A stretch of DNA of 64,000 nt, from positions 2,910,168-2,974,167 of the forward strand of contig LT827128.1 in assembly GCA_900170005.1 (NCBI GenBank). The letters are read 5' to 3'. The notes beneath the pieces are model-generated. The model saw only the letters and a program-made list of their open reading frames with translations, had not been told where the DNA came from and did no database searches. Below are positions 1 to 64,000 of this stretch, piece after piece. This DNA comes from Gordonibacter massiliensis (ex Traore et al. 2017). GTDB lineage: Bacteria > Actinomycetota > Coriobacteriia > Coriobacteriales > Eggerthellaceae. Position 1 is the stretch's first letter; each line of letters starts with the position of its first letter. Position numbers and translations under genes: made by a program.

Positions 1-51
1 TAGTGGTTTCATGCTATACGCTGCAAAAACGGAACCGAGCAAGGAGCAACC

Positions 52-1395
52 ATGGCGAAGGATATCCCCGTATCCCAGAAATACTACGATCCGGAGATCG
101 AGTGCATGCCGCGGCCCGAGCTGGAAGCGCTGCAACTGCAACGCCTGAAGGACATGGTCGCCTACGCATACGAGAACACGGTGTACTACAAGCGCGCGTT
201 CGACGAGGCCGGCGTGAAGCCGGGCGACATCGAGACGCTGGCCGACATAGCGAAGTTCCCGTTCATCGACAAGAAGACCGAGCGCGAGACCCAGCATGTG
301 GGCTCGTTCTTCGGCGAGATGTGCTCCGTGCCCGAGGAGGACGTCATCTTCATGGCCACCTCGTCCGGCTCCACGGGCGTGCCCACGGTGAGCCCCTTCA
401 CGCAGGAGGACTTCGACCTGTGGCAGGACACCGAGGCGCGCCTGTTCTGGCAGGCCGGCATGCGCCCGAACGACCGCTACGTGCACGCGCTCAACTTCGC
501 GCTGTACGTGGGCGGGCCCGACGTTATCGGCGCGCAGCGTCTGGGCGCGCTGGCCATCTGGGTGGGCGCCGTGCCCTCCGACCGCCTGCTGTTCGTGTTG
601 AAACAATACCAGCCCACCGTTATCTGGACGTCGCCGTCCTACGCCTGGCACCTGGGCGAGGTGGCGAAGGAGAAGGGCTACGACCCCAAGGCCGACTTCA
701 ACATCCACACCATCATCGTAGCCGGTGAGGCAGGCGGGTCCATCCCGTCCACGCGCGAGGCCATCGAGAACCTGTGGGGCGCGAAGGTGGTCGACTTCTA
801 CGGCCTGTCCGACATCTACGGCGCGTGCGCGGCCGCCTGCGAGGCGCACGACGGCCTGCACATCGTGGAGGACCAGATACTCGTGGAGACGGTGGACGTG
901 CGCACGGGCGAGGTGCTGGCTCCCGGCGAGACGGGTGAGTTGGTGTACACCACGCTTTCCAAGAAGGCCCGCCCCATGATCCGCTTCCGCACGGGCGACA
1001 TCGGCTACGTGTCTACCGACACGTGCGAATGCGGCCGCACGCTGGCGCGCATCCACGTGACCGGTCGCAAGGACGAGATGTTCATCGTGAGCGCCGTCAA
1101 CGTGTTCCCCACCGACATTGAGTACGTGGTGCGCGGTTTGGACGGTCTGACCGGCGAGTACTCCATTCGCGTGTACGAGCAGGACTTCACCTGCAAGTAC
1201 GAGGTGTCCGTCGAGCGCGCGCTGGGCAGCGACGAGCCCTACGACGAGGTGGCGAAGCGCACGATGGCCGCCATCAAGGCCCACGTGGGCGTGCGTCCGC
1301 AGAAGGTTATCGTGTATGATGCGGGCAAGCTGGGCACGTCGTCCGAGCACAAGGCCAGTCGTTTCATTGATGAGCGCGGCTGCCAGACGAGATAG
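52..1395 (+). CDS. paaK: Phenylacetate-CoA ligase family adenylate-forming enzyme
   Basis: The 447-residue protein has the length and layout of PaaK-type ligases, which activate an aryl-acetic acid with ATP and CoA to an acyl-CoA in the cytoplasm. Visible motifs are the Ser/Gly/Thr-rich AMP loop SSGSTGVPT near residue 104, YGLSDIYG near 250 in the place of the usual YG(L/M)(S/T)E motif, and RTGDIG near 318. The C-terminal small domain is complete. The ATG at 52 follows an AAGGAG ribosome site at a good distance. No partner gene is fused or overlapping. A 2-oxoacid:ferredoxin oxidoreductase lies 4 kb away and could belong to the same aryl-acid or amino-acid fermentation route, but that is inference. 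The substrate cannot be read from sequence; another aryl acid or an acyl donor is possible. Confidence 0.85.
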   Translation: MAKDIPVSQKYYDPEIECMPRPELEALQLQRLKDMVAYAYENTVYYKRAFDEAGVKPGDIETLADIAKFPFIDKKTERETQHVGSFFGEMCSVPEEDVIFMATSSGSTGVPTVSPFTQEDFDLWQDTEARLFWQAGMRPNDRYVHALNFALYVGGPDVIGAQRLGALAIWVGAVPSDRLLFVLKQYQPTVIWTSPSYAWHLGEVAKEKGYDPKADFNIHTIIVAGEAGGSIPSTREAIENLWGAKVVDFYGLSDIYGACAAACEAHDGLHIVEDQILVETVDVRTGEVLAPGETGELVYTTLSKKARPMIRFRTGDIGYVSTDTCECGRTLARIHVTGRKDEMFIVSAVNVFPTDIEYVVRGLDGLTGEYSIRVYEQDFTCKYEVSVERALGSDEPYDEVAKRTMAAIKAHVGVRPQKVIVYDAGKLGTSSEHKASRFIDERGCQTR

Positions 1396-1399
1396 GGAA

Positions 1400-1425
1400 G
1401 CGGCCGGCCAAGCCGCACCGGCCGC
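1400..1425 (+). terminator. GC hairpin after the ligase gene
   Basis: GCGGCCGG and CCGGCCGC form a perfect 8-bp stem starting 5 nt after the stop at 1395. There is no U-tract, so it may be a weak terminator or only a structured 3' end. Confidence 0.35.
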
Positions 1426-1548
1426 CTAGCCCGACGCATCGCGCCGGCTGCTTCGTTTGCCGGTCTGCAACGATCGTTTCGCTTGCTGACCTGCGTCGAC
1501 CGCCTTGTTTATTGCTATTGCACCAACTGCTTTGCCTGTTGAACCGTA

Positions 1549-1589
1549 GGGGCGATCTCCAGATCGCCCCGCTCGCGCGAAGCGCGAGC
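1549..1589. repeat. Two tandem short palindromes upstream of the LysR-like gene
   Basis: GGGGCGATCT/AGATCGCCCC (1549-1558 and 1561-1570) is followed directly by GCTCGCGC/GCGCGAGC (1571-1578 and 1582-1589). These are repeat-like palindromes in the untranslated leader, 20 to 60 nt before the start at 1609. They resemble the palindromic intergenic repeats seen elsewhere in the window. Confidence 0.45.
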
Positions 1590-1608
1590 ACAAGAAAGGA
1601 CCACGCGC

Positions 1609-2265
1609 ATGATCACTACCACCTTCGCCGTTTCCGGCCAGCACTACCTGTTCAACGTGCAGACGTTCGCCCACACCGTGCTGGCGCTGGGCGGCGACTC
1701 CTTCGCCTACGCGCTGCGCGACCGCACGACCCAGGGCGTCATCGACGACGTTGCGAGCGGAAGAAGCGAGCTGGGCGTGCTGTTCCAGACCTCGGCCACG
1801 GCCGACGAGGTGAACGCCGCGCTCGACGCCGCGGGCCTCGAGTTCGTGGAGCTTATCCGGTCCGCCCCGCGCGTGGCGCTGCCGGCGAGCCACCCCATGG
1901 TGAACGCCGCGAGCCTCACGCTCGAGGACATGGAGGACTACCCGTACCTGTACTTCGAGCAGGATGAGGACTCGCCGGTCGCCTTCGCCGAGGAGGCTCT
2001 GGCCTCCACGCCGCGTGCCAAGTCCATCGCCTGCACCGACCGCGCGTCGCTCTCCGAGCTCATCGTGGCGCTCAACGGCTACACGGTGACGAGCGGCATC
2101 CTCGTGGGCATCTCCGACGGCGCCGGCCTGAACACTGTGCCCTTGGACACCGACGTGCAGCTGCACCTGGGCTACGTGGTGCGCAAAGGCGAGCAGCTGG
2201 GCGAGACGGGCCAGCGCTTCGTGGACACGCTCAAGAAGAACCTGACGAAGTACGCGCGGTTCTAG
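1609..2265 (+). CDS. LysR substrate-binding-domain protein lacking the DNA-binding domain
   Basis: The 218 residues look like the periplasmic-binding-protein-like effector half of LysR regulators: two alpha/beta lobes, a segment PRVALPASHPM typical of the hinge before lobe two, and PYLYFEQDEDSP in the ligand-cleft region. A full LysR protein is about 300 residues, and the N-terminal winged helix-turn-helix is absent. The ATG at 1609 has a strong AGAAAGGA site, and I see no HTH coding remnant in the preceding 213 bp, so it appears to be a stand-alone gene and not a truncation. It may bind a small ligand or titrate a partner; the function is unknown. Stop is followed at once by a 12-bp perfect hairpin (2266-2292). 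Confidence 0.7.
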   Translation: MITTTFAVSGQHYLFNVQTFAHTVLALGGDSFAYALRDRTTQGVIDDVASGRSELGVLFQTSATADEVNAALDAAGLEFVELIRSAPRVALPASHPMVNAASLTLEDMEDYPYLYFEQDEDSPVAFAEEALASTPRAKSIACTDRASLSELIVALNGYTVTSGILVGISDGAGLNTVPLDTDVQLHLGYVVRKGEQLGETGQRFVDTLKKNLTKYARF

Positions 2266-2292
2266 GTTTCGCGGGCCTACGGCCCGCGAAAC
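2266..2292 (+). terminator. Hairpin immediately after the LysR-like gene
   Basis: GTTTCGCGGGCC (2266-2277) and its exact complement (2281-2292) form a 12-bp stem with a 3-nt loop, starting one base after the stop codon. No T-run follows. It is a terminator-like or repeat-derived structure. Confidence 0.45.
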
Positions 2293-2306
2293 CTGCCGAC
2301 GTTCGG

Positions 2307-2461
2307 GTTCCGACGGCCTGACGGCCGTCGGAACTTGCCGACGCTGCGAAGCCCCCTCGCGCCGATCCTCGGCCCTTTCTCGCTTGCCCTCGCGTACCGA
2401 AGTACGCTCGGCCGCGAGACGGACCGATTATCGGCGCGAGGGGGCTTCTCGCTGACTTACT
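2307..2461. repeat. Nested-hairpin repeat element, copy A
   Basis: The element begins with a 12-bp hairpin (2307-2318 with 2323-2334). A 19-bp perfect inverted pair follows (2348-2366 with 2430-2448), enclosing a small central hairpin GCGTAC-CGAA-GTACGC (2392-2407). It ends with CTCGCTGACTTA. The same order of landmarks, with many shared bases, recurs at 7637-7790 inside the porA coding sequence. It has no ORF of its own, so it is a non-autonomous palindromic element. Confidence 0.7.
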
Positions 2462-2844
2462 ACGCCAACCTGGGCGGCGGTTTTCGCGCTTGCGCGCGAA
2501 GCGCGGATCGCTTCGCTCCCACGCCGTCCACCTGGGCGGTCGTTATGCGGCCTGCGGCCGCATGGCAGGCGTCGCTGCGCTTGCCTGCCGGGGAAACCTT
2601 CACGGTTGTTTTCGCGCTTCGCGCGAACGGGCGCTCTGGAGAGCGCCCTACGGCCAACTTGGGTTTCGTGCCGGGTTGAATCTTCACGTCTGTTCTCGCG
2701 CTGCGCGCGAGCACCCGCGTGTCCGGCCTTTGCGACTCTTCTCGCGTTCCGTGTAGTAGGGAGATTCTGTTCATTCAGATGGACAAAATCTTCTCCTCGG
2801 GCAATTTTGTCCATTGCGTTTGACAAAACTGCCCTCCTGGCGAC
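2462..2844. other. Non-coding gap rich in short palindromes
   Basis: This is the rest of the 579-bp gap between two convergent genes. It holds TTCGCGC-TTC-GCGCGAA (2611-2627) and GGGCGCTCT-GG-AGAGCGCCC (2629-2648). Overlapping ORFs in all frames are rich in Arg/Ala and have no recognisable domain, so I treat the stretch as repeat debris and not as a gene. Confidence 0.5.
2780..2813 (-). terminator. Likely terminator of the flippase gene
   Basis: TGGACAAAAT (2780-2789) and ATTTTGTCCA (2804-2813) pair perfectly over 10 bp with a 14-nt loop, about 30 bp downstream of the minus-strand stop at 2845. The U-rich arm gives a plausible intrinsic terminator for that gene. Confidence 0.5.
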
Positions 2845-4656
2845 CTACTGCGGTAGCATCCCCTCGTCGTCGCCATTCGGCCGGCCGGAAGGTTCTTCCG
2901 CGCGGGCGCGCGCTTTCGCATGGGCGGCGGCGCGGGCGGGAGACATGCCGCTGGTCGCTCCGCCTTCGGCTTCCAGCTCGGCCTCGATCGCGCGCACGCG
3001 CGCTTTCTCATGGGCCGACGCGCGCGCCGACGTGGGGCGCCCGAGCGCTTTCGGGCCCGGACCGACCGCGTCCCCGTCGCCCTCCGTCTCCTTGGAGAAG
3101 CCCAGGCGGATGCTGATGTACTCGCTCACCAGCAGCACCAGCAGGATGCACATGACGATGAGGTAGCCGATCACCGCGCCCGGCAGTCCGGTGAAGTTCA
3201 CCAGCAGAAGCGGCACGAACAGCGAGAACCCGAACGTGATGATGTAGAGCTTCGTCACGGCGCGCTGTCGCCGCAGCACGGTGATGACCTGATACAGGAA
3301 GTCGATCGCCGCCGTTACGCCGCCCGCGGCGATCATGATGTACAAAAGCCCGCGGAACTGCTCGAAGTCGAGCCCGTACAAAAAGCTCATGATGGGGATG
3401 CCGATCCATCCCATGACGAACGCCGTGGCCCCCGTGTACGCCACGATAACCACCATGATAGCTACGATGATCAGGTCGAACTTCCTGCGCTTGGCGGGGT
3501 CGCCCCACGCCTCGGCCATGCGCACGAGCAGCGGCTTGTAGATGAGGCCGATGGTGAGCAAGATGCCCTGCGCGGGAAAGTACAGCGCGTTGAAGTACAG
3601 CTGGTTGTCGTAGCTCAGAACGCCTTCCATGACGAACTTCGGCATGTTGTCGATGAGCGCGTACAAAAACAGCGCCAGGAACAGCGGGAAGCACTGCTTG
3701 AACAGCCTGCCCACGCTGGCCGGGCTCACGCGGCGCGACTTCGGCGTCTCGAACATTGCGAGCGGGAACGTGAGCACCACGAACGTGAGGGCGGCGGCCA
3801 CGGCCATCACGATGCAGGACACCGGCAGGTTGCGCGTGATGAGCAGGCACAGCGAGAACGCGACGAGCACGATCACCGAGCGGAACGCCTGCGACACGCC
3901 GGCCAGGTAGAGCTTGTCCACCTGCTGCAGGCGCCCCTCGTACACATCGGCCAGGCCGTCGACCATCTTGTACACGTACACGCCCAGGCTGATGGTGAAC
4001 ATCTCGTCCGAGTAGCCGCGGATCATGCAGTACGCCACGCCCACCGCCACCATGATGGCGCACGTGATCCAGCGGTTCGTCTGGTAGTCCGAAAACGAAT
4101 GGGCCTCGTCCAGGTCTGAAACCTGATAGGTGCGCACGCCGTAGTTGGCCAGGTACATGAGCAGCATGCCGGTGACGAACGCCATGGAGAACATGCCGGC
4201 CTGCTCCACGCCCACAAGCTGCGTGACCACCACGGTGAGCACGGGGAACACCATGCCCCACGCCCCGATGCCGATGGAGTTCCACACGTAGTCGCGCGTG
4301 GTGCGGTGCGCCGCGTACTCCTCTTCCTGCTGAGCGAGCGAGCGTTCGGACACGGCTCCCAGCAGGCGGTTGCACCAGTGGTTCACTTGACGCGTGACGA
4401 AGTTGGGCTTGCGGGGCTTGCGCGCCTTGCCGTCGCGGGCTCCCCGTCCGGTTTGGTCGCGGTCGTTCTTGCCGAGCGATGCATCGTTGCGCGACCGGGC
4501 GTGATCTCCCTTGGCGGCGTCCTCAGGCGAAGGCCGGCCGTGCTTGCCGCGCGCGACGTCCTCGCCGGATGCCGGCGCGGCGCTTGTTGTCTCGCCTGAA
4601 TCGACGGGCGGCTGGCTCGTTGCCGGGTGTTTCCTGCCGTACGCGGGGCGGTCCAT
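2845..4656 (-). CDS. MOP-superfamily polysaccharide flippase-like membrane protein
   Basis: This is a multi-spanning inner-membrane protein of about 603 residues. It has a soluble, charged N-terminal region of about 125 residues rich in Lys, Arg, Asp and Gly, then some 12 to 14 hydrophobic segments with the spacing of Wzx/MATE-like lipid-linked oligosaccharide flippases (for example YVWNSIGIGAWGMVFPVLTV and LYFPAQGILLTIGLIYKPLL). A second charged Ala/Arg/Glu-rich cytoplasmic tail of about 60 residues closes it. The frame is open from TTG 4671, but that codon touches the GGAG of the ribosome site. I prefer ATG 4656; GTG 4659 is also possible. No glycosyltransferase neighbours are present, so the cargo is unknown. 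It is a stand-alone gene, divergent from the Por operon. Confidence 0.75.
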   Translation of the reverse strand: MDRPAYGRKHPATSQPPVDSGETTSAAPASGEDVARGKHGRPSPEDAAKGDHARSRNDASLGKNDRDQTGRGARDGKARKPRKPNFVTRQVNHWCNRLLGAVSERSLAQQEEEYAAHRTTRDYVWNSIGIGAWGMVFPVLTVVVTQLVGVEQAGMFSMAFVTGMLLMYLANYGVRTYQVSDLDEAHSFSDYQTNRWITCAIMVAVGVAYCMIRGYSDEMFTISLGVYVYKMVDGLADVYEGRLQQVDKLYLAGVSQAFRSVIVLVAFSLCLLITRNLPVSCIVMAVAAALTFVVLTFPLAMFETPKSRRVSPASVGRLFKQCFPLFLALFLYALIDNMPKFVMEGVLSYDNQLYFNALYFPAQGILLTIGLIYKPLLVRMAEAWGDPAKRRKFDLIIVAIMVVIVAYTGATAFVMGWIGIPIMSFLYGLDFEQFRGLLYIMIAAGGVTAAIDFLYQVITVLRRQRAVTKLYIITFGFSLFVPLLLVNFTGLPGAVIGYLIVMCILLVLLVSEYISIRLGFSKETEGDGDAVGPGPKALGRPTSARASAHEKARVRAIEAELEAEGGATSGMSPARAAAHAKARARAEEPSGRPNGDDEGMLPQ

Positions 4657-5022
4657 CACGGTGTTCGCCAACTCCTTCGCATGCCTCTTCGTCCGATCTC
4701 TCTTCGAGCATTATATAGTTCGCACAAGGCCGCGCCCCTAAGATTCATAGCAGCAGCAAACGCGAATTTCGCGCTCTCGTGACCGCCTGTCGGGAGTTCG
4801 GGCACGGCAAAGAGGTGGGGAGGTGCGGGTGCGCACTGGCCCCGCTACTGCGGCGTGCGGGTGCGTCGTGGCAAAAAACTTCGGCCGGGGGAGGGGCTGG
4901 CAATTCTTCGGCGGGTTTCCGTGGTTCTCCGGCGTTCGTGGAAGCGTTTGCCCAGGCAAGATTTTCCGATGCGCACGACCGATTGCCACAGACCCACTTT
5001 TTTACCGGCTGCTCCCTTCCCG
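4657..5022. other. Divergent intergenic region, no gene seen
   Basis: This part of the 700-bp gap between the flippase (minus) and the Por operon (plus) has no convincing ORF. It probably carries the flippase promoter, but I cannot point to clear -35 and -10 boxes. Confidence 0.4.
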
Positions 5023-5185
5023 TGCACAAAAATCACCGATGTCCCCCTCCGGCGGCCGCCCCGTCCTCCCTCGCGCCCGCGTTCGATTCGCGTGACTTGG
5101 GCAAACGCCCCGCAAGAGCGCGCGGTGCCGAGCGAGCGGGCCCTTCCAATCCGGATTCTAGGGGGACATCGGTGATTTTTGTACA
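5023..5185. mobile_element. MITE-like element with 22-bp perfect terminal inverted repeats
   Basis: The segment 5027-5048 (CAAAAATCACCGATGTCCCC plus CT) is the exact reverse complement of 5160-5181. With one mismatch the match extends 4 nt further out on each side. About 110 bp without coding capacity lie between. Long TIRs round a short non-coding core are the structure of a miniature inverted-repeat element; no transposase is present. Confidence 0.5.
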
Positions 5186-5313
5186 GCGGCGACCCTGCCG
5201 GAGGACTGCTGAGACCGGAAATCGGGCAGCGGGTTCGCGCCGCGCTTTGCCCAATTGGGGGAGATTGGCGGCACGTGGGCGGAGCGAGCGCGTCCTCCTC
5301 CCAGCGGCAGCGG

Positions 5314-5319
5314 TATACT
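5314..5319 (+). promoter_or_regulatory. Possible -10 box for the Por operon
   Basis: TATACT lies 38 bp before the start at 5358. No good -35 box is seen at 16 to 18 bp, so this is a weak call. Confidence 0.3.
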
Positions 5320-5357
5320 TGCCTGACCAACGTGCGAAGATGCGAAAAGGATAGCTC

Positions 5358-6452
5358 ATGATCGAAGTTCTATGGCACGGCCGCGGCGGCCAGGGCGCGT
5401 TCACGGCGGCGCGGCTGCTGGGAGCGGCGGCGTCGCTGGCCGACGGGCGGCACGCGCTTGCGTTCCCCGCGTTCGGGCCCGAGAGACGCGGCGCTCCCAT
5501 CAGGGCGTTCACCAAGATGGCGGACGAGCCCGTCGGCAACCGCAGCGCCATTGCCAAGGCCGACTACGTGGTGTACTTGGACGACACGCTGCTCGGCGAA
5601 GGATGGGACGGCGAACTCAAGCCCGGCGGCATGGTGTTGGTGAACAGCACGCGGACGTTCGATGACGAGCGCATCGTGGCGCTTGACGCTGACGGCATCT
5701 CGAGCGCCGTTTTGGGCAGGCCCATCCCCAACACCGTGTTCCTCGGGGCGTTAGCCGCGCTGTGCGACCGGGTGAGCATCGAGGACGTGGAGGAGGCCAT
5801 CCGCCAGTACATGCCCGCGAAACTGCACGAGAAGAACCTGGCCATCGTGCGAAAGGCGATGGAGGCGGTGGTCCACCGCCCCGAGCAAGCGCCGCTCCCC
5901 ACCTGTCATCTCGAGCAAGTGCCGCTCCCCATCTGTCATCCTGAGCGAGCGCAGCGAGTCGAAGGATCCTCCGCGTCGGCAACCGAAAGCGCCCCGACGG
6001 AGCCTCGGCGGCCCGAAGCGCACATCCCCATGCTGCGCACGGGCGCACTCGATCCCGAGAAGTTCGCTCGTTCCACGTGCTTCGAGGCGGGCTACCTCAC
6101 GGTGAAGAACGCAGGCTGGCGCAACATGCGTCCAGTGATCGACGCGGCCTCCTGCACGGGCTGCCTGCAATGCTACCTTCTGTGCCCCGACGGCACGGTG
6201 TTCAAGGTGGGCGAACCTGCTGCCGAAGGCGCTCCGGTGGCCATCGACTACGACTTCTGCAAGGGTTGCGGCGTGTGCGCGAAGGCGTGCAGGTTCGGCT
6301 CCATCACGATGATCCCCGAAAGCGAGGCGGATGCCCAGCCTCCCTGTCATCCTGAGCGGAGCACCGAAGGTGCGAAGTCGAAGGATCCTGCGCGGCGACA
6401 GCCGGCAGACCAAGGGACGCAACGGCAAGAAAGCGAGGCGGATGCCCGATGA
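5358..6452 (+). CDS. porG: 2-oxoacid:ferredoxin oxidoreductase, fused gamma and ferredoxin (delta) subunits
   Basis: Residues 1-175 are the gamma domain of pyruvate/ketoacid ferredoxin oxidoreductases, with the N-terminal GRGGQGAFTAARL and FGPERRGAPIRAF motifs. Residues 255-320 are a two-cluster ferredoxin: CxxCxxCxxxC at 266, 269, 272, 276 and again at 301, 304, 307, 311, the second set in the form CKGCGVCAKAC. The subunit passes electrons from the TPP enzyme to external ferredoxin. Two tracts are abnormal: the linker at about 178-205, and the tail after residue 322. Both are encoded by CTGTCATCCTGAGCG-type intergenic repeats, and the tail is a 111-bp in-frame insertion. The stop overlaps the porA start (ATGA at 6449), so translation is coupled. 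The substrate (pyruvate, branched or aryl ketoacid) is not determined. Confidence 0.88.
   Translation: MIEVLWHGRGGQGAFTAARLLGAAASLADGRHALAFPAFGPERRGAPIRAFTKMADEPVGNRSAIAKADYVVYLDDTLLGEGWDGELKPGGMVLVNSTRTFDDERIVALDADGISSAVLGRPIPNTVFLGALAALCDRVSIEDVEEAIRQYMPAKLHEKNLAIVRKAMEAVVHRPEQAPLPTCHLEQVPLPICHPERAQRVEGSSASATESAPTEPRRPEAHIPMLRTGALDPEKFARSTCFEAGYLTVKNAGWRNMRPVIDAASCTGCLQCYLLCPDGTVFKVGEPAAEGAPVAIDYDFCKGCGVCAKACRFGSITMIPESEADAQPPCHPERSTEGAKSKDPARRQPADQGTQRQESEADAR
5933..5975. repeat. CTGTCATCCTGAGCG-type repeat inside the porG/D linker
   Basis: The unit starts CTGTCATCCTGAGCGAGCGC and ends GAAGGATCCTCCGCG. A degenerate unit (ACCTGTCATCTCGAGC) sits just before it. It is translated as ICHPERAQRVEGSS between the gamma and ferredoxin domains. 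The same family appears at 6344 and 26955. Confidence 0.7.
6318..6447. repeat. In-frame repeat insertion flanked by 19-bp direct repeats
   Basis: GAAAGCGAGGCGGATGCCC occurs at 6318-6336 and again at 6429-6447. Between them lies a CTGTCATCCTGAGCGGAGC-type repeat (6344-6394) plus about 34 bp. The duplication plus insert is 111 bp (37 codons), so the frame survives and the terminal ESEADA is written twice. Confidence 0.75.
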
Positions 6453-7825
6453 AGCGGTTCCTTTCCGGCGACGAGGCGTTCGCCGAGGGCGTGCGGCTGG
6501 CGCGCCCGCAGGTTGTCAGCGCGTACCCCATCACGCCGCAGACGGTGGTGGTGGAGCGCTTGAGCGAGATGGTGGAGGACGGTTCGCTGGCCGCCGAATA
6601 CGTGCATGTGGAGTCCGAGCATTCGGCGCTGTCGTGCGCCATCGGCGCGTCGGCCACGGGAGCGCGCACGTTCACGGCCACGTCGAGCCAGGGTTTGCTG
6701 TACATGGCCGAGTGCCTGACCTACGCGTCGGGCGGCCGGTTCCCCATCGTCATGATGAACGCGAACCGCGCCACGGCGCTGCCGTGGAACATCTACGGCG
6801 ACCAGCGCGACTCGCTCTCGCTGCTCGATCACGGCTGGATCCAGGTGTACGCCGAGAACAACCAGGAGGCGCTCGACTTGGCGCTCATGGCCTACGCGGT
6901 GGCCGAAGACCCGGCGGTGCGCACGCCTGTCATGGTGAACCTGGACGGCTTCGCGCTTACGCACACCTACGAGACGGTGGACGTGCCCGCGCCCGAAGAG
7001 GCCGACGCCTTCCTGCCGCCCTACGACGGGGCGGGCAATCGCTTCGACTTCGAGCATCCGGTGAACATCGGCTTCTCGGCGGGGCCGGAGTACGACCGCT
7101 ACTTCAAGTACTGGGAGCATCGCGACATGCAGGAGGCGGCGCCGCGCGCCATCAAGCAGGCGGAAGAGCGTTTCGCCGAGGTGTTCGGGCGGCGCTACAC
7201 CGGCATGATCGAGTGCGTGGACTGCGACGATGCCGACGTGGTGCTGGTGACGCTCGGGTCGGTGGCGGGGCTCGTGCGCGGCGTGGTGTCCAAGCTGCGC
7301 GCCCAGGGCATGCGGGTGGGCCTGCTGCGCATCCGCTACCTGCGTCCGCTGCCGAGCGTGCTCATCGCCTGCGCGCTTCAGGGCGCGAAGGCCGTGGGCG
7401 TGCTGGAGAAGGACGTCTCGTTCGGCGCGGAGGGCACGGTGTACACCAACGTCAACTCGGCGTTGCACCAGGTGGACGTGCATGTTCCCACGTACAACTT
7501 CATCGGGGGCTTGGGCGGCGACGACATCTCCGAGGCCCAGGTGGAAGGCATGTTCCGGGTGCTCGTGCAAGCGGCCGAGGGCGAAGCCGACCTGCCGCAT
7601 GTGACGTTCTTGGGCATCGATTCGCCGGCGGAGGGTGTTCCGTCGGCCTGTCGGCCGCCGGAACGGGCCGACGCTGCGGCTTCCCGCAGCACCCGATCTC
7701 GCGGCGATGCCGGGGACTCGCGTACCGAAGTACGCTTCGCCCCCGCCATCCCCACGATCTCGGGCACTGCGGAAACCCTCGCTGACTTATGTGGACCTGC
7801 GAGCAACGAGGAAGGGGGGCGGTAG
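6449..7825 (+). CDS. porA: 2-oxoacid:ferredoxin oxidoreductase, alpha subunit
   Basis: The 458-residue protein starts in a 4-bp overlap with the previous gene. The first 260 residues carry the PorA pyrimidine-binding fold (VSAYPITPQTVVVERLSEM, the signature YPITPQ; then ESEHSALSCAIGASATGART). The second domain has VTLGSVAG and LRIRYLRPLPS of the C-terminal swivel domain, followed by the Rossmann-like part with VLEKDVSFG. With PorB it forms the TPP-dependent decarboxylating core that makes acyl-CoA and reduced ferredoxin. The last 60 or so residues, from about 397, are Ala/Arg-rich and are encoded by a nested-hairpin repeat element (7637-7790), so the natural C-terminus was probably near 396. 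Confidence 0.88.
   Translation: MKRFLSGDEAFAEGVRLARPQVVSAYPITPQTVVVERLSEMVEDGSLAAEYVHVESEHSALSCAIGASATGARTFTATSSQGLLYMAECLTYASGGRFPIVMMNANRATALPWNIYGDQRDSLSLLDHGWIQVYAENNQEALDLALMAYAVAEDPAVRTPVMVNLDGFALTHTYETVDVPAPEEADAFLPPYDGAGNRFDFEHPVNIGFSAGPEYDRYFKYWEHRDMQEAAPRAIKQAEERFAEVFGRRYTGMIECVDCDDADVVLVTLGSVAGLVRGVVSKLRAQGMRVGLLRIRYLRPLPSVLIACALQGAKAVGVLEKDVSFGAEGTVYTNVNSALHQVDVHVPTYNFIGGLGGDDISEAQVEGMFRVLVQAAEGEADLPHVTFLGIDSPAEGVPSACRPPERADAAASRSTRSRGDAGDSRTEVRFAPAIPTISGTAETLADLCGPASNEEGGR
7637..7790. repeat. Nested-hairpin repeat element, copy B, inside porA
   Basis: The element shares with copy A (2307-2461) the opening hairpin (GTTCCGTCGGCC and GGCCGCCGGAAC), GCCGACGCTGCG, the central hairpin GCGTAC-CGAA-GTACGC (7720-7735) and the closing CTCGCTGACTTA. 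The outer stem differs in sequence but is again roughly self-complementary. It is open in the porA frame, and the porA stop lies 33 bp beyond. Confidence 0.7.
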
Positions 7826-7827
7826 CC

Positions 7828-8748
7828 ATGGCCGTGAACGCCAAGAACATCAGCGACGACGAGTTCTTCTTCGGCCACAAGGCGTGCGCCGGGTGCGGCG
7901 GGTCGCTCGCCCTGCGCGCGGCGCTCAAGGTGCTGGGGCCGAATGCCGTGGCCGCGCTGCCGGCCGGCTGCATGAGCGCCGTCGGGTTCAACTTCCCCCA
8001 GCTTGCCTTTGCGAACAACGCCATGATCACGCCCTTCGCCGCCACGGCCAGCGTGCTCACCGGCATCGAGGCCGGCTTACGCGCGCAGGGGAAGAAACCC
8101 GACGACTGCACGGTGGTGGGCTTCGCCGGCGACGGCGGCACCGCCGACATCGGTCTGCAGGCGCTCTCCGGCGCCATAGACCGCAACGACGACGTGCTCT
8201 ACATCTGCTACGACAACGAGGCGTACATGAACACGGGCATCCAGAAGAGCTCGCTCACCCCGTTCGGCGCCAAGACCACCACCACGCCGGCGGGCTCGAA
8301 CACGCGCGGTTGCCTGACGCAGAAGAAGAACCTGTTCGAGATCGTGGCCGCCCACGGTATCCCCTACGCCGCCACGGCGTCTATCGGCTACCTGAACGAC
8401 TTCATCCGCAAGGTTGAGCGCGCCCGCGACATCCGCGGCACGCGCTACATCCACGTGATCGCCCCGTGCCCCACCGGCTGGGGTTGCGGCGTGGACGAGA
8501 CGGTGGATATCGCGAAGGACATCGTGGACACGGGCCTGTGGTACCTGGCCGAGTACGAGGGCGAGCAGGTGAGCGGCGTGCCCGGCGGCCGCTTCAAGCT
8601 CAACCGCGACCCCAAGGAGTTCGCGAGCGTGGACGCGTACCTGCGCCGCCAAGGCCGCTTCAAGGCCCTCACCGACGAGGACGCGGCCGCCGTCGAGGCG
8701 GGCCGCGACGCGAAATGGGAGGCCATGCGTCGGGATTGGCGCGGCTAG
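7828..8748 (+). CDS. porB: 2-oxoacid:ferredoxin oxidoreductase, beta (TPP-binding) subunit
   Basis: The 306-residue subunit starts at ATG 7828, 2 nt after the porA stop and behind a GAGGAAGGGGGG site; the open frame reaches further up but without a ribosome site. CAGCGG (C18, C21) near the N-terminus gives two of the Cys ligands of the 4Fe-4S cluster; further cysteines include C204 region CPTGWGCG. GDGGTADIGLQALSGAIDRN and the NEAYMNTGIQKS segment that follows are the TPP/Mg motif (GDG...N). It binds thiamine diphosphate and pairs with PorA. The KTTTTPAG segment is typical of ketoacid oxidoreductases of pyruvate and other 2-oxoacids. Its order G/D-A-B matches other anaerobes. Confidence 0.92.
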   Translation: MAVNAKNISDDEFFFGHKACAGCGGSLALRAALKVLGPNAVAALPAGCMSAVGFNFPQLAFANNAMITPFAATASVLTGIEAGLRAQGKKPDDCTVVGFAGDGGTADIGLQALSGAIDRNDDVLYICYDNEAYMNTGIQKSSLTPFGAKTTTTPAGSNTRGCLTQKKNLFEIVAAHGIPYAATASIGYLNDFIRKVERARDIRGTRYIHVIAPCPTGWGCGVDETVDIAKDIVDTGLWYLAEYEGEQVSGVPGGRFKLNRDPKEFASVDAYLRRQGRFKALTDEDAAAVEAGRDAKWEAMRRDWRG

Positions 8749-8781
8749 CGCATGCTCGGCGTGCGGACGGGCGTGCGCCCT

Positions 8782-8810
8782 GTCGCAAGGCGGTGCGGCG
8801 GCCTTGCGAC
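8782..8810 (+). terminator. Hairpin after the Por operon
   Basis: GTCGCAAGGC (8782-8791) pairs perfectly with GCCTTGCGAC (8801-8810) over a 9-nt loop, 33 bp after the porB stop. No U-run follows. Confidence 0.35.
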
Positions 8811-8849
8811 GGCCGGCACCGACAGGTTGAGATCGAGAAGGGGAGAGCC

Positions 8850-9683
8850 GTGCGCTTCATCGTATCGCCCGCCAAGAAGATGAACGTCGTGGACGACGCG
8901 TTCGCTTGGCGCGACCTGCCGACGTTCCTCGACCGGACCGATCTGCTGCTCGACACGTTGCGCGCGCTGTCCTACAGCGAGGCGAAGGCGCTTTGGCGGT
9001 GCAGCGACGCGCTGGCCGAGCTCAACTTCGAGCGCGTCCGCACCATGGACCTGCGCGCCGGCGCGCTCACCCCGGCCGTGCTGGCCTACGAGGGCATCCA
9101 GTACCAGCATCTCGCGCCGCAGGTCATGGACGAGGCGCAGCTGGCGTACGTGCAGGAGCACCTGCGCATCCTCTCGGGCTTCTACGGCGTGCTGCGCCCC
9201 TTCGACGGCGTGGTGCCGTATCGCTTGGAGATGCAGGCGAAGCTGCCCGTAGGCGGCGCCTGCGATCTCTACGCCTTCTGGGGCGACCGCCTCTACCGCA
9301 GCCTCGCCGCCGAGACCGATGTGATCGTGAACCTGGCTTCGGTAGAATACGCGAAAGCCGTCGTTCCGCACGCGCAGGCTTCCAAGGCCGCCGGCACCGC
9401 TGCTGTCTCTGCGGCGCCCACGCGGGTTGGTGACGGCGAGGGCCGACCGTCCTCCGGGCTGTCCCCGCGCGTCGTCACCTGCCTGTTCGGCACCGTCGAC
9501 GAGCGCGGACGCCTCGTCCAACGCTCCACCGCAGCGAAAGCCGCGCGCGGCTCCATGGTGCGCTGGTGCGCCGAGAACGACGTGCGCCGCATCGACGATC
9601 TGCGCGCCTTCGACGTGTTCGGCTACGCCTTCGACGAAGCGCGCTCCGCCAACGATTGCCTCGTGTTCGTGCAGGGGCGTTGA
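8850..9683 (+). CDS. yaaA: YaaA (DUF328/UPF0246) peroxide-stress protein
   Basis: The protein begins MRFIVSPAKKM, the classical N-terminus of the YaaA family, from GTG 8850 behind GAAGGGGAGA. Family motifs include AVLAYEGIQYQHL, LSGFYGVLRPFDGVVPYRLEM and VVTCLFGT; the C-terminus FDVFGYAFDEARS also matches. YaaA proteins limit free iron and oxidative DNA damage; in Escherichia coli it belongs to the OxyR regulon. At 277 residues it is some 20 longer than the usual form, because of a Ser/Ala/Gly-rich insertion at about 170-200 between NLASVEYAKAV and RVVTCLFG. It is likely a single-gene unit. Confidence 0.9.
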   Translation: MRFIVSPAKKMNVVDDAFAWRDLPTFLDRTDLLLDTLRALSYSEAKALWRCSDALAELNFERVRTMDLRAGALTPAVLAYEGIQYQHLAPQVMDEAQLAYVQEHLRILSGFYGVLRPFDGVVPYRLEMQAKLPVGGACDLYAFWGDRLYRSLAAETDVIVNLASVEYAKAVVPHAQASKAAGTAAVSAAPTRVGDGEGRPSSGLSPRVVTCLFGTVDERGRLVQRSTAAKAARGSMVRWCAENDVRRIDDLRAFDVFGYAFDEARSANDCLVFVQGR

Positions 9684-10128
9684 GCCTCGCGGCGCTTCCG
9701 CTCCTGTCCGTTTCTGTCTTAGGATTCCCCTCATATGAGCTCGGGGCCCCCGGTTTGCATGCGACTCGCAGATTCGCCGCCGGTTGTCTCGCGGCACGCG
9801 TAAACCTTGCTTGCAGGAGGATCGTTCGAGCAGGGCGCCGCCCGCGCCCGCTTCCCGACGTGCGGCCGACGACGGTTGCGCCGCCTCGAACGGGGGCTCG
9901 TGCGAAGTTGCGCAACCCGTCCGGGCGTTTCAACGGGCTATAGTGCGAGGAGGGAGGCCTCCCGAAAATCGGCGGCGCGCACGTCAGAGCACTGCTCCAG
10001 GGCGGTGCGAGCGACCTCCCGCGCATGTTCGCCAGCACTCCTTGCACAGAACGCGTTTCCACGAGGGCCTCCGAACGGACCACGCGCCTTGGCGACTCTG
10101 GGCGCTCCGGCGAAGTGGAGGATCGGGC
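9684..10128. other. 445-bp gap upstream of the kinase, no gene seen
   Basis: The kinase frame stays open through most of this gap, but its translation is low-complexity and Arg-rich, with no ribosome site at upstream starts. A TATAGT hexamer at 9939-9944 could be a -10 box; no matching -35 at normal distance. Confidence 0.4.
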
Positions 10129-11169
10129 ATGCATATCCATTCAGGAAACCGCGTCGAAGGACGTGGGCTGGCATCGCATCCCCTTTCGATCGATCTCGTG
10201 TCGAAGAGCAGTCGTTCGAGCGTGTTCGTTTGCCGCCTCGTATCGGGCGCGGCGCCCCAGCGTGCGTGCTGTCTGAAGACCATGCGGGCGGAAGGCCCGT
10301 ATTTGCGGCATCAGGTGGAGCTGTTCGCACGGCTTGCCGAGGATTCCCGTTCGCGTTCGGCGGAAGGGGAGGGCGGCACGCCGCGCGTTCTGACGTACGG
10401 GGTTGTGGGAGAGTCGCCGCCCGACTCCGATCGTGGCAAGCTGCTCTACGTGGTGACCACGTGGATCGAGGGAACCGCGCTTTCGCACGTGATCGCGCAA
10501 CGGGCGCGGGGATGCCGGTCGGTTCCGCTCGCCGAAGCGCTGTCGCTGCTGCTCGATGTGGCCGTTGACCTGCGCGACCTGGGGCGTTGCGACGCGAATG
10601 CTCCGCTGATCCACCAAGACGTCAAACCGTCGAACATCATCGTTTCGCCTTCTCCTCGCAACCGGGCGACCATCATCGATTTCGACACCGCGTTCTTCTT
10701 GGGTGGGCCCACGGACGCCGTGCCCTGCGGATCGTACGGATACACCGCACCCGAGGGCGTTATCCGCAACGAGGGCTGGGAGAACGATACGATGGACGTG
10801 TTCTCGTTCGGCATCGTGGCGCACGAGGTGCTCACGGGGCTGTGGCCGTACCCGTTCCCGCCCTCTCCGCAGCGCGGTCTTTCCTTTTGGTCGGCGCACT
10901 TTCGCCAAGGAGCCGGCACCCGCGTCGATGACAGGCTGCCGCGCGATATCCGTCGCACGATCCAGGCTTGCGTCTCCCTCGATCCGACAGCGCGTCCGAG
11001 CGTCTTCGAGTTGGTTGAGCGGATGGAGCGGCTGAAGGATCGATACGCCGGTTCGAACGCTTCCTGCCCGCCGGCCGACGTCTCACAACCCCTTCCCACG
11101 CCTGCGGATACGCCCCGTTTCCGACCCGATTTGCCGGCCGGTGATATAACGAATGGTGTTGCGCAATAG
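10129..11169 (+). CDS. Eukaryotic-type Ser/Thr protein kinase, soluble, with DFD in place of DFG
   Basis: ATG 10129 has GGAGG at ideal spacing, giving 346 residues. Kinase subdomains are readable: a Ser-rich glycine-loop equivalent (residues 26-36), Lys50 in CCLKTM, the catalytic loop IHQDVKPSN (Asp164, Lys166, Asn169; HQD replaces HRD), DFD at 184-186 replacing DFG, and TAPEG (206-210) as the APE motif. The C-lobe shows DVFSFGIVAHEVLTG. No transmembrane or PASTA region is present, so it is cytoplasmic. Gln at the Arg position of HRD suggests that activation-loop phosphorylation is not needed. The next gene encodes an FHA-domain protein, the usual reader of phospho-Thr, so the two probably form a signalling pair. 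Confidence 0.85.
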   Translation: MHIHSGNRVEGRGLASHPLSIDLVSKSSRSSVFVCRLVSGAAPQRACCLKTMRAEGPYLRHQVELFARLAEDSRSRSAEGEGGTPRVLTYGVVGESPPDSDRGKLLYVVTTWIEGTALSHVIAQRARGCRSVPLAEALSLLLDVAVDLRDLGRCDANAPLIHQDVKPSNIIVSPSPRNRATIIDFDTAFFLGGPTDAVPCGSYGYTAPEGVIRNEGWENDTMDVFSFGIVAHEVLTGLWPYPFPPSPQRGLSFWSAHFRQGAGTRVDDRLPRDIRRTIQACVSLDPTARPSVFELVERMERLKDRYAGSNASCPPADVSQPLPTPADTPRFRPDLPAGDITNGVAQ

Positions 11170-11254
11170 GGCGACCTCCCCAAGACGAATAACCTAGTGA
11201 TCGTTTACTTGCGCGAACGCAGGCTTGAAAAAGCAACAGAGACAAGGGGACAAG

Positions 11255-12268
11255 GTGCGGTTGACGACGAACACCGAGAAGACGCGATTATTCGACGTTC
11301 CGGGCGAGGACTGCGGATGGCATACGGCGCTGTACTACTTCGCCGAGCATATTCGATCGCTGTCGCATGGTCGGATCAATCACAAGGTCCTCTATTCCTA
11401 CATCGGAACGAACGGCCACTATATCAACCACGACAATCCCACCATCCGCAAGCGCACGGCGGCCGTTTTGTCCCGTCTCATTCATTCGCGCCGCTACGTG
11501 GAGGATTTCCGCACGAGCTACGAGAAGAATCCGCGGGCTTTCGACGAGGCCGCGCAGCTTCTCTGCGCCGAGCTGTGCGAGGGAGCGGGTTGCGATGCCG
11601 GAGAGGCGGTCGACTATTTTCGCGGCGCCCTGTGGGAGGACGTCGAGCGCGGGCTGCAGAACGAACGCGAGGACGGGCGCGCGGAGCTCAACCCCGACCG
11701 CATAGCCAACGAGATGCATTCCTTGTTCGCCTGGTGCGACGAGCTTCCCGCCACGCACGGCAAGGAGCAGCTGGTCGTGCTTGCGTCCTCGTACTTCCAT
11801 CTTATGACGTTCGGATATCTCGACGAACGGCTCGTGCTCGAGCTGGCCGACGAGACGCCGCTCGTCGTTCCGAACGCGGACGAGGGCCGACCCTGTCTGC
11901 AGGAGAACCGTGCCTGCCTGATCAAATACGCGAGCGACGAGAAAGGCGCCATGGCCAACTGGTGGACCCTGACGACCGACCGCCCGTTCGCCATCGGGCG
12001 CTACACCGATTGCGACGTCATCGAAGTGAATCCGTACGTATCTCGGTCGCACTGCCGCATCGTCGGCAAGGACGGCGTTTGGCTCTTGGAAGACCAAGGG
12101 TCGCGGCACGGCAGCCGCGTTCTGCGCGACGCGTGCGTCGTGTACGACAGCGCGCGCGACGGCCGCCAGCCGTTCGAGCTTGCGTTCGGCGACCGCATCG
12201 TCCTGGCCGGCGTCGCGCACTACTGGTTCGGCGCCCTGCTCGAGGGAAATCGGACCGCACGCCGCTGA
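11255..12268 (+). CDS. FHA-domain protein downstream of the kinase
   Basis: I choose GTG 11255, 6 nt after GGGGA, giving 337 residues; TTG 11225 is in frame but lacks a site. Residues 1-230 are helical and match no family I know. The C-terminal 100 residues are a forkhead-associated domain, which binds phospho-Thr peptides: FAIGRYTDCDV (the GR motif), then VSRSHCRI (the SRxH motif) and GSRHGSRV in place of the usual NGT turn. It lies 85 bp behind the Ser/Thr kinase on the same strand. The long N-terminal half could be a substrate or scaffold region controlled by phosphorylation. No membrane segment is seen. Confidence 0.8.
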   Translation: MRLTTNTEKTRLFDVPGEDCGWHTALYYFAEHIRSLSHGRINHKVLYSYIGTNGHYINHDNPTIRKRTAAVLSRLIHSRRYVEDFRTSYEKNPRAFDEAAQLLCAELCEGAGCDAGEAVDYFRGALWEDVERGLQNEREDGRAELNPDRIANEMHSLFAWCDELPATHGKEQLVVLASSYFHLMTFGYLDERLVLELADETPLVVPNADEGRPCLQENRACLIKYASDEKGAMANWWTLTTDRPFAIGRYTDCDVIEVNPYVSRSHCRIVGKDGVWLLEDQGSRHGSRVLRDACVVYDSARDGRQPFELAFGDRIVLAGVAHYWFGALLEGNRTARR

Positions 12269-12330
12269 TTGATTCCGAAAATGGGGAAAACCGGTCGCAA
12301 AAACCGGCCGCAAAACGCAGGGAGGATAAC

Positions 12331-12530
12331 GCAAGAAAAAGAGAACCAGGTGATCGATCTGCTGGTTTTCGGAAGGGGCTGCCGGTAGGAGCAGGATCGT
12401 GCAGGCTCTCGAACTGGGGCCAACGAGGACCAAGGATATCCTGTCCAGCATGGTTTCCAAAGGCCTTGTCGTACCCGAGGGGACGGGCCGGGCGCGCGTG
12501 TACCGATTGCCCGACGAAGCGCGCGAATAA
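12331..12530 (+). pseudogene. Decayed winged-helix (HTH) domain fragment
   Basis: Two out-of-frame pieces read like one C-terminal winged-helix domain: ENQVIDLLVFGRGCR (stopped by TAG), then in another frame [20 protein letters not shown] and [20 protein letters not shown], ending at TAA 12528. Helix-turn-helix plus wing is the pattern seen at the end of ATP-binding or RecG-like HTH proteins. There is no intact start. I infer a gene remnant with a frameshift; a short real ORF beginning at GTG in the second frame is less likely. Confidence 0.45.
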
Positions 12531-12598
12531 TCCCTGCAAGTGCGGCAACACTGCTACAATGTGCAATTACGATTGCCCATACGTTTCGAGGAAGCAAC

Positions 12599-15178
12599 AT
12601 GACCATGAAACCTTACAACCCGCACGAGATCGAGCCTCGCTGGCAGAAGGAGTGGGCCGACACCGACCTCTACCAGGTGACGGAGGACACCTCGAAGCCG
12701 ACGAAGTACGTACTGGAGATGTTCCCGTACCCGTCGGGCGACATCCACATGGGGCACGTGCGCAACTACACCATCGGCGACGTGGTCGCGCGCTATTCCA
12801 AGATGCGCGGCTTCGACGTGCTGCATCCCATGGGCTGGGACGCGTTCGGCCTGCCGGCCGAGAACGCGGCCATCAAGCACAACAGCCATCCCGCCGCCTG
12901 GACCTACGCCAACATCGACACGCAGAAGGCGTCGTTCAAGCGCATGGGCTTCTCGTACGACTGGGACCGCACCGTGGTGGCGTGCGACCCGGAGTACTAC
13001 CGCTGGGGCCAGTGGATATTCCTGCAGTTCTGGAAGCGCGGCTTGGTGGAGCGCCGCAACAGCCCCGTGAACTGGTGTCCGAACTGCGGAACCGTGCTCG
13101 CCAACGAGCAGGTCACGGAAGGCACGTGCTGGCGCTGCCACGGCGCGGTGGAGAAGCGCGACCTGACGCAGTGGTACCTCAAGATCACCGACTACGCCCA
13201 GGAGCTGCTGGACGACCTGGACCAACTGGACGGCTGGCCCGAGCGCGTCAAGCAGATGCAGGCGAACTGGATCGGCCGTTCCGAGGGCGCCGAGGTCACG
13301 TTCACGCTGTGCGGCCCCGACGGCGAAGCGCCCGCCGAGCCCACTGAGGACGACCTCATCACCGTGTTCACCACGCGCCCGGACACGCTGTTCGGCTGCT
13401 CGTTCTTCCTGCTGGCGCCCGAGTACCAGGGCCTCATGGAGCTGGTGGAGGGCACCGAGTACGAGGCCGGCGTGCGCGAGGTGGTGGAGGGTGCCGCCAA
13501 GGTGAGCGCCGTGGAGCGCGCGCAGGGCGACCGCGAGAAGCATGGTGCGTTCACCGGCCGATACATGGTGAACCCCATCAACGGCGAGAAAGTGCCCGTG
13601 TGGGTGGCCGACTACATCGTGAGCGACTACGGCACCGGCGCGGTCATGGCCGTGCCGTGCGGCGACCAGCGCGACTTCGAGTTCGCGCGCAAGTACGACC
13701 TGCCCATCATCCCCATCATCCTGGGCGAGGACGACCCGCTGTACCCCGAGCTCAACGGCGTGCAGGAGCGCCGCGTGACCTCGGTGGATTGGGACCACGC
13801 CTACGACGCCGAGGGCATCCTCGTGCAGTCCGGGAAGTACACCGGCATGACGGGCGGCAAGCACTCGCCGGCCGTGGACGCCATCGTCGCCGACCTCGAG
13901 GCCCAGGGCCGCGGCCGCACGAAAGTGGAGTTCCGCCTGCGCGACTGGCTCATCAGCCGCCAGCGCTACTGGGGCAACCCCATTCCGGCCATCCACTGCG
14001 AGAAGTGCGGCCTCGTGCCCGTGCCGGAAGAGGACCTGCCGGTGCGCCTGCCCGAGGACATCGACCTGGCCGCCGGCGAGACGCTAGCCACGCACGAGGC
14101 GTTCGTGAATACCACGTGCCCCGTGTGCGGCGGCCCGGCCAAGCGCGAGACGGACACCATGGACACGTTCACGTGCTCCAGCTGGTACTATCTGCGCTAC
14201 ACCGATCCGCATAACGACGAGCTGCCGTTCGCGCCCGAGAAGGCGAACCGCTGGCTGCCGGTGGACCAGTACATCGGCGGTATCGAGCACGCCATCCTGC
14301 ACCTGCTGTACAGCCGCTTCTACACGAAGGTGCTGCGCGACCTGGGGCTGGTGGACTTCGACGAGCCGTTCGCGAACCTGCTCACGCAGGGCATGGTGCT
14401 GGACGAGCACGGCGAGGTCATGAGCAAGTCCAAGGGCAACGTCATCTCGCCCGAGGACATGATTGCCGGCTACGGCGCCGACGCCGTGCGCACCTACATC
14501 CTGTTCATGGCGCCGCCCGACAAAGAGCTGCAGTGGAACGAGGACGGTCTGGCCGGCATCTACAAGTTCATGAACCGCGCATGGCGCATCGTGAACGACT
14601 TCCTCTGCCAGGCGGGCGACGAGACGTTCTACCAGGAGGGTTCGTCGCGCGAAGAGGGCGAGAAGGCGGCTGAGACGCTCAACCGCGAACGGCATCGCGT
14701 GGTGGGCAAGGTTGCCGACGACTTCGACCGCAACAACTTCAACACCGCCATCGCCGCCATCATGGAGCTGGTGAACGCGGCCAGCGACTACCTGCGCAAG
14801 GTGTCGCCCGAGACGCGTGCCGCCGACGAGCGCTTGCGCACCCTCGATGCCGACGTGGCCGAGGTCATCGTGAAGATGATGGCGCCCCTGGCTCCGCACT
14901 GGGCCGAGGAACTGTGGCACACCGTGCTGAATCGCGAGGGCTCCGTTTACGAACAGCCATGGCCGGAGTTCGACCCCGAGCAGGCCAAGGCCGACGAGGT
15001 GGAGCTGGCCGTGCAGGTGAACGGCAAGGTGAAGGCCAAGATCACCGTGGCCGCCGATGCCCCCGAGGACGACATGAAGGCCGCCGCCCTGGCCGCGGCC
15101 GAGCAAGTGCTCGCGGGCAAAGACGTCAAGAAGGTCGTCGTGGTACCGGGCCGCCTGGTGAACATCGTGGCGAAGTAG
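12599..15178 (+). CDS. leuS: Leucyl-tRNA synthetase
   Basis: This 859-residue class I synthetase charges tRNA-Leu with leucine in the cytoplasm. The HIGH signature reads HMGH at residues 50-53 within [20 protein letters not shown]. The zinc-binding knuckle [13 protein letters not shown] is near 160, the CP1 editing domain occupies about 220-420, with the TTRPDTLFG motif, and the KMSKS loop reads VMSKSKGN near 609. The anticodon-binding and C-terminal domain ([11 protein letters not shown]) is complete. ATG 12599 follows GAGGAAG; the next ATG is two codons on. TACAAT at 12555-12560 may be its -10 box. Single-gene transcription unit followed by a hairpin at 15208. Confidence 0.97.
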
Positions 15179-15207
15179 AAGCCGCGCTCGAACTGGCAAC
15201 GAAGAGG

Positions 15208-15237
15208 CAGGGCAGCTCGGAGGTGCGGGCTGCCCTG
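15208..15237 (+). terminator. Hairpin downstream of leuS
   Basis: CAGGGCAGC (15208-15216) and GCTGCCCTG (15229-15237) pair perfectly with a 12-nt loop, 30 bp after the leuS stop; a short T-rich stretch follows. Confidence 0.4.
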
Positions 15238-15281
15238 TGCGTTTGGGCTGCGGATAGGTTCTAAAAGGCTAGGGAGCGATC

Positions 15282-16343
15282 ATGGGCGCATTGTTCGAGG
15301 AGCTGGCGATCGGGACGCTGCGGGCGCGGAACCGGTTCGTGCGGGCGGCCACGTACGAGGGGTTGGCCACCGAAGACGGGCACGTCACGCCTGCATTGAC
15401 CGCAATTTGCGAGGAACTGGCTGCGGGCGGCGTGGGCACCGTCATCTTGGGGTACGCGTACGTGACGGCCGACGAGCAGCCGAACCCGCGCATGCTGGGC
15501 ATCTACGACGATTCGTTCGTGCCCGAGTACCGAGCGCTCGTCGACGCGATGCACGAGCGCGGCGCGCGTGTCGTGTCGCAGATCGTGTACGGCGGCTCGG
15601 CGACGAAGCTCGAACCGCCGAGTGCGCGCATCCTGGGGCCTTCGGCGGTAGCCAATCCTAAGACGGGCGTCGTGCCTGTCGAGGCTTCCGCGCGCGACAT
15701 CGAATGGTTGGAAGAGGCGTTCGCCGCCGCGGCCGTGCGCGCCCGGGACGCCGGGTTCGACGGGGTGGAGCTGCACGCTGCCCACGGCTACCTGTTAAGC
15801 CAGTTCCTGAACCCGCTGCTCAACCGCCGCGAGGACGAATACGGCGGCTCGATCGAGAACCGCGCGCGCATCGTCGTGGAGACCGTCGAGGCGGTGCGCC
15901 GTGCGGTGGGCGCGGATTTCCCGGTGATGGTGAAGCTGAACAGCTCGGACGGAGAAGAAGGCGGGCTGACCGAGGACGACAGCTTGGAGGCGGCGCGCCT
16001 GCTGGCAGATGCCGGAGTCTCGGCTATCGAGGTGAGCGGAGCGTGGCGCGCCTGCCGCGTGCGTGACTTCGGCGGCGAGCCTTTCTTCGGCGCCTTCGCG
16101 CGGCGCTTGGCCGAGGCGGTGGACGTGCCGGTTATCCTCACGGGCGGCAACCGACGGTTCGACGTCATGGAGCGCTTGGCCGCTGAGGACGGCATCGCCG
16201 GGTTCGGATTGTGCCGCCCGCTCATCTGCGAGCCCGACCTGGTGAACCGCTGGGCGAGCGATTCCGGGTACGCGCCGCGTTGCGTCTCATGCGACGGGTG
16301 CAGCAAAACCCCGGGACACCGCTGCGTGTTGTCGAAAAGGTAG
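15282..16343 (+). CDS. Old-yellow-enzyme family NADH:flavin oxidoreductase, single-domain
   Basis: The 353 residues form an FMN-binding TIM barrel of the OYE family. Visible are FEELAIGTLRARNRFVRAATYEG at the N-terminus, the active-site FDGVELHAAHGYLLSQFLNP segment, and the signature NRREDEYGGSIENR. It should reduce an electron-poor double bond with NAD(P)H. The larger clostridial ene-reductases (about 650 residues) carry an extra FAD/NAD(P)H domain, absent here. The last 20 residues hold C-x2-C-x2-C-x7-C (from PRCVSCDGCS), which looks like the iron-sulfur motif of those enzymes. Start ATG 15282 is preceded by AGGGAG. It stands alone. Confidence 0.8.
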   Translation: MGALFEELAIGTLRARNRFVRAATYEGLATEDGHVTPALTAICEELAAGGVGTVILGYAYVTADEQPNPRMLGIYDDSFVPEYRALVDAMHERGARVVSQIVYGGSATKLEPPSARILGPSAVANPKTGVVPVEASARDIEWLEEAFAAAAVRARDAGFDGVELHAAHGYLLSQFLNPLLNRREDEYGGSIENRARIVVETVEAVRRAVGADFPVMVKLNSSDGEEGGLTEDDSLEAARLLADAGVSAIEVSGAWRACRVRDFGGEPFFGAFARRLAEAVDVPVILTGGNRRFDVMERLAAEDGIAGFGLCRPLICEPDLVNRWASDSGYAPRCVSCDGCSKTPGHRCVLSKR

Positions 16344-16554
16344 GGCGCAGAACGGCGCACAAGGTCCGAGAGCGTCCGTAGGGGCGAGTAGCAGGGAGCT
16401 CCTGCGGAGGTTTCGGCAAGCAACGTTCACGGGGCTTGCCGATGCTGCTCGGCCGCGCTGCTTCAACCGTTGTTTGTGGACAAGTCCGTGAGATTCGATG
16501 ACGGGGGCGGCGTTGCGCCGCAAGGCCCGTGCCCGTTTGCTATCATCGAAGCCT

Positions 16555-17235
16555 ATGACACGTGAGAAGAAACATGGATGGTTGAGGCGTATGGTGTGGC
16601 TCGTGGTCGGGTGCGCGATCGTTGCGGCGTTGGTCGTTGCGGGAACGAACGCCGCCACGGTCGTCACCACCAAAGACGCCATCGTCGACACCGAGACGGC
16701 CGCGGCCTTCGATGCCGACGCCATCGTGGTGCTGGGCGCCTCCGTGTTCGCCGACGGCACGCCGTCGGGCATCTTGCAGGACCGGCTCGACGACGGCATC
16801 GAGCTGTACCGGGCGGGAGCCGCACCGAAGATCATCATGAGCGGCGACAACAGCACGGTGTCGTACAACGAGGTCAAAGCCATGAAGGACTACGCCATCT
16901 CCCAGGGCGTGCCCAGCGAGGACATCTTCAGCGACCACGCCGGCTTCTCCACCTACGAGAGCATGTACCGCGCCAAGCACGTGTTCGGCGCCGAGCGCAT
17001 CGTGGTGGCCACGCAGACCTACCACCTGTACCGCGCCCTCTACTCGGCGCAAGGCCTCGGCCTGGCGGCCGTGGGCGTGCCGAGCGACTACCATGCTTAC
17101 AGCAAGCAGACCCAGTACGATCTGCGCGAGATACCCGCGCGCACGAAGGACTTCTTCAAAACGCTGTTCAAAGCCCCTTCCACGTTCGTGGGCGACTTCA
17201 TCAGCCTGAACCAGTCGGGCGACGTGACCGACTAA
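16555..17235 (+). CDS. YdcF/SanA-like DUF218 membrane-anchored protein
   Basis: The protein has one N-terminal membrane segment (about residues 12-33) after a Lys/Arg-rich start, then a DUF218 domain: AIVVLGASVFADGTPS, LDDGIELYRAGAAPKIIMSGD, GVPSEDIFSDHAGFSTYESM and VVATQTYHLYRAL. This matches SanA/YdcF proteins, implicated in envelope barrier function; the biochemical role is not settled. I start at ATG 16555 because the membrane anchor then begins at once; ATG 16498 is in frame and would add 19 residues. Neither has a good ribosome site. TATCAT at 16541-16546 sits so close that the transcript could be nearly leaderless. Confidence 0.8.
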   Translation: MTREKKHGWLRRMVWLVVGCAIVAALVVAGTNAATVVTTKDAIVDTETAAAFDADAIVVLGASVFADGTPSGILQDRLDDGIELYRAGAAPKIIMSGDNSTVSYNEVKAMKDYAISQGVPSEDIFSDHAGFSTYESMYRAKHVFGAERIVVATQTYHLYRALYSAQGLGLAAVGVPSDYHAYSKQTQYDLREIPARTKDFFKTLFKAPSTFVGDFISLNQSGDVTD

Positions 17236-17305
17236 GAAGGGCACTGATGCGAGAGCCGAGGCGCTACTCGAGGCGCGCGCCGTCGGGACATGCGGTCGAA
17301 AGCGC

Positions 17306-17974
17306 CTAAGCGGCGTCGGAGTTTGCCGAATCCGCAAGGTTCTCCCGGTCGAGGGCGACCCACGCGGCGACGAGCGCGCAGAGGCGCGCGAAGAGGTCGT
17401 CGTCCGCCTCGGCCATGGCCTCTGCCGCTTGGCCGACCCAACGGGCGAGATGGAGGTCGACGAACCGTTTCCTCCACGCACGGCACCGCCTTGCCTCGTC
17501 CTCGCTTCGAGCTTCCGATTCGGCCCGCGCGAGCAGCGCCGCGAACGCCAGCTCGCTCGCCAGGCTGTCGGCCCGCAGGGTTTTCACGGCCAAGGGATAG
17601 CCGGTCAGCGAGGAGAACTCGAAAGACCAGCTGCGATAGCATTGCTCCACGTGGTCGATGGCGGGCCCGGCGGTGGGCCCGTACCGCCGGGACCCGTTCA
17701 CCACGGCCGAGTCGAGCAGGCAGCTCTCGCTTAAAGGCACGAAGTAGGGGCTCGCGGGGACGAAGAAGCGATCGAAGTACCGCTGCTCCAAGTCGGCGCT
17801 CGCCTCGAAGCATCTGAGCCCTTCTGCGCCGAGCAGGTCGGCCGCGCGGGCGACGTCGGACAGAATCCGCTCGTCGGGAACGTTGAGCAGCGCCTCGGCC
17901 AGCGTTTCGTACACCAAGCCGGTCGCTCGCGCTTCCAGCGCGCGTTCCGAGCCCGTTTCGATGGTCGCTTGCAT
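17306..17974 (-). CDS. TorD/DmsD-like molybdoenzyme chaperone
   Basis: The 222-residue all-helical protein starts at ATG 17974 after AGGAAAGGAGC. It has the TorD-family pattern: an N-terminal helix pair ending with LLGAEG, then FDRFFVPASPYFVPLSESC and VEQCYRSWSFEF, an equivalent of the conserved Y-x4-VPxxES and hydrophobic core motifs. TorD proteins bind the twin-arginine leader of a cognate molybdoenzyme and help cofactor insertion before TAT export. It is the last gene of the minus-strand operon that begins at 22712, and its client is most likely that selenocysteine-type enzyme. A 127-bp spacer with a strong hairpin separates it from the NrfD gene. Confidence 0.75.
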   Translation of the reverse strand: MQATIETGSERALEARATGLVYETLAEALLNVPDERILSDVARAADLLGAEGLRCFEASADLEQRYFDRFFVPASPYFVPLSESCLLDSAVVNGSRRYGPTAGPAIDHVEQCYRSWSFEFSSLTGYPLAVKTLRADSLASELAFAALLARAESEARSEDEARRCRAWRKRFVDLHLARWVGQAAEAMAEADDDLFARLCALVAAWVALDRENLADSANSDAA

Positions 17975-18034
17975 GGAAGCTCCTTTCCTACGGGGCGGTC
18001 GGCAGGCGGCCGCCCCTGTCTTGCACGGCCCGCT

Positions 18035-18069
18035 CCGCAGCCGCTCGGGGAGGGAGGGAGCGGCTGCGG
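18035..18069 (-). promoter_or_regulatory. Intercistronic hairpin between NrfD and TorD genes
   Basis: CCGCAGCCGCTC and GAGCGGCTGCGG form a 12-bp perfect stem (18035-18046 with 18058-18069). Placed between the anchor gene and the chaperone gene of one operon, it could stabilise upstream mRNA or partly terminate, lowering chaperone synthesis. Confidence 0.4.
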
Positions 18070-18101
18070 ATGCCAAGCGGGTGGTTGTCGGACGCGTCGC
18101 G

Positions 18102-18974
18102 CTAGAACAGCACCAACGGCACGGCGGCCATGATAACCAGGTAGCGCAGCAGGAAGCCGCCCACGAGCACGCACGCCTCGCCGACGATCGCCATGCCGGA
18201 CGACGCAGCTTCCGGGTTCTTCTTCGCCTGCGCGGCGCGCACCAGCTCGAGGCAGAACGGCAGCGCCAACCCCACGACCACCAGCCCCAGCCAGAACGCC
18301 ACGGCGTAGGGCCCGCTCAGGTTGGCCACCGAAGCGGCGGCGGCCGGTCCGGCGCTGCCGCCCACGGAGGCCGTCACGGCCAGCAGCGCGACCACGAGCA
18401 CGACCTCCAGCACGGGAAGCGCCAGGCCGGTCTTCTTCAGAAAACCCAGCCCGTCCGATCCCCCGAACTTGCCGACGTGCGCCGCCAGGAGCACGGCGGC
18501 GAAGCCGGACGAAGCGGCCGACACCAGGAACAGCAGCGGCAGCACGACGGGGTTCCATAGCGGGAATCCGGGTGCGTCGCCCAGCAGAAGGCCGGTGTAT
18601 ATGGCCACGGCCACGGCGCAAACCAAGCCGACGACGTCGAGCGCCTTGGGCGTGCTCTTCTTCCTCAGCATGACCACGAGCGCCACCACGCTCACGATCA
18701 TGAACAAGATGAGGATGACCACGCCCCACGCCATGACCGACGAGAAGTTCGCCAGCAAGCCGAAGAAACGCAGCGGGTTCATGAGCCCCGCCTTGGCGTC
18801 CACCATGAGCAGCACCGTGCCCACGGCCACCGCGATCGGTGCGATGACGTAGCCCGCAAGGCGCAGCTTCGTCGCGTCGGGCTTGACGAAGCCCGCGAGC
18901 GCGGCCAGCGCGAACGCGCCGGCGCCCAACCCTGCCAAGAACAGATAACAGGCGATAATTCCATCCCATACCAT
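18102..18974 (-). CDS. NrfD/PsrC-type membrane anchor of molybdoenzyme complex 1
   Basis: About 290 residues with eight or so hydrophobic segments, starting MVWDGIIACYLFLAGLGAGAF, a segment typical of small NrfD anchors. These proteins take electrons from quinol, or deliver them to quinone, and connect with the four-cluster FeS subunit on the outer face of the membrane. ATG 18974 has GGAGGGG at 9 nt; GTG 18983 is too close to that site. The ribosome site overlaps the end of the ferredoxin gene, so the two are probably coupled. A paralogue of similar length is at 29886. Confidence 0.85.
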   Translation of the reverse strand: MVWDGIIACYLFLAGLGAGAFALAALAGFVKPDATKLRLAGYVIAPIAVAVGTVLLMVDAKAGLMNPLRFFGLLANFSSVMAWGVVILILFMIVSVVALVVMLRKKSTPKALDVVGLVCAVAVAIYTGLLLGDAPGFPLWNPVVLPLLFLVSAASSGFAAVLLAAHVGKFGGSDGLGFLKKTGLALPVLEVVLVVALLAVTASVGGSAGPAAAASVANLSGPYAVAFWLGLVVVGLALPFCLELVRAAQAKKNPEAASSGMAIVGEACVLVGGFLLRYLVIMAAVPLVLF

Positions 18975-18979
18975 GCTGA

Positions 18980-19600
18980 TCACCCCTCCAGCGGCTTGAC
19001 GACGTTGCCGCCACGATGGATGGCGGATGTAACCGGCATGCCCTCCACCTGGGAAAGCCCCACGTAGAGCACCGCCGGGTCAAGTCCGAGGTCGGCGTAA
19101 AGCGCCTCGCTCCCAACCTCGGCCACCTTCTTCGCGATATCGCTTTTAGGGTCGTTCAGGTCGCCGAAGTAGCGCGCGCGGGTCACGCACGTGGACACGC
19201 AGGCGGGCAGCAGGCCGTGGGACGAGCGGTGGTAGCAGAACGTGCACTTGCCCACTTCGCCCGTGTCGTCGTTCACCCAACGGGCCTGGAACGGGCAGGC
19301 GGCCATGCAGTACTTGCAGCCGATGCACTTCTCCTCGTCCACCAGCACCACGCCTTCCTCGGTGCGGTAGCTGGCGCCCGTGGGGCACACCTTCACGCAG
19401 GGAGCGTCGGCGCAGTGGTTGCACAGCTTCGGCTGGTTGGCGCGGCGGGTTTGCTCGCCGGTGTTCACATCCCAGCTCTCCACCCAGGTGTTGAACTTCG
19501 TGAGCGGCACGCCGTTCTCCTGCTTGCAGGCCACGGCGCAGGCGTTGCATCCTATGCAGAGGGACAAGTCGATCAGCATGCCGAGTCGTTTCTCAGTCAT
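18980..19600 (-). CDS. Four-cluster ferredoxin subunit (DmsB/PhsB/NrfC-like) of complex 1
   Basis: The 206-residue protein starts at ATG 19600 behind GGGAGGG; the long upstream extension of the frame is the shadow of the catalytic gene. Cys groups are CIGCNACAVACKQEN, CNHCADAPCVKVCPTGAS, CIGCKYCMAACPF and CTFCYHR...CVSTC, the standard four 4Fe-4S binding sets of DMSO-reductase electron-transfer subunits. It relays electrons between the NrfD anchor and the molybdenum subunit. It lies 13 bp after the catalytic gene and its stop overlaps the ribosome site of the NrfD gene. Confidence 0.92.
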   Translation of the reverse strand: MTEKRLGMLIDLSLCIGCNACAVACKQENGVPLTKFNTWVESWDVNTGEQTRRANQPKLCNHCADAPCVKVCPTGASYRTEEGVVLVDEEKCIGCKYCMAACPFQARWVNDDTGEVGKCTFCYHRSSHGLLPACVSTCVTRARYFGDLNDPKSDIAKKVAEVGSEALYADLGLDPAVLYVGLSQVEGMPVTSAIHRGGNVVKPLEG

Positions 19601-19613
19601 CTTGCATCCCTCC

Positions 19614-22600
19614 CTATGCCTTCTCGATGTTGTACATGCCGCCGCTGCGCCCGGGCGAGCCGGCGTCGCTGTCGGCGTGGGGGTAGATGACCCCGTCCTC
19701 GAGCATCGGGTCGAGCATGGTTTGCAGGTGGACGCCCGCGGCGATGGCGGGATCCCCCTTCGCCAGCGTTCCGTCGATCTCGGCGTCCTGCGCGCCGTAC
19801 GCATGGTGCCCGTAGCCGTAGGCCACGCCGAACGTGCTGCGCGCGATGCCGGCTCGCACCATGGCCTCTCCGGTCATGACGTCGCCCGTGGGGTTCGTGA
19901 TGCGTACGGTATCGCCGTCTTTGATGCCAAGCTCGGCCGCGTCGTCCAGGTTGAGCTCCAGGTAGTTCTTCTCGCACAAATCGCGCATGATGGGGCTGTT
20001 CGCCTGCATGGAGATGGAACGGAAGCGCGGCTTGTAGTTCGTGGAGCGGAACGGCCATTCCTGCTCGCTGTACACCTCGGCGATGGGGGTGCGGTCGCAG
20101 AAGTCCTCGGGCACGTACCGCAGCGCGGCGTCGGGGTGGACGCCCGAATAAGGGTTTTTGTTCAAGGCCTTCTTCTCGCTGTAGTACTGGATCAGGTACT
20201 CCTTGGCATAGGCGCTGCGGCCGTTTTTCTGGCTCGTTTCGATGGGCCAGAAGCGTCCGCCGCGCGAAAGCACGTTGAGGACCTTCGGCCATTCCTCGGG
20301 CGTGACGGCCTCCTTCCAGGCGGCGGGAAGCTCGTCGAGCGCCTGCAGTTTCACATCCTCGTCGCGCACGTCGGCCACGGGCTCCTCGGCGAAGGCCAGG
20401 TTCGCCACGGCCTTCAGGAAGAAGTCGGCCGCATCGTTGAGCGGGTAGGACGTGCCGTCCGTCGCCTCTATGGCGTTGTCTCCGAACCCGGGCATATCGC
20501 ACGCCTTCGCCACGTCGACGCAGAACGCCTCGAAGCTGGCGAAGCGCCCGTCGGACAGCTCGATGGTGCTGGGCTGCTTGGCTTGCCAGCGCACGGTGTT
20601 GCCCTTGCCGCGCCAGTAGCCCTCCTGCGTCACCAGGCCGAAGCTCTCGAACGGCGTGGTGTCGGGCACGATGTAGTCGGCGAGCTGCGCGTGCTCGCCG
20701 ATGAAGGCGTCGCAGGCGATGTGCAGCGGCACGACGGAGGTGTCCTTGAGCTTTTCGATCACGCTGTCGCGCAACGCGCCCGAAGACGCCTGGATGGTGT
20801 TCGTCATCCAGGACACGAGGATCTTCGCCTGGTAAGGGTACTCGTTCACGATGGACACGAGCGCCTGGTTGTCGGAAGTGGAAGGAACGTTGAGCCAGGG
20901 GAGCTTGGGCTTCGGGTCCTTCTCGCCCGCCGCGACGCGGGCCTTGTACTCGTCGGTTTGCGAGAACAGCTTCTGGGTGCGGCAGATGTACGTGGCGTTC
21001 TTGGCGGACACGGCCGGCTTGCCCTTGACGGTGGCCAGCTTGTAGCGATCGCCGTCGGTCGTGGTCTTCGAGCCGATACGGTAGCAGTTGCAGCCGCCGG
21101 TCATCTGCGCGGAGCCGATAAGGCCGTTGAGGGCCGGATAGGCCAGCACGCCGGTGGTGCCGTTGGCCGTTGCGGAACCGCCGAAGCCGAGGCGCGCGGA
21201 CGCCTTGGTGCCGTGCGAGACGAACTCTTTGGCGATGCGCTCCATGGTGGCGACAGAGGTGCCGGTGATCTCGGCGTACTCGTCCAGGGTGTGCTCGAAC
21301 GCGTTGTCTTTCAGGAACAGGAAGCTGCTGCGCACCTTCACGCCGTTCACTTCGCCTTCGTACTCGAACTGCGCGGCGTCGCTCTGCGTGTGGATGGCGG
21401 GCTGCCCGGTGGCCTGGTCGATGACGACGTAGTACGGCACCGGTGTGGTGGCCTTCGGATCGGCAGGAGGCTCTTCGAGCCCTGCGTCGGCCGCCCGCAT
21501 GAGCTTGCGGTAGTTCGGGTGGTTCTCGTCGACGATGACGAGGTGGCTCGCGTTCGTGTAGGAGGCGAAGCCGCCCGCGAACGCGCTTTGGTAGTTCGGA
21601 TAGGAAAGGAACGTGGCGTTGTACGTTTTGTCTTCGAGTATCTTCCGTACGATGCCCAGCGCAAACGCGGCGTTCGTCGCCGTTTTGATGGGCACCCAGG
21701 TGATGCCCTTGGCGGTGGGGGTGACGCATCCGTTGCCCAGCACGGGGTCCACCACATCGATGGTGCACTCGCCGGTTTGCAGGCGGTCGAGGGTGCGTTT
21801 GGCGATTCCCTGGAAGCTCTTGCCGTTCGATCCGGGGAACGCGCCCATGAACAGGACGTACTCGCCTTCCTCAAGGTCGGGTTGGGTATTGTTCGAAGCG
21901 GTCTCTGCCAGCGCACGCGCTGTTTGGGAGCCGCCTCAAGTGGAGCCGTGGCCGTATTGGTTCAGGGAGCCGAAGCAGTTGGTGAACCTGGTTCCGATGG
22001 TCGTGCGTCCGTCGCCGCGTCCGCCCAGCATGACGAACTGGTTCGACACGGGGCCCAGGTCGGGCTGCGCGGGGTTCAGGGGCGTCTCGGTATCGTGCAG
22101 CGCCTTGAAGCCCTCGACCTCGCGGTCCTCGCCCGCGTCGGCGAACAGCTTGCCGCCTTCGGTCACTTCCTTGATGAGCTCGTCCCAGCCGATGGCCTTC
22201 CACTTGCCCTCGCCGCGCTTGCCCGCGCGCTTGAGGGGCGCGGTGATGCGGTTGGGCTGCGCGTACACGTCCTGCGTGGCTTGGCCGCGTCCGCACACGG
22301 TTCCACGGGTGAGGTTGCCCTTGCCGGATGCGAATCCCATGGACTGATACGCCTCGCTGAGCGGCTCGTCGAAGTCCAGATAAGGGTACGCGCAGCTGGG
22401 ATGGTAGGGGTTGCCTCCCACCGATATGAGCCGTCCCGATGCGCGATCCAGCTTGAGCCGGTTGCCGCACGAGCTGTAGCAGCCCAAGCACGCGCTGTAG
22501 CGCACGACCACGTCGTCGTTGATGTCGAGCTTGCCCGTCTCCGGGTCGACGGTGGCCTCGATGGGTTGGCCGTGTTTCTGCTCGGGAAACGCGGCATCTT

Positions 22601-22712
22601 CGGCATGCGCCTTGTGTGGTTGGCCGGCGATCCCCACGCCGGCAATCGAAAGGGCTCCCAGGCCGCCTGCGGCCTTTAGGAAGCTCCTGCGATCCAGGTT
22701 GATGCTTGCCAT
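19614..22712 (-). CDS. TAT-exported molybdopterin oxidoreductase with in-frame TGA at the Mo ligand (selenocysteine)
   Basis: Read through one TGA (21936-21938, codon 259), the frame gives 1032 residues, the usual size of large PhsA/TtrA/SrrA-like catalytic subunits. The leader DRRSFLKAAGG (Arg8-Arg9) is a twin-arginine signal. The N-terminal 4Fe-4S set is C75, C78, C82 and C140 (CLGCYSSC, TVCGRGQ). The TGA lies in FGSLNQYGHGST-U-GGSQ. The paralogue at 33123-36389 reads FGSVNNFNHGGVCGMTG at the same point, its Cys306 being the expected Mo ligand. Both halves carry conserved sequence: MGAFPGSNGKSFQG just after, and the C-terminal cofactor-binding domain. Start ATG 22712 follows GGAGGGAG. FeS, NrfD and TorD genes follow in one operon. 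The substrate is unknown; a nonsense mutation is the alternative. Confidence 0.82.
21909..21922 (-). promoter_or_regulatory. Candidate bacterial SECIS hairpin after the UGA codon
   Basis: In the mRNA, CAGCG-CGUG-CGCUG forms a 5-bp perfect stem (6-bp if the loop closes further) beginning 14 nt after the UGA, with GU in the loop. Bacterial SECIS elements sit in this interval and present a G-U containing apical loop to SelB. The stem is compact, so this is suggestive only. Confidence 0.45.
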
Positions 22713-22846
22713 ACTCCCTCCTTCTTCTCCTCCGGTGAACCGGTCGACCGCGCGAATGCGCCCGACCTTCTCGCCATCATCTCCGGCGCAGGGTGCGGGC
22801 GCATCACCACGTTGCCGTAAAACATGCCCAAACGGTCTTCATAGGC

Positions 22847-22865
22847 ATAGTCATGATGTGACTAT
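22847..22865. promoter_or_regulatory. Dyad operator candidate between molybdoenzyme operon 1 and its LuxR gene
   Basis: ATAGTCA-TGATG-TGACTAT is a perfect 7-bp dyad in the 274-bp divergent region, 135 bp before the reductase start and 122 bp before the regulator start. A LuxR-type homodimer would bind such a site. Confidence 0.4.
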
Positions 22866-22986
22866 TTTCCTTTTTCCGCAGGTGGGGGAGGCGAGGCTTC
22901 AGCCACTTTTCCCTTGGTTTGCGGTACCATGGAACGGGGGGAGGGATCGCTCGGCGATCCCCGGATCTGTCTTGGGGGACAACCGC

Positions 22987-24495
22987 ATGGTTCAGTATCT
23001 TGCAGAACATATGAGGGTGTATCGGAGGCAGGCGATAGGGTTCGCCTTCTTCTTGGCTTGGAACTACTACTCGTTCTTCTCGTGCGGGCTCGTTCCTATT
23101 ATCCATGTGGTTAGAAGCAGTGAGCGCGTGTGGGTGTGGGCGGGGTTGTTCATCGCCATCGGCTCCATCGTGGCCATGCTTGCTTCTGCCAGGACGTCGC
23201 TCGCCGGCAAGAAGGCCTGCGGATTCGCGGCGGCATTTCTTGCCGCCGGTGGCACCGCGGTTATTTGGACGAGCTTTTTCAGCGTGGCGACCTACCAGGC
23301 GGTGTCGGCCGTGGGCGGCATGATAGCGGGCATGGGCTTTGCGTTGATGGCGTTGGTGTGGGGCGATCGAATGAGCAGGTACAACGAGGCGGCCATCGAG
23401 TTTTCGGCTCCGGCCTCCTTCATCCTGTCGTTTTTCATCTATTTCGCGCTGCTCGCGCTCAAAGGGCCCGCGTCAATGGCGGCGGACGCCCTGCTCCCCG
23501 TTCTTTCGATGTACTTTGCGTTCCGCACTGCCGAAGTGGCTCACGGCGGGGACGAGGGGATTGCCGACGTGGACCGGCGGGTGCATGGGCGCGAACTCGT
23601 CCATGCGCTGGCGGGTATCGTGACGCTGTGCCTGCTGTTTGCCATGCTGTGGTTCCAGTTCGCCTATTTCAGGCTGCTCTCCACGCCCGATGTGGTGGGC
23701 GATCGGTTTATGCATTACCTCGTGCCGTTCTCGTGCTCGTCCGTGCTCTCCATAATCGCCCTGCTGTCGTGCATAAAATTGTCGCGCCATTTGAACTTCA
23801 CGCTCATGTTCCGATGGGGCCTGCCCTTTCTGCTGCTGAGCTATGCGCTGCTGTACTACAACTACGACGACGAGGTGCAGAGGATCGTGGCGTACACGGT
23901 GAACTTCATCGGCATGTTCGGTGTGCAGTTCAGCTTCTGGATTGCGGCACCGAAATACGTGCGACGCTCTCGCATCCCGGCGTACGTCCTGTTCGGAGCC
24001 ATGTTCGCCGCCGAAGGCGTTGGCATCTTCTTGGGAACGGGTTACGGTCTCATCGTCATCGACGGCGTGACTGCAACGAACGTGATGAACGAATCGCTGC
24101 TGTTCTTCGTGGCGGTGCTGCTGGTGGCCATGGTGGTGGGCTTCAACCCGCGGTGGTCGTTTTTCCGCATGAGCCCGCGTTGGAAGGTTCGCGAGGACGA
24201 GGCCGACGGCGAGGCTGCGGGCGGCACGTCGACCGCCGACGACATCAACGCCCTGTTCGCGCAGCAAGCCGAGGAGCTGCGCGCGGCCTACGGCCTGTCG
24301 AACCGCGAGACGGAGGTGGCGGAGCTGCTTTTGGCGGGACGCAGCCGACCTTACATCCGCGACGAACTGGTTATATCGCTGAACACCGTGCACGCGCACG
24401 CGCGCAACATCTACGCCAAGTGCGGCGTGCATTCGCAGCAGGAGTTCATGGACTTGTTGCGTCCCGTGGCGAAGCGGGACGAGCCCGAGGCGTGA
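22987..24495 (+). CDS. LuxR-family regulator with 12-TM membrane sensor half
   Basis: ATG 22987 follows GGGGGA, giving 502 residues. Residues 15-400 hold about 12 hydrophobic segments with MFS-like spacing (from RRQAIGFAFFLAWNYYSFFS onward). The last 65 residues are a LuxR helix-turn-helix: YGLSNRETEVAELLLAGRSR, then YIRDELVISLNTVHAHARNI and YAKCGVHSQQEFMDL. This membrane-LuxR architecture is common in Eggerthella relatives, and members are often encoded beside molybdoenzyme genes. It is divergent from the selenocysteine-type reductase operon, so it likely senses that enzyme's substrate at the membrane and activates the operon. A dyad lies between the two starts. Confidence 0.88.
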   Translation: MVQYLAEHMRVYRRQAIGFAFFLAWNYYSFFSCGLVPIIHVVRSSERVWVWAGLFIAIGSIVAMLASARTSLAGKKACGFAAAFLAAGGTAVIWTSFFSVATYQAVSAVGGMIAGMGFALMALVWGDRMSRYNEAAIEFSAPASFILSFFIYFALLALKGPASMAADALLPVLSMYFAFRTAEVAHGGDEGIADVDRRVHGRELVHALAGIVTLCLLFAMLWFQFAYFRLLSTPDVVGDRFMHYLVPFSCSSVLSIIALLSCIKLSRHLNFTLMFRWGLPFLLLSYALLYYNYDDEVQRIVAYTVNFIGMFGVQFSFWIAAPKYVRRSRIPAYVLFGAMFAAEGVGIFLGTGYGLIVIDGVTATNVMNESLLFFVAVLLVAMVVGFNPRWSFFRMSPRWKVREDEADGEAAGGTSTADDINALFAQQAEELRAAYGLSNRETEVAELLLAGRSRPYIRDELVISLNTVHAHARNIYAKCGVHSQQEFMDLLRPVAKRDEPEA

Positions 24496-24502
24496 TGGGC
24501 CG

Positions 24503-26113
24503 CTAGCCGTACTTCTCGATCAGGTCGATGACCTGCTGCTTGGAATGCAGGTCGGTTTTCTCCAGGATGCGGCGGATGTGGGTGCGCACCGTGCTCTCGG
24601 ACACGAACAGGGCCTCGGCGATGACCTTGGCCGAGCGCCCGCGCGCCAGATAGGGCAGCACCTCGGCCTCGCGGCGGGTGAGGCCGTAGTCTTCGGCTAT
24701 GGCGGCGTACAGGTCTTGGTCGGCGTCGTCTTCCGCAGGGAGGGCGGCGGGAGGGGGCGCGGCGGCCGGTTTCGGCGCGTCGGCGCCTGCGGCGCGCTCG
24801 CCGGCTTCGGCCGCGCCGCCGGCGATCGGCTCCGGCGCCATGCCGTGCGCTGCTCCGCCGTCGAGCGCCGCAGGCTTCTCGCCGGCCTCCTCGGCGCTCC
24901 CCGCGGTTCCGGCCAAGCGCCGCTTGCGGCGCAGCGTGTTGAACAGCCCCAGCATGACCAGCACGTACAGCGCGCCTATGGACACGCCCACGATGAGCGC
25001 CGACGGCTTGCCGGGCACGAGCGTGATGAGGAAGCCGATGCCCATGCCCACCAGGCGCAGCAGCACGGACAGCGAGCGCACGATGCCGCCCACTATGTAG
25101 CCCGATACGGCGAAGTCGTAGGAGCAGGCCACCACGAGCGACCAGATGATGACGTCGAACAGCCCGTAGCTGGCGCTCATGATGATGTTGAGCGCCACCG
25201 GGTTCGTCTCCCAGAAAAACGGCAGCACGGCGAACAGCACCACGATAACGGGCACGATCACGCGGTACGCCATGTCCAGGTTGATGCGCGTGCGCGCGTA
25301 CAGCACCAGCCCCACGAGCGCCGCGGCCACCACGAGGTTGGCCACGAGCGGCGCCAGGTGCGCCTCGTTCACCGAACCCACCGAAAACACGGTGAGCTCC
25401 CACACGAAGCCGAACAGGCACGACAGCACCAAGCTGGCCACTATCAAGCTGACGAGCGAGCCCAGGGCGGCAAGCGAGCGCTTCGATCCCCCCGAAGCCG
25501 CGGCGCGGCCGTCCGGCTTCTCGGCGCGGCACCGCAGCAGGCACGCGTACGCCGCCAAAGGCAGCGGCACCATGAGCGCGATGGCGGGCACGCCCAGGTT
25601 CTCGGTCGCCAGCGACACGGCCAGAAACAGCGCCGCCGTGAGCAGGAAGGCCACCGGCAGGTAGAACGACGTGCGCGCGGGGTGCATGCGGCCGTAGCAG
25701 TCGGCCCAGCTGCCCCAGAAGAAGCCGTACCCCACTCCCGCGAGCACGGCCCCGCCCAAAAGCAGCGGCAGCAGCGCCCCGCCGCCCACGCGGCCCGCGG
25801 CGAACACCAGCAGCAATCCCACGATCACGAGCGCCGGCATGGGCCAAGAGGGCATGCGGTCGATGCGCACGGGGTCGTTCTCCACCCAGGCGGCCACGGC
25901 CAGCATGGCGGTCATGTTGGCCACGAACGACACGATAACCACGAGCGATTCGTATTCCGGCGTGTCGGCGGCGCCCGACAGCAGGATGGAGCTGCGGAAC
26001 GTGAGCATGCTGCAGGCCCAGAAGAACGCCATGCCCACATGGCGCAGGCGCATCGTCTTCCACACCATGCGCATGCTGCGTCGTTCGTGTGCGACGGACA
26101 ACGAAACCCCCAT
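24503..26113 (-). CDS. LuxR-family regulator with multi-TM sensor half (second)
   Basis: About 536 residues from ATG 26113; the frame continues up to TTG 26218, and ATG 26074 is an alternative that puts the first membrane helix near the N-terminus as in the paralogue at 22987. About 12 hydrophobic segments precede an Ala/Pro/Glu-rich linker (roughly 110 residues), then the helix-turn-helix: YGLTRREAEVLPYLARGRSA, KVIAEALFVSESTVRTHIRR, KTDLHSKQQVIDLIEKYG. It is transcribed away from the TorD-molybdoenzyme cluster at 26286, so it probably controls that cluster. Upstream lie a 19-bp hairpin and nested dyads. No clear ribosome site supports any of the starts. Confidence 0.82.
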   Translation of the reverse strand: MGVSLSVAHERRSMRMVWKTMRLRHVGMAFFWACSMLTFRSSILLSGAADTPEYESLVVIVSFVANMTAMLAVAAWVENDPVRIDRMPSWPMPALVIVGLLLVFAAGRVGGGALLPLLLGGAVLAGVGYGFFWGSWADCYGRMHPARTSFYLPVAFLLTAALFLAVSLATENLGVPAIALMVPLPLAAYACLLRCRAEKPDGRAAASGGSKRSLAALGSLVSLIVASLVLSCLFGFVWELTVFSVGSVNEAHLAPLVANLVVAAALVGLVLYARTRINLDMAYRVIVPVIVVLFAVLPFFWETNPVALNIIMSASYGLFDVIIWSLVVACSYDFAVSGYIVGGIVRSLSVLLRLVGMGIGFLITLVPGKPSALIVGVSIGALYVLVMLGLFNTLRRKRRLAGTAGSAEEAGEKPAALDGGAAHGMAPEPIAGGAAEAGERAAGADAPKPAAAPPPAALPAEDDADQDLYAAIAEDYGLTRREAEVLPYLARGRSAKVIAEALFVSESTVRTHIRRILEKTDLHSKQQVIDLIEKYG

Positions 26114-26124
26114 CTCGTGTGACG

Positions 26125-26170
26125 GCCGACGCGAGGGCGGAGCCCGTCTCCGCTCCGCCCTCGCGTCGGC
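26125..26170 (-). promoter_or_regulatory. Long 19-bp hairpin in the leader of the second LuxR gene
   Basis: GCCGACGCGAGGGCGGAGC (26125-26143) is the exact reverse complement of 26152-26170, with an 8-nt loop. It ends 12 bp before ATG 26113. If transcription starts upstream, this structure would cover the leader and could hinder ribosome entry; it may also be an inserted palindromic repeat. Confidence 0.5.
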
Positions 26171-26197
26171 ATAGTTCTTTATCAAATCGTCTAGCAG

Positions 26198-26240
26198 GGG
26201 AAACGCGCAAATCATCAATTATTGATGACAATCGTTTCCC
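26198..26240. promoter_or_regulatory. Nested dyads between the LuxR gene and molybdoenzyme cluster 2
   Basis: TCATCAAT-T-ATTGATGA (26212-26228) is a perfect 8-bp dyad. Around it, GGGAAACG (26198-26205) matches CGTTTCCC (26233-26240). The region lies 46 bp before the GTG at 26286 and looks like an operator for a dimeric regulator, most simply the divergent LuxR protein. Confidence 0.5.
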
Positions 26241-26285
26241 TCTGCGCACCTACGATGGCGACAACGAAGAAAGGAATCGGCTCTC

Positions 26286-26963
26286 GTGAACGCGACATCG
26301 AACATGGTACTCGCATTATCGCTCATTGCGCCGCTGTTTTCATCTCTGACCGAGGCAGAATACGGCGACGCATGCCGAAACCCGGCGTGGCGGGACGTGC
26401 GCGGGGCGGCGGAGCCGCTCGCCCGCGACGCCGTCGAGCGCGCTCTGGCCCTGCCGGCATGGCAGGTGCGCTCCACGTTGCAGAACGACGTGCTCCTGCC
26501 CGGCATGCCGCTGGCGGCGCTGCCGGTGGAGTCGCTCTACAAGCCGTGGTCCGCCGCTCCCGGCAACGCCTTCGGCGCCCAGCGCGGCCTGTACCTCGGG
26601 GACTCCGCGCAGCACATCCAGGCGGTATGCGCGGCGCTCGAACTCGACGTGCCCGAGCGCTACGCGGCCATGCCCGACCATCTATCGCTGCTGCTGGACC
26701 TGCTGGCCCTGTTCGTGGAGAGCGGCAACGCGCAGGCAGCGGCGGATCTGGCGGCCGACCACTTCGATTGGCTGGGCGACTACGACGTCGCGCTGGCCCG
26801 CAAGGCCGCCGACGCGGCGCGCGCCGACGCGCTCGACCCCGTCCGTCGCGCCGCGCTCGAGGAGGGCATCGCCCATCTGCGGGCCCTCGTCGCGCTGACG
26901 GACGCGCTCGTTCGGTCGGTCGTTTCGAACGAGGAGCGAGGGGCGTTCGCGTTGTCGTCCTGA
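26286..26963 (+). CDS. TorD-like chaperone of molybdoenzyme cluster 2
   Basis: The 225-residue protein shows the TorD-family core: VESLYKPWSAAPGNAFGAQRG, LGDSAQHIQAVCAALELDVP, then MPDHLSLLLDLLALFVESG, which parallels the conserved E-P-D-H-x4-E segment. It should guard the twin-arginine precursor of the enzyme at 27142. The start is GTG 26286 (ATG 26304 is in frame). The gene ends inside a repeat: its TGA stop is the TGA of the repeat's CCTGAGCG motif, so the original C-terminus may have been different. It is only about 26 percent like the TorD at 17306 by eye, so the two probably serve different clients. Confidence 0.78.
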   Translation: MNATSNMVLALSLIAPLFSSLTEAEYGDACRNPAWRDVRGAAEPLARDAVERALALPAWQVRSTLQNDVLLPGMPLAALPVESLYKPWSAAPGNAFGAQRGLYLGDSAQHIQAVCAALELDVPERYAAMPDHLSLLLDLLALFVESGNAQAAADLAADHFDWLGDYDVALARKAADAARADALDPVRRAALEEGIAHLRALVALTDALVRSVVSNEERGAFALSS

Positions 26964-27047
26964 GCGAAGGCGGCGCAGCCGCCGAAATCGAAGGATCTCG
27001 CGCGGCGGCAGGAAGCGATGGAGCTGCCGCCGCGCGAGATCCTTCGA
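26955..27047. repeat. CCTGAGCG-type repeat with a 24-bp inverted repeat
   Basis: GTCGTCCTGAGCGAAGGCGG opens the unit and gives the TorD stop. TCGAAGGATCTCGCGCGGCG plus GCAG (26988-27011) is exactly complementary to 27024-27047, with a 12-nt loop. The family matches the repeats in porG/D (5933, 6344). In this place the hairpin may also act as a transcription attenuator between the chaperone and catalytic genes. Confidence 0.65.
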
Positions 27048-27141
27048 CCGCCGCACGCAGGGCGCTTTGCCCAAAAGGGCGCCCGGCGCGGAAGGCACGA
27101 AGGAAAGCAAGCTCGACAGGAAGAGGAAAGGGAGGAACGGG

Positions 27142-29340
27142 ATGTTCGAAGACGTTTCAAGGCGAACGTTTCTGAAGGGGACCGCCGCCACGGCAGCCCT
27201 CGCCGCCGCGGGGTCGCTCTCGCTGGGCGCATGGCGCGACCAGGCGCAGGCGGCCGAAGCCGGCGGCATGTCCGGCGAGGTGCGGCAGGCTCCGTCGCTG
27301 TGCAACGGCTGCTCCAGCAAGTGCGGCCTCGTGGCCACCACGGTGGGCGGCAAGCTGTACACGCTCAAGGGCAACGAGACGCATCCGTACTCGAAGGGGC
27401 GCATCTGCGGGCGCGGCCACGGCCTGGCCCAGATGGCCTATTCCGACGAGCGCGTCACGCAGCCGCTGCGCCGCAAGGACAACGGCGAGTTCGAGCCCAT
27501 CGACTGGGACACGGCCTTCAAGGAGATCGGCGAGAAGGTCAAGGGCATCGTGGCGAAGAGCGGCCCCGAGTCGCTGGCCATCATCCAGGACCCGCGCCCG
27601 TCGGGCAAGTACTACTCCAAGCGCTTCATGAACGCGCTGGGCTCGCCGAACGTGTACGCGCACTCCTCGTCGTGCAACCTGTCGAAGGAGAGCGCCTACA
27701 TGCAAACCATGGGCGCGTCGAACTACTCCACCGACTTCGGCAACGCGAAGATGGTCATGTTCATCGGCCGCAGCTACGGCGACGGCATCCGCCCCTCGTC
27801 CGTGCAGAGCCTCGCGTCGGCCAAGGAGGCCGGCACGCGCATCGTGAGCGTCGACCCGCGCCTCAACAACTCCGGCATCTTCTCCAGCGACTGGGTGCCC
27901 ATCAACCCCGGCACCGACCTGGCCTTCATCATGGCCCTGTGCAACGTGCTCATCGAAGAGGACCTCTACGACCACGAGTTCGTCGAGCAGAACACCGTCG
28001 GCTTCGACGAGTTCGCCGCGCAGGCTCAGGAGTACACGCCGGAATGGGCCGCCAAGATCACCGACGTGCCCGCCGAGCGCATCCAGGAGCTGGCGCGCGC
28101 CCTGGCGAAGGCCGCTCCGGCCGCTTCCATCGAGTCGGGTTGGCGCGCCGTCATCGGCTGCTCGTACCAGAACTCGTTCGAGACGGCCCGCGCCGCCTCG
28201 GCCGTGAACGCGCTCTTGGGCTCCTACGGAGCCAAGGGCGGCGCGCTGCTCACGTCGTCCCCGTCGGCCGGCAAGCTCACCGACGCCCGCTTCGCCGACC
28301 CGGCCAAGCCCGAGGCCAAGCGCGTGGGCAACAAGGAGTACCCGCTCGCCCTCGACAGCGCCGGCACGAACCTGGCCGCGCTCAAGGCGGCGCTCGACGG
28401 CTCCATGAAGGGCCTGTTCTTCTACAACAGCAACGCCGCGAAGGGCTACGCGCAGCCGAAGACCTGGACCGAGGCGCTGCAGAAGACCGACCTCGTCGTG
28501 ACCATCGACGTGCAGATGTCCGAGACGGCGCTGCAGTCCGACTACGTGCTGCCCGAGGTCACGTACCTGGAGCGCTTGGAGCTGCCCGAGTTCATCGGCG
28601 GCAAGAAGCACTTCGTGGGCATGCGCACCGCGGCCATCGACAAGGTGCTGCCGGATGCCAAGACGTGCGACGAGATCTTCAACGGCCTGGCCGAGGCCTG
28701 CGGCGTGGGCGAGTACTTCCAGTTCACCGCAGAGGACCTGGCAACCGCGCAGCTGGCCACCGTGGGCGTGGACATCGACGTCATGAAGAAGGACGGTGTG
28801 GTTGAGCTGCCCGACCCGAACTTCAAGTACGGCGTGCCGAAGTTCAAGACCCCGTCCGGCAAGTTCGAGTTCTCCACCGAGGCCGTGGGCGCCGCCGGCC
28901 TGAACCCGGTCATCGGCTACATCCCGCGCAAGGTCACGCCGAAGGACGGCGAGTTCTACATCGTGGGCGGCAAGCAGGGCATCCACTCCCACACCATGAC
29001 GCAGAACATCGAATGCCTCAACGCCATCTCGCGCGAGTACCACATGGAGCGCCTCTGGATATCCGCTCAGGACGCCGAGAAGCTGGGCGTGCAGACGGGC
29101 GACACGGTGGAGGTGGCGTCGAGCGAGCACACCGGCCAGGTGGAGGCCCGCGTCACGCAGCGCCTCAAGCCCGGCGTGGTGTTCCTGCCCACGCACTACG
29201 GCGGCGACTCGCCGGTGCAGACGCGCGCGTACCAGTACGGCATCGCGCTCACGGATTTCATCCCGTTCGACATGGAACCGGGCACCGGATCCATGATGAG
29301 CCAGGAGGTTGCGGTTACGGTGAAGAAGGTGGAGGCATAA
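27142..29340 (+). CDS. TAT-exported molybdopterin oxidoreductase, complex 2
   Basis: ATG 27142 follows AAAGGGAGG and gives 732 residues, the size of PhsA/PsrA-type enzymes. SRRTFLKGTAAT (Arg7-Arg8) is a twin-arginine leader followed by an AQAAEA cleavage region. The 4Fe-4S set is C54, C57, C61, C89 (LCNGCSSKC, RICGRGH). The Mo ligand is Cys178 in YAHSSSCNLSKE. The C-terminal domain (EKLGVQTGDTVEVASSEHTG) binds the second guanylate. It is a DMSO-reductase-family anaerobic reductase or oxidase on the outer face of the membrane. FeS and NrfD genes follow at 1-bp and 7-bp spacing. The substrate (sulfur compound or organic acceptor) cannot be assigned. Confidence 0.92.
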   Translation: MFEDVSRRTFLKGTAATAALAAAGSLSLGAWRDQAQAAEAGGMSGEVRQAPSLCNGCSSKCGLVATTVGGKLYTLKGNETHPYSKGRICGRGHGLAQMAYSDERVTQPLRRKDNGEFEPIDWDTAFKEIGEKVKGIVAKSGPESLAIIQDPRPSGKYYSKRFMNALGSPNVYAHSSSCNLSKESAYMQTMGASNYSTDFGNAKMVMFIGRSYGDGIRPSSVQSLASAKEAGTRIVSVDPRLNNSGIFSSDWVPINPGTDLAFIMALCNVLIEEDLYDHEFVEQNTVGFDEFAAQAQEYTPEWAAKITDVPAERIQELARALAKAAPAASIESGWRAVIGCSYQNSFETARAASAVNALLGSYGAKGGALLTSSPSAGKLTDARFADPAKPEAKRVGNKEYPLALDSAGTNLAALKAALDGSMKGLFFYNSNAAKGYAQPKTWTEALQKTDLVVTIDVQMSETALQSDYVLPEVTYLERLELPEFIGGKKHFVGMRTAAIDKVLPDAKTCDEIFNGLAEACGVGEYFQFTAEDLATAQLATVGVDIDVMKKDGVVELPDPNFKYGVPKFKTPSGKFEFSTEAVGAAGLNPVIGYIPRKVTPKDGEFYIVGGKQGIHSHTMTQNIECLNAISREYHMERLWISAQDAEKLGVQTGDTVEVASSEHTGQVEARVTQRLKPGVVFLPTHYGGDSPVQTRAYQYGIALTDFIPFDMEPGTGSMMSQEVAVTVKKVEA

Positions 29341-29341
29341 C

Positions 29342-29878
29342 ATGGCACGCTACGGAATGCTGATCAACACGAAGAAGTGCGTGGGCTGCTTCGCCTGCCG
29401 CCTGGCCTGCCAGGCGAAGAACCACCTGGAGCCCACCGAGGCCTTCATCAAGTTCCACGAGCTCGAGACGGGCGAGTTCCCCAACGTGTACAACGAGATC
29501 GTGCCCACCCAGTGCCAGCACTGCGAGGACGCGCCCTGCGCGGCGGTGTGCCCGACGCACGCCACGTACATCACGGACTCCGGCGTGGTATTGGTCGACC
29601 CGGAGAAGTGCATCGGCTGCAAGTACTGCATGGCCGCATGCCCCTACGGCGCCCGCATCGTGCAGGAATCGACCGGCGTGGTGGAGAAGTGCCGCTTCTG
29701 CTACGAGAACGGCGAGCCGGGCAATCCGCCCGCCTGCGTGGGGACGTGCATATCCGGCGCCCGCGTGTTCGGCGACCTGGACGACCCCGAAAGCGACGTC
29801 TCGCAGGCTATCGCGAAGTACCATGCGCAGCCGCTCGCAAGCAACCTGACCGAGTCCAAGATCTACTACGTGAGGTGA
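29342..29878 (+). CDS. Four-cluster ferredoxin subunit of complex 2
   Basis: The 178-residue protein begins one base after the catalytic stop. Cys sets CVGCFACRLACQAKN, CQHCEDAPCAAVCPTHA, CIGCKYCMAACPYGA and CRFCYEN...CVGTC bind four 4Fe-4S clusters. It joins the molybdenum subunit to the NrfD anchor. Its sequence and length are close to the FeS subunit of complex 1 (18980-19600). Confidence 0.93.
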   Translation: MARYGMLINTKKCVGCFACRLACQAKNHLEPTEAFIKFHELETGEFPNVYNEIVPTQCQHCEDAPCAAVCPTHATYITDSGVVLVDPEKCIGCKYCMAACPYGARIVQESTGVVEKCRFCYENGEPGNPPACVGTCISGARVFGDLDDPESDVSQAIAKYHAQPLASNLTESKIYYVR

Positions 29879-29885
29879 TGAAACC

Positions 29886-30752
29886 ATGGTATGGGGACCT
29901 TTGATTGCATGGTATTTGTTTCTGGCCGGCGCTTCGGCCGGGGCGTTCCTGACGGCTGCGTTCGTCGAGGCCAAGTATCCCGACAGCGTGAAGATGCGCG
30001 TGGCGGGCCGCATCATCGCGCCCGTGTTCGTGGGCATCGGCCTGCTCATGCTCATGATCGACGCCGAGGCCGGCCTGCACAACCCGCTGCGCTTCTTCTG
30101 GCTCGTGTCTAACCCGGGGTCGGTCATGACGCTGGGCGTGTACTTCATCTGCATCTACATGCCGGTGACGCTGGCGGCCGCCATCCTCGAGATACTGAAG
30201 AAGAAGGTGCCGAAGTGGCTCACGTGGATCGGCATCGTATTCGCGTTCGCCGTGGCGGCCTACACCGGCTTCCTGCTGGGCGTGGTTAAGGCGTACCCGC
30301 TGTGGAACAACGCCGTCCTGCCCATCCTGTTCGTGGTGTCGGCGCTGTCGGCGGGCCTTGCGGCCACGTCGCTCGTGGGCCTCGTCACCGACCGCGAGCG
30401 CTTCGAGCACATGTGGCTCATCAAGAAGTCGCACGTCATCCTCTCGGCTATCGAGATGGTGGTGCTGTTCACCATGCTCGTCATCGTGAGCGCCGGCAGC
30501 TTCGAGGGTGCGGCGTCGGTGCACTCCCTGATAGCGGGGCAGTACGCTCCGGCGTTCTGGGGCGGCATCGTGATCTTGGGCCTGGTGGCGCCGTTCCTCA
30601 TCGAGGGCTATCCGGTGTTCATCGCCAAGCGGGTGGAAACGTCCACCACGTCGCTGGTGGTGAGCCTCATCGGCGAGGCGGGCGTGCTCGTAGGCGGCTT
30701 CCTGCTGCGCCTGCTGGTCATACTGTCCGCGTTGCCCGTGCTGTTCCTTTAG
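29886..30752 (+). CDS. NrfD/PsrC-type membrane anchor of complex 2
   Basis: The 288-residue integral membrane protein has about eight to nine hydrophobic segments. The N-terminus MVWGPLIAWYLFLAGASAGAF parallels the anchor of complex 1. It starts 7 bp after the ferredoxin gene behind GGTGATG and closes the operon. It should exchange electrons with menaquinol. Palindrome and terminator follow at 30771 and 30837. Confidence 0.9.
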   Translation: MVWGPLIAWYLFLAGASAGAFLTAAFVEAKYPDSVKMRVAGRIIAPVFVGIGLLMLMIDAEAGLHNPLRFFWLVSNPGSVMTLGVYFICIYMPVTLAAAILEILKKKVPKWLTWIGIVFAFAVAAYTGFLLGVVKAYPLWNNAVLPILFVVSALSAGLAATSLVGLVTDRERFEHMWLIKKSHVILSAIEMVVLFTMLVIVSAGSFEGAASVHSLIAGQYAPAFWGGIVILGLVAPFLIEGYPVFIAKRVETSTTSLVVSLIGEAGVLVGGFLLRLLVILSALPVLFL

Positions 30753-30770
30753 CGTAACGTTTCCCACGCC

Positions 30771-30790
30771 CCGCCTGCGATCGCAGGCGG
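30771..30790. repeat. 20-bp perfect palindrome after complex 2
   Basis: CCGCCTGCGATCGCAGGCGG reads the same on both strands, 18 bp after the NrfD stop. It may belong to the 3' end structure. Confidence 0.4.
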
Positions 30791-30836
30791 AGGCGCTTCG
30801 GCGGCCCGACCCCCTTCGACGCCGCCTTTGCTCGAC

Positions 30837-30884
30837 GGGCGCCACGTGTCCCCTCCCCTTACCGTGGCGCCCGGCTTCTTTTCC
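30837..30884 (+). terminator. Terminator of molybdoenzyme operon 2
   Basis: GGGCGCCACG (30837-30846) pairs with CGTGGCGCCC (30863-30872) and is followed by GGCTTCTTTTCC, a T-rich run. The loop is 16 nt. Confidence 0.7.
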
Positions 30885-31159
30885 GCACTCCTCATGGAGT
30901 GCTTTTCGATATTGGATCGGTCGTATTGTTTTCGCAGGTGAACGGTAGGTTCTTTCTCGTTTTCCCGTCAAAACCGATACGGAAGATCAACGTTTCGCAT
31001 GCGGTCGCGGCCAAGCGCTAAGGTAAGGAGGCGCGCGGTCCGCAAGCCGGGCGGACGGGCGAGCGGGCTTCCGGCCCGCGCCCGATAGGGCCGGCGGCCG
31101 CGGGTCTGCGCGGCGCCGAGCGCGCCGTTCGCGTTCAACCTGAGGAAAGAGGTGCAAGC
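30885..31159. other. Upstream region of operon 3, no gene seen
   Basis: This is the rest of the 407-bp gap. The AT-richer stretch 30900-30965 stands out from its GC-rich surroundings and is the most likely place for the promoter of the operon at 31160. I see no clear dyad. Confidence 0.35.
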
Positions 31160-31807
31160 ATGGAGGATTCAGCCTCTCCGCACTGGGGCATGGTCATCGA
31201 CCTGGCGAAATGCGTCGGGTGCGACTCGTGCACGGTGGCGTGCAAGGCCGAGAACCGCACGCCGCCGGGCGTGTCGTACAACGTGGTGCTGGAACAGGAG
31301 GCGGGCACGTACCCCAACATGCGCATCGAAGTGCTTCCGCGCCCCTGCATGCAGTGCGAGAACCCGCCGTGCGTGGCCGTGTGCCCCGTGCAGGCCACGT
31401 ACCGCGGCGAGGACGGCATCGTGGTGATCGACGCCGACCGCTGCATCGGCTGCAAGTACTGCATCGCCGCCTGCCCGTACGGCGCACGCTCGGCCGACGA
31501 AGGCGAGAGCTACGCCGGCGAGATGCAGGCGGCCGACCAGGTGGTCGTGCCCGAGTACGGCGTGGACCGGGGCGTGCGCGGCAAGTACCGCGCCACGTAC
31601 GGCACCGTGCGCAAGTGCACGTTCTGCGCGCACCGCATCGTGGAAGGCGAGGCCCCGGCCTGCTGCGAGACGTGCGTCGGCGATGCGCGCTACTTCGGCG
31701 ATCTGGCCGATCCGGCGTCGAAGGTCGCCCGCATGGCCGCTTCGCCCCGCGCGTTCCGCCTGAAGGAAGAGCTGGGTACCCAACCGTCCGTCTACTATTT
31801 GAGGTGA
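31160..31807 (+). CDS. Four-cluster ferredoxin subunit of complex 3
   Basis: ATG 31160 lies behind GAGGAAAGAGG and gives 215 residues. The sets CVGCDSCTVACKAEN, CMQCENPPCVAVCPVQAT, CIGCKYCIAACPYGA and CTFCAHR...CCETC hold four 4Fe-4S clusters. An insertion of about 30 residues (YAGEMQAADQVVVPEYGVDR) between the third and fourth sets distinguishes it from the FeS subunits of complexes 1 and 2. Here the FeS gene comes first, then the anchor, then the catalytic gene, the reverse of the other two clusters. Confidence 0.92.
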   Translation: MEDSASPHWGMVIDLAKCVGCDSCTVACKAENRTPPGVSYNVVLEQEAGTYPNMRIEVLPRPCMQCENPPCVAVCPVQATYRGEDGIVVIDADRCIGCKYCIAACPYGARSADEGESYAGEMQAADQVVVPEYGVDRGVRGKYRATYGTVRKCTFCAHRIVEGEAPACCETCVGDARYFGDLADPASKVARMAASPRAFRLKEELGTQPSVYYLR

Positions 31808-31812
31808 TCGCC

Positions 31813-33126
31813 ATGGCACGCACGCAAGCGAAAAGGCGCCCGTTCGGCGTCGAGCCGTTCTCCCGCCGGGCAACCGTCGTCTGGGCGGTTGTCGTGGTCG
31901 CCCTCTTGGCGGCCGGCGGCTTCTTCATGTTCGACCGGTTGGCGAACGGCCTGTCGATGGCCGGTGCGACCAATGCCGTGCCCTGGGGTTTGTGGGTTGC
32001 GGTCTACATCTGGTTCTCGGGCCTGGCGGGCGGGTTGTACCTCGTGTCGGCGCTCGTCTACCTGCTGCGCCTCCCGCGCTTCGCGCCCATCGCGCGGCTC
32101 GCGTTGGGCGGCAGCATCGTGTCGCTTGTCGTGTCGATGATCTTCATCGGCATCGACCTGGGCGCCATCAGGCATTCGCTGGGAACGCTGCTGTTCTTCC
32201 ATTGGTCCTCGCCCTTGGCGTGGGAGATCAAGGCCTATATCTTCTTCATGGTCGTCGCCATCGCGCAGTTCGCGCTCGTGCTGTACAACGACCGCGGGGC
32301 TCGCGCGGCGGTCGCCGGCGCAGCCGACGGGCGGAAGGCCGACACGCATCGCGGCAACGTGAACCTGGTCGTTCGCGTGCTGGCGGGCGTGGGCGTGGCC
32401 ACGTCGTTCGTGGGGCCTCCGGGCGGCACGGGCATGTTCTTCGCCGCCGTGAAGACGCGGGGGCTGTGGGAGGGCGGCATCACCTCGGTGCTGTTCTACG
32501 TCATGGCCGTGGTGACGGCGGCGGCGTTCCTCATCGTGGCCTATCGGCTGCTGTGCCGCCTGCGCGGCGCCCGCCCCGACGAGGCGGCGTGCACCGGCCT
32601 CGCGCGCGTGCTCGCGGCCTCGCTGTTCGCGCTCGCCCTCTGCGTGTTCTTCCAGCTGGCGCCCGCGCTGCTCTCCGACGATCCCCGAATCGCCGACGCG
32701 GTGGCGGTCATGACGGGCGGGTACCTGGCGCCGCTGTTCTGGATCGGCGAGATCGGCCTCGGCCTCGTCGTTCCGGCCGTGCTGCTGGCCCTGGGCGCCG
32801 CGCGGCGCTCGCCGGGCATGGTGACAGCCGCGTCCCTGTCGGTCATGGCGGGCATCCTCGCGTTGCGCTACGTGCTGGTGGTGGCCGGCTTTTCCGTTCC
32901 GCTGCTGGCGGGCATGGCGCCGCCGGTGTACGTGCCGAGCTTGGGCGAGGTTATGGTGGCGCTGTTCGTGCTTGGATTGGGCGTGGCCCTGTACGGGCTG
33001 GCCGTGCGCTTTCTGCCGCTGGAGGCCATGGGCCCCGGCGAAGGCGTGATGGAGAAGACGGCGATAGCCGGCAACGCGGCGGTCTTCGCCGGACCGGTTG
33101 GCAACGAGAAGGAGGCCGCACGATGA
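31813..33126 (+). CDS. Large NrfD/PsrC-type membrane anchor of complex 3
   Basis: The protein has 437 residues and about ten hydrophobic segments. NAVPWGLWVAVYIWFSGLAG and the following FIGIDLGAIRHSLGTL segment are signatures of the longer NrfD/HybB-like group, unlike the short anchors at 18102 and 29886. It should be the quinone-reactive subunit. It starts at ATG 31813, 5 bp after the FeS gene, and its stop overlaps the start of the catalytic gene (ATGA at 33123), so the three are translationally coupled. Confidence 0.9.
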   Translation: MARTQAKRRPFGVEPFSRRATVVWAVVVVALLAAGGFFMFDRLANGLSMAGATNAVPWGLWVAVYIWFSGLAGGLYLVSALVYLLRLPRFAPIARLALGGSIVSLVVSMIFIGIDLGAIRHSLGTLLFFHWSSPLAWEIKAYIFFMVVAIAQFALVLYNDRGARAAVAGAADGRKADTHRGNVNLVVRVLAGVGVATSFVGPPGGTGMFFAAVKTRGLWEGGITSVLFYVMAVVTAAAFLIVAYRLLCRLRGARPDEAACTGLARVLAASLFALALCVFFQLAPALLSDDPRIADAVAVMTGGYLAPLFWIGEIGLGLVVPAVLLALGAARRSPGMVTAASLSVMAGILALRYVLVVAGFSVPLLAGMAPPVYVPSLGEVMVALFVLGLGVALYGLAVRFLPLEAMGPGEGVMEKTAIAGNAAVFAGPVGNEKEAAR

Positions 33127-36100
33127 GCGAGCATACCGAAACCACGTCCGCAAGCCGCGAGGCCGCCGCGTCTCCGCACGGCGCCGACGCGTCCGCGCGC
33201 ACGGCGTTCGGCACGCCGTCGCGCAGGGCGGTCGTGGGCGCGAGCGCCGCGGTGGCCCTGAGCGCGCTGGCGGGCGGCGCGGGCTTGGGCGCCTACATGG
33301 CTGCGAACGACCCGCTGACCGACGCCCCGCACGGCCGGGGGCAGGCGTCCGGCGCTTACGGCGCCGACGACGTGGTGCTGTCCATGTGCAACAACTGCAA
33401 CACCTACTGCACCATCAAGGTGCGCGTGACCGACGCCGCCGAGGGCACCGACGCGGCGGAGGGAGCCACGGCGCTCGTGCGCAAGATCTCCGGCAACCCC
33501 TACTCGCCGCTCAACTCGCAGCCCTACGCGCCCGTGCCCTACGGCACCGCGCCCGCCGACGCGCTCGCGCCCGACGGCTCCATGGCCGTGAAGGGCCGCG
33601 CGGCCAACGGCGGCATGATCTGCCTCAAGGGCCAGGCGGGCATCCAGCTCGTTCACGACGCGCTGCGCGTCACCCAGCCGCTGCGCCGCGTGGGCGAGCG
33701 CGGCTCCGACGAGTGGGAGACGGTGTCGTGGGACGAGGCCGTCGACGAGATCGTGAACGGCTCGCCGTCGCTCGGCACGCCGGGCGTGGCCGCGTGGTGG
33801 GCCTACGCGCCGAAGAAGGACGTGGAAGCCGACGTCGCCCTGGTGGAGGCCGGCGAGATGACGAAGGAGGCGTTCGCGCAGAAGTGGGGCGACAAGCTCA
33901 TCGACGTGGAGCATCCCGACCTGGGGCCGAAGTCCAACCTGTTCTGCAGCTGCGGCGGCGACCGCATGTTCCTCATCGGCGACCGCTTCACGCAGAAGTG
34001 CTTCGGCTCGGTGAACAACTTCAACCACGGCGGCGTGTGCGGCATGACCGGCGTGATGGGCAACGCGCGCACGCACCCCACCACGGGGCACAAGCGCATG
34101 TACGCCGATATCGACCACTGCGAATGCCTCATCATCTGGGGCACCGAGCCCATGACCGCGAACAAGGGGCCGACCTGGCTTGCGCCGCGCCTGTCGGTGG
34201 CGCGCGAGCGGGGCATGAAGCTTATCGTGGTGGACCCCCGCCAAGGCCGCAGCGCCTCGAAGGCCGACGTGTGGCTGCCGGTCGTTCCCGGCCACGATGC
34301 GGACCTCGCGTTCGCCATGGCCTCGTGGATCGTGCAGAACAAGCGCTACGACGAGGCCTACCTGCGCGCGCCCGGCAAGAAGGCTGCGGCCGCCTTGGGC
34401 GAGCCCACCTGGTCCGACGCCACGCACCTGGTGGCCGTCGACCTGCCGAACAGGCCCGTGGTCACGGCGAAGCTGCTCGGGCGCACGGGCGAGGGCGGGC
34501 TTGCCGACGACGCGCGGTTCGTGTTCGCGGGCGGCGAGCTCGTGGCGGCCGACGAGCTCGACGGTCCCGCCGACCTCGAGGTGGACGACGTGGTGGACGT
34601 GAAGGGCAAGCCCACGCGGGTGGTGAGCGTGTTCGCGCTTCTCAAGGAGCGCTTGGACGAGCGTACGATCGAGGAGTACGCCGCCGCGGCCGGCATCGAC
34701 GTGGCCGACGTGGTGGACGTGGCGCGCGAGTTCACCTCGCACGGCAAGCGCGCCTGCGTCATGAGCTACCGCGGTCCCGCCATGCACGCGAACGGCTTCG
34801 ACGCCGTGCGCGCCGTCTCGTACCTCAACTTCCTCATAGGCAACCACGACTGGAAGGGCGGGCATATCGCCGCAGCCGCGAAGTTCGCCCCCTACACGGG
34901 GCGCTACGACCTGCAGTCCGTGCCGAACGCGCACGAGGGCTGGGGCATTCCCATCACGCGTCAGAAGACGGAATACGAGAAGACAAGCTACTTCAAGCAG
35001 GACGGCTACCCGGCGCCGCGTCCGTGGTACCCGTTGCCGGGCAACCTCTCGCACGAGATCGTGCCCACGCTGCGCGCCGGCTACGTGTACGACCACCTGG
35101 GCGCGCTGTTCATCCACCGCCATTCGCTCGTCGACTCCACGCCCGGCGGCGACCGTTTGGCCGACGTGCTGTGCGACACGGACAAGATCAACCTCTTGGT
35201 GTCGTTCGACGTGGAGGTGGGCGACACGTCCCGCTACGCCGACTTCGTGCTGCCCGACCGCACCTATCTGGAGCGGTTCAGCCAGGAGCCCATCTACCCG
35301 AACCAGCAGTACCAGCTCATCCAGTTCGGCCAGCCCGCCGTGCGCGCCTACGAGGGCCCGCGATCGGTGGAGGACGTCTACCTGGAGATCATGGAGCGGC
35401 TCGGCCTGCCGGGCGTGGGCGAGGGCGCCGTGCCGAAGGGCAAGAAGGACAGCGGCCAGACGGCTTCGCTTTCGAGCGAGGAGGACTACTGGCTGAAGAT
35501 GGCCGCGAACATCGCCTACGCCGGCGAGCCGGTGCCCGACGCCGATGCCGAGGAGCTGGCCCTGTTCGAGCGCGTGCGCGCTCGCGCCTTGGGCGACGCG
35601 TTCGACCTCGACGCGTGGAAGGCGGCCGTGGACGAGGACGAGTGGCCGAAGGTGGTTTACGTGCTCAACCGCGGCGGCCGGTTCGGGTCGGCCGACCCCG
35701 CGAAGGACGACGGCTACGAGGGCGACCTCATCAAAACGCGCTACGCCGGCTTGTGCGCGTTCTACGACCCGAAGACGGCGTCCACGAAAAACGCCCTTAC
35801 CGGGAAGAACTTCGACGGCATGGCCGCGGCGGCCCCGGTGGCCTACGCCGACGGCTCGGCTTTCGAGGCTCCGGCAGAGCGCCCGCTCGCCTTCGTCAAC
35901 TGGAAGGCGCGCACCAACGGCACGCACCGCACCATCGCCTCGCCCTGGCTGCGCGAGACGGGCACCGAGAACTTCGTGTGGATGTGCCCGGCCGACGCTG
36001 CGGCGCGCGGCCTGGCCAACGGCGACGCCGTGGAGGTGGCGGGCCCGATGGGCTCTGAATCGGGCCATGTGCGCGTGACCGAGGGCATCCGCCCCGGCGT

Positions 36101-36389
36101 GGTGGGCTGCAACTTCTCGTTCGGGCAGACGGGGTACCGGGCCCGCCCCCTCGTCGTCGACGGCGAGGTGCTGGCGCCGGCGCCCGACTACCTGGAGGAA
36201 TCCGGCGTGCTCGACGGCGACGTTCCCGGCGAGCAGAAGAGCGGCTATGCCGGAGGCCGCGGACGCGGCTTCATCATGAACGAGCTGCTGCCCGACGACC
36301 CCACCGTCCAGGGAGGCGGCGGCGTGTGCGACCCGGTGGGCGGCGGCTCCGCGCAGCTCGACCTGTTCGTGGAGGTGCGCAAGGCCTGA
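33123..36389 (+). CDS. TAT-exported molybdopterin oxidoreductase, complex 3
   Basis: The 1088-residue catalytic subunit has a long N-terminal extension and then TPSRRAVVGASAAV (Arg34-Arg35), a twin-arginine leader. The 4Fe-4S set is C89, C92, C96 and C167 (MCNNCNTYC, MICLKGQ). The Mo ligand is Cys306 in NNFNHGGVCGMTG. It aligns along its length with the enzyme at 19614-22712, whose corresponding codon is TGA. The C-terminal dinucleotide-binding domain (AARGLANGDAVEVAGPMGSE) is complete. It belongs to the large tetrathionate/thiosulfate/arsenate-reductase-like branch; the actual acceptor is unknown. No TorD gene accompanies it. Confidence 0.92.
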   Translation: MSEHTETTSASREAAASPHGADASARTAFGTPSRRAVVGASAAVALSALAGGAGLGAYMAANDPLTDAPHGRGQASGAYGADDVVLSMCNNCNTYCTIKVRVTDAAEGTDAAEGATALVRKISGNPYSPLNSQPYAPVPYGTAPADALAPDGSMAVKGRAANGGMICLKGQAGIQLVHDALRVTQPLRRVGERGSDEWETVSWDEAVDEIVNGSPSLGTPGVAAWWAYAPKKDVEADVALVEAGEMTKEAFAQKWGDKLIDVEHPDLGPKSNLFCSCGGDRMFLIGDRFTQKCFGSVNNFNHGGVCGMTGVMGNARTHPTTGHKRMYADIDHCECLIIWGTEPMTANKGPTWLAPRLSVARERGMKLIVVDPRQGRSASKADVWLPVVPGHDADLAFAMASWIVQNKRYDEAYLRAPGKKAAAALGEPTWSDATHLVAVDLPNRPVVTAKLLGRTGEGGLADDARFVFAGGELVAADELDGPADLEVDDVVDVKGKPTRVVSVFALLKERLDERTIEEYAAAAGIDVADVVDVAREFTSHGKRACVMSYRGPAMHANGFDAVRAVSYLNFLIGNHDWKGGHIAAAAKFAPYTGRYDLQSVPNAHEGWGIPITRQKTEYEKTSYFKQDGYPAPRPWYPLPGNLSHEIVPTLRAGYVYDHLGALFIHRHSLVDSTPGGDRLADVLCDTDKINLLVSFDVEVGDTSRYADFVLPDRTYLERFSQEPIYPNQQYQLIQFGQPAVRAYEGPRSVEDVYLEIMERLGLPGVGEGAVPKGKKDSGQTASLSSEEDYWLKMAANIAYAGEPVPDADAEELALFERVRARALGDAFDLDAWKAAVDEDEWPKVVYVLNRGGRFGSADPAKDDGYEGDLIKTRYAGLCAFYDPKTASTKNALTGKNFDGMAAAAPVAYADGSAFEAPAERPLAFVNWKARTNGTHRTIASPWLRETGTENFVWMCPADAAARGLANGDAVEVAGPMGSESGHVRVTEGIRPGVVGCNFSFGQTGYRARPLVVDGEVLAPAPDYLEESGVLDGDVPGEQKSGYAGGRGRGFIMNELLPDDPTVQGGGGVCDPVGGGSAQLDLFVEVRKA

Positions 36390-36431
36390 TCGTTCTCGGG
36401 GCGGCCCTCCGCCTTCCCTGCCGCGCGCTTC

Positions 36432-36479
36432 GGCGGCCGGTTCCCGCGACATGTCGCCGGGACCGGCCGCCTTTTCTTT
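36432..36479 (+). terminator. Terminator of molybdoenzyme operon 3
   Basis: GGCGGCCGGTTCCC pairs with GGGACCGGCCGCC with one bulged base, followed by CTTTTCTTTG. It starts 43 bp after the catalytic stop. Confidence 0.7.
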
Positions 36480-37054
36480 GGCACCCCTCTTGCGACCGTG
36501 CTCGCTCTCCCCAGGCGCAACAACGTCCCGCCCCTCCAAGCGCGCCTGCTCCCGTCGGCGCGGGGCCGCGCTCTCGGTTCCAAGAGGGCTCCGCGGTCAT
36601 GTGGAGTTCGTTTGAACGGCGAAATTTCTCGAAGATACGGGGTATTTTCACTTCGCTATACTTGAAGGAAACGAGACGAGAAAGCGCGCTTCCAGCGCGC
36701 GCAACCACGGGGGTGAGACGGCATGACGGCGCTTCGCGGCGAAGCTTTGATGCGGCACGATGCCGCAGAACCCGTGCAGGCAGGCATGTGGAGGGGGTTC
36801 CTCTGATGACGGCCTTCCCCCTGCGTCGCGCCGAGGCGACGACGTCCCGTTCGAACATGCTGTGGTAAGCGGCAGCTTTCTTCGAACCCCACCAATCTTT
36901 CCAACCGCATAGGGCCCGCAAGGCCGTTGGCGCACGACGCGATCGAGCATCCGCGCAGGCGAACCGCCGCGCGTTCCGTTCGATCGCCGTTCGAAGGCGC
37001 CTACGCACGCATTGTCGGCGCCTGATCTTCCCGAAGAAAGGCAGTGACCAAGTT
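36480..37054. other. Long leader or promoter region of the MFS gene, no firm gene
   Basis: In this 575-bp stretch the segment 36601-36670 is AT-rich and contains TATACT at 36657-36662, a possible -10 box without a good -35. Short ORFs (for example 36807-36868) lack ribosome sites and domains. A transcript from 36670 would have a leader of about 390 nt before the TTG start. Confidence 0.35.
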
Positions 37055-38647
37055 TTGAAAGCAGAACAACCGGTGGCCGCGCAGCAGCACAAGGCCACGC
37101 GCAAGGAGCTCACCATCATCGGCGTCGTGCTGGCCGGCGCGTTCCTCGCCATCTTGAACCAGACCGTCCTGTCCCCGGCGCTGCCGAAGCTCATGGAGAC
37201 GTTCGACATCACGGCCGGCACGGCGCAGTGGGTGACGTCCATCTATTTGCTGGTGAACGGAATCATGGTTCCCATCAGCGGGTTTCTTATCGACCGGTTC
37301 CCCACGCGCAAGCTCTTCTTCGCGTCCATGCTCGCGTTCATCGTGGGCACGGCGCTCTGCGCGGTGGCTCCGTCGTTCCCCGTGCTCATCGTGGGGCGCG
37401 TTTTGCAGGCGGCCGGAGCGGGCGTGCAGCTGCCGCTCGTGGCCGTGGTTCCCATGCTCATCTTCCCGCCCGAGAAGCGCGGCACGGCCATGGGCATGTC
37501 CGGCATCGTCATGAGCTGCGCGCCGGCCGCCGGCCCCGTGGTGGCGGGCGGCATCATCGACGCCATGGGATGGCGCGCCATGTTCGGCGCCATGCTGCCG
37601 CTGGCCGTGATCGTGCTGGTGGCGAGCTTCTTCTTGCTGTCGAACGTGGGCGAGCTCAAGCGGCCGCACCTCGACGTGCCCTCCATCCTGCTGTCCACGG
37701 TGGCGTTCGGCGGCTTGCTGTACGGGTTCTCCAGCGCGAGCACGCTGGGGTGGGGAAGCCCCCTGGTCGTCTTGCCCATCATCGTGGGCGTGGTCGCGCT
37801 CGTGTGGTTCGTGCGGCGCCAGCTGCATATCGACGAGCCGCTGCTGCAGCTGCGCGTGCTGAAGCGCCCGACGTTCGCCTACTCGGCCATCATCGTCACG
37901 GTCATCAACTCGGCGCTTTCCGTGGGAAGCGTCATCCTGCCCATCTACCTGCAGAACGTGCTGGGGTTGACGGCGTTCGAAACCGGCATCCTCATGACGC
38001 CGGGCGCGGTGTGCACCATCTTCCTGAGCCCCATAAGCGGCATGCTGTTCGACAAGTTCGGGCCGCGCGTCATCGCGGTTGTGGGCCTGACCGGGCTGTT
38101 CGGTTCCATGTTGGCGCTCGCGTTCGTGGGGTCGACCACGGCCATCTGGTACTTGGTGTGCGCCTACGTCATTCAGTCGTCGGGTTTGACGCTGGCCAAC
38201 ATGCCCATCACCACCTGGGGCCTCAACTCGCTTGAGAACGACCAGATAGCACACGGCAACGCCATCTCCAACACCGGCCGCCAGGTGGGCGGCGCCATCT
38301 CCACGGCGCTCATTGTCACCATCATGACGATGGTGACGGCGGCCAACGCCGAAGCCGGCCCCGTGCAGTCCACCGCCGTCGGCATCGACGTGGCCTACGG
38401 CGTTTCGGCCGCCATCGCCGCCGTGGCGCTCGTGCTCGCCCTGCTGAAAGTGCACAACCGCCGCAAGCCGGAGCAGCGCGGCGCGGCGAGCATCGAGCTG
38501 GTGCCTGATTCGACGGTGGCCGACGACGAGGTCGCGGCGCACCTTGCCGAAGCGACGCCGGCGTCGAAAACCGCACGTGTCGGCGAAACCGCGCGAGGCG
38601 CCCAGCCGCCCGTCGCGCACGAGACCCCCGAGGGAGCAGCCTTATGA
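37055..38647 (+). CDS. MFS exporter of the DHA2 (EmrB/QacA) family, 14 TM
   Basis: The 530-residue protein has about 14 hydrophobic segments. Residues 25-60 (AFLAILNQTVLSPALPKLME) and the following IYLLVNGIMVPISGFLIDRFPTRKLF carry the DHA2 A-motif (G-x-L-x-D-R-x-x-x-R/K). ALISTALIV-type motif C appears as GRQVGGAISTALIV. It is a proton-driven drug or metabolite exporter of the cytoplasmic membrane. The start is TTG 37055 after GAAAGG; no ATG is available upstream of the first helix. The cytoplasmic tail of about 70 residues is charged. The stop overlaps the CBS gene start (ATGA), linking the two. Confidence 0.88.
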   Translation: MKAEQPVAAQQHKATRKELTIIGVVLAGAFLAILNQTVLSPALPKLMETFDITAGTAQWVTSIYLLVNGIMVPISGFLIDRFPTRKLFFASMLAFIVGTALCAVAPSFPVLIVGRVLQAAGAGVQLPLVAVVPMLIFPPEKRGTAMGMSGIVMSCAPAAGPVVAGGIIDAMGWRAMFGAMLPLAVIVLVASFFLLSNVGELKRPHLDVPSILLSTVAFGGLLYGFSSASTLGWGSPLVVLPIIVGVVALVWFVRRQLHIDEPLLQLRVLKRPTFAYSAIIVTVINSALSVGSVILPIYLQNVLGLTAFETGILMTPGAVCTIFLSPISGMLFDKFGPRVIAVVGLTGLFGSMLALAFVGSTTAIWYLVCAYVIQSSGLTLANMPITTWGLNSLENDQIAHGNAISNTGRQVGGAISTALIVTIMTMVTAANAEAGPVQSTAVGIDVAYGVSAAIAAVALVLALLKVHNRRKPEQRGAASIELVPDSTVADDEVAAHLAEATPASKTARVGETARGAQPPVAHETPEGAAL

Positions 38648-39117
38648 AGCAACCGGTGAAAGACATCATGGAGCAGGAGGCCTACACCTGCCGCTACGAC
38701 CAGACGCTCGGCGAGGTCGTGCAGATATTCAGCGAGAAGGGCACGAGCGGCATCACGGTGGTGGACGAGGACGACCGGGTGGTGGGCTTCATCAGCGACG
38801 GCGACATCATGAAGGCCGTGGCCGAGCAGAAAACGCGTTCCATCTTCAGCGGCTACTCCACCATGCTGCTGTACGACAACGAGTCGTTCGAGGACAAGGC
38901 GCGCGCCCTCAAAGACCGCAACGTCATGGAGCTGGCCACGAAGAAGGTGCTGTGCGTGCTGCCCGACCAGTCCATCGGCAGCGTGGCCGACATCCTGGGC
39001 AAGCGCAAGTACAAGAAGATACCCGTGGTCGACGAGCAGGGCGTGCTGGTGGGCGTGGTGCGTCGCGCCACTATCACGCGCTACATCTTCCGGCTGCTGT
39101 TCGGCGAGGGGGACTAG
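38644..39117 (+). CDS. Two-CBS-domain protein coupled to the MFS exporter
   Basis: The 157-residue protein is a CBS pair. The first motif runs VKDIMEQEAYTCRYDQTLGE to GFISDGDIMKAV, the second from VMELATKKVLCVLPDQSIGS to KIPVVDEQGVLVGVVRRATI. CBS pairs bind adenine nucleotides or other ligands and switch partners. The 4-bp start/stop overlap with the MFS gene suggests it reads a cytoplasmic signal for that exporter; this is inference. The 30-bp space to the convergent gene at 39148 contains no clear terminator. Confidence 0.9.
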   Translation: MKQPVKDIMEQEAYTCRYDQTLGEVVQIFSEKGTSGITVVDEDDRVVGFISDGDIMKAVAEQKTRSIFSGYSTMLLYDNESFEDKARALKDRNVMELATKKVLCVLPDQSIGSVADILGKRKYKKIPVVDEQGVLVGVVRRATITRYIFRLLFGEGD

Positions 39118-39147
39118 GGCGCTCGCGCTCCTTCCCGTCCTCCTTCC

Positions 39148-41262
39148 TTACGGTTCCACGATGTTGAAGAAGAAGTCGAACGCGACCAGGTGCTCGGTGA
39201 GCTTGGCTATGATTTGCTGGTCGCCTTCGACGGCGATCGAAGCGGCTTGCGCGTCGGCATCGCGGTTGAGGATGGCGAACATGCCCAACCGCGGCATCAT
39301 GAGCGTGGCGTCGGCGTCCGCCGCCTGCGCGCCCCGCTCGTACAGCACGACGCCCGAGCGCACGGTGAGCAGGTACGGGTCCTCGTCGGTGAACGCCAGA
39401 TTCACGGTGAGGTTCAGGTTCTCGGCCGCGTTCGCGTCCAGCAGGATGCCCAGGTAGTCCAGCATCATGGCGGGCGTCATGGCACGCTGGATGTCCGAGC
39501 TGCCGGTTGCCTGGTACTTCGGATCGGCGTCCACGCCGTCGCGCAGCTCCTTCGCACCGGTGAGGTAGGCGTTGCGCCAGGGGCCCGATTCCGCCTGGAA
39601 GCCCAGCTGCTCCAGCGCGTCGGCGCACAGCAGGCGGGCGGCTCGGTTGCCGGGGTCGGCGAACACCACGAGGTTCGTCACCTCGGCCACCCATTGGTAC
39701 GCGCCCGCTTCGAAGTCCTGCGCGGCTTTCGCCAGCACCGCGTCCACGTCGCCGAAGTACTCCACGAACTTCTTGGCCGACTCCGCCGGGGGCAGGGCGG
39801 CCAGATGCACGGGGTTCGCATCGTACCAGCCCATGTACTTCTGGTACACGGCCTTCGCGTTGTGCGACACCGTGCCGTAGTACTGGCGCGTGTACCAGTT
39901 CTTCTCCAGCGCCGCGGGCAGCGCGATCATATGGGCTATCTCAGTGGACGTGTAGCCTTGGTTCACGTACATGAGCGTTTGGTCGGCGATGAACTTGTAC
40001 ATAGCGGCGGTGTCCGTGAGGTAGTCGCGGATGAAGTCCGCGCCCCAATGCGGCCAGTTGTGCGCCTGGAACGTGACCTGGGCCTCGCTGCCGTAGCGCG
40101 CGAGCGTTTCCATGAGGTAGTTCGCCCAGGCGTTGCCGTCGCGTACTTCCGCGCCGCGCAGGGTGTACAGGTTGTGCAGCGTGGCCGTGCAGTTCTCGGC
40201 AACCCACAGCGCCCGGTAGCCGGGGAACCACGTGTTCATCTCGGCCGGAGCCTCGGTGCCGGGCGTCATCTGGAACTCCATGTCCACGCCGTCGACGGTG
40301 CGCGTCTCGCCCGTCGTCGTGACGATGTCGTTCGGCGCGAGGTAGGAGACGGTGCCCGTGGACTGCCCCATGCCGATGCCGATGGACAGCTTGCCGGTGG
40401 GCGAGGCTTCCAGGAATGTGCCGTACTGGTAGCCCGCGCGGCGCCCCATGGCGTTGCCGGCGTACACGTTCTCGGCCACGGCGTGCTCGGCGAAGCCCTG
40501 CGGCACGATGATGGGGATGGCGCGCGCGGCCACCTCCTCCTCGGACACGATGCCCTTGATGCCGCCGTAGTGGTCCACGTGGGGGTGGCTCATCACGATG
40601 CCCGTCACCGGGCGCTCGCCCAGGTTGTCGGTGACCAGCTGGAACGCCGCGCGCGAGCACTCGCAGCTCATGAGCGGGTCGAACACGATCCAGCCCGTGT
40701 CGCCGCGGACGAAAGTGATGTTCGTCATGTCGTAGCCGCGCACCTGGTAGATGCCGTCCACGACCTCGAACAGGCCGTAGAGGTGGTTGATCTGGGCGTT
40801 GCGCCAGAGGCTGGGGTTGGCGGTGTCGGGTGCGTCGGCAGGGCCGGTGCCGTCTGCGTCGGATGCGGCGCTCGTTTCGTCCACGTCGCCGGCGTTGCCC
40901 GCGCCGTCGAGGAACGCGTAGGCCTTCTGGCTCCACACCACCTTGCCGTCTTCGCCGGTGATCTCCAGCGTATCGGGTGCGGCGATGAGTCCGCGCGAGG
41001 CGAACTCGCGCTCGGTCTCGTCGGAGAAGTCGAGCAGGGCGTACACGCCCTCGTTGGCTTCGGCGGTGGCGTCGGTCGCGGGCTTCACGTCGGCGTTCAG
41101 GCTGTCGAGCGCGGCTTTGCCGGCGGATGCGTCGCCGGTGCCGGTTCCGGCTCCTGCGACGGTGCAGCCGCACAGGGCGCTTCCCGCGGCCACGAGCGCG
41201 CCGGTGGCGAACGCCCCGGTCACGAAGGTGCGGCGATCGAGCGCGTGGGGATGTCGGGTCAT
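39148..41262 (-). CDS. Metallo-beta-lactamase alkylsulfatase-like lipoprotein (SdsA family)
   Basis: ATG 41262 has GAGAAAGG upstream; the nine extra residues up to 41289 lack a site. DRRTFVTGAFATGAL (Arg10-Arg11) is a twin-arginine leader and LCGC (residues 30-33) a lipobox, so it is exported folded and lipid-anchored. HPHVDH at 226-231 is the HxHxDH zinc motif. The following helical dimerisation domain (about 440-560, including KNWYTRQYYGTVSHNAKAVY) and an SCP2-like C-terminal domain are typical of SdsA1-type alkyl sulfatases, which split sulfate from alkyl chains. A gut role in removing sulfate from host or dietary esters is plausible. Single gene; 48 bp separates it from the upstream surface-protein gene. 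Confidence 0.85.
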   Translation of the reverse strand: MTRHPHALDRRTFVTGAFATGALVAAGSALCGCTVAGAGTGTGDASAGKAALDSLNADVKPATDATAEANEGVYALLDFSDETEREFASRGLIAAPDTLEITGEDGKVVWSQKAYAFLDGAGNAGDVDETSAASDADGTGPADAPDTANPSLWRNAQINHLYGLFEVVDGIYQVRGYDMTNITFVRGDTGWIVFDPLMSCECSRAAFQLVTDNLGERPVTGIVMSHPHVDHYGGIKGIVSEEEVAARAIPIIVPQGFAEHAVAENVYAGNAMGRRAGYQYGTFLEASPTGKLSIGIGMGQSTGTVSYLAPNDIVTTTGETRTVDGVDMEFQMTPGTEAPAEMNTWFPGYRALWVAENCTATLHNLYTLRGAEVRDGNAWANYLMETLARYGSEAQVTFQAHNWPHWGADFIRDYLTDTAAMYKFIADQTLMYVNQGYTSTEIAHMIALPAALEKNWYTRQYYGTVSHNAKAVYQKYMGWYDANPVHLAALPPAESAKKFVEYFGDVDAVLAKAAQDFEAGAYQWVAEVTNLVVFADPGNRAARLLCADALEQLGFQAESGPWRNAYLTGAKELRDGVDADPKYQATGSSDIQRAMTPAMMLDYLGILLDANAAENLNLTVNLAFTDEDPYLLTVRSGVVLYERGAQAADADATLMMPRLGMFAILNRDADAQAASIAVEGDQQIIAKLTEHLVAFDFFFNIVEP

Positions 41263-41310
41263 GATGGGCCTTTCTCTCGAGGGGGACAAAAGGTGCCGGG
41301 CGCTTCGGCG

Positions 41311-43953
41311 TTACCGTCGGGCGGCGCGTCGATCGTTGCGCGTTGCCGGTTGGTTTCGGCGTGCGCAGGCGAAAGCCGCTGCCGTGCACGCGATGAGCGC
41401 GGCAGCGCCGATGCCGGCGAACGGGACGAGCGGCAGGGGGTCGCCCGTTGCCGCGAGGGCGCTGCCGCCCTGCGCAGGCCCGGCGTTGTCGGGAGGGGCG
41501 GGAGCCGGATCGGGCTCGACGGGCGCGCTTGCGAGCGTGAACGAGCGCCCGAGGCAGTAGGGTGCCCCCATGTCGATCCATACGCCGTTCTCGGAGCGCT
41601 CTCGCGCGAACGTCACCACGATCCGGTACATGCCCTCGTTCAAGCCGCCGGTGGCCAACAGCGCCTCGAAAGGATGCGCCGACCAGGTTCCGTCGGCCAC
41701 TTCGACGATGCCGCCGTCGCTCAGCGATTCGATGCGCCACGAGGAAGGTCGCAGCCGCGCGGCGCCCCAGGCGTGGTCGGCTTCGACGTTGGCTCCTTCG
41801 GCCGAGAACACGATGGGGTCGCCGGGCGCGAACGTCTGCCCGTCGACGACGCCGACGATAGAGCAAAGGGACTCGTCCGCAGTCTCGCTCGGCGCGGAAT
41901 TCTTCGTGGTGACGCGGATCACGCAATCCTTGTAGGGCATGGTCGTGGAAAGCGTCACCAACCCATGTTCGTCTGCGCACAGGTTGAACCCGTCGGCGGT
42001 CAAAAGCGTGTCCAGCACGTTGCCGCGGTGATCCATCAGATCGAGGCTCTCGAACGAATCGCCGGCGTTCAGGATGATGGAGAGCTTGTCGGACGAGCGG
42101 CGATGCGAGCCCGATGCTATGTCGTTGCCGTTGTCGTCGCGCACCGTTATGCTGGCGTCGGGCTGCTGCTCTATGCCAATGGTGTGGCTTTGCGAGCTCG
42201 ATCCCGTGAGCATGACCAGCATGGGCTGGTCGTACAGGTTCTTGTCGTAGTGGTAGGGGCTCGTGTTCGCGTTTTTAACGCGGTTGGACAACTCGTGGCT
42301 GCTCTGGTTCAGCGTGTAGTTCGTCAGGTTTGCCACGTAGTCGTAGGTGAAGCACCAGCTGCCCACCATGCCGGGATGGTCGAAGTGCTCGCTCATGTCA
42401 TGGGTCTTGTCGGCTGGGTACCATTTCTGGATGAGCGCGGTAGTCGAGGAAGGCGGCAGCAAGCTCGCGTCCATATCCCCATAGCCGGTCAGGTACGAAA
42501 ACAGGTCGTGTCCGCCCGACAGCGCGTAAGACTGCGGATTGACAAGCGTCGCGAAATCGCCCGCACCTTCTACGAGCCTGTAGTTCGAGTCGTACGTCGA
42601 GACCAGATTGTACCAATCCTGGTTCATGGTGGAGTAATCCCAATAGTTGGTGCCGCGGGGTGTGGGCATGGTGTCGCGCTCGTAGACGATGAGGTCGCGG
42701 TGAACAAGCGCGCCGTGATCGGTTTTCAGGAGCAGGAAGGGCGTGGAGCCGTTCAGCGCTTTGCCTTGGTAGGCGCTCATGGTATAGCGAGACCAAACGG
42801 CGTAAAGGTTCAGGTCGATGGGCCGCGAGAACGCGAGGTAGTGCCCGTACATGTGCGTGGAGCCTCTTTCGGTGTAAGACATATCGACGTCCACGTTGAA
42901 GTCGTACGGCCGCATGAGCGTGCCGGCGTAGCGTTCCGCTTGCGCGCCCAGGTCGTTGATGGCCTGCACGGTCTCGTTGATGACCGTCTCCTGCTCGGTA
43001 AGGTACTGAGCCGGTGCCTGGCCGTCGGGCGACAGCGAGGCTTGATAGTCCACCCACAGGCGGTTCACGTACGCGAGCTTCGCGAAGGCCTCCATGCACT
43101 CGTTGGCCTGCGCGCTGATGGTCGCGAACTTCTGATGCTCGTAGGCTTGGGTCTGGTCGCACACTCCGTTCGCCTCTTTCAGCAGGTACAGCTGCGGGAG
43201 CGTGCTGCCAGCCGGGCTCTGCACGCCGTAATTGGGATACGTCTCGCAGCATACGGAAGCCAGCTTCCTGATGTCGCTTGCAAACGAGATGGGGTCGCCC
43301 GTTTTGGTGGGGTCGAAGCTGTCGGCGAAGTTCTGCAGGTATCCCTCCATCTTCGTCTTGAAGCCTTCGGCGCCCTGCGTGTCGCCGGACTCCTGCGCTT
43401 TGCTGTAGTTTTGCGTCGCATCGAGGAAGTGCTGGTAGTAGTTGTAGGCATCGGTGTATTTCTGGGCCATCTCGGTGAGGGTGCGCCGGTCGTTGGCCCA
43501 TTGGTCGGTGGAGTACACGGCGCCCAGCTTGAGGATCTCGCTGGTGAGCTGGTCGCCGAGATCCTTGATGTCCTGGTCGACGGCGCCGAGCTGGCTCAAT
43601 ATCTCGTTGCAGAGCTTTTCGATCTCGCGGTCGCCCTTCCCGGAAGGCAGGGTGAGCAGGTCGGCAGCCTTGCTGAATAGGTTGTATCCCGTCTTTTCGG
43701 CCGCGTAATCCAAGCTCGACACGATGGCGTCGTCGACGAAGTCGATCGTCTCGTCGGCCAATTTCTCCGTGAGGAATTCGGCGGGGCCGGCGTAGGCGCG
43801 GGTCGGTTCGATCGCGGGTTCGCCTGAGTCGATGCGGGGAACGAACGGAAGGAACGCGAGGCAGAACGCGAGCACGCAGGCCAGCGCGCAGCGGCTGTGG
43901 CGGGCGAGGGTTCGCGCGCGGTTTCGGCGGAAGATGCGCTCGGTGTCAGACAT
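41311..43953 (-). CDS. Large secreted protein with sortase-like LAATGD C-terminus, unknown function
   Basis: I do not recognise the main body of these 880 residues. After a basic start comes a hydrophobic signal (CALACVLAFCLAFLPFVP, about 22-39) with a probable AYA cleavage site near 55. Residues 55-300 are helical with many Gln, Asp and Tyr. The middle is Tyr/Asn/Ser-rich, and about 560-780 looks like beta-sandwich repeats. The end is LAATGDPLPLVPFAGIGAAA, a hydrophobic helix and CARRNQ...RRAARR, the layout of a sortase signal with LAATG for LPxTG. ATG 43953 has a CAGGAG site. It is probably wall-anchored and binding a polymer or host surface. No sortase gene is nearby. Confidence 0.8.
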   Translation of the reverse strand: MSDTERIFRRNRARTLARHSRCALACVLAFCLAFLPFVPRIDSGEPAIEPTRAYAGPAEFLTEKLADETIDFVDDAIVSSLDYAAEKTGYNLFSKAADLLTLPSGKGDREIEKLCNEILSQLGAVDQDIKDLGDQLTSEILKLGAVYSTDQWANDRRTLTEMAQKYTDAYNYYQHFLDATQNYSKAQESGDTQGAEGFKTKMEGYLQNFADSFDPTKTGDPISFASDIRKLASVCCETYPNYGVQSPAGSTLPQLYLLKEANGVCDQTQAYEHQKFATISAQANECMEAFAKLAYVNRLWVDYQASLSPDGQAPAQYLTEQETVINETVQAINDLGAQAERYAGTLMRPYDFNVDVDMSYTERGSTHMYGHYLAFSRPIDLNLYAVWSRYTMSAYQGKALNGSTPFLLLKTDHGALVHRDLIVYERDTMPTPRGTNYWDYSTMNQDWYNLVSTYDSNYRLVEGAGDFATLVNPQSYALSGGHDLFSYLTGYGDMDASLLPPSSTTALIQKWYPADKTHDMSEHFDHPGMVGSWCFTYDYVANLTNYTLNQSSHELSNRVKNANTSPYHYDKNLYDQPMLVMLTGSSSQSHTIGIEQQPDASITVRDDNGNDIASGSHRRSSDKLSIILNAGDSFESLDLMDHRGNVLDTLLTADGFNLCADEHGLVTLSTTMPYKDCVIRVTTKNSAPSETADESLCSIVGVVDGQTFAPGDPIVFSAEGANVEADHAWGAARLRPSSWRIESLSDGGIVEVADGTWSAHPFEALLATGGLNEGMYRIVVTFARERSENGVWIDMGAPYCLGRSFTLASAPVEPDPAPAPPDNAGPAQGGSALAATGDPLPLVPFAGIGAAALIACTAAAFACARRNQPATRNDRRAARR

Positions 43954-44035
43954 GGCCGGTCTCCTGACTTTTGGGATTATTCTATAGCACGATACGCGTG
44001 TCGGACGTATGAAAACATCGGCCGGTATGAGGGTT

Positions 44036-44068
44036 TTGCCAAATTTCTTTCGAGTGCTTTGCTATGCT
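44036..44068 (+). promoter_or_regulatory. Possible promoter of the MalT-type regulator
   Basis: TTGCCA (44036-44041) and TATGCT (44063-44068) lie 21 bp apart, longer than ideal, 46 bp before ATG 44114. Confidence 0.3.
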
Positions 44069-44113
44069 GAGGTGAAACGCAGCACCGAATGCGAGAAGAG
44101 GCGATTCGCGTTT

Positions 44114-46678
44114 ATGGAGCAGGAGCCCCCCATCGACAGCGCGCTCATGCTGAGCGAGAAGTTCACGCCTGCGGCGTTGCCCGAGGTGTGCGCGCCGCGC
44201 CGCGACCTCATCGACCGTTTCGACGCCGCTGCCGCCCTGCGGTTCGGCTACGTGGGGGCGCCGGCGGGCAGCGGCAAGACCGTCTCGACGCTGCTCTGGC
44301 TGAAGGCGCGCAAGCGCAACGTGGTGTGGATCGGCCTCGATCGGTACGACAACGCCCCCACCGTGTTCTTCAAACTGCTGGCCACGGGCCTGTTTTCGGT
44401 GCAACCCGAGAACGTGGGCATGCGGCGCGTTCTGACGAGCGCGTCGTTTTCCGCGTCTCCCGTCGAGCACGTCATCATGATGCTCGCCGAGATGCAGCCG
44501 CCCGCCGAGCGCTACGCGCTCGTGCTGGACGACGTGCACCTCGTTACGAACCGCGAGATCATGAAGGCGCTGCCGGCCGTGCTCAAGCGGCTGCCCGGCG
44601 CGTTCTCCGTGTTCCTGCTGTCGCGCAACGAGCTGCCCGACGAGCTGCGCGGCGTCGTGCGGCAGCCGACGCAGCTTATCGGGGCCGACGACCTGCGCTT
44701 CACCGAAGACGAGATACGCCGCTACTTCAAAAGCCTGGGACGTGCGCTCACGGCCGAGGAGTCGCGCGTCGCGTTCGTGGCCACGGAGGGTTGGGCCATC
44801 GGCGTTGCCGCTGTGGCCAAAACGGGGCGGATCGACGCGGGCAGCAGCCTCTACCTGTTCGCCAGCTACTTCGAATCGCAGGTGTGGAACGCGTGGGATC
44901 CGGCTCTGCGGGATTTCTGCCTGCGCACGTCCGTGGTGGACGAGTTCGACCCGGAGCTGGCGCAGCTGCTGACGGGGCGATCCGACGCCCGCGCCGTCAT
45001 GGACGAGCTCAACCGCACGAACACGTTCCTCAGCCGCCTGCATGGCGACGCGTACCGCTACCACCACCTGTTCCAAGACTTCCTGCGCGACAAGGCCGCG
45101 AGCGAGGGCGTCGATCGAGCGGCGCTGTGCAAGGCGGCCGCGGCGTACTATCGCGAGCATCGCGACTATTCGCGCGCGCTGCGGTTTTGGATGGAAAGCG
45201 GCGACTACCGCGGTATCGACGCGTACCTGCTGCTGTTTCTGTTCGAGAACAACCGCGGCAATATCGCCGAGTACGCCGACTTCCTCAACACGTTCTTCGT
45301 GGCCGGCATCCCCGAGCGCGCCTTCAAGGAGTGCCCGCCGCTGCACGTTCTGGGGGCGTGGCACGCCTATCTCACCAGCCGCCGCGAGCTGTTCGAGGGC
45401 CACATGGACGCGGTGTACCGCAACCTGCCGCGCATCGCCCGCGCCGACTCGCGGTTCATGGAGTACGCGCTTCTGGCGTACAGCGTGGACCATCGCACGA
45501 GCATCCTGGAGAAGGTGAAGCACTTCCGCACGTTCGGCCGGTTCATCAAGCGGTTCACGCCCGAGGGGCTGGCCACGAACATCGCGTCGTTCACGCACAA
45601 CCTGCCCTACATGCACCGCAGCAACCTGGACTACTCCGACCTGGCGCTGGAGAAGAACAGCATGCGGAAGCTGGAGGGCAACTTCTCGCTGCTGCTGGGC
45701 CAGGAGTGGCGCTACATCGAGCCGGGCATCCCGGCGTGCTTCGCCTACGAGCGCAACCGGTTGGACGAAGCGCTCGCGGGCATCGAGCGCGCGCGGGCGG
45801 CCATGATCCCCGACAACAAGGTGGAGGGCCGGCTGTGCGTGGCCGTCATGCACCAGCAGACGCTCTGGCAGCTGGGCCGCTCGCGCGAGGCCGACGCCGT
45901 GTTGGGCGAGCTGGACGACCTGGTGGAGCGCGAGGCGCCGTTCTTCCTGCCGAACCTCAAGGCGCATCGGGCGAAGCTCGCGCTGTTCGACGCCGACAAG
46001 CGCGTGGCCCGCGCGTGGCTCGACGAGTTCTTCGTCACCGAGGTCGACCAGGTGGAGCTCTATCGCGTGTCGCAGCATTTCACCACGGCGCGGGCGCATT
46101 TGGCGCTGGGCCACGGGGCGGAGGCGCTGCGCGTGCTCGACCTGCTGGATCGGTTCGGCCGGGAATTCAACCGCCCGCTCGACGTGGGCGAGGCGGGCGC
46201 GCTCAAGGCGTCGCTTCTGTGGGCGTACGGCAAGAAGGCCGAGGCAGGCGAGGCGCTGTCGGCGGCGCTCGAGGCGCTCGCGCCGTACGGGTTCGTGCGC
46301 ATCGTGGCCGACGAGGGCGCTTCGGTGGAACCGGTGCTCAAGCGGCTGCTCAAGCAGGTGTCGGCGCCGGAATACGGCGGACCGCTGGAGCGCGCTTACG
46401 TGCACGACCTGCTTCTGGCCGCCCATGCCACCGCCCAGCGTCACGCGGGCGTGACGGCGAACATCGCGCCGAAGAAGAAGCCCGTCAAGCTGTCGCGCCA
46501 GCAGGCGCTCGTGCTCACGCTGCTTGCGCAGGGCCTTCGCAACGGCGAGATCGTGGCGGAGACGGGTCTGTCGCTGTCCACGGTGAAGAGCCACACGGAG
46601 GCCGCCTATCGCAAGCTGGACGTGCACAACGCCATGGACGCCGTGCTAAAGGCGCGCGAGCTGGGGTTGATAGAGTGA
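44114..46678 (+). CDS. MalT-type large LuxR transcriptional activator
   Basis: From ATG 44114 (AGAGG 12 nt upstream) the protein has 854 residues; the frame opens at 44009 but that region looks like promoter. It is a STAND/LAL regulator: Walker A GAPAGSGKT (48-56), Walker B YALVLDDVHLV (about 138-148), a winged-helix and TPR-like helical region in the middle, and a C-terminal LuxR HTH, LSRQQALVLTLLAQGLRNGE plus TGLSLSTVKSHTEAAYRKL. Such proteins bind ATP and a small inducer and activate nearby genes. It is divergent from the surface-protein gene (start 43953), the best candidate target. Convergent with the ABC transporter, with a shared terminator. Confidence 0.9.
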   Translation: MEQEPPIDSALMLSEKFTPAALPEVCAPRRDLIDRFDAAAALRFGYVGAPAGSGKTVSTLLWLKARKRNVVWIGLDRYDNAPTVFFKLLATGLFSVQPENVGMRRVLTSASFSASPVEHVIMMLAEMQPPAERYALVLDDVHLVTNREIMKALPAVLKRLPGAFSVFLLSRNELPDELRGVVRQPTQLIGADDLRFTEDEIRRYFKSLGRALTAEESRVAFVATEGWAIGVAAVAKTGRIDAGSSLYLFASYFESQVWNAWDPALRDFCLRTSVVDEFDPELAQLLTGRSDARAVMDELNRTNTFLSRLHGDAYRYHHLFQDFLRDKAASEGVDRAALCKAAAAYYREHRDYSRALRFWMESGDYRGIDAYLLLFLFENNRGNIAEYADFLNTFFVAGIPERAFKECPPLHVLGAWHAYLTSRRELFEGHMDAVYRNLPRIARADSRFMEYALLAYSVDHRTSILEKVKHFRTFGRFIKRFTPEGLATNIASFTHNLPYMHRSNLDYSDLALEKNSMRKLEGNFSLLLGQEWRYIEPGIPACFAYERNRLDEALAGIERARAAMIPDNKVEGRLCVAVMHQQTLWQLGRSREADAVLGELDDLVEREAPFFLPNLKAHRAKLALFDADKRVARAWLDEFFVTEVDQVELYRVSQHFTTARAHLALGHGAEALRVLDLLDRFGREFNRPLDVGEAGALKASLLWAYGKKAEAGEALSAALEALAPYGFVRIVADEGASVEPVLKRLLKQVSAPEYGGPLERAYVHDLLLAAHATAQRHAGVTANIAPKKKPVKLSRQQALVLTLLAQGLRNGEIVAETGLSLSTVKSHTEAAYRKLDVHNAMDAVLKARELGLIE

Positions 46679-46679
46679 A

Positions 46680-46706
46680 CAAGGGACGACGCTAGGTTGT
46701 CCCTTG
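46680..46706. terminator. Shared bidirectional terminator
   Basis: CAAGGGACGAC (46680-46690) and GTTGTCCCTTG (46696-46706) pair with one G-T, between the convergent regulator and ABC transporter genes. Confidence 0.55.
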
Positions 46707-46725
46707 CTTCAGGATGCTGGAAACA

Positions 46726-49700
46726 CTACTCGCTTCTCAGCGCTTCCACCGGGTCTTTGCGGCTGGCGGCGCTCGAGGGGATGAGGCCGGCCAGGAACGT
46801 CAGGAACACGCTGATGGCGATGAGGATGATGGCGGCCTGCCAGGGCAGCGAGGCCACGTTCGCCACGTCGAAGTTCGCGTAGACGATGGCGTTGGCGGGT
46901 ATGCAGGCGAGCGCCGTCACGCCGATGCCGATGACGCCGGCCGTGAAGCCCACGATGATGGTCTCGGCGTTGAACACGCGGCTGATGTCGCCCTTGCTGG
47001 CGCCGATGGAGCGCAGGATGCCGATCTCCTTCTTGCGCTCGAGCACGCTGATGTAGGTGATGACGCCGATCATGATGGACGACACCACCAGCGAGATGGC
47101 CACGAACGCAACCAGCACGTAGCTGATCATGTTCACGATGTCGGTGACCGAGGACATGAGCGTGCCCACGAAGTCGGTGTACGTGATGACCTTGTCCTCC
47201 TGGCCGTCCGCGGTCATGCGGTCGTTGTAGGCGTCGAGGATGTCGATGACCTTCTCTTTGCTCTCGAAGTCGATGGGGTAGATGTCGATGCCGCCCGGCT
47301 TGTTGAAGTCGGCGTACCCCAGCTTCTTCAGGTTGTTGTCGTACGAGGCGTCTTCTTTGCCCATCATCGACATCATGAGCTCACCGAGCTCGTCTTCGCT
47401 CATGTTCATCTTGAAGGCGTCTTGGAACTTGTCGGGGTCGATGGACATGGCGGAGGCCATGTTGTTGGCCATCTGGTTCATGGATTGCTGCAGGGCCGAG
47501 GTGACCTGCGTTTGCAGCTCGCTGGCCATGGCGGTCATGTAGGTGGTCATGGTGGTTTGGACGTAGCCCTGCAGGGCGGTGGCAAGCTGGGCTTGCAGAG
47601 CGTCCTGGTCGACCATGCCCTGGATGCCGGCCATGATCTGGGCTTTGATTTCAGGTCGGTCCATCCATTCTTGGGCGGTTGGTGGTTTGGCGCTGGGGTT
47701 GTAACTGGGATTGGGGATGACGGGCAGTGACGCGGGATCGGTTTTGTCGTAGTTGGGGTTCTCGATATAAGGGGCGTTGGCGGCATAGAATTTCTGCACC
47801 TCGCCCGCATAACCTTGCATCAGGTTGGCCATGAGCGCGCTCACCTTGTCGACGGGCAGGTCGATGTTGAGCGACCCGCCTATCTCCTCCATGTTCGGCG
47901 CGGGAGCGGCGGGCATGTTCTGCAGGCTGCCTTGCAGGTTCAGCGCGTTGGACATGTCCACGGACAGCTTGCTCTGGTCGATGGTGAACGCCGCCTGGAT
48001 GGCGTCGCCGTCGATGGTGAACAGGGAATCCATGTTGAAGCCGCTGTCGCTGTCGTCCTCTTCGCCGAACGGCTTTCCGGTGAACACGTTCGTGTCGGGA
48101 TGGGCCAGCTGGTCTTTCACGATGGTGCTGTCCGCGGCCTGGTCGATCACGTAGTCGGTGAGCGAGGACGGGTAGTTTATTCCCGAGCTGAGCATGGTGG
48201 CCGACGCGCCCTCGGCCGGTTGCACCACGCCTACGATCTTGATGTCCTCGCCGTTCGCCACCAGGTCGCGCATGTAGTTGGTGTCGTCGGTCTTGTCTTT
48301 CCACACGCCGAACTCGTCGTCGTGCACGTAGTAGTCGGTCGCCTTCACCAGCTTGAACGTCACGCCCATGATGTCCTCGTACGAGGGGTACTCGATGTCG
48401 GTGGGCGTGGTGACCTCTTCCTCGGCCGCGAACTGCTTGACCATGGTGTCGAGTTCGTCGGTGTTGCGCAGCCCCAGCGTGTACAGCATGAGGTCGCTCA
48501 TGCTGCCGTTGCCGGTGAGCACGACCACGCATTCGTCATGGTTCTCGGGCCAACGGCCGGCCTTCACGTCGTATTGGTATTCGTACAGGCCGGGGTCGCT
48601 GGGCATTTCGGAGAACATGTCGGTCGACATGGACATGGACATGAGGCTGTTGGAACTGGTCGTGGAGCCAAGGCCGAGCGCCGAGAACGACTTGTCGGGG
48701 TTGACCTGGCGGATCTTCTCGGTGTTCGAGCTGTATATCTGCGGGGCCACGTTGTAGGAGTACTCGATGGCGTTCGTGTACTTGTCGATGTCGCTTTCGC
48801 CGCTGTCGAAGTATTCCTTGAGCGAGGCCAGGTCGTTCGAGCCGATGCTCGAGAACATGTTCGTGACCATCTCGACCACGCGCACGGAGTCATCGCCGCC
48901 GTTCTTCTCCTCGGACGATCCTTCGGAGCCTCCCGTGCCGCCGGTGGCCGCGCCCAGCATCATGGAGGTCATGTCGAAGCCGGTGCTCTGTATTTGCAGC
49001 GGGTACTCCGACAGCGTGTCCTCTTCGACGGACTTGATGTAGTTGTTCACGCCGTTGGCCAAAGCCAGGATGGCCGCGATGCCGATGATGCCGATGGAGC
49101 CGGCGAACGCCGTCATGAGCGTGCGGCCCTTCTTCGTCATGAGGTTGTTGAACGACAGCGCCAGCGCGGTGAGAAACGACATGCCCGTCTTGCGCACGGG
49201 CTTCTCGCTCTCGTGCATCTCCTGGGCCGTGGGGTCGTAGGGGTTGGAGTCCGAGCGGATGACGCCGTCGGACAGGTTCACGATGCGGTTCGCGTACTGC
49301 TCGGCCAGTTCGGGGTTGTGCGTGACCATGATGACCAGGCGGTCTTTGGCTATGTCGGTGAGCAGGTCCATGACCTGCACGCTGGTTTTCGAGTCGAGGG
49401 CGCCGGTGGGCTCGTCGGCCAACAGGATCTCGGGGTCGTTGATGAGGGCGCGGGCGATGGCCACGCGCTGCATCTGGCCGCCGGACAGCTGGCTGGGCTT
49501 CTTGTCCACGTGCTCGCCCAAACCCACTTCCTCGAGCGCCTTGACGGCCCGCTCGCGGCGCTCCGCGTGCGACACGCCGGACAGCGTGAGCGCCAGCTCC
49601 ACGTTGGACAGCACCGTTTGGTGCGGGATGAGGTTGTAGCTTTGGAACACGAAGCCGATGCGGTTGTTGCGGTAGGCGTCCCAGTCGCGGTCCTTGTACT

Positions 49701-49911
49701 GCTCGGTGGATATGCCGTCGATGACGAGGTTGCCCGAGTCGTAGTGGTCGAGGCCTCCCACGATGTTCAGCAGCGTGGTCTTGCCCGACCCGGAGGGGCC
49801 GAGTATGGCAACGAACTCGTTGTCGCGGAACGAGATGGACACGTCGTCGAGCGCGACTTGGGTGAACGTGCCGGTGGTGTACGATTTCCGTATATTGAGC
49901 AGTTGGAGCAT
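46726..49911 (-). CDS. MacB/LolD-like ABC transporter, ATPase fused to FtsX permease
   Basis: ATG 49911 follows AAAGG; the longer frame to 50052 has no site. Residues 1-225 are a complete ATPase: GPSGSGKTTL (Walker A, about 37-46), LSGGQMQRVAIARAL, ILLADEPTGALD. After a linker comes one membrane helix (SIGIIGIAAILALANGV), an extracytoplasmic domain of some 500 residues, then three helices with the FtsX domain (ISLVVSSIMIGVITYISVLE...KKEIGILRSIGASKGDISRV). In total 1061 residues, much longer than MacB (about 650), because of the external domain, which is Met/Asp/Ser-rich. It may export peptides or handle envelope lipids or toxic compounds. Start is divergent from the membrane protein gene at 50163. 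Confidence 0.9.
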   Translation of the reverse strand: MLQLLNIRKSYTTGTFTQVALDDVSISFRDNEFVAILGPSGSGKTTLLNIVGGLDHYDSGNLVIDGISTEQYKDRDWDAYRNNRIGFVFQSYNLIPHQTVLSNVELALTLSGVSHAERRERAVKALEEVGLGEHVDKKPSQLSGGQMQRVAIARALINDPEILLADEPTGALDSKTSVQVMDLLTDIAKDRLVIMVTHNPELAEQYANRIVNLSDGVIRSDSNPYDPTAQEMHESEKPVRKTGMSFLTALALSFNNLMTKKGRTLMTAFAGSIGIIGIAAILALANGVNNYIKSVEEDTLSEYPLQIQSTGFDMTSMMLGAATGGTGGSEGSSEEKNGGDDSVRVVEMVTNMFSSIGSNDLASLKEYFDSGESDIDKYTNAIEYSYNVAPQIYSSNTEKIRQVNPDKSFSALGLGSTTSSNSLMSMSMSTDMFSEMPSDPGLYEYQYDVKAGRWPENHDECVVVLTGNGSMSDLMLYTLGLRNTDELDTMVKQFAAEEEVTTPTDIEYPSYEDIMGVTFKLVKATDYYVHDDEFGVWKDKTDDTNYMRDLVANGEDIKIVGVVQPAEGASATMLSSGINYPSSLTDYVIDQAADSTIVKDQLAHPDTNVFTGKPFGEEDDSDSGFNMDSLFTIDGDAIQAAFTIDQSKLSVDMSNALNLQGSLQNMPAAPAPNMEEIGGSLNIDLPVDKVSALMANLMQGYAGEVQKFYAANAPYIENPNYDKTDPASLPVIPNPSYNPSAKPPTAQEWMDRPEIKAQIMAGIQGMVDQDALQAQLATALQGYVQTTMTTYMTAMASELQTQVTSALQQSMNQMANNMASAMSIDPDKFQDAFKMNMSEDELGELMMSMMGKEDASYDNNLKKLGYADFNKPGGIDIYPIDFESKEKVIDILDAYNDRMTADGQEDKVITYTDFVGTLMSSVTDIVNMISYVLVAFVAISLVVSSIMIGVITYISVLERKKEIGILRSIGASKGDISRVFNAETIIVGFTAGVIGIGVTALACIPANAIVYANFDVANVASLPWQAAIILIAISVFLTFLAGLIPSSAASRKDPVEALRSE

Positions 49912-50122
49912 GGAACTGCCTTTCGTTTTCGGCAGTCCGAGGGGCGGGCGATCGGGCGCCGGTGATAACATCTGGTGAACACGCAAGGTACTTACGGTAA
50001 ACATTTTAGACGTGCCGGATCGGGAGCGAGCGAAGCCGGCGCGAAACCACATAGTTTACAATAGACTGATTTCGGTTTGATTTTGATTTCGGAATGACCG
50101 CGAGAGAGATGCTCGCTTACCT

Positions 50123-50128
50123 TATAAT
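50123..50128 (+). promoter_or_regulatory. Consensus -10 box TATAAT
   Basis: A perfect TATAAT sits 35 bp before ATG 50163. No clear -35 at 17 bp. It is the best -10 box in the window and fits a short leader. Confidence 0.5.
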
Positions 50129-50162
50129 GAAAAGTTCGAATGAAGAAGGGACGACGTTTACG

Positions 50163-51401
50163 ATGAAGGCATCTGCCCGCGCATGGTCACCGGTGAGCTT
50201 GGCGCTCTCCTGCGTGCTCGCGTGCATCGCGCTGTGCCTGCATGCCGACAACATCCTGCTTTTCGCGTTCGAGAAGTCCGCCGCCGCGGGGCCGTTCGCC
50301 TGCGCGTTTCTGGGGGGAGCGGTGGTGCTGTGCCTGGCCGTTGCCGTGTCGGCGCACGACGACGAGCAGCGCCGTTGGTCCATTGGCGTGGGGTTGGCGA
50401 GCGCCGGTGCGGGCGTCGGCTTCGCGCTGTTCCTCGACGCGCTGCCGGCGTTGATGTCGGCCGTGTGCTCGGGCGCGCTTTTGGGCTTCGGGTTGACGTG
50501 CTTGCTGCGCCAATGGGGTCGCTACTACCGTTCGTTCACGTTCCAAGGGGCGCTGCTCAGCACGGGGCTGTCCTTTTTGCTGGGTTCGTGCTGGTGGTTC
50601 GTGATGATGCACGCCGGGTCGCCGTTCCTGTTCTGCCTGGGGCTGCTTGTGCTGGTGCTGAGCGGCGGCTTGCCGTTGCTGGCCAGCGACATCATGCGCG
50701 CCGACGAGATTCGCGCCGGGTTGCGCGACGTCGACGAGAACTGGGTGCCCAGCGTCACCATATGGCAGGTCATGCGGCAGGGATGGGCCGCCGTGGCGGG
50801 CCTCATGTTCAATTTCTTCGTCATAGGCCTGACGTTCTGGCCGCTCGCCTCGGGCTTGGGCTTGGGGGTCGTGCCCAAGCCTTTGCCGTACCTGTTGGTC
50901 GCGCTGGTGGCGTGGCAGGTGGCGACGCGCGTGCGCGAGGTTTCGGGCGGCATGCTCGAGACGTTCTATCGCGTGGCGCTGCCGGTTGCGGCCACCATCA
51001 TGCTCGCGGCTCCGGCGCTCGCGGCTGTGTTCCCGACTGCGAACAGCACGGTGCTCTCGGCGCTGTCGTACGTGGGCATCGCCGTGCTCAACGTGCTGGG
51101 ACTCGTGGTGCTGTTCTGGTCGGCCAAGAGCTCCGAGGTCGGGTTCTCGAAGATGTTCGCGGCCTTCTGCGCGAGCTGCGCGGCAAGCATGGCCTTGGGG
51201 ATGCTGACGTTCCAACTGCTGGGATCGGACGCTTCGCGCGGCGTAGCCCTGGTGCTGCTGGTGGCGTACCTGGCGGCCGTGCTCGTTGCCGAGGCGTGGC
51301 GCTTGGCGAAGCTGCGCCGGGAGGCGGGCTTGGATGCGAGCGCGAACGCGCCGAAGGGCGAGGCGGCATGCGACGACGACGCGCTGGCGGGCGGGGACTG
51401 A
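50163..51401 (+). CDS. Multi-TM protein resembling the membrane half of LuxR sensors, without HTH
   Basis: The 412-residue protein has about 12 hydrophobic segments (from SLALSCVLACIALCLHADNI on) and the same general hydrophobic rhythm as the proteins at 22987 and 24503, including a mid-protein soluble loop (DVDENWVPSVTIWQVMRQGW) and a Lys/Arg-rich end. It stops after a short Asp/Ala tail, and no LuxR helix-turn-helix follows in any frame. I place it as an HTH-less relative or an unrelated transporter-like protein; homology is by pattern only. ATG 50163 is preceded by GAAGAAGGGACG at long spacing; ATG 50127 is in frame. Confidence 0.6.
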   Translation: MKASARAWSPVSLALSCVLACIALCLHADNILLFAFEKSAAAGPFACAFLGGAVVLCLAVAVSAHDDEQRRWSIGVGLASAGAGVGFALFLDALPALMSAVCSGALLGFGLTCLLRQWGRYYRSFTFQGALLSTGLSFLLGSCWWFVMMHAGSPFLFCLGLLVLVLSGGLPLLASDIMRADEIRAGLRDVDENWVPSVTIWQVMRQGWAAVAGLMFNFFVIGLTFWPLASGLGLGVVPKPLPYLLVALVAWQVATRVREVSGGMLETFYRVALPVAATIMLAAPALAAVFPTANSTVLSALSYVGIAVLNVLGLVVLFWSAKSSEVGFSKMFAAFCASCAASMALGMLTFQLLGSDASRGVALVLLVAYLAAVLVAEAWRLAKLRREAGLDASANAPKGEAACDDDALAGGD

Positions 51402-51703
51402 TCACGTCGCACTGCCGGTCGAACACTGACGGCCCGAAAACGTGTTTTGGGGCCGAATTCCGCGTCTTTGGGCCGACGGCGCGTTCGGGTTTCGTTCGAA
51501 GGTGCCGAGCGGCGCTTTCGGCGCGGCCCTGCATGCGGCGGGGCCCTGCCTGCGAGGGAGGTGCTTCGCGCGGTTCCTGTGCTGATTTTGGATGACCGCT
51601 CGCTCATCGTTTCCCCTTGTCGCGCAGTGGGGGTATCATTGATTTCGACAGTGATGGTTGCCGCGTCGCCGGGTGGCGCACGGCCGACTTCCCGGGAGGA
51701 ATC
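51402..51703. other. Gap upstream of ferritin
   Basis: No ORF of interest. TATCAT at 51634-51639 with TTCCCC 17 bp upstream (51611-51616) is a weak promoter candidate for the ferritin gene. No iron-regulator box that I can recognise. Confidence 0.3.
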
Positions 51704-52219
51704 ATGGACGAGCGCGTGTACGAACTGCTGAACGACCAGATCAACAAGGAGCTGTATTCCGCCTACCTGTATATGTCCTTCGCCGACTACTACGAGGACG
51801 AAGGGCTCAAGGGCTTCGCCAATTGGTACATGATCCAGACGGCCGAAGAGCGCGACCACGCCCTGATCTTCCGCAAGTACCTGCTGGACAACGGCTGCTC
51901 CGTGAAGCTGAAGGCTATCGACCAGCCCGACAAGACGTTCTCGACCTATCTGGAGCCGCTGGAGGCCGCGCTCGAGCACGAGAAGTATGTCACGTCCCTC
52001 ATCAACGACATCTACGCCGCCGCCCACGACGCCAGGGACTACCGCACCATGAAGTTTTTGGACTGGTTCATCGAGGAGCAGATGGAGGAAGAGGCGAACG
52101 CCGAGGACATGATCACGAAGATGAAGCTGTTCGGCACCGACGCCAAGGCGCTCTACGACTTGGACAAGGAATACCAGGCGCGCGTGTACTCCGTGCCCAC
52201 GCCGCTCGCAGGGGAGTAG
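51704..52219 (+). CDS. ftn: Bacterial non-haem ferritin
   Basis: The 171-residue four-helix protein has the diiron ferroxidase ligands: Glu16 in NKELYSAYLYMSF, Glu49 and His52 in AEERDHALIF, and later Glu residues in EHEKYVTSLI and EEQMEEEANAE. It has no haem-binding Met as in bacterioferritin. It stores iron as mineral in a 24-mer in the cytoplasm and protects from oxidative stress. Length matches FtnA. ATG 51704 has GGGAGGA at the right distance. A bidirectional terminator follows. Confidence 0.95.
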   Translation: MDERVYELLNDQINKELYSAYLYMSFADYYEDEGLKGFANWYMIQTAEERDHALIFRKYLLDNGCSVKLKAIDQPDKTFSTYLEPLEAALEHEKYVTSLINDIYAAAHDARDYRTMKFLDWFIEEQMEEEANAEDMITKMKLFGTDAKALYDLDKEYQARVYSVPTPLAGE

Positions 52220-52291
52220 CGCTTCGGGGAGCTTCTCCGGCAGGGGGTCGGCGCCGTTTCGGGCAACAGCCCGGTTTTCAGGCCGATGAAG

Positions 52292-52329
52292 AAAAGGCCG
52301 CAAGCCGTTTCGGGCTTGCGGCCTTTTTG
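52292..52329. terminator. Strong bidirectional terminator after ferritin
   Basis: AAAAGGCCGCAAGCC and GGGCTTGCGGCCTTTTT form a long stem with a 5-nt loop and T-runs on both sides. Confidence 0.85.
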
Positions 52330-52333
52330 CGCG

Positions 52334-52378
52334 TGGTGGGCGATAACGGATTCGAACCGCTGACCTTGTGCGTGTAAA
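52334..52378 (-). repeat. Attachment-site copy: 3' half of tRNA-Val
   Basis: These 45 bp are identical to 53185-53229, the 3' half of the tRNA-Val gene from the CCA end through the anticodon loop. The match ends at the loop. This is the footprint left by a tyrosine-recombinase element that integrated in the tRNA gene. Confidence 0.8.
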
Positions 52379-52660
52379 TCGATAAAAGCCCAGTTCATGT
52401 TTTGTTTTTTAGAGTGATTTACGCTTGTGTTGGCTATAGGTAGCGATAGGTAAAACTAGGTAGTTTCGTGCGCGTTGTGTCCTGATTGTGTCCTGGGGCG
52501 CAACGCGCATCGAGGGCGCTTCCGGCGGTCAGGCCGGCTCCCTAGGCATCGCTTCGGTGCGCGCATTGAGGCGCGGCCTACACCTCGCAAGGCTTCCGAT
52601 GCGGTACAATAATTGATGGTGCTTCGTCGCCTGGGCGGCTTCGATCTGATCGGAGACGCT

Positions 52661-52741
52661 ATGGACACCCAAACAATCATTGCGGTATGCGCGCTTCTTA
52701 CGGTGGTAATCGGGATCGTGAGTTTGGCCAGAAGGGAGTGA
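52661..52741 (+). CDS. Small hydrophobic peptide, candidate type I toxin (holin-like)
   Basis: ATG 52661, behind CGGAGA, encodes 26 residues: MDTQTIIAVCALLTVVIGIV followed by SLARRE. One membrane helix and a charged tail are the pattern of Fst/TxpA/holin-like toxins. TACAAT at 52605-52610 is a plausible -10 box. A convergent antisense promoter and a stem-loop (52765-52796) lie downstream, as in type I toxin-antitoxin loci. It is located inside the decayed integrative element, a usual home for such modules. Confidence 0.5.
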   Translation: MDTQTIIAVCALLTVVIGIVSLARRE

Positions 52742-52764
52742 CGAACGGCCTTGGAAAGCAAAGC

Positions 52765-52848
52765 AGCCGGGATGCCCGCTAAAGCAAATCCCGGCTTGCA
52801 ATAACTGAACAAGTGCTGCCCGGATCGGCGGGGCACCGTTCGTCTCGG
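52765..52848 (-). ncRNA. Candidate antitoxin RNA, convergent with the small toxin
   Basis: On the minus strand TGGTACAAT (extended -10, plus-strand 52849-52857) with CTGCAC 17 bp upstream could drive an RNA toward the toxin gene. It would include the hairpin AGCCGGGAT/ATCCCGGCT (52765-52773 with 52788-52796). ACGAACGG at 52741 is repeated in inverse as CCGTTCGT at 52836. The RNA 5' and 3' ends are guesses. Confidence 0.35.
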
Positions 52849-53184
52849 ATTGTACCACACTCGCAGTGACGGTGCAGGGCACTTCACCTTCCCGACAACT
52901 CCTCTTGGCACCTCTACGCAAAATCGCCTTGTAGCCGATCGGCTGTGCACCGTATCACCCCTATCGCGCTCGCTGGCGGTTTTCTCGCACCGACGCGAGC
53001 GTTCCAGAGGCATTGCGGGGCGCATGGCGGCTTGGAATTGACCTCCAGGGTGCCTGTCCACTTTCCTGCTCAGACGGCCGATTACGAGCGCGGTGTCCGG
53101 CACGTGTTCTGGGTATTATTTCGAAAGACGAATCAATCAAAGCAGGTCATCAAGCAGAAAATACTAGATGACCTGCGACGATGT

Positions 53185-53259
53185 TGGTGGGCGATAACGG
53201 ATTCGAACCGCTGACCTTGTGCGTGTAAAGCACCTGCGCTCCCGCTGCGCCAATCGCCC
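53185..53259 (-). tRNA. tRNA-Val (UAC)
   Basis: The minus-strand sequence folds as a tRNA: acceptor GGGCGAT with ATCGCCC, D-arm GCGC/GCGC, anticodon loop TTTACAC with anticodon TAC, T-arm with TTCGAAT, and encoded 3' ACCA. The outermost anticodon-stem pair is G-A; the rest pairs well. It is the integration site of the remnant at 52379-53184. Confidence 0.92.
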
Positions 53260-53779
53260 TTGATCTGCGCCTTGCGGCGGCAGAGCGTTCATTCTCCCAC
53301 AGAACGCGGCTTCGTGCAACGCGGCTTGGGCGCGCGTGCTTTGGAAACCGTGCTTTCGTCTCGGCAAAAGGGGGTGCCGAGCCTTGGACGAGGCTGCGTT
53401 TCGGTCTGCCGCAAGAGACCCGGGGGCGCTCGGGCGGACGGATCTACCGAGGTGCGTGCGCGTTGCGCGACGCGTTTCGGGAGGGGGCTTGACGGCCGGG
53501 CGCGCGAAGAGGCGCGCTCCTTGTCGCGACGGGTTTTCCACCGTGCTTTTTTCGCGGGCGAATTCGCTTTTTATTTTTGCGCCATCAGGCATTTCGATCC
53601 CCTCGTTTGATTTCCGTTGGATATGCGCTTGATTCGCGTTGGCCGCGTGCAAGGTCGGGACGGTCGAGGCGTTGGAAACGTGCAAGGTCGGCGCGGTTTC
53701 GCGTGGGGTGCGGCAACGGTTCCCGAGCAAGGTTGCGGATGCATACTGGGGGTACGGAATCCCAGATGCGGAGGCAGCG
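53260..53779. other. Upstream region of the Tad pilus locus
   Basis: This 520-bp region has no convincing gene. It includes a direct repeat GTGCAAGGTCGG at about 53647 and 53680, and an AT-rich stretch at 53560-53630 that is the likeliest promoter of the pilus operon. The cpaB frame is open from 53639 but those residues have no domain. Confidence 0.4.
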
Positions 53780-54481
53780 ATGAAACGAAGGAAGACGACG
53801 ATAGCGGGTATCGCCTGCGGCGTGTTGTGCGCGGCATGCGTGTTCGCTTATGTGCAAAGCGTGCGGGGCGACGCGGAAGCCGCCCGCGCGGAGGCGCTCT
53901 CCCGTTACGGAGGGGAGCAGGTGGAGGTGTGCGTGGCACGGCGCGACGTGGCTGCGGGCGAGAAAGTGGACGCGGCGGCGATCGAAACGAAGCTGTGGGT
54001 GGCCGACCTGCTGCCCGCGGACGCGGCCCGTGCCGCATCGGACGTGGTGGGACGCACGGCCACGTCCTCCATCCTGGCCGGCGAGGTGGTGTCGCTCAAG
54101 CGGTTCGGCGAGGCTTCGGCGACGGTGGACGTGCCCGCAGGGCTCGCGGCGCTGAGCGTGCCGGCGAAAACGGTGCAGGCCGTGGGCGGGGCGCTGGCCC
54201 CGGGCGCGCGGGCGGACTTGTACGCTTCGGGCGACACGTCCACGGCGGCCGTGGCGCGCGACGTGCTGGTGCTGGCCACGAGCTCGAGCGCCGCGGACGG
54301 TGCGGCTTCGGCCGACGTGACGTGGGTGACCGTGGCCGTGGAGCCGGAATCGGTGCAGGAGATCATCGCAGCGTCGCGCAAGGCGGAGCTGTACTTCGCG
54401 CTGCCCGCCGCCGACGGCGGGTCGGGCGGTTCCGGGAAAGCGGAAAGCCGGGCGGACGCTGGAGCGGAGGGGTCGCGATGA
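53780..54481 (+). CDS. cpaB: CpaB/RcpC-like pilus assembly protein (SAF domain)
   Basis: ATG 53780, behind GCGGAGG, gives 233 residues. A membrane helix at about 7-24 (TTIAGIACGVLCAACVFAYV) is followed by a SAF domain (VEVCVARRDVAAGEKVDAAA, then GRTATSSILAGEVVSLKRFG). In Tad systems CpaB sits outside the cytoplasmic membrane and joins the assembly machine to the cell envelope. The protein is a little shorter than typical CpaB (about 250-300). The stop overlaps the next start (ATGA at 54478). Confidence 0.82.
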   Translation: MKRRKTTIAGIACGVLCAACVFAYVQSVRGDAEAARAEALSRYGGEQVEVCVARRDVAAGEKVDAAAIETKLWVADLLPADAARAASDVVGRTATSSILAGEVVSLKRFGEASATVDVPAGLAALSVPAKTVQAVGGALAPGARADLYASGDTSTAAVARDVLVLATSSSAADGAASADVTWVTVAVEPESVQEIIAASRKAELYFALPAADGGSGGSGKAESRADAGAEGSR

Positions 54482-55923
54482 CGTCGTCTGTGGCGCTGTG
54501 CGCCGATGCCGAGAGCATCCGGCGACCCGACCTCATCGGGCTCGCGGGCGAGAACCTGGCTCGGCAGGAATGGCTTCGCCTGTTCACGTCGGGCGAGGAC
54601 GCGCGGCGGTTCCTGCGCGGCGATCGCAGCGTGAGCGAGGCGTGGGTGGCGGGATGCGACGACGTGGAGCCCATCAACCTGGCCGCCGCCCTCAAACGGG
54701 ATCGCGCCGATTTGCGCGTATGCCTGTTGGCGTTCGAGGGCACGGGATCGCTGATGAGCCGCGCGGCTGCGGCCGGCATCGACGCGTCGCTCACGCGCCA
54801 GGCGTTCGTCGACCGCTATGCGCAGATGAAGCGGAAGCACGTGGACGCGACGGGCGAAGGGCCCCGGGGAGGGTTCGTCGCAGGCTCCGAAGGAGCACCC
54901 GGCGACGTGCGCTGGCCGCCTTCCGACGGAGGTTTCCAGGGACGTACGCCCGCGCCGCGCCTCGAAAGGGGTTCGAGCGCACACGGCTCGTGGCGGGGGA
55001 CAGGTGCGGGAGCGGGCGATCTGCGATGCGAAGAAGGCGTGGATGCCGATCGATCCGAGCCGCGTTGCGCCGCGCGCGTCGCGCCGGCCCCGGCTGCAGG
55101 GAGACCGGCGGTCGCCGCGAGCCGCCGGGCGTTCGTGCTGCCGGTGGTCAGCGGCAGCGGCGGAGCGGGCAAGAGCACGGTTTCGACGCTATCCGCGCTG
55201 TTCGCGCAGGGTTTGGGGTACCGCACGCTGCTGCTCGACTTCGACCTGCGCTTCGGCGACGTGCACGAGCTGTCGGGTGTGCCGAACGCGCTCGGCGTGG
55301 ACGAGGCCCTGGCTGCGCCAGCCCGCATCGCGTCGCTTGCGCCCGACGGGCTCGTGCCCGCCGTGCTGGCCGCACCGAAGCGGCTCGAAGACGCGGAGGC
55401 GGTGGTGCGGGAGGCGCCGCGCCTGCTGGACGAGCTGCAAGGCCGTTTCGACGTCATCGTGGCGAACACGGGGGCCTCGTGGGCCGAGGAGCACGCGCTG
55501 CTGCTGGAGCGCTGCTCCAAGGCGCTGTTCCTGGTGGACCAACGGCCGTCGTCGCTGCGCGCGTGCCGGCACGCGCTGGAGCTGTGCGCACGGTGCGGCA
55601 TCGCCACGGGGCCGTTCCTGTTCGCGGCGAACCGCTGCGCCAAGGGCGCTCCGCTCACGTCCATCGACGTGTCGTGCGCCCTGCGCGGTGCGGCCGCCGT
55701 GGAGCTGCGCGAGGGCGGGGGCGAGGTCGAGGAGCTCATGGGCGCCGGGCAACCCCTCGACCTCATCGCCGCGAAGAACGATCTGTGCACGAGTTTGGAG
55801 CATGTGCTAGTGGACGTTCTGCCCGGTTGCGAGGGCCGCACGCTGAGCGTGACGGAGCCGAGTGCCGGACGGGCGGAGCGACGGTTCGGCAGGAACCGCC
55901 GACGCGGAGGAAGGAGGGGCTAG
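54478..55923 (+). CDS. cpaE: CpaE/TadZ-like ParA-type ATPase
   Basis: The 481-residue protein starts in a 4-bp overlap. Residues 1-120 look like an atypical receiver-like domain (VCLLAFEGTGSLMSRAAAAG). A linker rich in Arg/Gly/Ala follows (about 125-215). Then comes a MinD/ParA ATPase with the deviant Walker A VVSGSGGAGKSTVSTLSALF (about 222-234), LLLDFDLRFGDVHELSG (A' motif) and VIVANTGASWAEEH. CpaE positions the pilus machine at the pole or membrane. The GSGGAGKST reading replaces the usual KGGVGKST. Two bases separate its stop and the cpaF start. Confidence 0.85.
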   Translation: MTSSVALCADAESIRRPDLIGLAGENLARQEWLRLFTSGEDARRFLRGDRSVSEAWVAGCDDVEPINLAAALKRDRADLRVCLLAFEGTGSLMSRAAAAGIDASLTRQAFVDRYAQMKRKHVDATGEGPRGGFVAGSEGAPGDVRWPPSDGGFQGRTPAPRLERGSSAHGSWRGTGAGAGDLRCEEGVDADRSEPRCAARVAPAPAAGRPAVAASRRAFVLPVVSGSGGAGKSTVSTLSALFAQGLGYRTLLLDFDLRFGDVHELSGVPNALGVDEALAAPARIASLAPDGLVPAVLAAPKRLEDAEAVVREAPRLLDELQGRFDVIVANTGASWAEEHALLLERCSKALFLVDQRPSSLRACRHALELCARCGIATGPFLFAANRCAKGAPLTSIDVSCALRGAAAVELREGGGEVEELMGAGQPLDLIAAKNDLCTSLEHVLVDVLPGCEGRTLSVTEPSAGRAERRFGRNRRRGGRRG

Positions 55924-55925
55924 CC

Positions 55926-57251
<1,326 letters not shown>

Positions 57252-58197
57252 GCCTGGCCCTCGCGTTCGCCGCGGCGACGCTGCTGGCCTCGGGTTTGCG
57301 ATCCGCCGTGCCGAGCCGTCGCGACGCGGCGTCCGTCGCGTGCGGGCCCGACGCGCCCCGGACCGGGCGTTTGGCGTGGCGGGTGCGCAACGGCTTCGCG
57401 CTGACGGCGCCGCTTGCCGAGGCGTTGCTGCGGAGCACGCGCGTGAGGCGGTTCGCCGACGACGCGGTGCGTCTGCTGGCCGAGCGTCGCTACGTCACCA
57501 CCGAACGCGCGCTGCTCTCATGCGTCGTTGCGGCGTGCGCGGCGCTCGGATTGGCGGCTCTCGCCGCAACGCGGAGCGTCGTCGGCGCTCTTGCCGCCGT
57601 GGCCTGCGCGCTGGCGGCGACGGGGTGGCGCGTTCGGTCGCAGTGCGACCGTTGTCGCGAGGGCGTTCGGGACGCGGTGCCCGACGTGCTTCGGTCGATG
57701 GGCACGTGCTTCGAGGCGGGCTTGTCGCTGCAGCAGACGCTGTCCCAGGTGGCGTGCGAGACGAGCGGGCCTTTGCGCACCGTGTTCGCGCATGCGGCCC
57801 ACGTGCTGGAGGCGGGCGGGAGCGCCGAGCAGGCGCTCGAGGACGTCAAGCGGGGCTCCGGCGCTTCCGAGCTCGCGTTCGTCGCCGTGGCGTTGGACGT
57901 GCAGCACCAGACAGGCGGCAGCATGAGGCAGGTGCTCGACGCCGCGCGCGATTCGGTGGAGGGAGAGCTCGCCCTCAAGAGGTCGCTCAAGGTGCAGACG
58001 GCCCAGGCCCGCCTCTCGGCTCAGGTGGTGAGCGTCATGCCGTTCGCGTTGGTGGCGGTGTTCTCTTTGGTGAGCGAGGACTTCCTGGCGCCGTTCTTCG
58101 CCAGTCCGGCCGGGTTCGCGCTGCTGGGGCTGGCCCTGGGCATGCAGGCCGCGGGCGTGGGCATGGTGCGGCGCGTGCTGGCCGTGGGGGCGGCGTC

Positions 58198-59172
58198 GTG
58201 AGCGGGGCCGGCGGATGGGCGGTTTCAGCCTGCGCCTTCGCCGCCGCGGCCGGGACGATCCTCGCCCAGGCCGCGATGCGGGGGCGCCAGGCGGCCGCGC
58301 GGCGCCAGGCGGCGTTCGGCCGCGCGGCCGGAGGCGGCGTTGCCGGAGACGATGCGGGCGGATGCGCCGGAGCGGTGGTGCGCTATGCGGTGGGCTTGAG
58401 CCGGCGCATGGCGTTCGGGGCGACGCGCCCCGTCGCCCCGCGGGCGCGGCCGCACGTTCGGCGGGACGGGCCGAGCGCCGAGGACTCCGGACGCGCGAGC
58501 GCCTGGTTCGCCGCGCATGCGCGGAAAGCGGGGCTCGCTTCCGAGGTGAGCTGGGAGGGCTACCGGGAGAGCCGGGTGCGCATGGCGCTCGCCCTCGCGC
58601 TTGGCGGGGCGCTTGCGGGGGCGATGCTGTCGAACGAGCTCGCGCTGTTGCTGGGCGCAACGGGGCTGCTGGCGGGCGCTCTGGCGCCGCGCTGGGCCGT
58701 GCGCTCGGTCGAACGGCGTCGTGCCCAGGAGGTTGAGCGCGACCTGTCGGAAATGCTGGAGGTGGTGGCGCTGGGTCTGCGCGGAGGGTTGTCGTTCGAC
58801 CGCAGCTTCGAGCTGTACGGCATGCACTTCGCCACGCCCCTCGCCCTGGCGTGCGCATCGGCCCGCAGACGGTGGTCGTTGGGGTTGTCCACGCGCGACG
58901 AGGCGCTGCGCGAGTTGGCGGCCTCGTACGACTCCGAGGCGCTTGCGCGCGTCGTGGAGAACGCGGTGCGGTCTTTGAGGTTCGGATCGTCGCTGGCCGA
59001 GAGCCTCGAAGCGGCGGCGGCCGAGGCGCGTGCCGAGCATCGGGCGCGCATGGAGGAGCGGGCGGCCAAGGCTCCGGTGAAGATGATGATGCCCACGGGC
59101 GCCCTCATCCTGCCGGCCATGCTGCTGCTGGTGCTGGGCCCGGTGCTGTTGGAATTGGCGAACGGGTTTTAG
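58198..59172 (+). CDS. tadC: TadC-like pilus platform protein
   Basis: GTG 58198 overlaps the tadB stop; 324 residues. It has the second type II secretion F domain of the system: RDLSEMLEVVALGLRGGLSF, DRSFELYGMHFATPLALACA, LRELAASYDSEALARVVENA and FGSSLAESLEAAAAEARAEH, flanked by membrane helices, ending in PAMLLLVLGPVLLELANGF. The N-terminal 120 residues are Arg/Ala-rich and variable. A 250-bp gap with palindromic repeats follows, before the pilin gene. Confidence 0.88.
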   Translation: MSGAGGWAVSACAFAAAAGTILAQAAMRGRQAAARRQAAFGRAAGGGVAGDDAGGCAGAVVRYAVGLSRRMAFGATRPVAPRARPHVRRDGPSAEDSGRASAWFAAHARKAGLASEVSWEGYRESRVRMALALALGGALAGAMLSNELALLLGATGLLAGALAPRWAVRSVERRRAQEVERDLSEMLEVVALGLRGGLSFDRSFELYGMHFATPLALACASARRRWSLGLSTRDEALRELAASYDSEALARVVENAVRSLRFGSSLAESLEAAAAEARAEHRARMEERAAKAPVKMMMPTGALILPAMLLLVLGPVLLELANGF

Positions 59173-59251
59173 GCGGAGCGAGCGGATCGACGGGTGTTTT
59201 TCGCGGGATTGCGTCGAGGTTTTTGGAAGCGGCGGTTTTGCCGGTTGATCT

Positions 59252-59332
59252 GTAGGGCAAGGGCTCTGCCCTTGCCGCTCAACAAGAAGTGTGTTCGCTG
59301 GTCCCATGGCAAGGGCAGAGCCCTTGCCCTAC
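59252..59332. repeat. Palindromic repeat with 25-bp perfect inverted arms
   Basis: GTAGGGCAAGGGCTCTGCCC plus TTGCC (59252-59276) is the exact reverse complement of 59308-59332. Each arm is itself nearly self-complementary. The 31-bp centre has no coding value. It looks like a MITE-like intergenic repeat, between tadC and the pilin gene. Confidence 0.65.
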
Positions 59333-59417
59333 GGAAGGCGGCGAGAGGCGCTTGCAATGCGCTTTTCGCTGAGACGGTGCTTTGCGGTTTATACGATCTA
59401 GGAGGAAGGGAGTGCGC

Positions 59418-59474
59418 GATGGAGGTTCGGAAGACGGGCGCGCCCAAAGCGCGCCCGTCTTCCGAACCTCCATC
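59418..59474. repeat. 26-bp perfect inverted repeat directly before the Flp pilin coding region
   Basis: The arm 59418-59443 (starts GATGGAGGTTCGGAAGACGG) pairs exactly with 59449-59474, with loop CCAAA. It begins 12 nt after an AGGAGG ribosome site and takes in ATG 59419, which lies in the wrong frame for the pilin. It is either a recent insertion or a translational control hairpin. Confidence 0.65.
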
Positions 59475-59524
59475 GGCGCGAGCGGTACCGAGCGGCGTGG
59501 CCGCGCTGGTCGGCGGCGTGGCGC

Positions 59525-59677
59525 GTGCGGTTGGCGCGGGCGCGCGGCCAGGGCACGACGGAATACGCCATCTTGGTGGGCGTGCTGGTGGTGATAGCCA
59601 TTCTGGCCATCGCGGTGTTTCGGCCGAAGCTGCAGGAGCTGTGGGACGCCATTGCGAGCGGCATCAACGGGTTGTGA
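59525..59677 (+). CDS. flp: Flp-type prepilin (major Tad pilin candidate)
   Basis: The 50-residue protein has ARARGQGTTEYAILVGVLVV near its start. G-QGTT-EY fits the Flp G-x4-E-Y processing motif, followed by a 20-residue hydrophobic helix and FRPKLQELWDAIASGINGL. The prepilin peptidase would cut after the Gly of RARG. In this frame there is no ATG after the stop at 59399; GTG 59525 or TTG 59531 are the only starts and neither has a good ribosome site. A good site with ATG (59419) exists 106 bp upstream but in another frame, separated by a 26-bp palindrome, so the leader may have been damaged by insertion. Confidence 0.72.
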   Translation: MRLARARGQGTTEYAILVGVLVVIAILAIAVFRPKLQELWDAIASGINGL

Positions 59678-59682
59678 CGGGC

Positions 59683-59988
59683 ATGGACGGCTTGCAGGCG
59701 AGGCTATCGCTCGGGTTGTTCGCGTGCCGCATTCGGGGAAAGCCGCGCGCGCCTTGCCGCCGGCGCGCGGCGCGGGCGGTGTCGCTTGCGGCGCGCGGCG
59801 GGGAGCACGGCCAGGGAACGGTTGAATTCGCGCTGGTCACAGCTGGGTTGCTTGCCGTGGTCGTGGCGTGCGGGGCGCTCTGGCGCTCGCTTGAGGGCGG
59901 CCTGTTCGTGGAGCACGCGCTGACGGTGGCGTCTCACCACGTGCAGGGCGTCGCCCCGGGGGCGGTCGCGGACGTGTTTCTGTATTGA
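59683..59988 (+). CDS. TadE-like pseudopilin, small
   Basis: ATG 59683 is 5 bp after the pilin stop; 101 residues. A basic N-terminal part of about 40 residues leads to GGEHGQGTVEFALVTAGLLAVV, the TadE motif with Glu five after the cleaved Gly, and a single membrane helix. The frame is open far upstream (to 59194), but there it crosses the repeats and the Flp gene in another frame, so I do not extend it. Minor pilins of this type help pilus initiation or localisation. Confidence 0.7.
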   Translation: MDGLQARLSLGLFACRIRGKPRAPCRRRAARAVSLAARGGEHGQGTVEFALVTAGLLAVVVACGALWRSLEGGLFVEHALTVASHHVQGVAPGAVADVFLY

Positions 59989-60010
59989 CGGAGATCGAAA
60001 GGAGGCGGAC

Positions 60011-60553
60011 ATGGTCGGGCGGATGTCGCAGGGAATCCCGGCGCTCGGAGCCGGGAGCAGGGAGCGAGGACAGGCGACCGTCGAAGCGGCGGCGCTCGTT
60101 CCCGTGCTGTTCGTGGCGCTGCTGCTTCTTCTGCAGCCGGGCATCCTGCTGTACGACCGCATGGTCATGCAGGGCGCGGCGGCGGAGGGCTGCCGGCTGC
60201 TCGCCACCAAGACCGGCGCGCTGGGCGACATGGACGGCAGCTGCGAGGCGTTCGTGCGCCATCGGCTGGGGGCGGTGCCGCCACACGACTGCTTCCACGT
60301 GCATCGCGGCGGATGCAGCTGGGACGTCGAGCTGGCGGGCGACGAGGGCTCGCAGACGGTGAGCGTGACCGTGGGCAACGACGTGCGGCCATTGCCGCTG
60401 CTGGATGCGGGCGCCGCGCTGCTCGGCATGACCGATGCGGCGGGCAACCTGCACCTGGAGGCGACGGCGTCGATGCCGACGCAGCCCGCATGGGTCGACG
60501 GGGCCGAGGCGGGGCGCGATCCTGCCGGGTGGATCGGGGCGTGGTTGCGGTGA
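60011..60553 (+). CDS. TadE-like minor pilin
   Basis: ATG 60011 behind AAAGGAGG; 180 residues. RERGQATVEAAALVPVLFVA, then LLLLLQPGILLYDRMVMQGA, is a TadE-like signal and helix, with Glu at the +5 position. The outer part has three Cys residues (CEAF, HDCFH, GGCSW) that may form disulfides. It ends by overlapping the next gene's upstream GTG. It belongs to the pilus operon. Confidence 0.82.
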   Translation: MVGRMSQGIPALGAGSRERGQATVEAAALVPVLFVALLLLLQPGILLYDRMVMQGAAAEGCRLLATKTGALGDMDGSCEAFVRHRLGAVPPHDCFHVHRGGCSWDVELAGDEGSQTVSVTVGNDVRPLPLLDAGAALLGMTDAAGNLHLEATASMPTQPAWVDGAEAGRDPAGWIGAWLR

Positions 60554-60561
60554 GGCGGAAG

Positions 60562-62790
60562 ATGATGCCGGCGGCCCGCGTTCCGAAAGCCGCGTCCGGG
60601 AACGCGCGGGCGAACCGGTTGCGGCCGCTTTCGCCGGGCCGATGCGGGGGCCGTGCGCGCCAACCGTTCGGGCTGTTCCGCGACGAGGACGGGTTCACCA
60701 CGGTGGGCGTGGCGCTGGCGCTGCTTGTAACGCTGTCGCTCGTGTTCACGTCGGCGCAGGTGTACCGCGTGAGCTCGGCGTCGGCCGACGTGCAGGACGT
60801 GGCCGACGCGGTCGCCCTCGCGGCCGAGAACGAGGTGGCGGAGTTCATGATCGTCGTGCGCGTGTGCGATGCCGTGGCGCTGTCGCTCTCGCTCACGGGC
60901 GCGGTGGTCGCCGGCCTGGGCGTGGCGGCGCTGTGCACGCCGGCGACGGCGGGCGCGTCCGGAGTCCTGCTCGATGCGGCTCGCAAGGTGGTGCGGGCGC
61001 GCGACGCGTTCGCCGAGAAGGCTGCCGCGGGGCTCAACCGCCTGCAGAAAGCGCTGCCGTTCCTGGCGGCCGCCAACGCGGCGTCGGTGGCGTCGGCGAA
61101 CAACGGCGGCGCGATGGGCGCGTCGTACCTGGGGCTGGCCGTGCTCGTGCCGGCGGACGGCGAAGAGCTGTCGGTGGGGGCGGTGGAAGGCGCCGAGGAC
61201 CTGGTCGACCAGGCCGAGCGGGAAGCCGACGACATCAAGCAGGCCGCCGCCGAGGCCGAGGAGGCCGCGCGGGAGGCGGCCGCGTGCAAGGAGCGCGCGT
61301 TCCTGCGCGACTGCGGCGACGCGCCGGCGTACTGCATGTACGAGCGCGCGGCGACGCTCGCCGGCATGGCGGGAGCGGACAACCCCCGCTACGCGAGCGT
61401 CGACGTCTGGTCGTTCTCCGTGGCGCTCGACCGCGCCCGCGCCTATTACGCGTGCCGGTTGGCTGCCGAGGAGCCCGAGGGGTCTTCCGCGGAGGAGCGC
61501 GCCCGCTCGGCCCTGCGCGAGCGCTTCTACCGGTACGCGGCCGCCGAGGTGGAGCGCGGCTACGTGCGCGAGACCGCCGACTCGTTCGAAGCGTTCTTCC
61601 CGCATCTGCCGAAGAACACGGCGGAGATGCGCCAGACGAGCCTCTACACGGAGGCGGTCTATCCCGTGACGGCCGACGGAGGCGGGCGGGCGGTCGTGCA
61701 CGCATGGCCGGGATGCCCCGAGGCGGCGGGCGCGAAGGGGACGGCCTCCATCGCGCAGATGGAAGCCGACGATTGCCCCGCCTGTCCCGCCTGCGGCTTC
61801 ACGGCCGCCAGCATGGGGAAGGTGGCCGCGGCCTCCACGTCCATCGAGAACGGCTTCGAACACCATTACGAAGCCGTGGCGCAGGCGGCCGACGAGTACC
61901 AGAAGGCGCGCGCGAAACTCGACCCGCTCGCGGCCGAGGTGAAGGGCAAGGCGGGCGGTCTGCTGGACCGCTGCCTGGACGTGCTGCGGCGCGCAGGCGG
62001 CATGCGCATCGACGCCGCGCCTCCCGGCCGGTTCGGCACGGTGGCCTTCGCGGTGAACACGAACGCGGCCGCAGCCTCCACCGGCTTCGCCAACGGATAC
62101 GTGCGCGAGGCGGGCGCGCTGGGCGCGCGGGCGGCCGTGTCGGCGGCCACGCTGGTGGCCGAGCCGTCGGACGAGGGGCGAAACGTGGTGTCGTCGCTGC
62201 TCGACGGCTTGCGGGGCGAGGGCGGCGCGGCGACGGGCGCGCTCGGCGTGGTGCTGGATTGCTGGTCGGGGCTTTTGGGCGCCTACCTCGAGGGGCAGGA
62301 CGCCGTGCAAGGCGCCATCGAGCGCGCGGTGGACGCGCTGCCGTTCGCGAGCGCAAGCGGGCTGGGGTCGTGGGCGGCGGGCGCGTTCGGAAAAGCCGCG
62401 GAGGCGCTGGGCTTGGAGCCGGCGAAGCTCGACGCGCTGAAGCCGGTGCTGGTGAACACGGCGCACGTGGCCTCGGCCGACGACGCGTCGTTCTCGGCAC
62501 GCTTCCTCGCCGTGAAGGCGCAGGCCGTGGCGCACCCGCTCGCGTCGACCGACCTGTTCTCGTCGGTGGTCACGGCGGCCGAGGCGGCCGCCGTGGAAGG
62601 GGTGGCCGGGCTCGACGGCACCGTCGAGATCGCCTCGGTGCGGCTGTTCGGCGACGACGGTCCGGCCATCCCGATAACCATCGCGTTGCCGCAGGCGGCG
62701 AAGGACGCGGCCGCCGATTTCGCAAGCGGGGTGGCCGACGGCGTGCGGGCGGTGTACGCGCAGGTGACGGGGGTGAGGACGTGGGAATGA
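60562..62790 (+). CDS. TadG-like pilus-associated membrane protein
   Basis: ATG 60562 (GAGG 6 nt upstream; GTG 60550 is an overlapping alternative) gives 742 residues. Residues 43-95 (FTTVGVALALLVTLSLVFTS, SSASADVQDVADAVALAAEN) match the TadG/TadE N-terminal module, in which one helix is followed by an A-D-A-x-A-L-A-A segment. The remainder is Ala-rich, helical, with a Cys cluster (CPACPACGF near 408) and another hydrophobic stretch at about 100-125. No von Willebrand A domain is obvious, which is unlike classical TadG. It is likely exposed outside the cytoplasmic membrane. The stop overlaps the next start (ATGA at 62787). Confidence 0.75.
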   Translation: MMPAARVPKAASGNARANRLRPLSPGRCGGRARQPFGLFRDEDGFTTVGVALALLVTLSLVFTSAQVYRVSSASADVQDVADAVALAAENEVAEFMIVVRVCDAVALSLSLTGAVVAGLGVAALCTPATAGASGVLLDAARKVVRARDAFAEKAAAGLNRLQKALPFLAAANAASVASANNGGAMGASYLGLAVLVPADGEELSVGAVEGAEDLVDQAEREADDIKQAAAEAEEAAREAAACKERAFLRDCGDAPAYCMYERAATLAGMAGADNPRYASVDVWSFSVALDRARAYYACRLAAEEPEGSSAEERARSALRERFYRYAAAEVERGYVRETADSFEAFFPHLPKNTAEMRQTSLYTEAVYPVTADGGGRAVVHAWPGCPEAAGAKGTASIAQMEADDCPACPACGFTAASMGKVAAASTSIENGFEHHYEAVAQAADEYQKARAKLDPLAAEVKGKAGGLLDRCLDVLRRAGGMRIDAAPPGRFGTVAFAVNTNAAAASTGFANGYVREAGALGARAAVSAATLVAEPSDEGRNVVSSLLDGLRGEGGAATGALGVVLDCWSGLLGAYLEGQDAVQGAIERAVDALPFASASGLGSWAAGAFGKAAEALGLEPAKLDALKPVLVNTAHVASADDASFSARFLAVKAQAVAHPLASTDLFSSVVTAAEAAAVEGVAGLDGTVEIASVRLFGDDGPAIPITIALPQAAKDAAADFASGVADGVRAVYAQVTGVRTWE

Positions 62791-63254
62791 CGTGGAAGCG
62801 CGCGCCGTGCGTCCGGGCGGCGCGGAGACGGGGCGCGGCTGAGCGCGGGCAGATGACGGTGGAGCTGGCCGTGGTGTTTCCGGTGCTTGTCGCCGTGGCG
62901 GTGATCGCGGTGAACGCGCTGCTGTTCTTCTCCGAATGCGCGGCGTTCGATCGCGTGGCGCGCGAGGCGGTGCGCGTGCACGCCACGTCGCCGGCCTACG
63001 GCCAGGGGCTCGAGCAGAGCCGCGCGCAGGTCGCCCAGACGGTGGAGCAGGCATTCGACCGGCCGTTCGAGGCCACGCGCGTGGCGGTGGAGGGAACGGA
63101 CGGCGGGCACGCCCGGTTCACGGCGACCATCGAGTTCTCGCCGACGCTGTTCGGGATGGGCTTGAAGCCGTCGGTGTTCGGCGTGGCGCTGCCGCCCCTG
63201 CAGCATGAGGTGTCGCTCGCGGTCGATCCGTACAAGCCGGGGGTGCTGCTGTGA
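62787..63254 (+). CDS. TadE-like minor pilin
   Basis: The 155-residue protein starts in a 4-bp overlap. ERGQMTVELAVVFPVLVAVAVIAVNALLFF-type N-terminus (residues 20-48) is the TadE domain: Gly, Glu at +5 and a membrane helix. The outer half (TVEQAFDRPFEATRVAVEGT, HARFTATIEFSPTLFGM) is mostly beta. It likely works with the TadE proteins at 59683 and 60011 in pilus biogenesis. Its stop overlaps the next GTG start. Confidence 0.85.
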   Translation: MTWKRAPCVRAARRRGAAERGQMTVELAVVFPVLVAVAVIAVNALLFFSECAAFDRVAREAVRVHATSPAYGQGLEQSRAQVAQTVEQAFDRPFEATRVAVEGTDGGHARFTATIEFSPTLFGMGLKPSVFGVALPPLQHEVSLAVDPYKPGVLL

Positions 63255-63741
63255 GCGCGCTTCTCCGCCGCAGGCGTCGGGCGGCGGCCGTTCTGGCGGC
63301 GCTGCTCGCGCTGGCGCTTGCGGCGGATGCGGTGCTGAAGGCCGAACGCCCGGGCGTGGCGCACGAAGCGGCGGCCCTGGCGGCGGACGGATGGGACGCG
63401 CGCGGGCTCCTCGCGTTCGGCGAAGGGGAAGGGGCGGCGGGGGATGCGAACGACGCGTATGCGGTCGAGCCGCTGCCCGAGGGCTTCGCCGAAGAGGTGA
63501 TGCCGCTTGACGGGTACGCCGACGTGCGGGTGACGCGGAGCCGGCGCGTGCGTTCGAGGAGGTGCGAAGAGCGCTGTGCGAACGCGGTTGGACGTCGGTG
63601 CCCTCGGGCAGCGATGCGGGCGGCTCGTTCGTGAAACGCGCGGGGCCGCGCACGTGGGCCTACGTCGCGTGCGTGCGGACGGGAGAGACGACGAGCGTCG
63701 TCGTGCAGTGCGCGGCGACCGATGGGAAAGGACGAGCATGA
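63251..63741 (+). pseudogene. Tad-locus hypothetical protein interrupted by a one-base frameshift
   Basis: From GTG 63251 the frame encodes a signal-like helix (AAAVLAALLALALAADAVLK) and reaches GYADVRV near residue 93, then turns into an Arg-rich run and stops at 63634. In the -1 frame from about 63529 the sequence continues sensibly: GDAEPARAFEEVRRALCERG, WTSVPSGSDAGGSFVKRAGP, RTWAYVACVRTGETTSVVVQ, CAATDGKGRA, stop 63739-63741, which overlaps the next ATG. Restoring one G in the GGG at 63528-63530 would give one protein of about 163 residues. No family recognised. Confidence 0.6.
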
Positions 63742-64000
63742 TGGAGAAAGCGGAAGTCGGCACGCGAGACCTCGCGTGCCGGAAGGGGACTGCTTCGAGC
63801 GAGAGGCGCGTGGCGAAGAGGGCTCCGGAAGGATTGGGGAGGCGGCGGTCGGAGAAACCGGAGAGGGTCACGGTTTCCGCAAATTCCGAGCAAGCGAAGC
63901 GCTTGGAGAAGCGCACGGCGCTCACGCTGGCCACGCGCGGGAGGCGCAAGGCGGCCGGTCTGCTGTTCACCGGGCCGAACGACAAGGCGTTGCTGCTGGT
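63738..64000 (+). CDS. Start of an unidentified gene, cut by the window end
   Basis: ATG 63738 (or 63741) follows GGAAAGGACG, in a 4-bp overlap with the restored frame of the previous gene. The 87 visible residues are highly basic at first (MMEKAEVGTRDLACRKGTAS, RRVAKRAPEGLGRRRSEKPE) and end RTALTLATRGRRKAAGLLFT GPNDKALLL. No domain can be named; the frame is open to the last base. Its place suggests that it belongs to the Tad operon. Confidence 0.5.
   Translation, partial: MMEKAEVGTRDLACRKGTASSERRVAKRAPEGLGRRRSEKPERVTVSANSEQAKRLEKRTALTLATRGRRKAAGLLFTGPNDKALLL

What the first reader, a model, noticed from the sequence alone, without database searches (positions are those of the whole stretch)
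19614..22712. Selenocysteine at the molybdenum site of a large TAT-exported reductase
Seen: one frame of 1032 codons with a single TGA at codon 259, flanked by conserved sequence on both sides in the same frame. The paralogue at 33123-36389 has Cys306 at this very place (NHGGVCG against GHGST-TGA-GG). Known: in DMSO-reductase-family enzymes the Mo ligand is Cys, Ser, Asp or Sec. Inference: UGA is decoded as Sec. Sec is well known in formate dehydrogenases; in a large PhsA/TtrA-like respiratory reductase with NrfD and TorD partners it would be unusual, and an automatic annotator will split the gene into two pseudogenes.
Basis: partly seen in the sequence, partly recalled or inferred. Interest (0 to 1): 0.85.

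Follow-up and report, generated by a model that had tools for sequence, protein, structure and literature searches.

The report
Selenium at a respiratory molybdenum site
A gut bacterium related to Gordonibacter appears to build selenocysteine, the rare 21st amino acid, into the metal-binding spot of a large respiratory molybdenum enzyme from a branch where only ordinary cysteine had been listed, and close relatives have switched between the two, which makes it a good natural test of what selenium does there.

Summary
Window 22712-19614 is one 1032-codon frame with one in-frame TGA at codon 259. In 54 aligned homologues that column is TGA in 21 and Cys in 33, with no other in-frame TGA. Both sides are under purifying selection. 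After the UGA, 21 of 21 TGA genes carry G23-U24 and 20 of 21 the same 5-bp hairpin: a bacterial SECIS whose stem covaries. The genome holds selA, selB, tRNA-Sec and selD. All 16 genomes found with a TGA copy have tRNA-Sec; 3 of 6 with only Cys copies do. Codon 259 aligns with the ArrA cysteine that binds Mo (role recalled). The protein is TtrA-like, with 4Fe-4S, NrfD and TorD-type partners and a divergent LuxR gene. Trees suggest one Cys-to-Sec gain inside Eggerthellaceae and about three reversions; one Cys copy keeps an intact SECIS. The papers examined list Sec at Mo/W only in formate and formylmethanofuran dehydrogenases. The substrate is unknown and selenium was not measured.

The parts
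19614..22712 (-). Catalytic subunit of a TtrA-like DMSO-reductase-family molybdoenzyme, 1032 aa with Sec at 259, TAG stop
   Evidence: Cys75/78/82/140 ([4Fe-4S] motif) invariant in 38 rows
21936..21938 (-). In-frame UGA, codon 259, read as selenocysteine; column of the Mo ligand
   Evidence: TGA in 21, TGC in 31, TGT in 2 of 54 homologues; aligns with the ArrA Cys in SHSSVC
21909..21922 (-). Apical bacterial SECIS hairpin (nt 17-30 counted from the U of UGA); loop CGUG with G23-U24 at 21916-21915
   Evidence: a model built without the window gene and its two closest orthologues finds it at 45.1 bits, next best in the window 14.0
18980..19600 (-). TtrB/NrfC-like 4Fe-4S electron-transfer subunit (start ATG inferred)
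   Evidence: NCBIfam TtrB 204.8 bits (cut-off 416), Pfam Fer4_11 96.2 bits
18102..18983 (-). NrfD-type membrane anchor (quinol side), GTG start
   Evidence: Pfam PF03916 133.5 bits
17306..17974 (-). TorD/NarJ-type maturation chaperone
   Evidence: Pfam PF02613 40.5 bits
22987..24495 (+). Divergent LuxR-type regulator with a hydrophobic N-terminal part (start approximate)
   Evidence: Pfam GerE 42.1 bits at the C terminus; translation
33123..36389 (+). Distant paralogue with Cys306 at the same column (comparison only)

Best explanation
The gene encodes a probably TAT-exported, TtrA-like molybdenum reductase. Its in-frame UGA259 is decoded as selenocysteine by SelB and tRNA-Sec, directed by a SECIS hairpin at nt 17-30 from the UGA. 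The Sec selenolate very probably takes the place of the cysteine thiolate as the protein ligand of Mo-bisMGD. The subunit probably receives electrons from menaquinol through the NrfD anchor and the 4Fe-4S subunit and passes them to an unidentified external acceptor, which the neighbouring LuxR-type sensor may detect. Supported by sequence here: recoding signature, decoding machinery, position on the Mo-ligand column, conserved operon. Inferred: Se-Mo bond, export, direction of electron flow, sensing. In this family Sec most simply arose from a Cys ancestor inside Eggerthellaceae and was lost again about three times.
For: TGA/Cys alternation in 54 homologues with no other stop at the column. 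G23-U24 in 21 of 21 TGA genes against 3 of 33 Cys genes (Fisher p 4e-12), and hairpin (at least 4 of 5 pairs) with G23-U24 in 20 of 21, against 12 of 21,423 other codons of the same genes. Stem covariation: 4 of 5 pairs change on both sides, 0 of 500 shuffles as high, all six slid versions lower. U24 is a third codon position, where T makes up 5.9% in these genes; AGT is 34 of 1284 other Ser codons but 14 of 14 Ser codons here. selA, selB, tRNA-Sec, selD present. tRNA-Sec in 16 of 16 genomes with a TGA copy, 3 of 6 Cys-only genomes, 80 of 138 family genomes. Purifying selection on both sides. The two formate dehydrogenases of the same genome (UHSP, UHAP) have G23-U24 at the same spacing, as does E. 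coli fdhF. ArrA alignment and predicted fold (ArrA first, Z 27.9). Conserved operon. Trees.
Against: No protein or selenium data. One TGA gene (L027) does not fit the 5-bp stem in fixed register (2 of 5 pairs); it can form a 6-bp stem with a 5-nt loop, read by eye. The genome's own SelD UGA is followed by a G-A, not G-U, at nt 23-24, so G-U is not universal here. Rfam found no SECIS in the window at its gathering score. The covariance-model test is not independent of coding similarity, and the second own-genome gene was itself in the training set. dN/dS after the TGA is 0.22 in one pair. Three Cys-only genomes do have tRNA-Sec (G031, G066, G067), so machinery alone does not dictate Sec. Trees are from quick searches with long branches and weak forks at the base of the Sec-bearing clade; the placing of L031, and so the exact number of reversions, is unsure.
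Confidence: 0.95

Rival explanations
1. Nonsense-mutated pseudogene or sequencing error.
For: The standard code splits the frame into 258 and 744 aa.
Against: Same codon in 21 genes of 16 genomes, no other in-frame TGA, TAA or TAG; dN/dS 0.08-0.11 on both sides against two orthologues; SECIS conserved.
Confidence: 0.01
2. UGA is read as another residue (Trp or Cys) through a general code change or leaky readthrough.
For: The frame is open when TGA is read as any residue.
Against: TGA still ends neighbouring genes (4Fe-4S subunit, LuxR, the 33123-36389 paralogue); the column holds only TGA or Cys in 54 rows; a SECIS and a full Sec machinery are present.
Confidence: 0.02
3. Two separate proteins are made: a 258-aa N-terminal part and a 744-aa part from an internal start.
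For: ATG at codon 289 opens the 744-aa ORF.
Against: The 29 codons between TGA and that ATG are conserved in frame: all differences from two orthologues are silent, and Glu284 is the same in 37 of 37 members.
Confidence: 0.02
4. It is simply a tetrathionate reductase that uses Sec instead of Cys (a special case of the best explanation, not exclusive of it).
For: Best NCBIfam model is TtrA; TtrB-like and NrfD-type partners.
Against: 610 bits against an equivalog cut-off of 1750; five members at 47-59% identity to the query in one genome, G058, and a divergent LuxR-like gene beside 30 of 36 copies suggest several substrates.
Confidence: 0.15
5. It is a formate dehydrogenase variant, the usual Sec molybdoenzyme.
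For: Sec at the Mo site; the genome encodes two Sec formate dehydrogenases.
Against: No UHxP motif: Sec is followed by Gly or Ala in all 21 TGA rows; TtrA 610 bits against Fdh-alpha 61 and FDH-N 49.
Confidence: 0.02

Closest known systems
Tetrathionate reductase TtrABC
   Same: Best family match of catalytic and 4Fe-4S subunits; NrfD-type anchor
   Different: Well below the TtrA and TtrB cut-offs; published TtrA ligand is Cys (PMC7331816, PMC10100899, passages); here Sec
Respiratory arsenate reductase ArrA (6cz7)
   Same: First by sequence among solved structures and first by predicted fold (Z 27.9, 719 residues, 21% id); its Mo-ligand Cys (role recalled) aligns with Sec259
   Different: Only 69.7 bits to the ArrA model against a cut-off of 1600; residue five after the ligand is Thr where ArrA has Lys (that this Lys binds arsenate is recalled). 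Formate dehydrogenase and NapA lie within about Z 1
Sec formate dehydrogenases (FdhF, FdnG)
   Same: Sec at the Mo site; G23-U24 at the same distance from the UGA
   Different: UHxP motif and its His are absent; other subfamily by profile score
Catechol dehydroxylases of Eggerthella and Gordonibacter
   Same: Same genera, expanded DMSO-reductase-family paralogues next to LuxR regulators (PMC11585353, PMC12771579, passages)
   Different: Those two papers do not mention selenium ('selen' 0 hits in each main text); their sequences were not compared here

Membership tests
Bacterial selenoprotein | In-frame UGA that alternates with Cys in homologues | tested here: met
   21 TGA, 33 Cys, 0 other of 54
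Bacterial selenoprotein | bSECIS: apical loop 3-9 nt, stem 4-16 bp, G in the first two loop positions, 16-37 nt from UGA, MFE <= -7.5 (PMC13188914 section 5) | tested here: met
   Loop CGUG, 5-bp stem, 18 nt between UGA and loop, -23.0 kcal/mol for the 54 nt from the UGA
Bacterial selenoprotein | selA, selB, selC, selD in the genome | tested here: met
   SelA 447.7 bits, tRNA-Sec 70.6 bits over cut-off 47, SelB domains, SelD 352.8 bits with its own TGA
Bacterial selenoprotein | Selenium in the protein | not testable with these tools
   needs mass spectrometry or 75Se labelling
DMSO reductase family (Mo-bisMGD) | Molybdopterin and Molydop_binding domains, [4Fe-4S] Cys motif, ligand residue | tested here: met
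   PF00384 41.5 and PF01568 44.4 bits; Cys75/78/82/140 and residue 259 (Cys or Sec) invariant in 38 rows; fold
Tetrathionate reductase TtrA (NF011567) | Score over the equivalog cut-off of 1750 bits | tested here: not met
   610.3 bits
Tetrathionate reductase TtrA (NF011567) | Tetrathionate reduction | not testable with these tools
   no assay
Formate dehydrogenase alpha | UHxP/CHxP motif and score over model cut-off | tested here: not met
   Sec followed by GGS in the window, and by GG, AV or GA in the other TGA rows; Fdh-alpha 61 bits against 666
Respiratory arsenate reductase ArrA (NF041714) | Score over the equivalog cut-off of 1600 bits | tested here: not met
   69.7 bits

The most novel reading that the evidence does not exclude
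Selenocysteine has been regained, from a Cys ancestor, as the Mo ligand of a respiratory reductase in the sulfur/arsenic/selenium-oxyanion side of the DMSO-reductase family. It marks a selenium-dependent anaerobic respiration of gut Eggerthellaceae on a substrate other than tetrathionate or formate, and the lineage toggles between Sec and Cys, leaving fossil SECIS elements.
Probability: 0.6. Interest if true: 0.85.

Novelty: new variant of a known kind. Interest (0 to 1): 0.72.

Why it matters
Sec as Mo/W ligand has been described for formate and formylmethanofuran dehydrogenases, and one phylogeny argues that it is the ancestral ligand there (PMC7331816, passages). Here it sits in a TtrA-like branch listed as Cys only, and the outgroups sampled are Cys, so this looks like a fresh gain. 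Sec and Cys paralogues in one genome (for example L069, 4.2 kb apart) allow a direct test of what selenium adds at a respiratory Mo site. Practically, the standard code cuts these genes in two, so surveys of gut reductases may miss them, and their activity should depend on selenium supply (inference).

Tried and rejected
Pseudogene, sequencing error, code reassignment and split protein were considered and rejected. Rfam at gathering cut-off found only a tRNA in the window, no SECIS. The search for related loci on genome contigs gave 4 loci; the whole-genome searches gave more. A phylum draw (396 genomes) and a class draw (396 genomes) found no TGA copy outside Eggerthellaceae (9 genomes outside the family matched, all without a stop; all 23 matching genomes lie inside it). 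Both are samples that scored 2 candidates per genome and do not cover other phyla, so this is not proof of absence. The family search scored at most 5 candidates per genome, so member counts are lower bounds. PF00384 did not recover the second TGA paralogue of the own genome, so that list is not complete. A Pfam scan of a selD stretch that I framed wrongly gave nothing (protein 3); SelD rests. Literature: 9 of 10 searches used. No passage read mentions Sec in a TtrA-like molybdoenzyme. The 2026 inventory table (PMC13188914 section 7, parts 1 and 2 of 3) has no such entry; its 'tetrathionate reductase family octaheme c-type cytochrome' (TIGR04315) is a different protein. The library lacks most subscription papers, and RefSeq/GenBank annotations of these genes could not be checked.

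Rows dropped: frames of under 700 codons were not considered; copies of one gene held in several loci were merged, and matches spanning under about 740 query residues would have been left out. L054 (partial) was left out of the first tree. In the second tree 14 of the 17 distant rows were left out and 13 alignment columns from codon 259 on were masked. 16 of the 21 SECIS sequences are distinct. The operon scan covered 36 of the 37 family genes (L050 left out).

Full report
WHAT IS THERE. The finding lies on the minus strand. Window 22712-19614 is one frame of 1032 codons ending in TAG, with a single TGA at codon 259 (21938-21936). The standard code gives ORFs of 258 and 744 aa. The window lies in a single-contig genome of 3.95 Mb, 99.8% complete. 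The nearest named relative of the gene is from Gordonibacter sp. 28C (95% identity); the other three named loci are from G. pamelaeae 7-10-1-b, Gordonibacter sp. An230 and an Eggerthellaceae MAG.

CONSERVATION OF THE TGA. Searches gave homologues from the genus (4 of 5 genomes), the family (26 of 138 genomes at E <= 1e-60) and a draw from the phylum (13 of 396). I aligned 54 different genes: 37 close members (46% identity or more) from 22 family genomes and 17 distant ones (28-33%). At the column of codon 259, 21 have TGA, 31 TGC, 2 TGT, none TAA or TAG; no other in-frame TGA occurs in the aligned parts. The 21 TGA genes lie in 16 genomes; the own genome has two (the window gene and C1:1156780-1159896, 59% identical). 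dN/dS between the window gene and two orthologues is 0.09 and 0.09 before the TGA and 0.08 and 0.11 after it; for another TGA pair (L072, L060) it is 0.11 and 0.22. In the 29 codons between TGA and the next ATG, all differences (4 in each of two comparisons) are silent.

THE SECIS. In the TGA genes a hairpin sits at nt 17-30 counted from the U of UGA. G23-U24 is in 21 of 21 TGA genes and 3 of 33 Cys genes. At least 4 of 5 stem pairs form in 20 of 21 against 6 of 33. Hairpin and G-U together occur in 20 of 21, against 12 of 21,423 other codons in the same genes. The exception, L027, can form a 6-bp stem with a 5-nt loop that still shows G23-U24 (read by eye). Across 16 distinct sequences 95% of pair cells are standard, 4 of 5 pairs change on both sides, and no shuffle of 500 reaches any of the five measures; slid versions reach 26-55% paired. 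U24 is a third codon position: T there is 5.9% in these genes, and AGT is 34 of 1284 other Ser codons but 14 of 14 Ser codons here. A covariance model built from 18 TGA genes, without the window gene and its two closest orthologues, finds the window site at 45.1 bits (next 14.0). In the whole genome only the two TGA genes score above 20 bits (47.7 and 45.1, next 18.4), but the first of these was in the training set, and part of both scores is coding similarity. The hairpin meets the published bSECIS constraints (PMC13188914 section 5, read whole).

MACHINERY. SelA (447.7 bits), SelB (domains PF09107, PF25461, PF09106) and tRNA-Sec (70.6 bits, gathering 47) lie together at about C1:1.1996-1.2034 Mb; SelD (352.8 bits) lies at 1.192 Mb and itself holds a TGA. 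Of 138 family genomes 80 have tRNA-Sec over cut-off, six of them only with weak hits of 48-51 bits. All 16 genomes with a TGA copy are among the 80, none of them with a weak hit. Of the 6 genomes with only Cys members among the 37 genes, 3 are (G031, G066, G067) and 3 are not (G043, 84% complete; G098, 97%; G132, 77%). Fisher p is 0.013, which treats genomes as independent.

WHAT THE ENZYME IS. Best NCBIfam model TtrA, 610 bits (cut-off 1750), then PhsA 125; Fdh-alpha 61. Cys75, 78, 82 and 140, a [4Fe-4S] motif, and residue 259 as Cys or Sec are invariant in 38 rows. The phmmer alignment puts Sec259 on the Cys of SHSSVC in ArrA (that this Cys binds Mo is recalled). The AlphaFold model, made with Cys for Sec (mean pLDDT 86.2, 38 sequences), has ArrA as first structural match, Z 27.9, 3.5 A over 719 residues, with a formate dehydrogenase and NapA within Z 1. 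Downstream on the same strand follow a TtrB-like 4Fe-4S subunit, an NrfD anchor and a TorD-type chaperone; upstream and divergent lies a LuxR-type gene. Of 36 family genes whose surroundings were scanned, a 4Fe-4S match follows in 36, an NrfD match in 34 (not L061, L041), and a divergent LuxR-like match precedes 30; of the six without, five have 1.5 kb or less of upstream sequence, but L062 has 4.2 kb.

HISTORY. In a 53-row tree all 16 distant rows and two further groups of five and four family rows are Cys, and the 21 Sec genes lie in one 28-row clade (SH-aLRT 99) with 7 Cys rows; at least 4 changes are needed, 3 of them forced by well-supported branches. A second tree without the Sec and SECIS codons also needs 4 changes, and Sec monophyly is rejected (AU p 0.00014). 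One gain and three losses (L032+L037; L063+L050+L069; L042) is the simplest reading, with L031 possibly never Sec. L032, a Cys gene in a genome that still has tRNA-Sec, keeps a perfect hairpin and the rare AGT codon: a fossil SECIS, as described before for other families (PMC1794560, passages). L042 lies in a genome without detected tRNA-Sec (G043, 84% complete).

KNOWN OR NEW. [quoted passage not shown] The 2026 inventory of 119 selenoprotein families lists FDH and FwdB but no other DMSO-reductase-family enzyme that I could recognise (PMC13188914, section 7 parts 1-2 of 3). PMC4257093 (passages) noted 66 proteins of unknown specificity, most in Eggerthella, Gordonibacter and Clostridium, and PMC7435645 (passages) the largest bacterial molybdoproteome in G. 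pamelaeae; the passages seen do not mention Sec in these enzymes. The searches named in Tried and rejected found no report. The library lacks most subscription papers, and RefSeq annotation was not seen, so 'not described' is limited to these.

MECHANISM, STEP BY STEP. UGA recoding by SelB/SECIS: strongly supported by sequence. Sec at the Mo site: supported by alignment and invariance. Se-Mo bond, TAT export, menaquinol oxidation, LuxR induction by substrate: inferred from family knowledge. Substrate: unknown; tetrathionate is possible but not favoured.

Noticed in passing
G000:C1:1156780-1159896 (L072:6781-9897, -): Second TtrA-like gene of the same genome with one in-frame TGA, 59% identical, same operon layout; its SECIS scores 47.7 bits with a model that it helped to train.
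   Followed up: yes
L108 near 5989 (-) and L109 near 3766 (+): Two formate dehydrogenases of the own genome have UHxP Sec motifs with G23-U24; the first lies beside selD.
   Followed up: partly
L032:3802-3843 (-): Cys copy that keeps a complete SECIS hairpin and the rare AGT codon: a fossil SECIS.
   Followed up: yes
G067:C1:2447327-2450140: A 32% identical paralogue has one in-frame TAG; perhaps decaying or a sequence error.
   Followed up: no
G062:C1:727224-727316: One of two tRNA-Sec genes of this genome lies about 2.4 kb downstream of its TGA-bearing TtrA-like gene (721746-724841); several other family genomes also show two tRNA-Sec hits.
   Followed up: no
L069:4754-7858 and 12043-15159: Cys and Sec paralogues of the same enzyme stand 4.2 kb apart, each with its own electron-transfer genes and LuxR-like gene.
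   Followed up: partly
   Followed up: no
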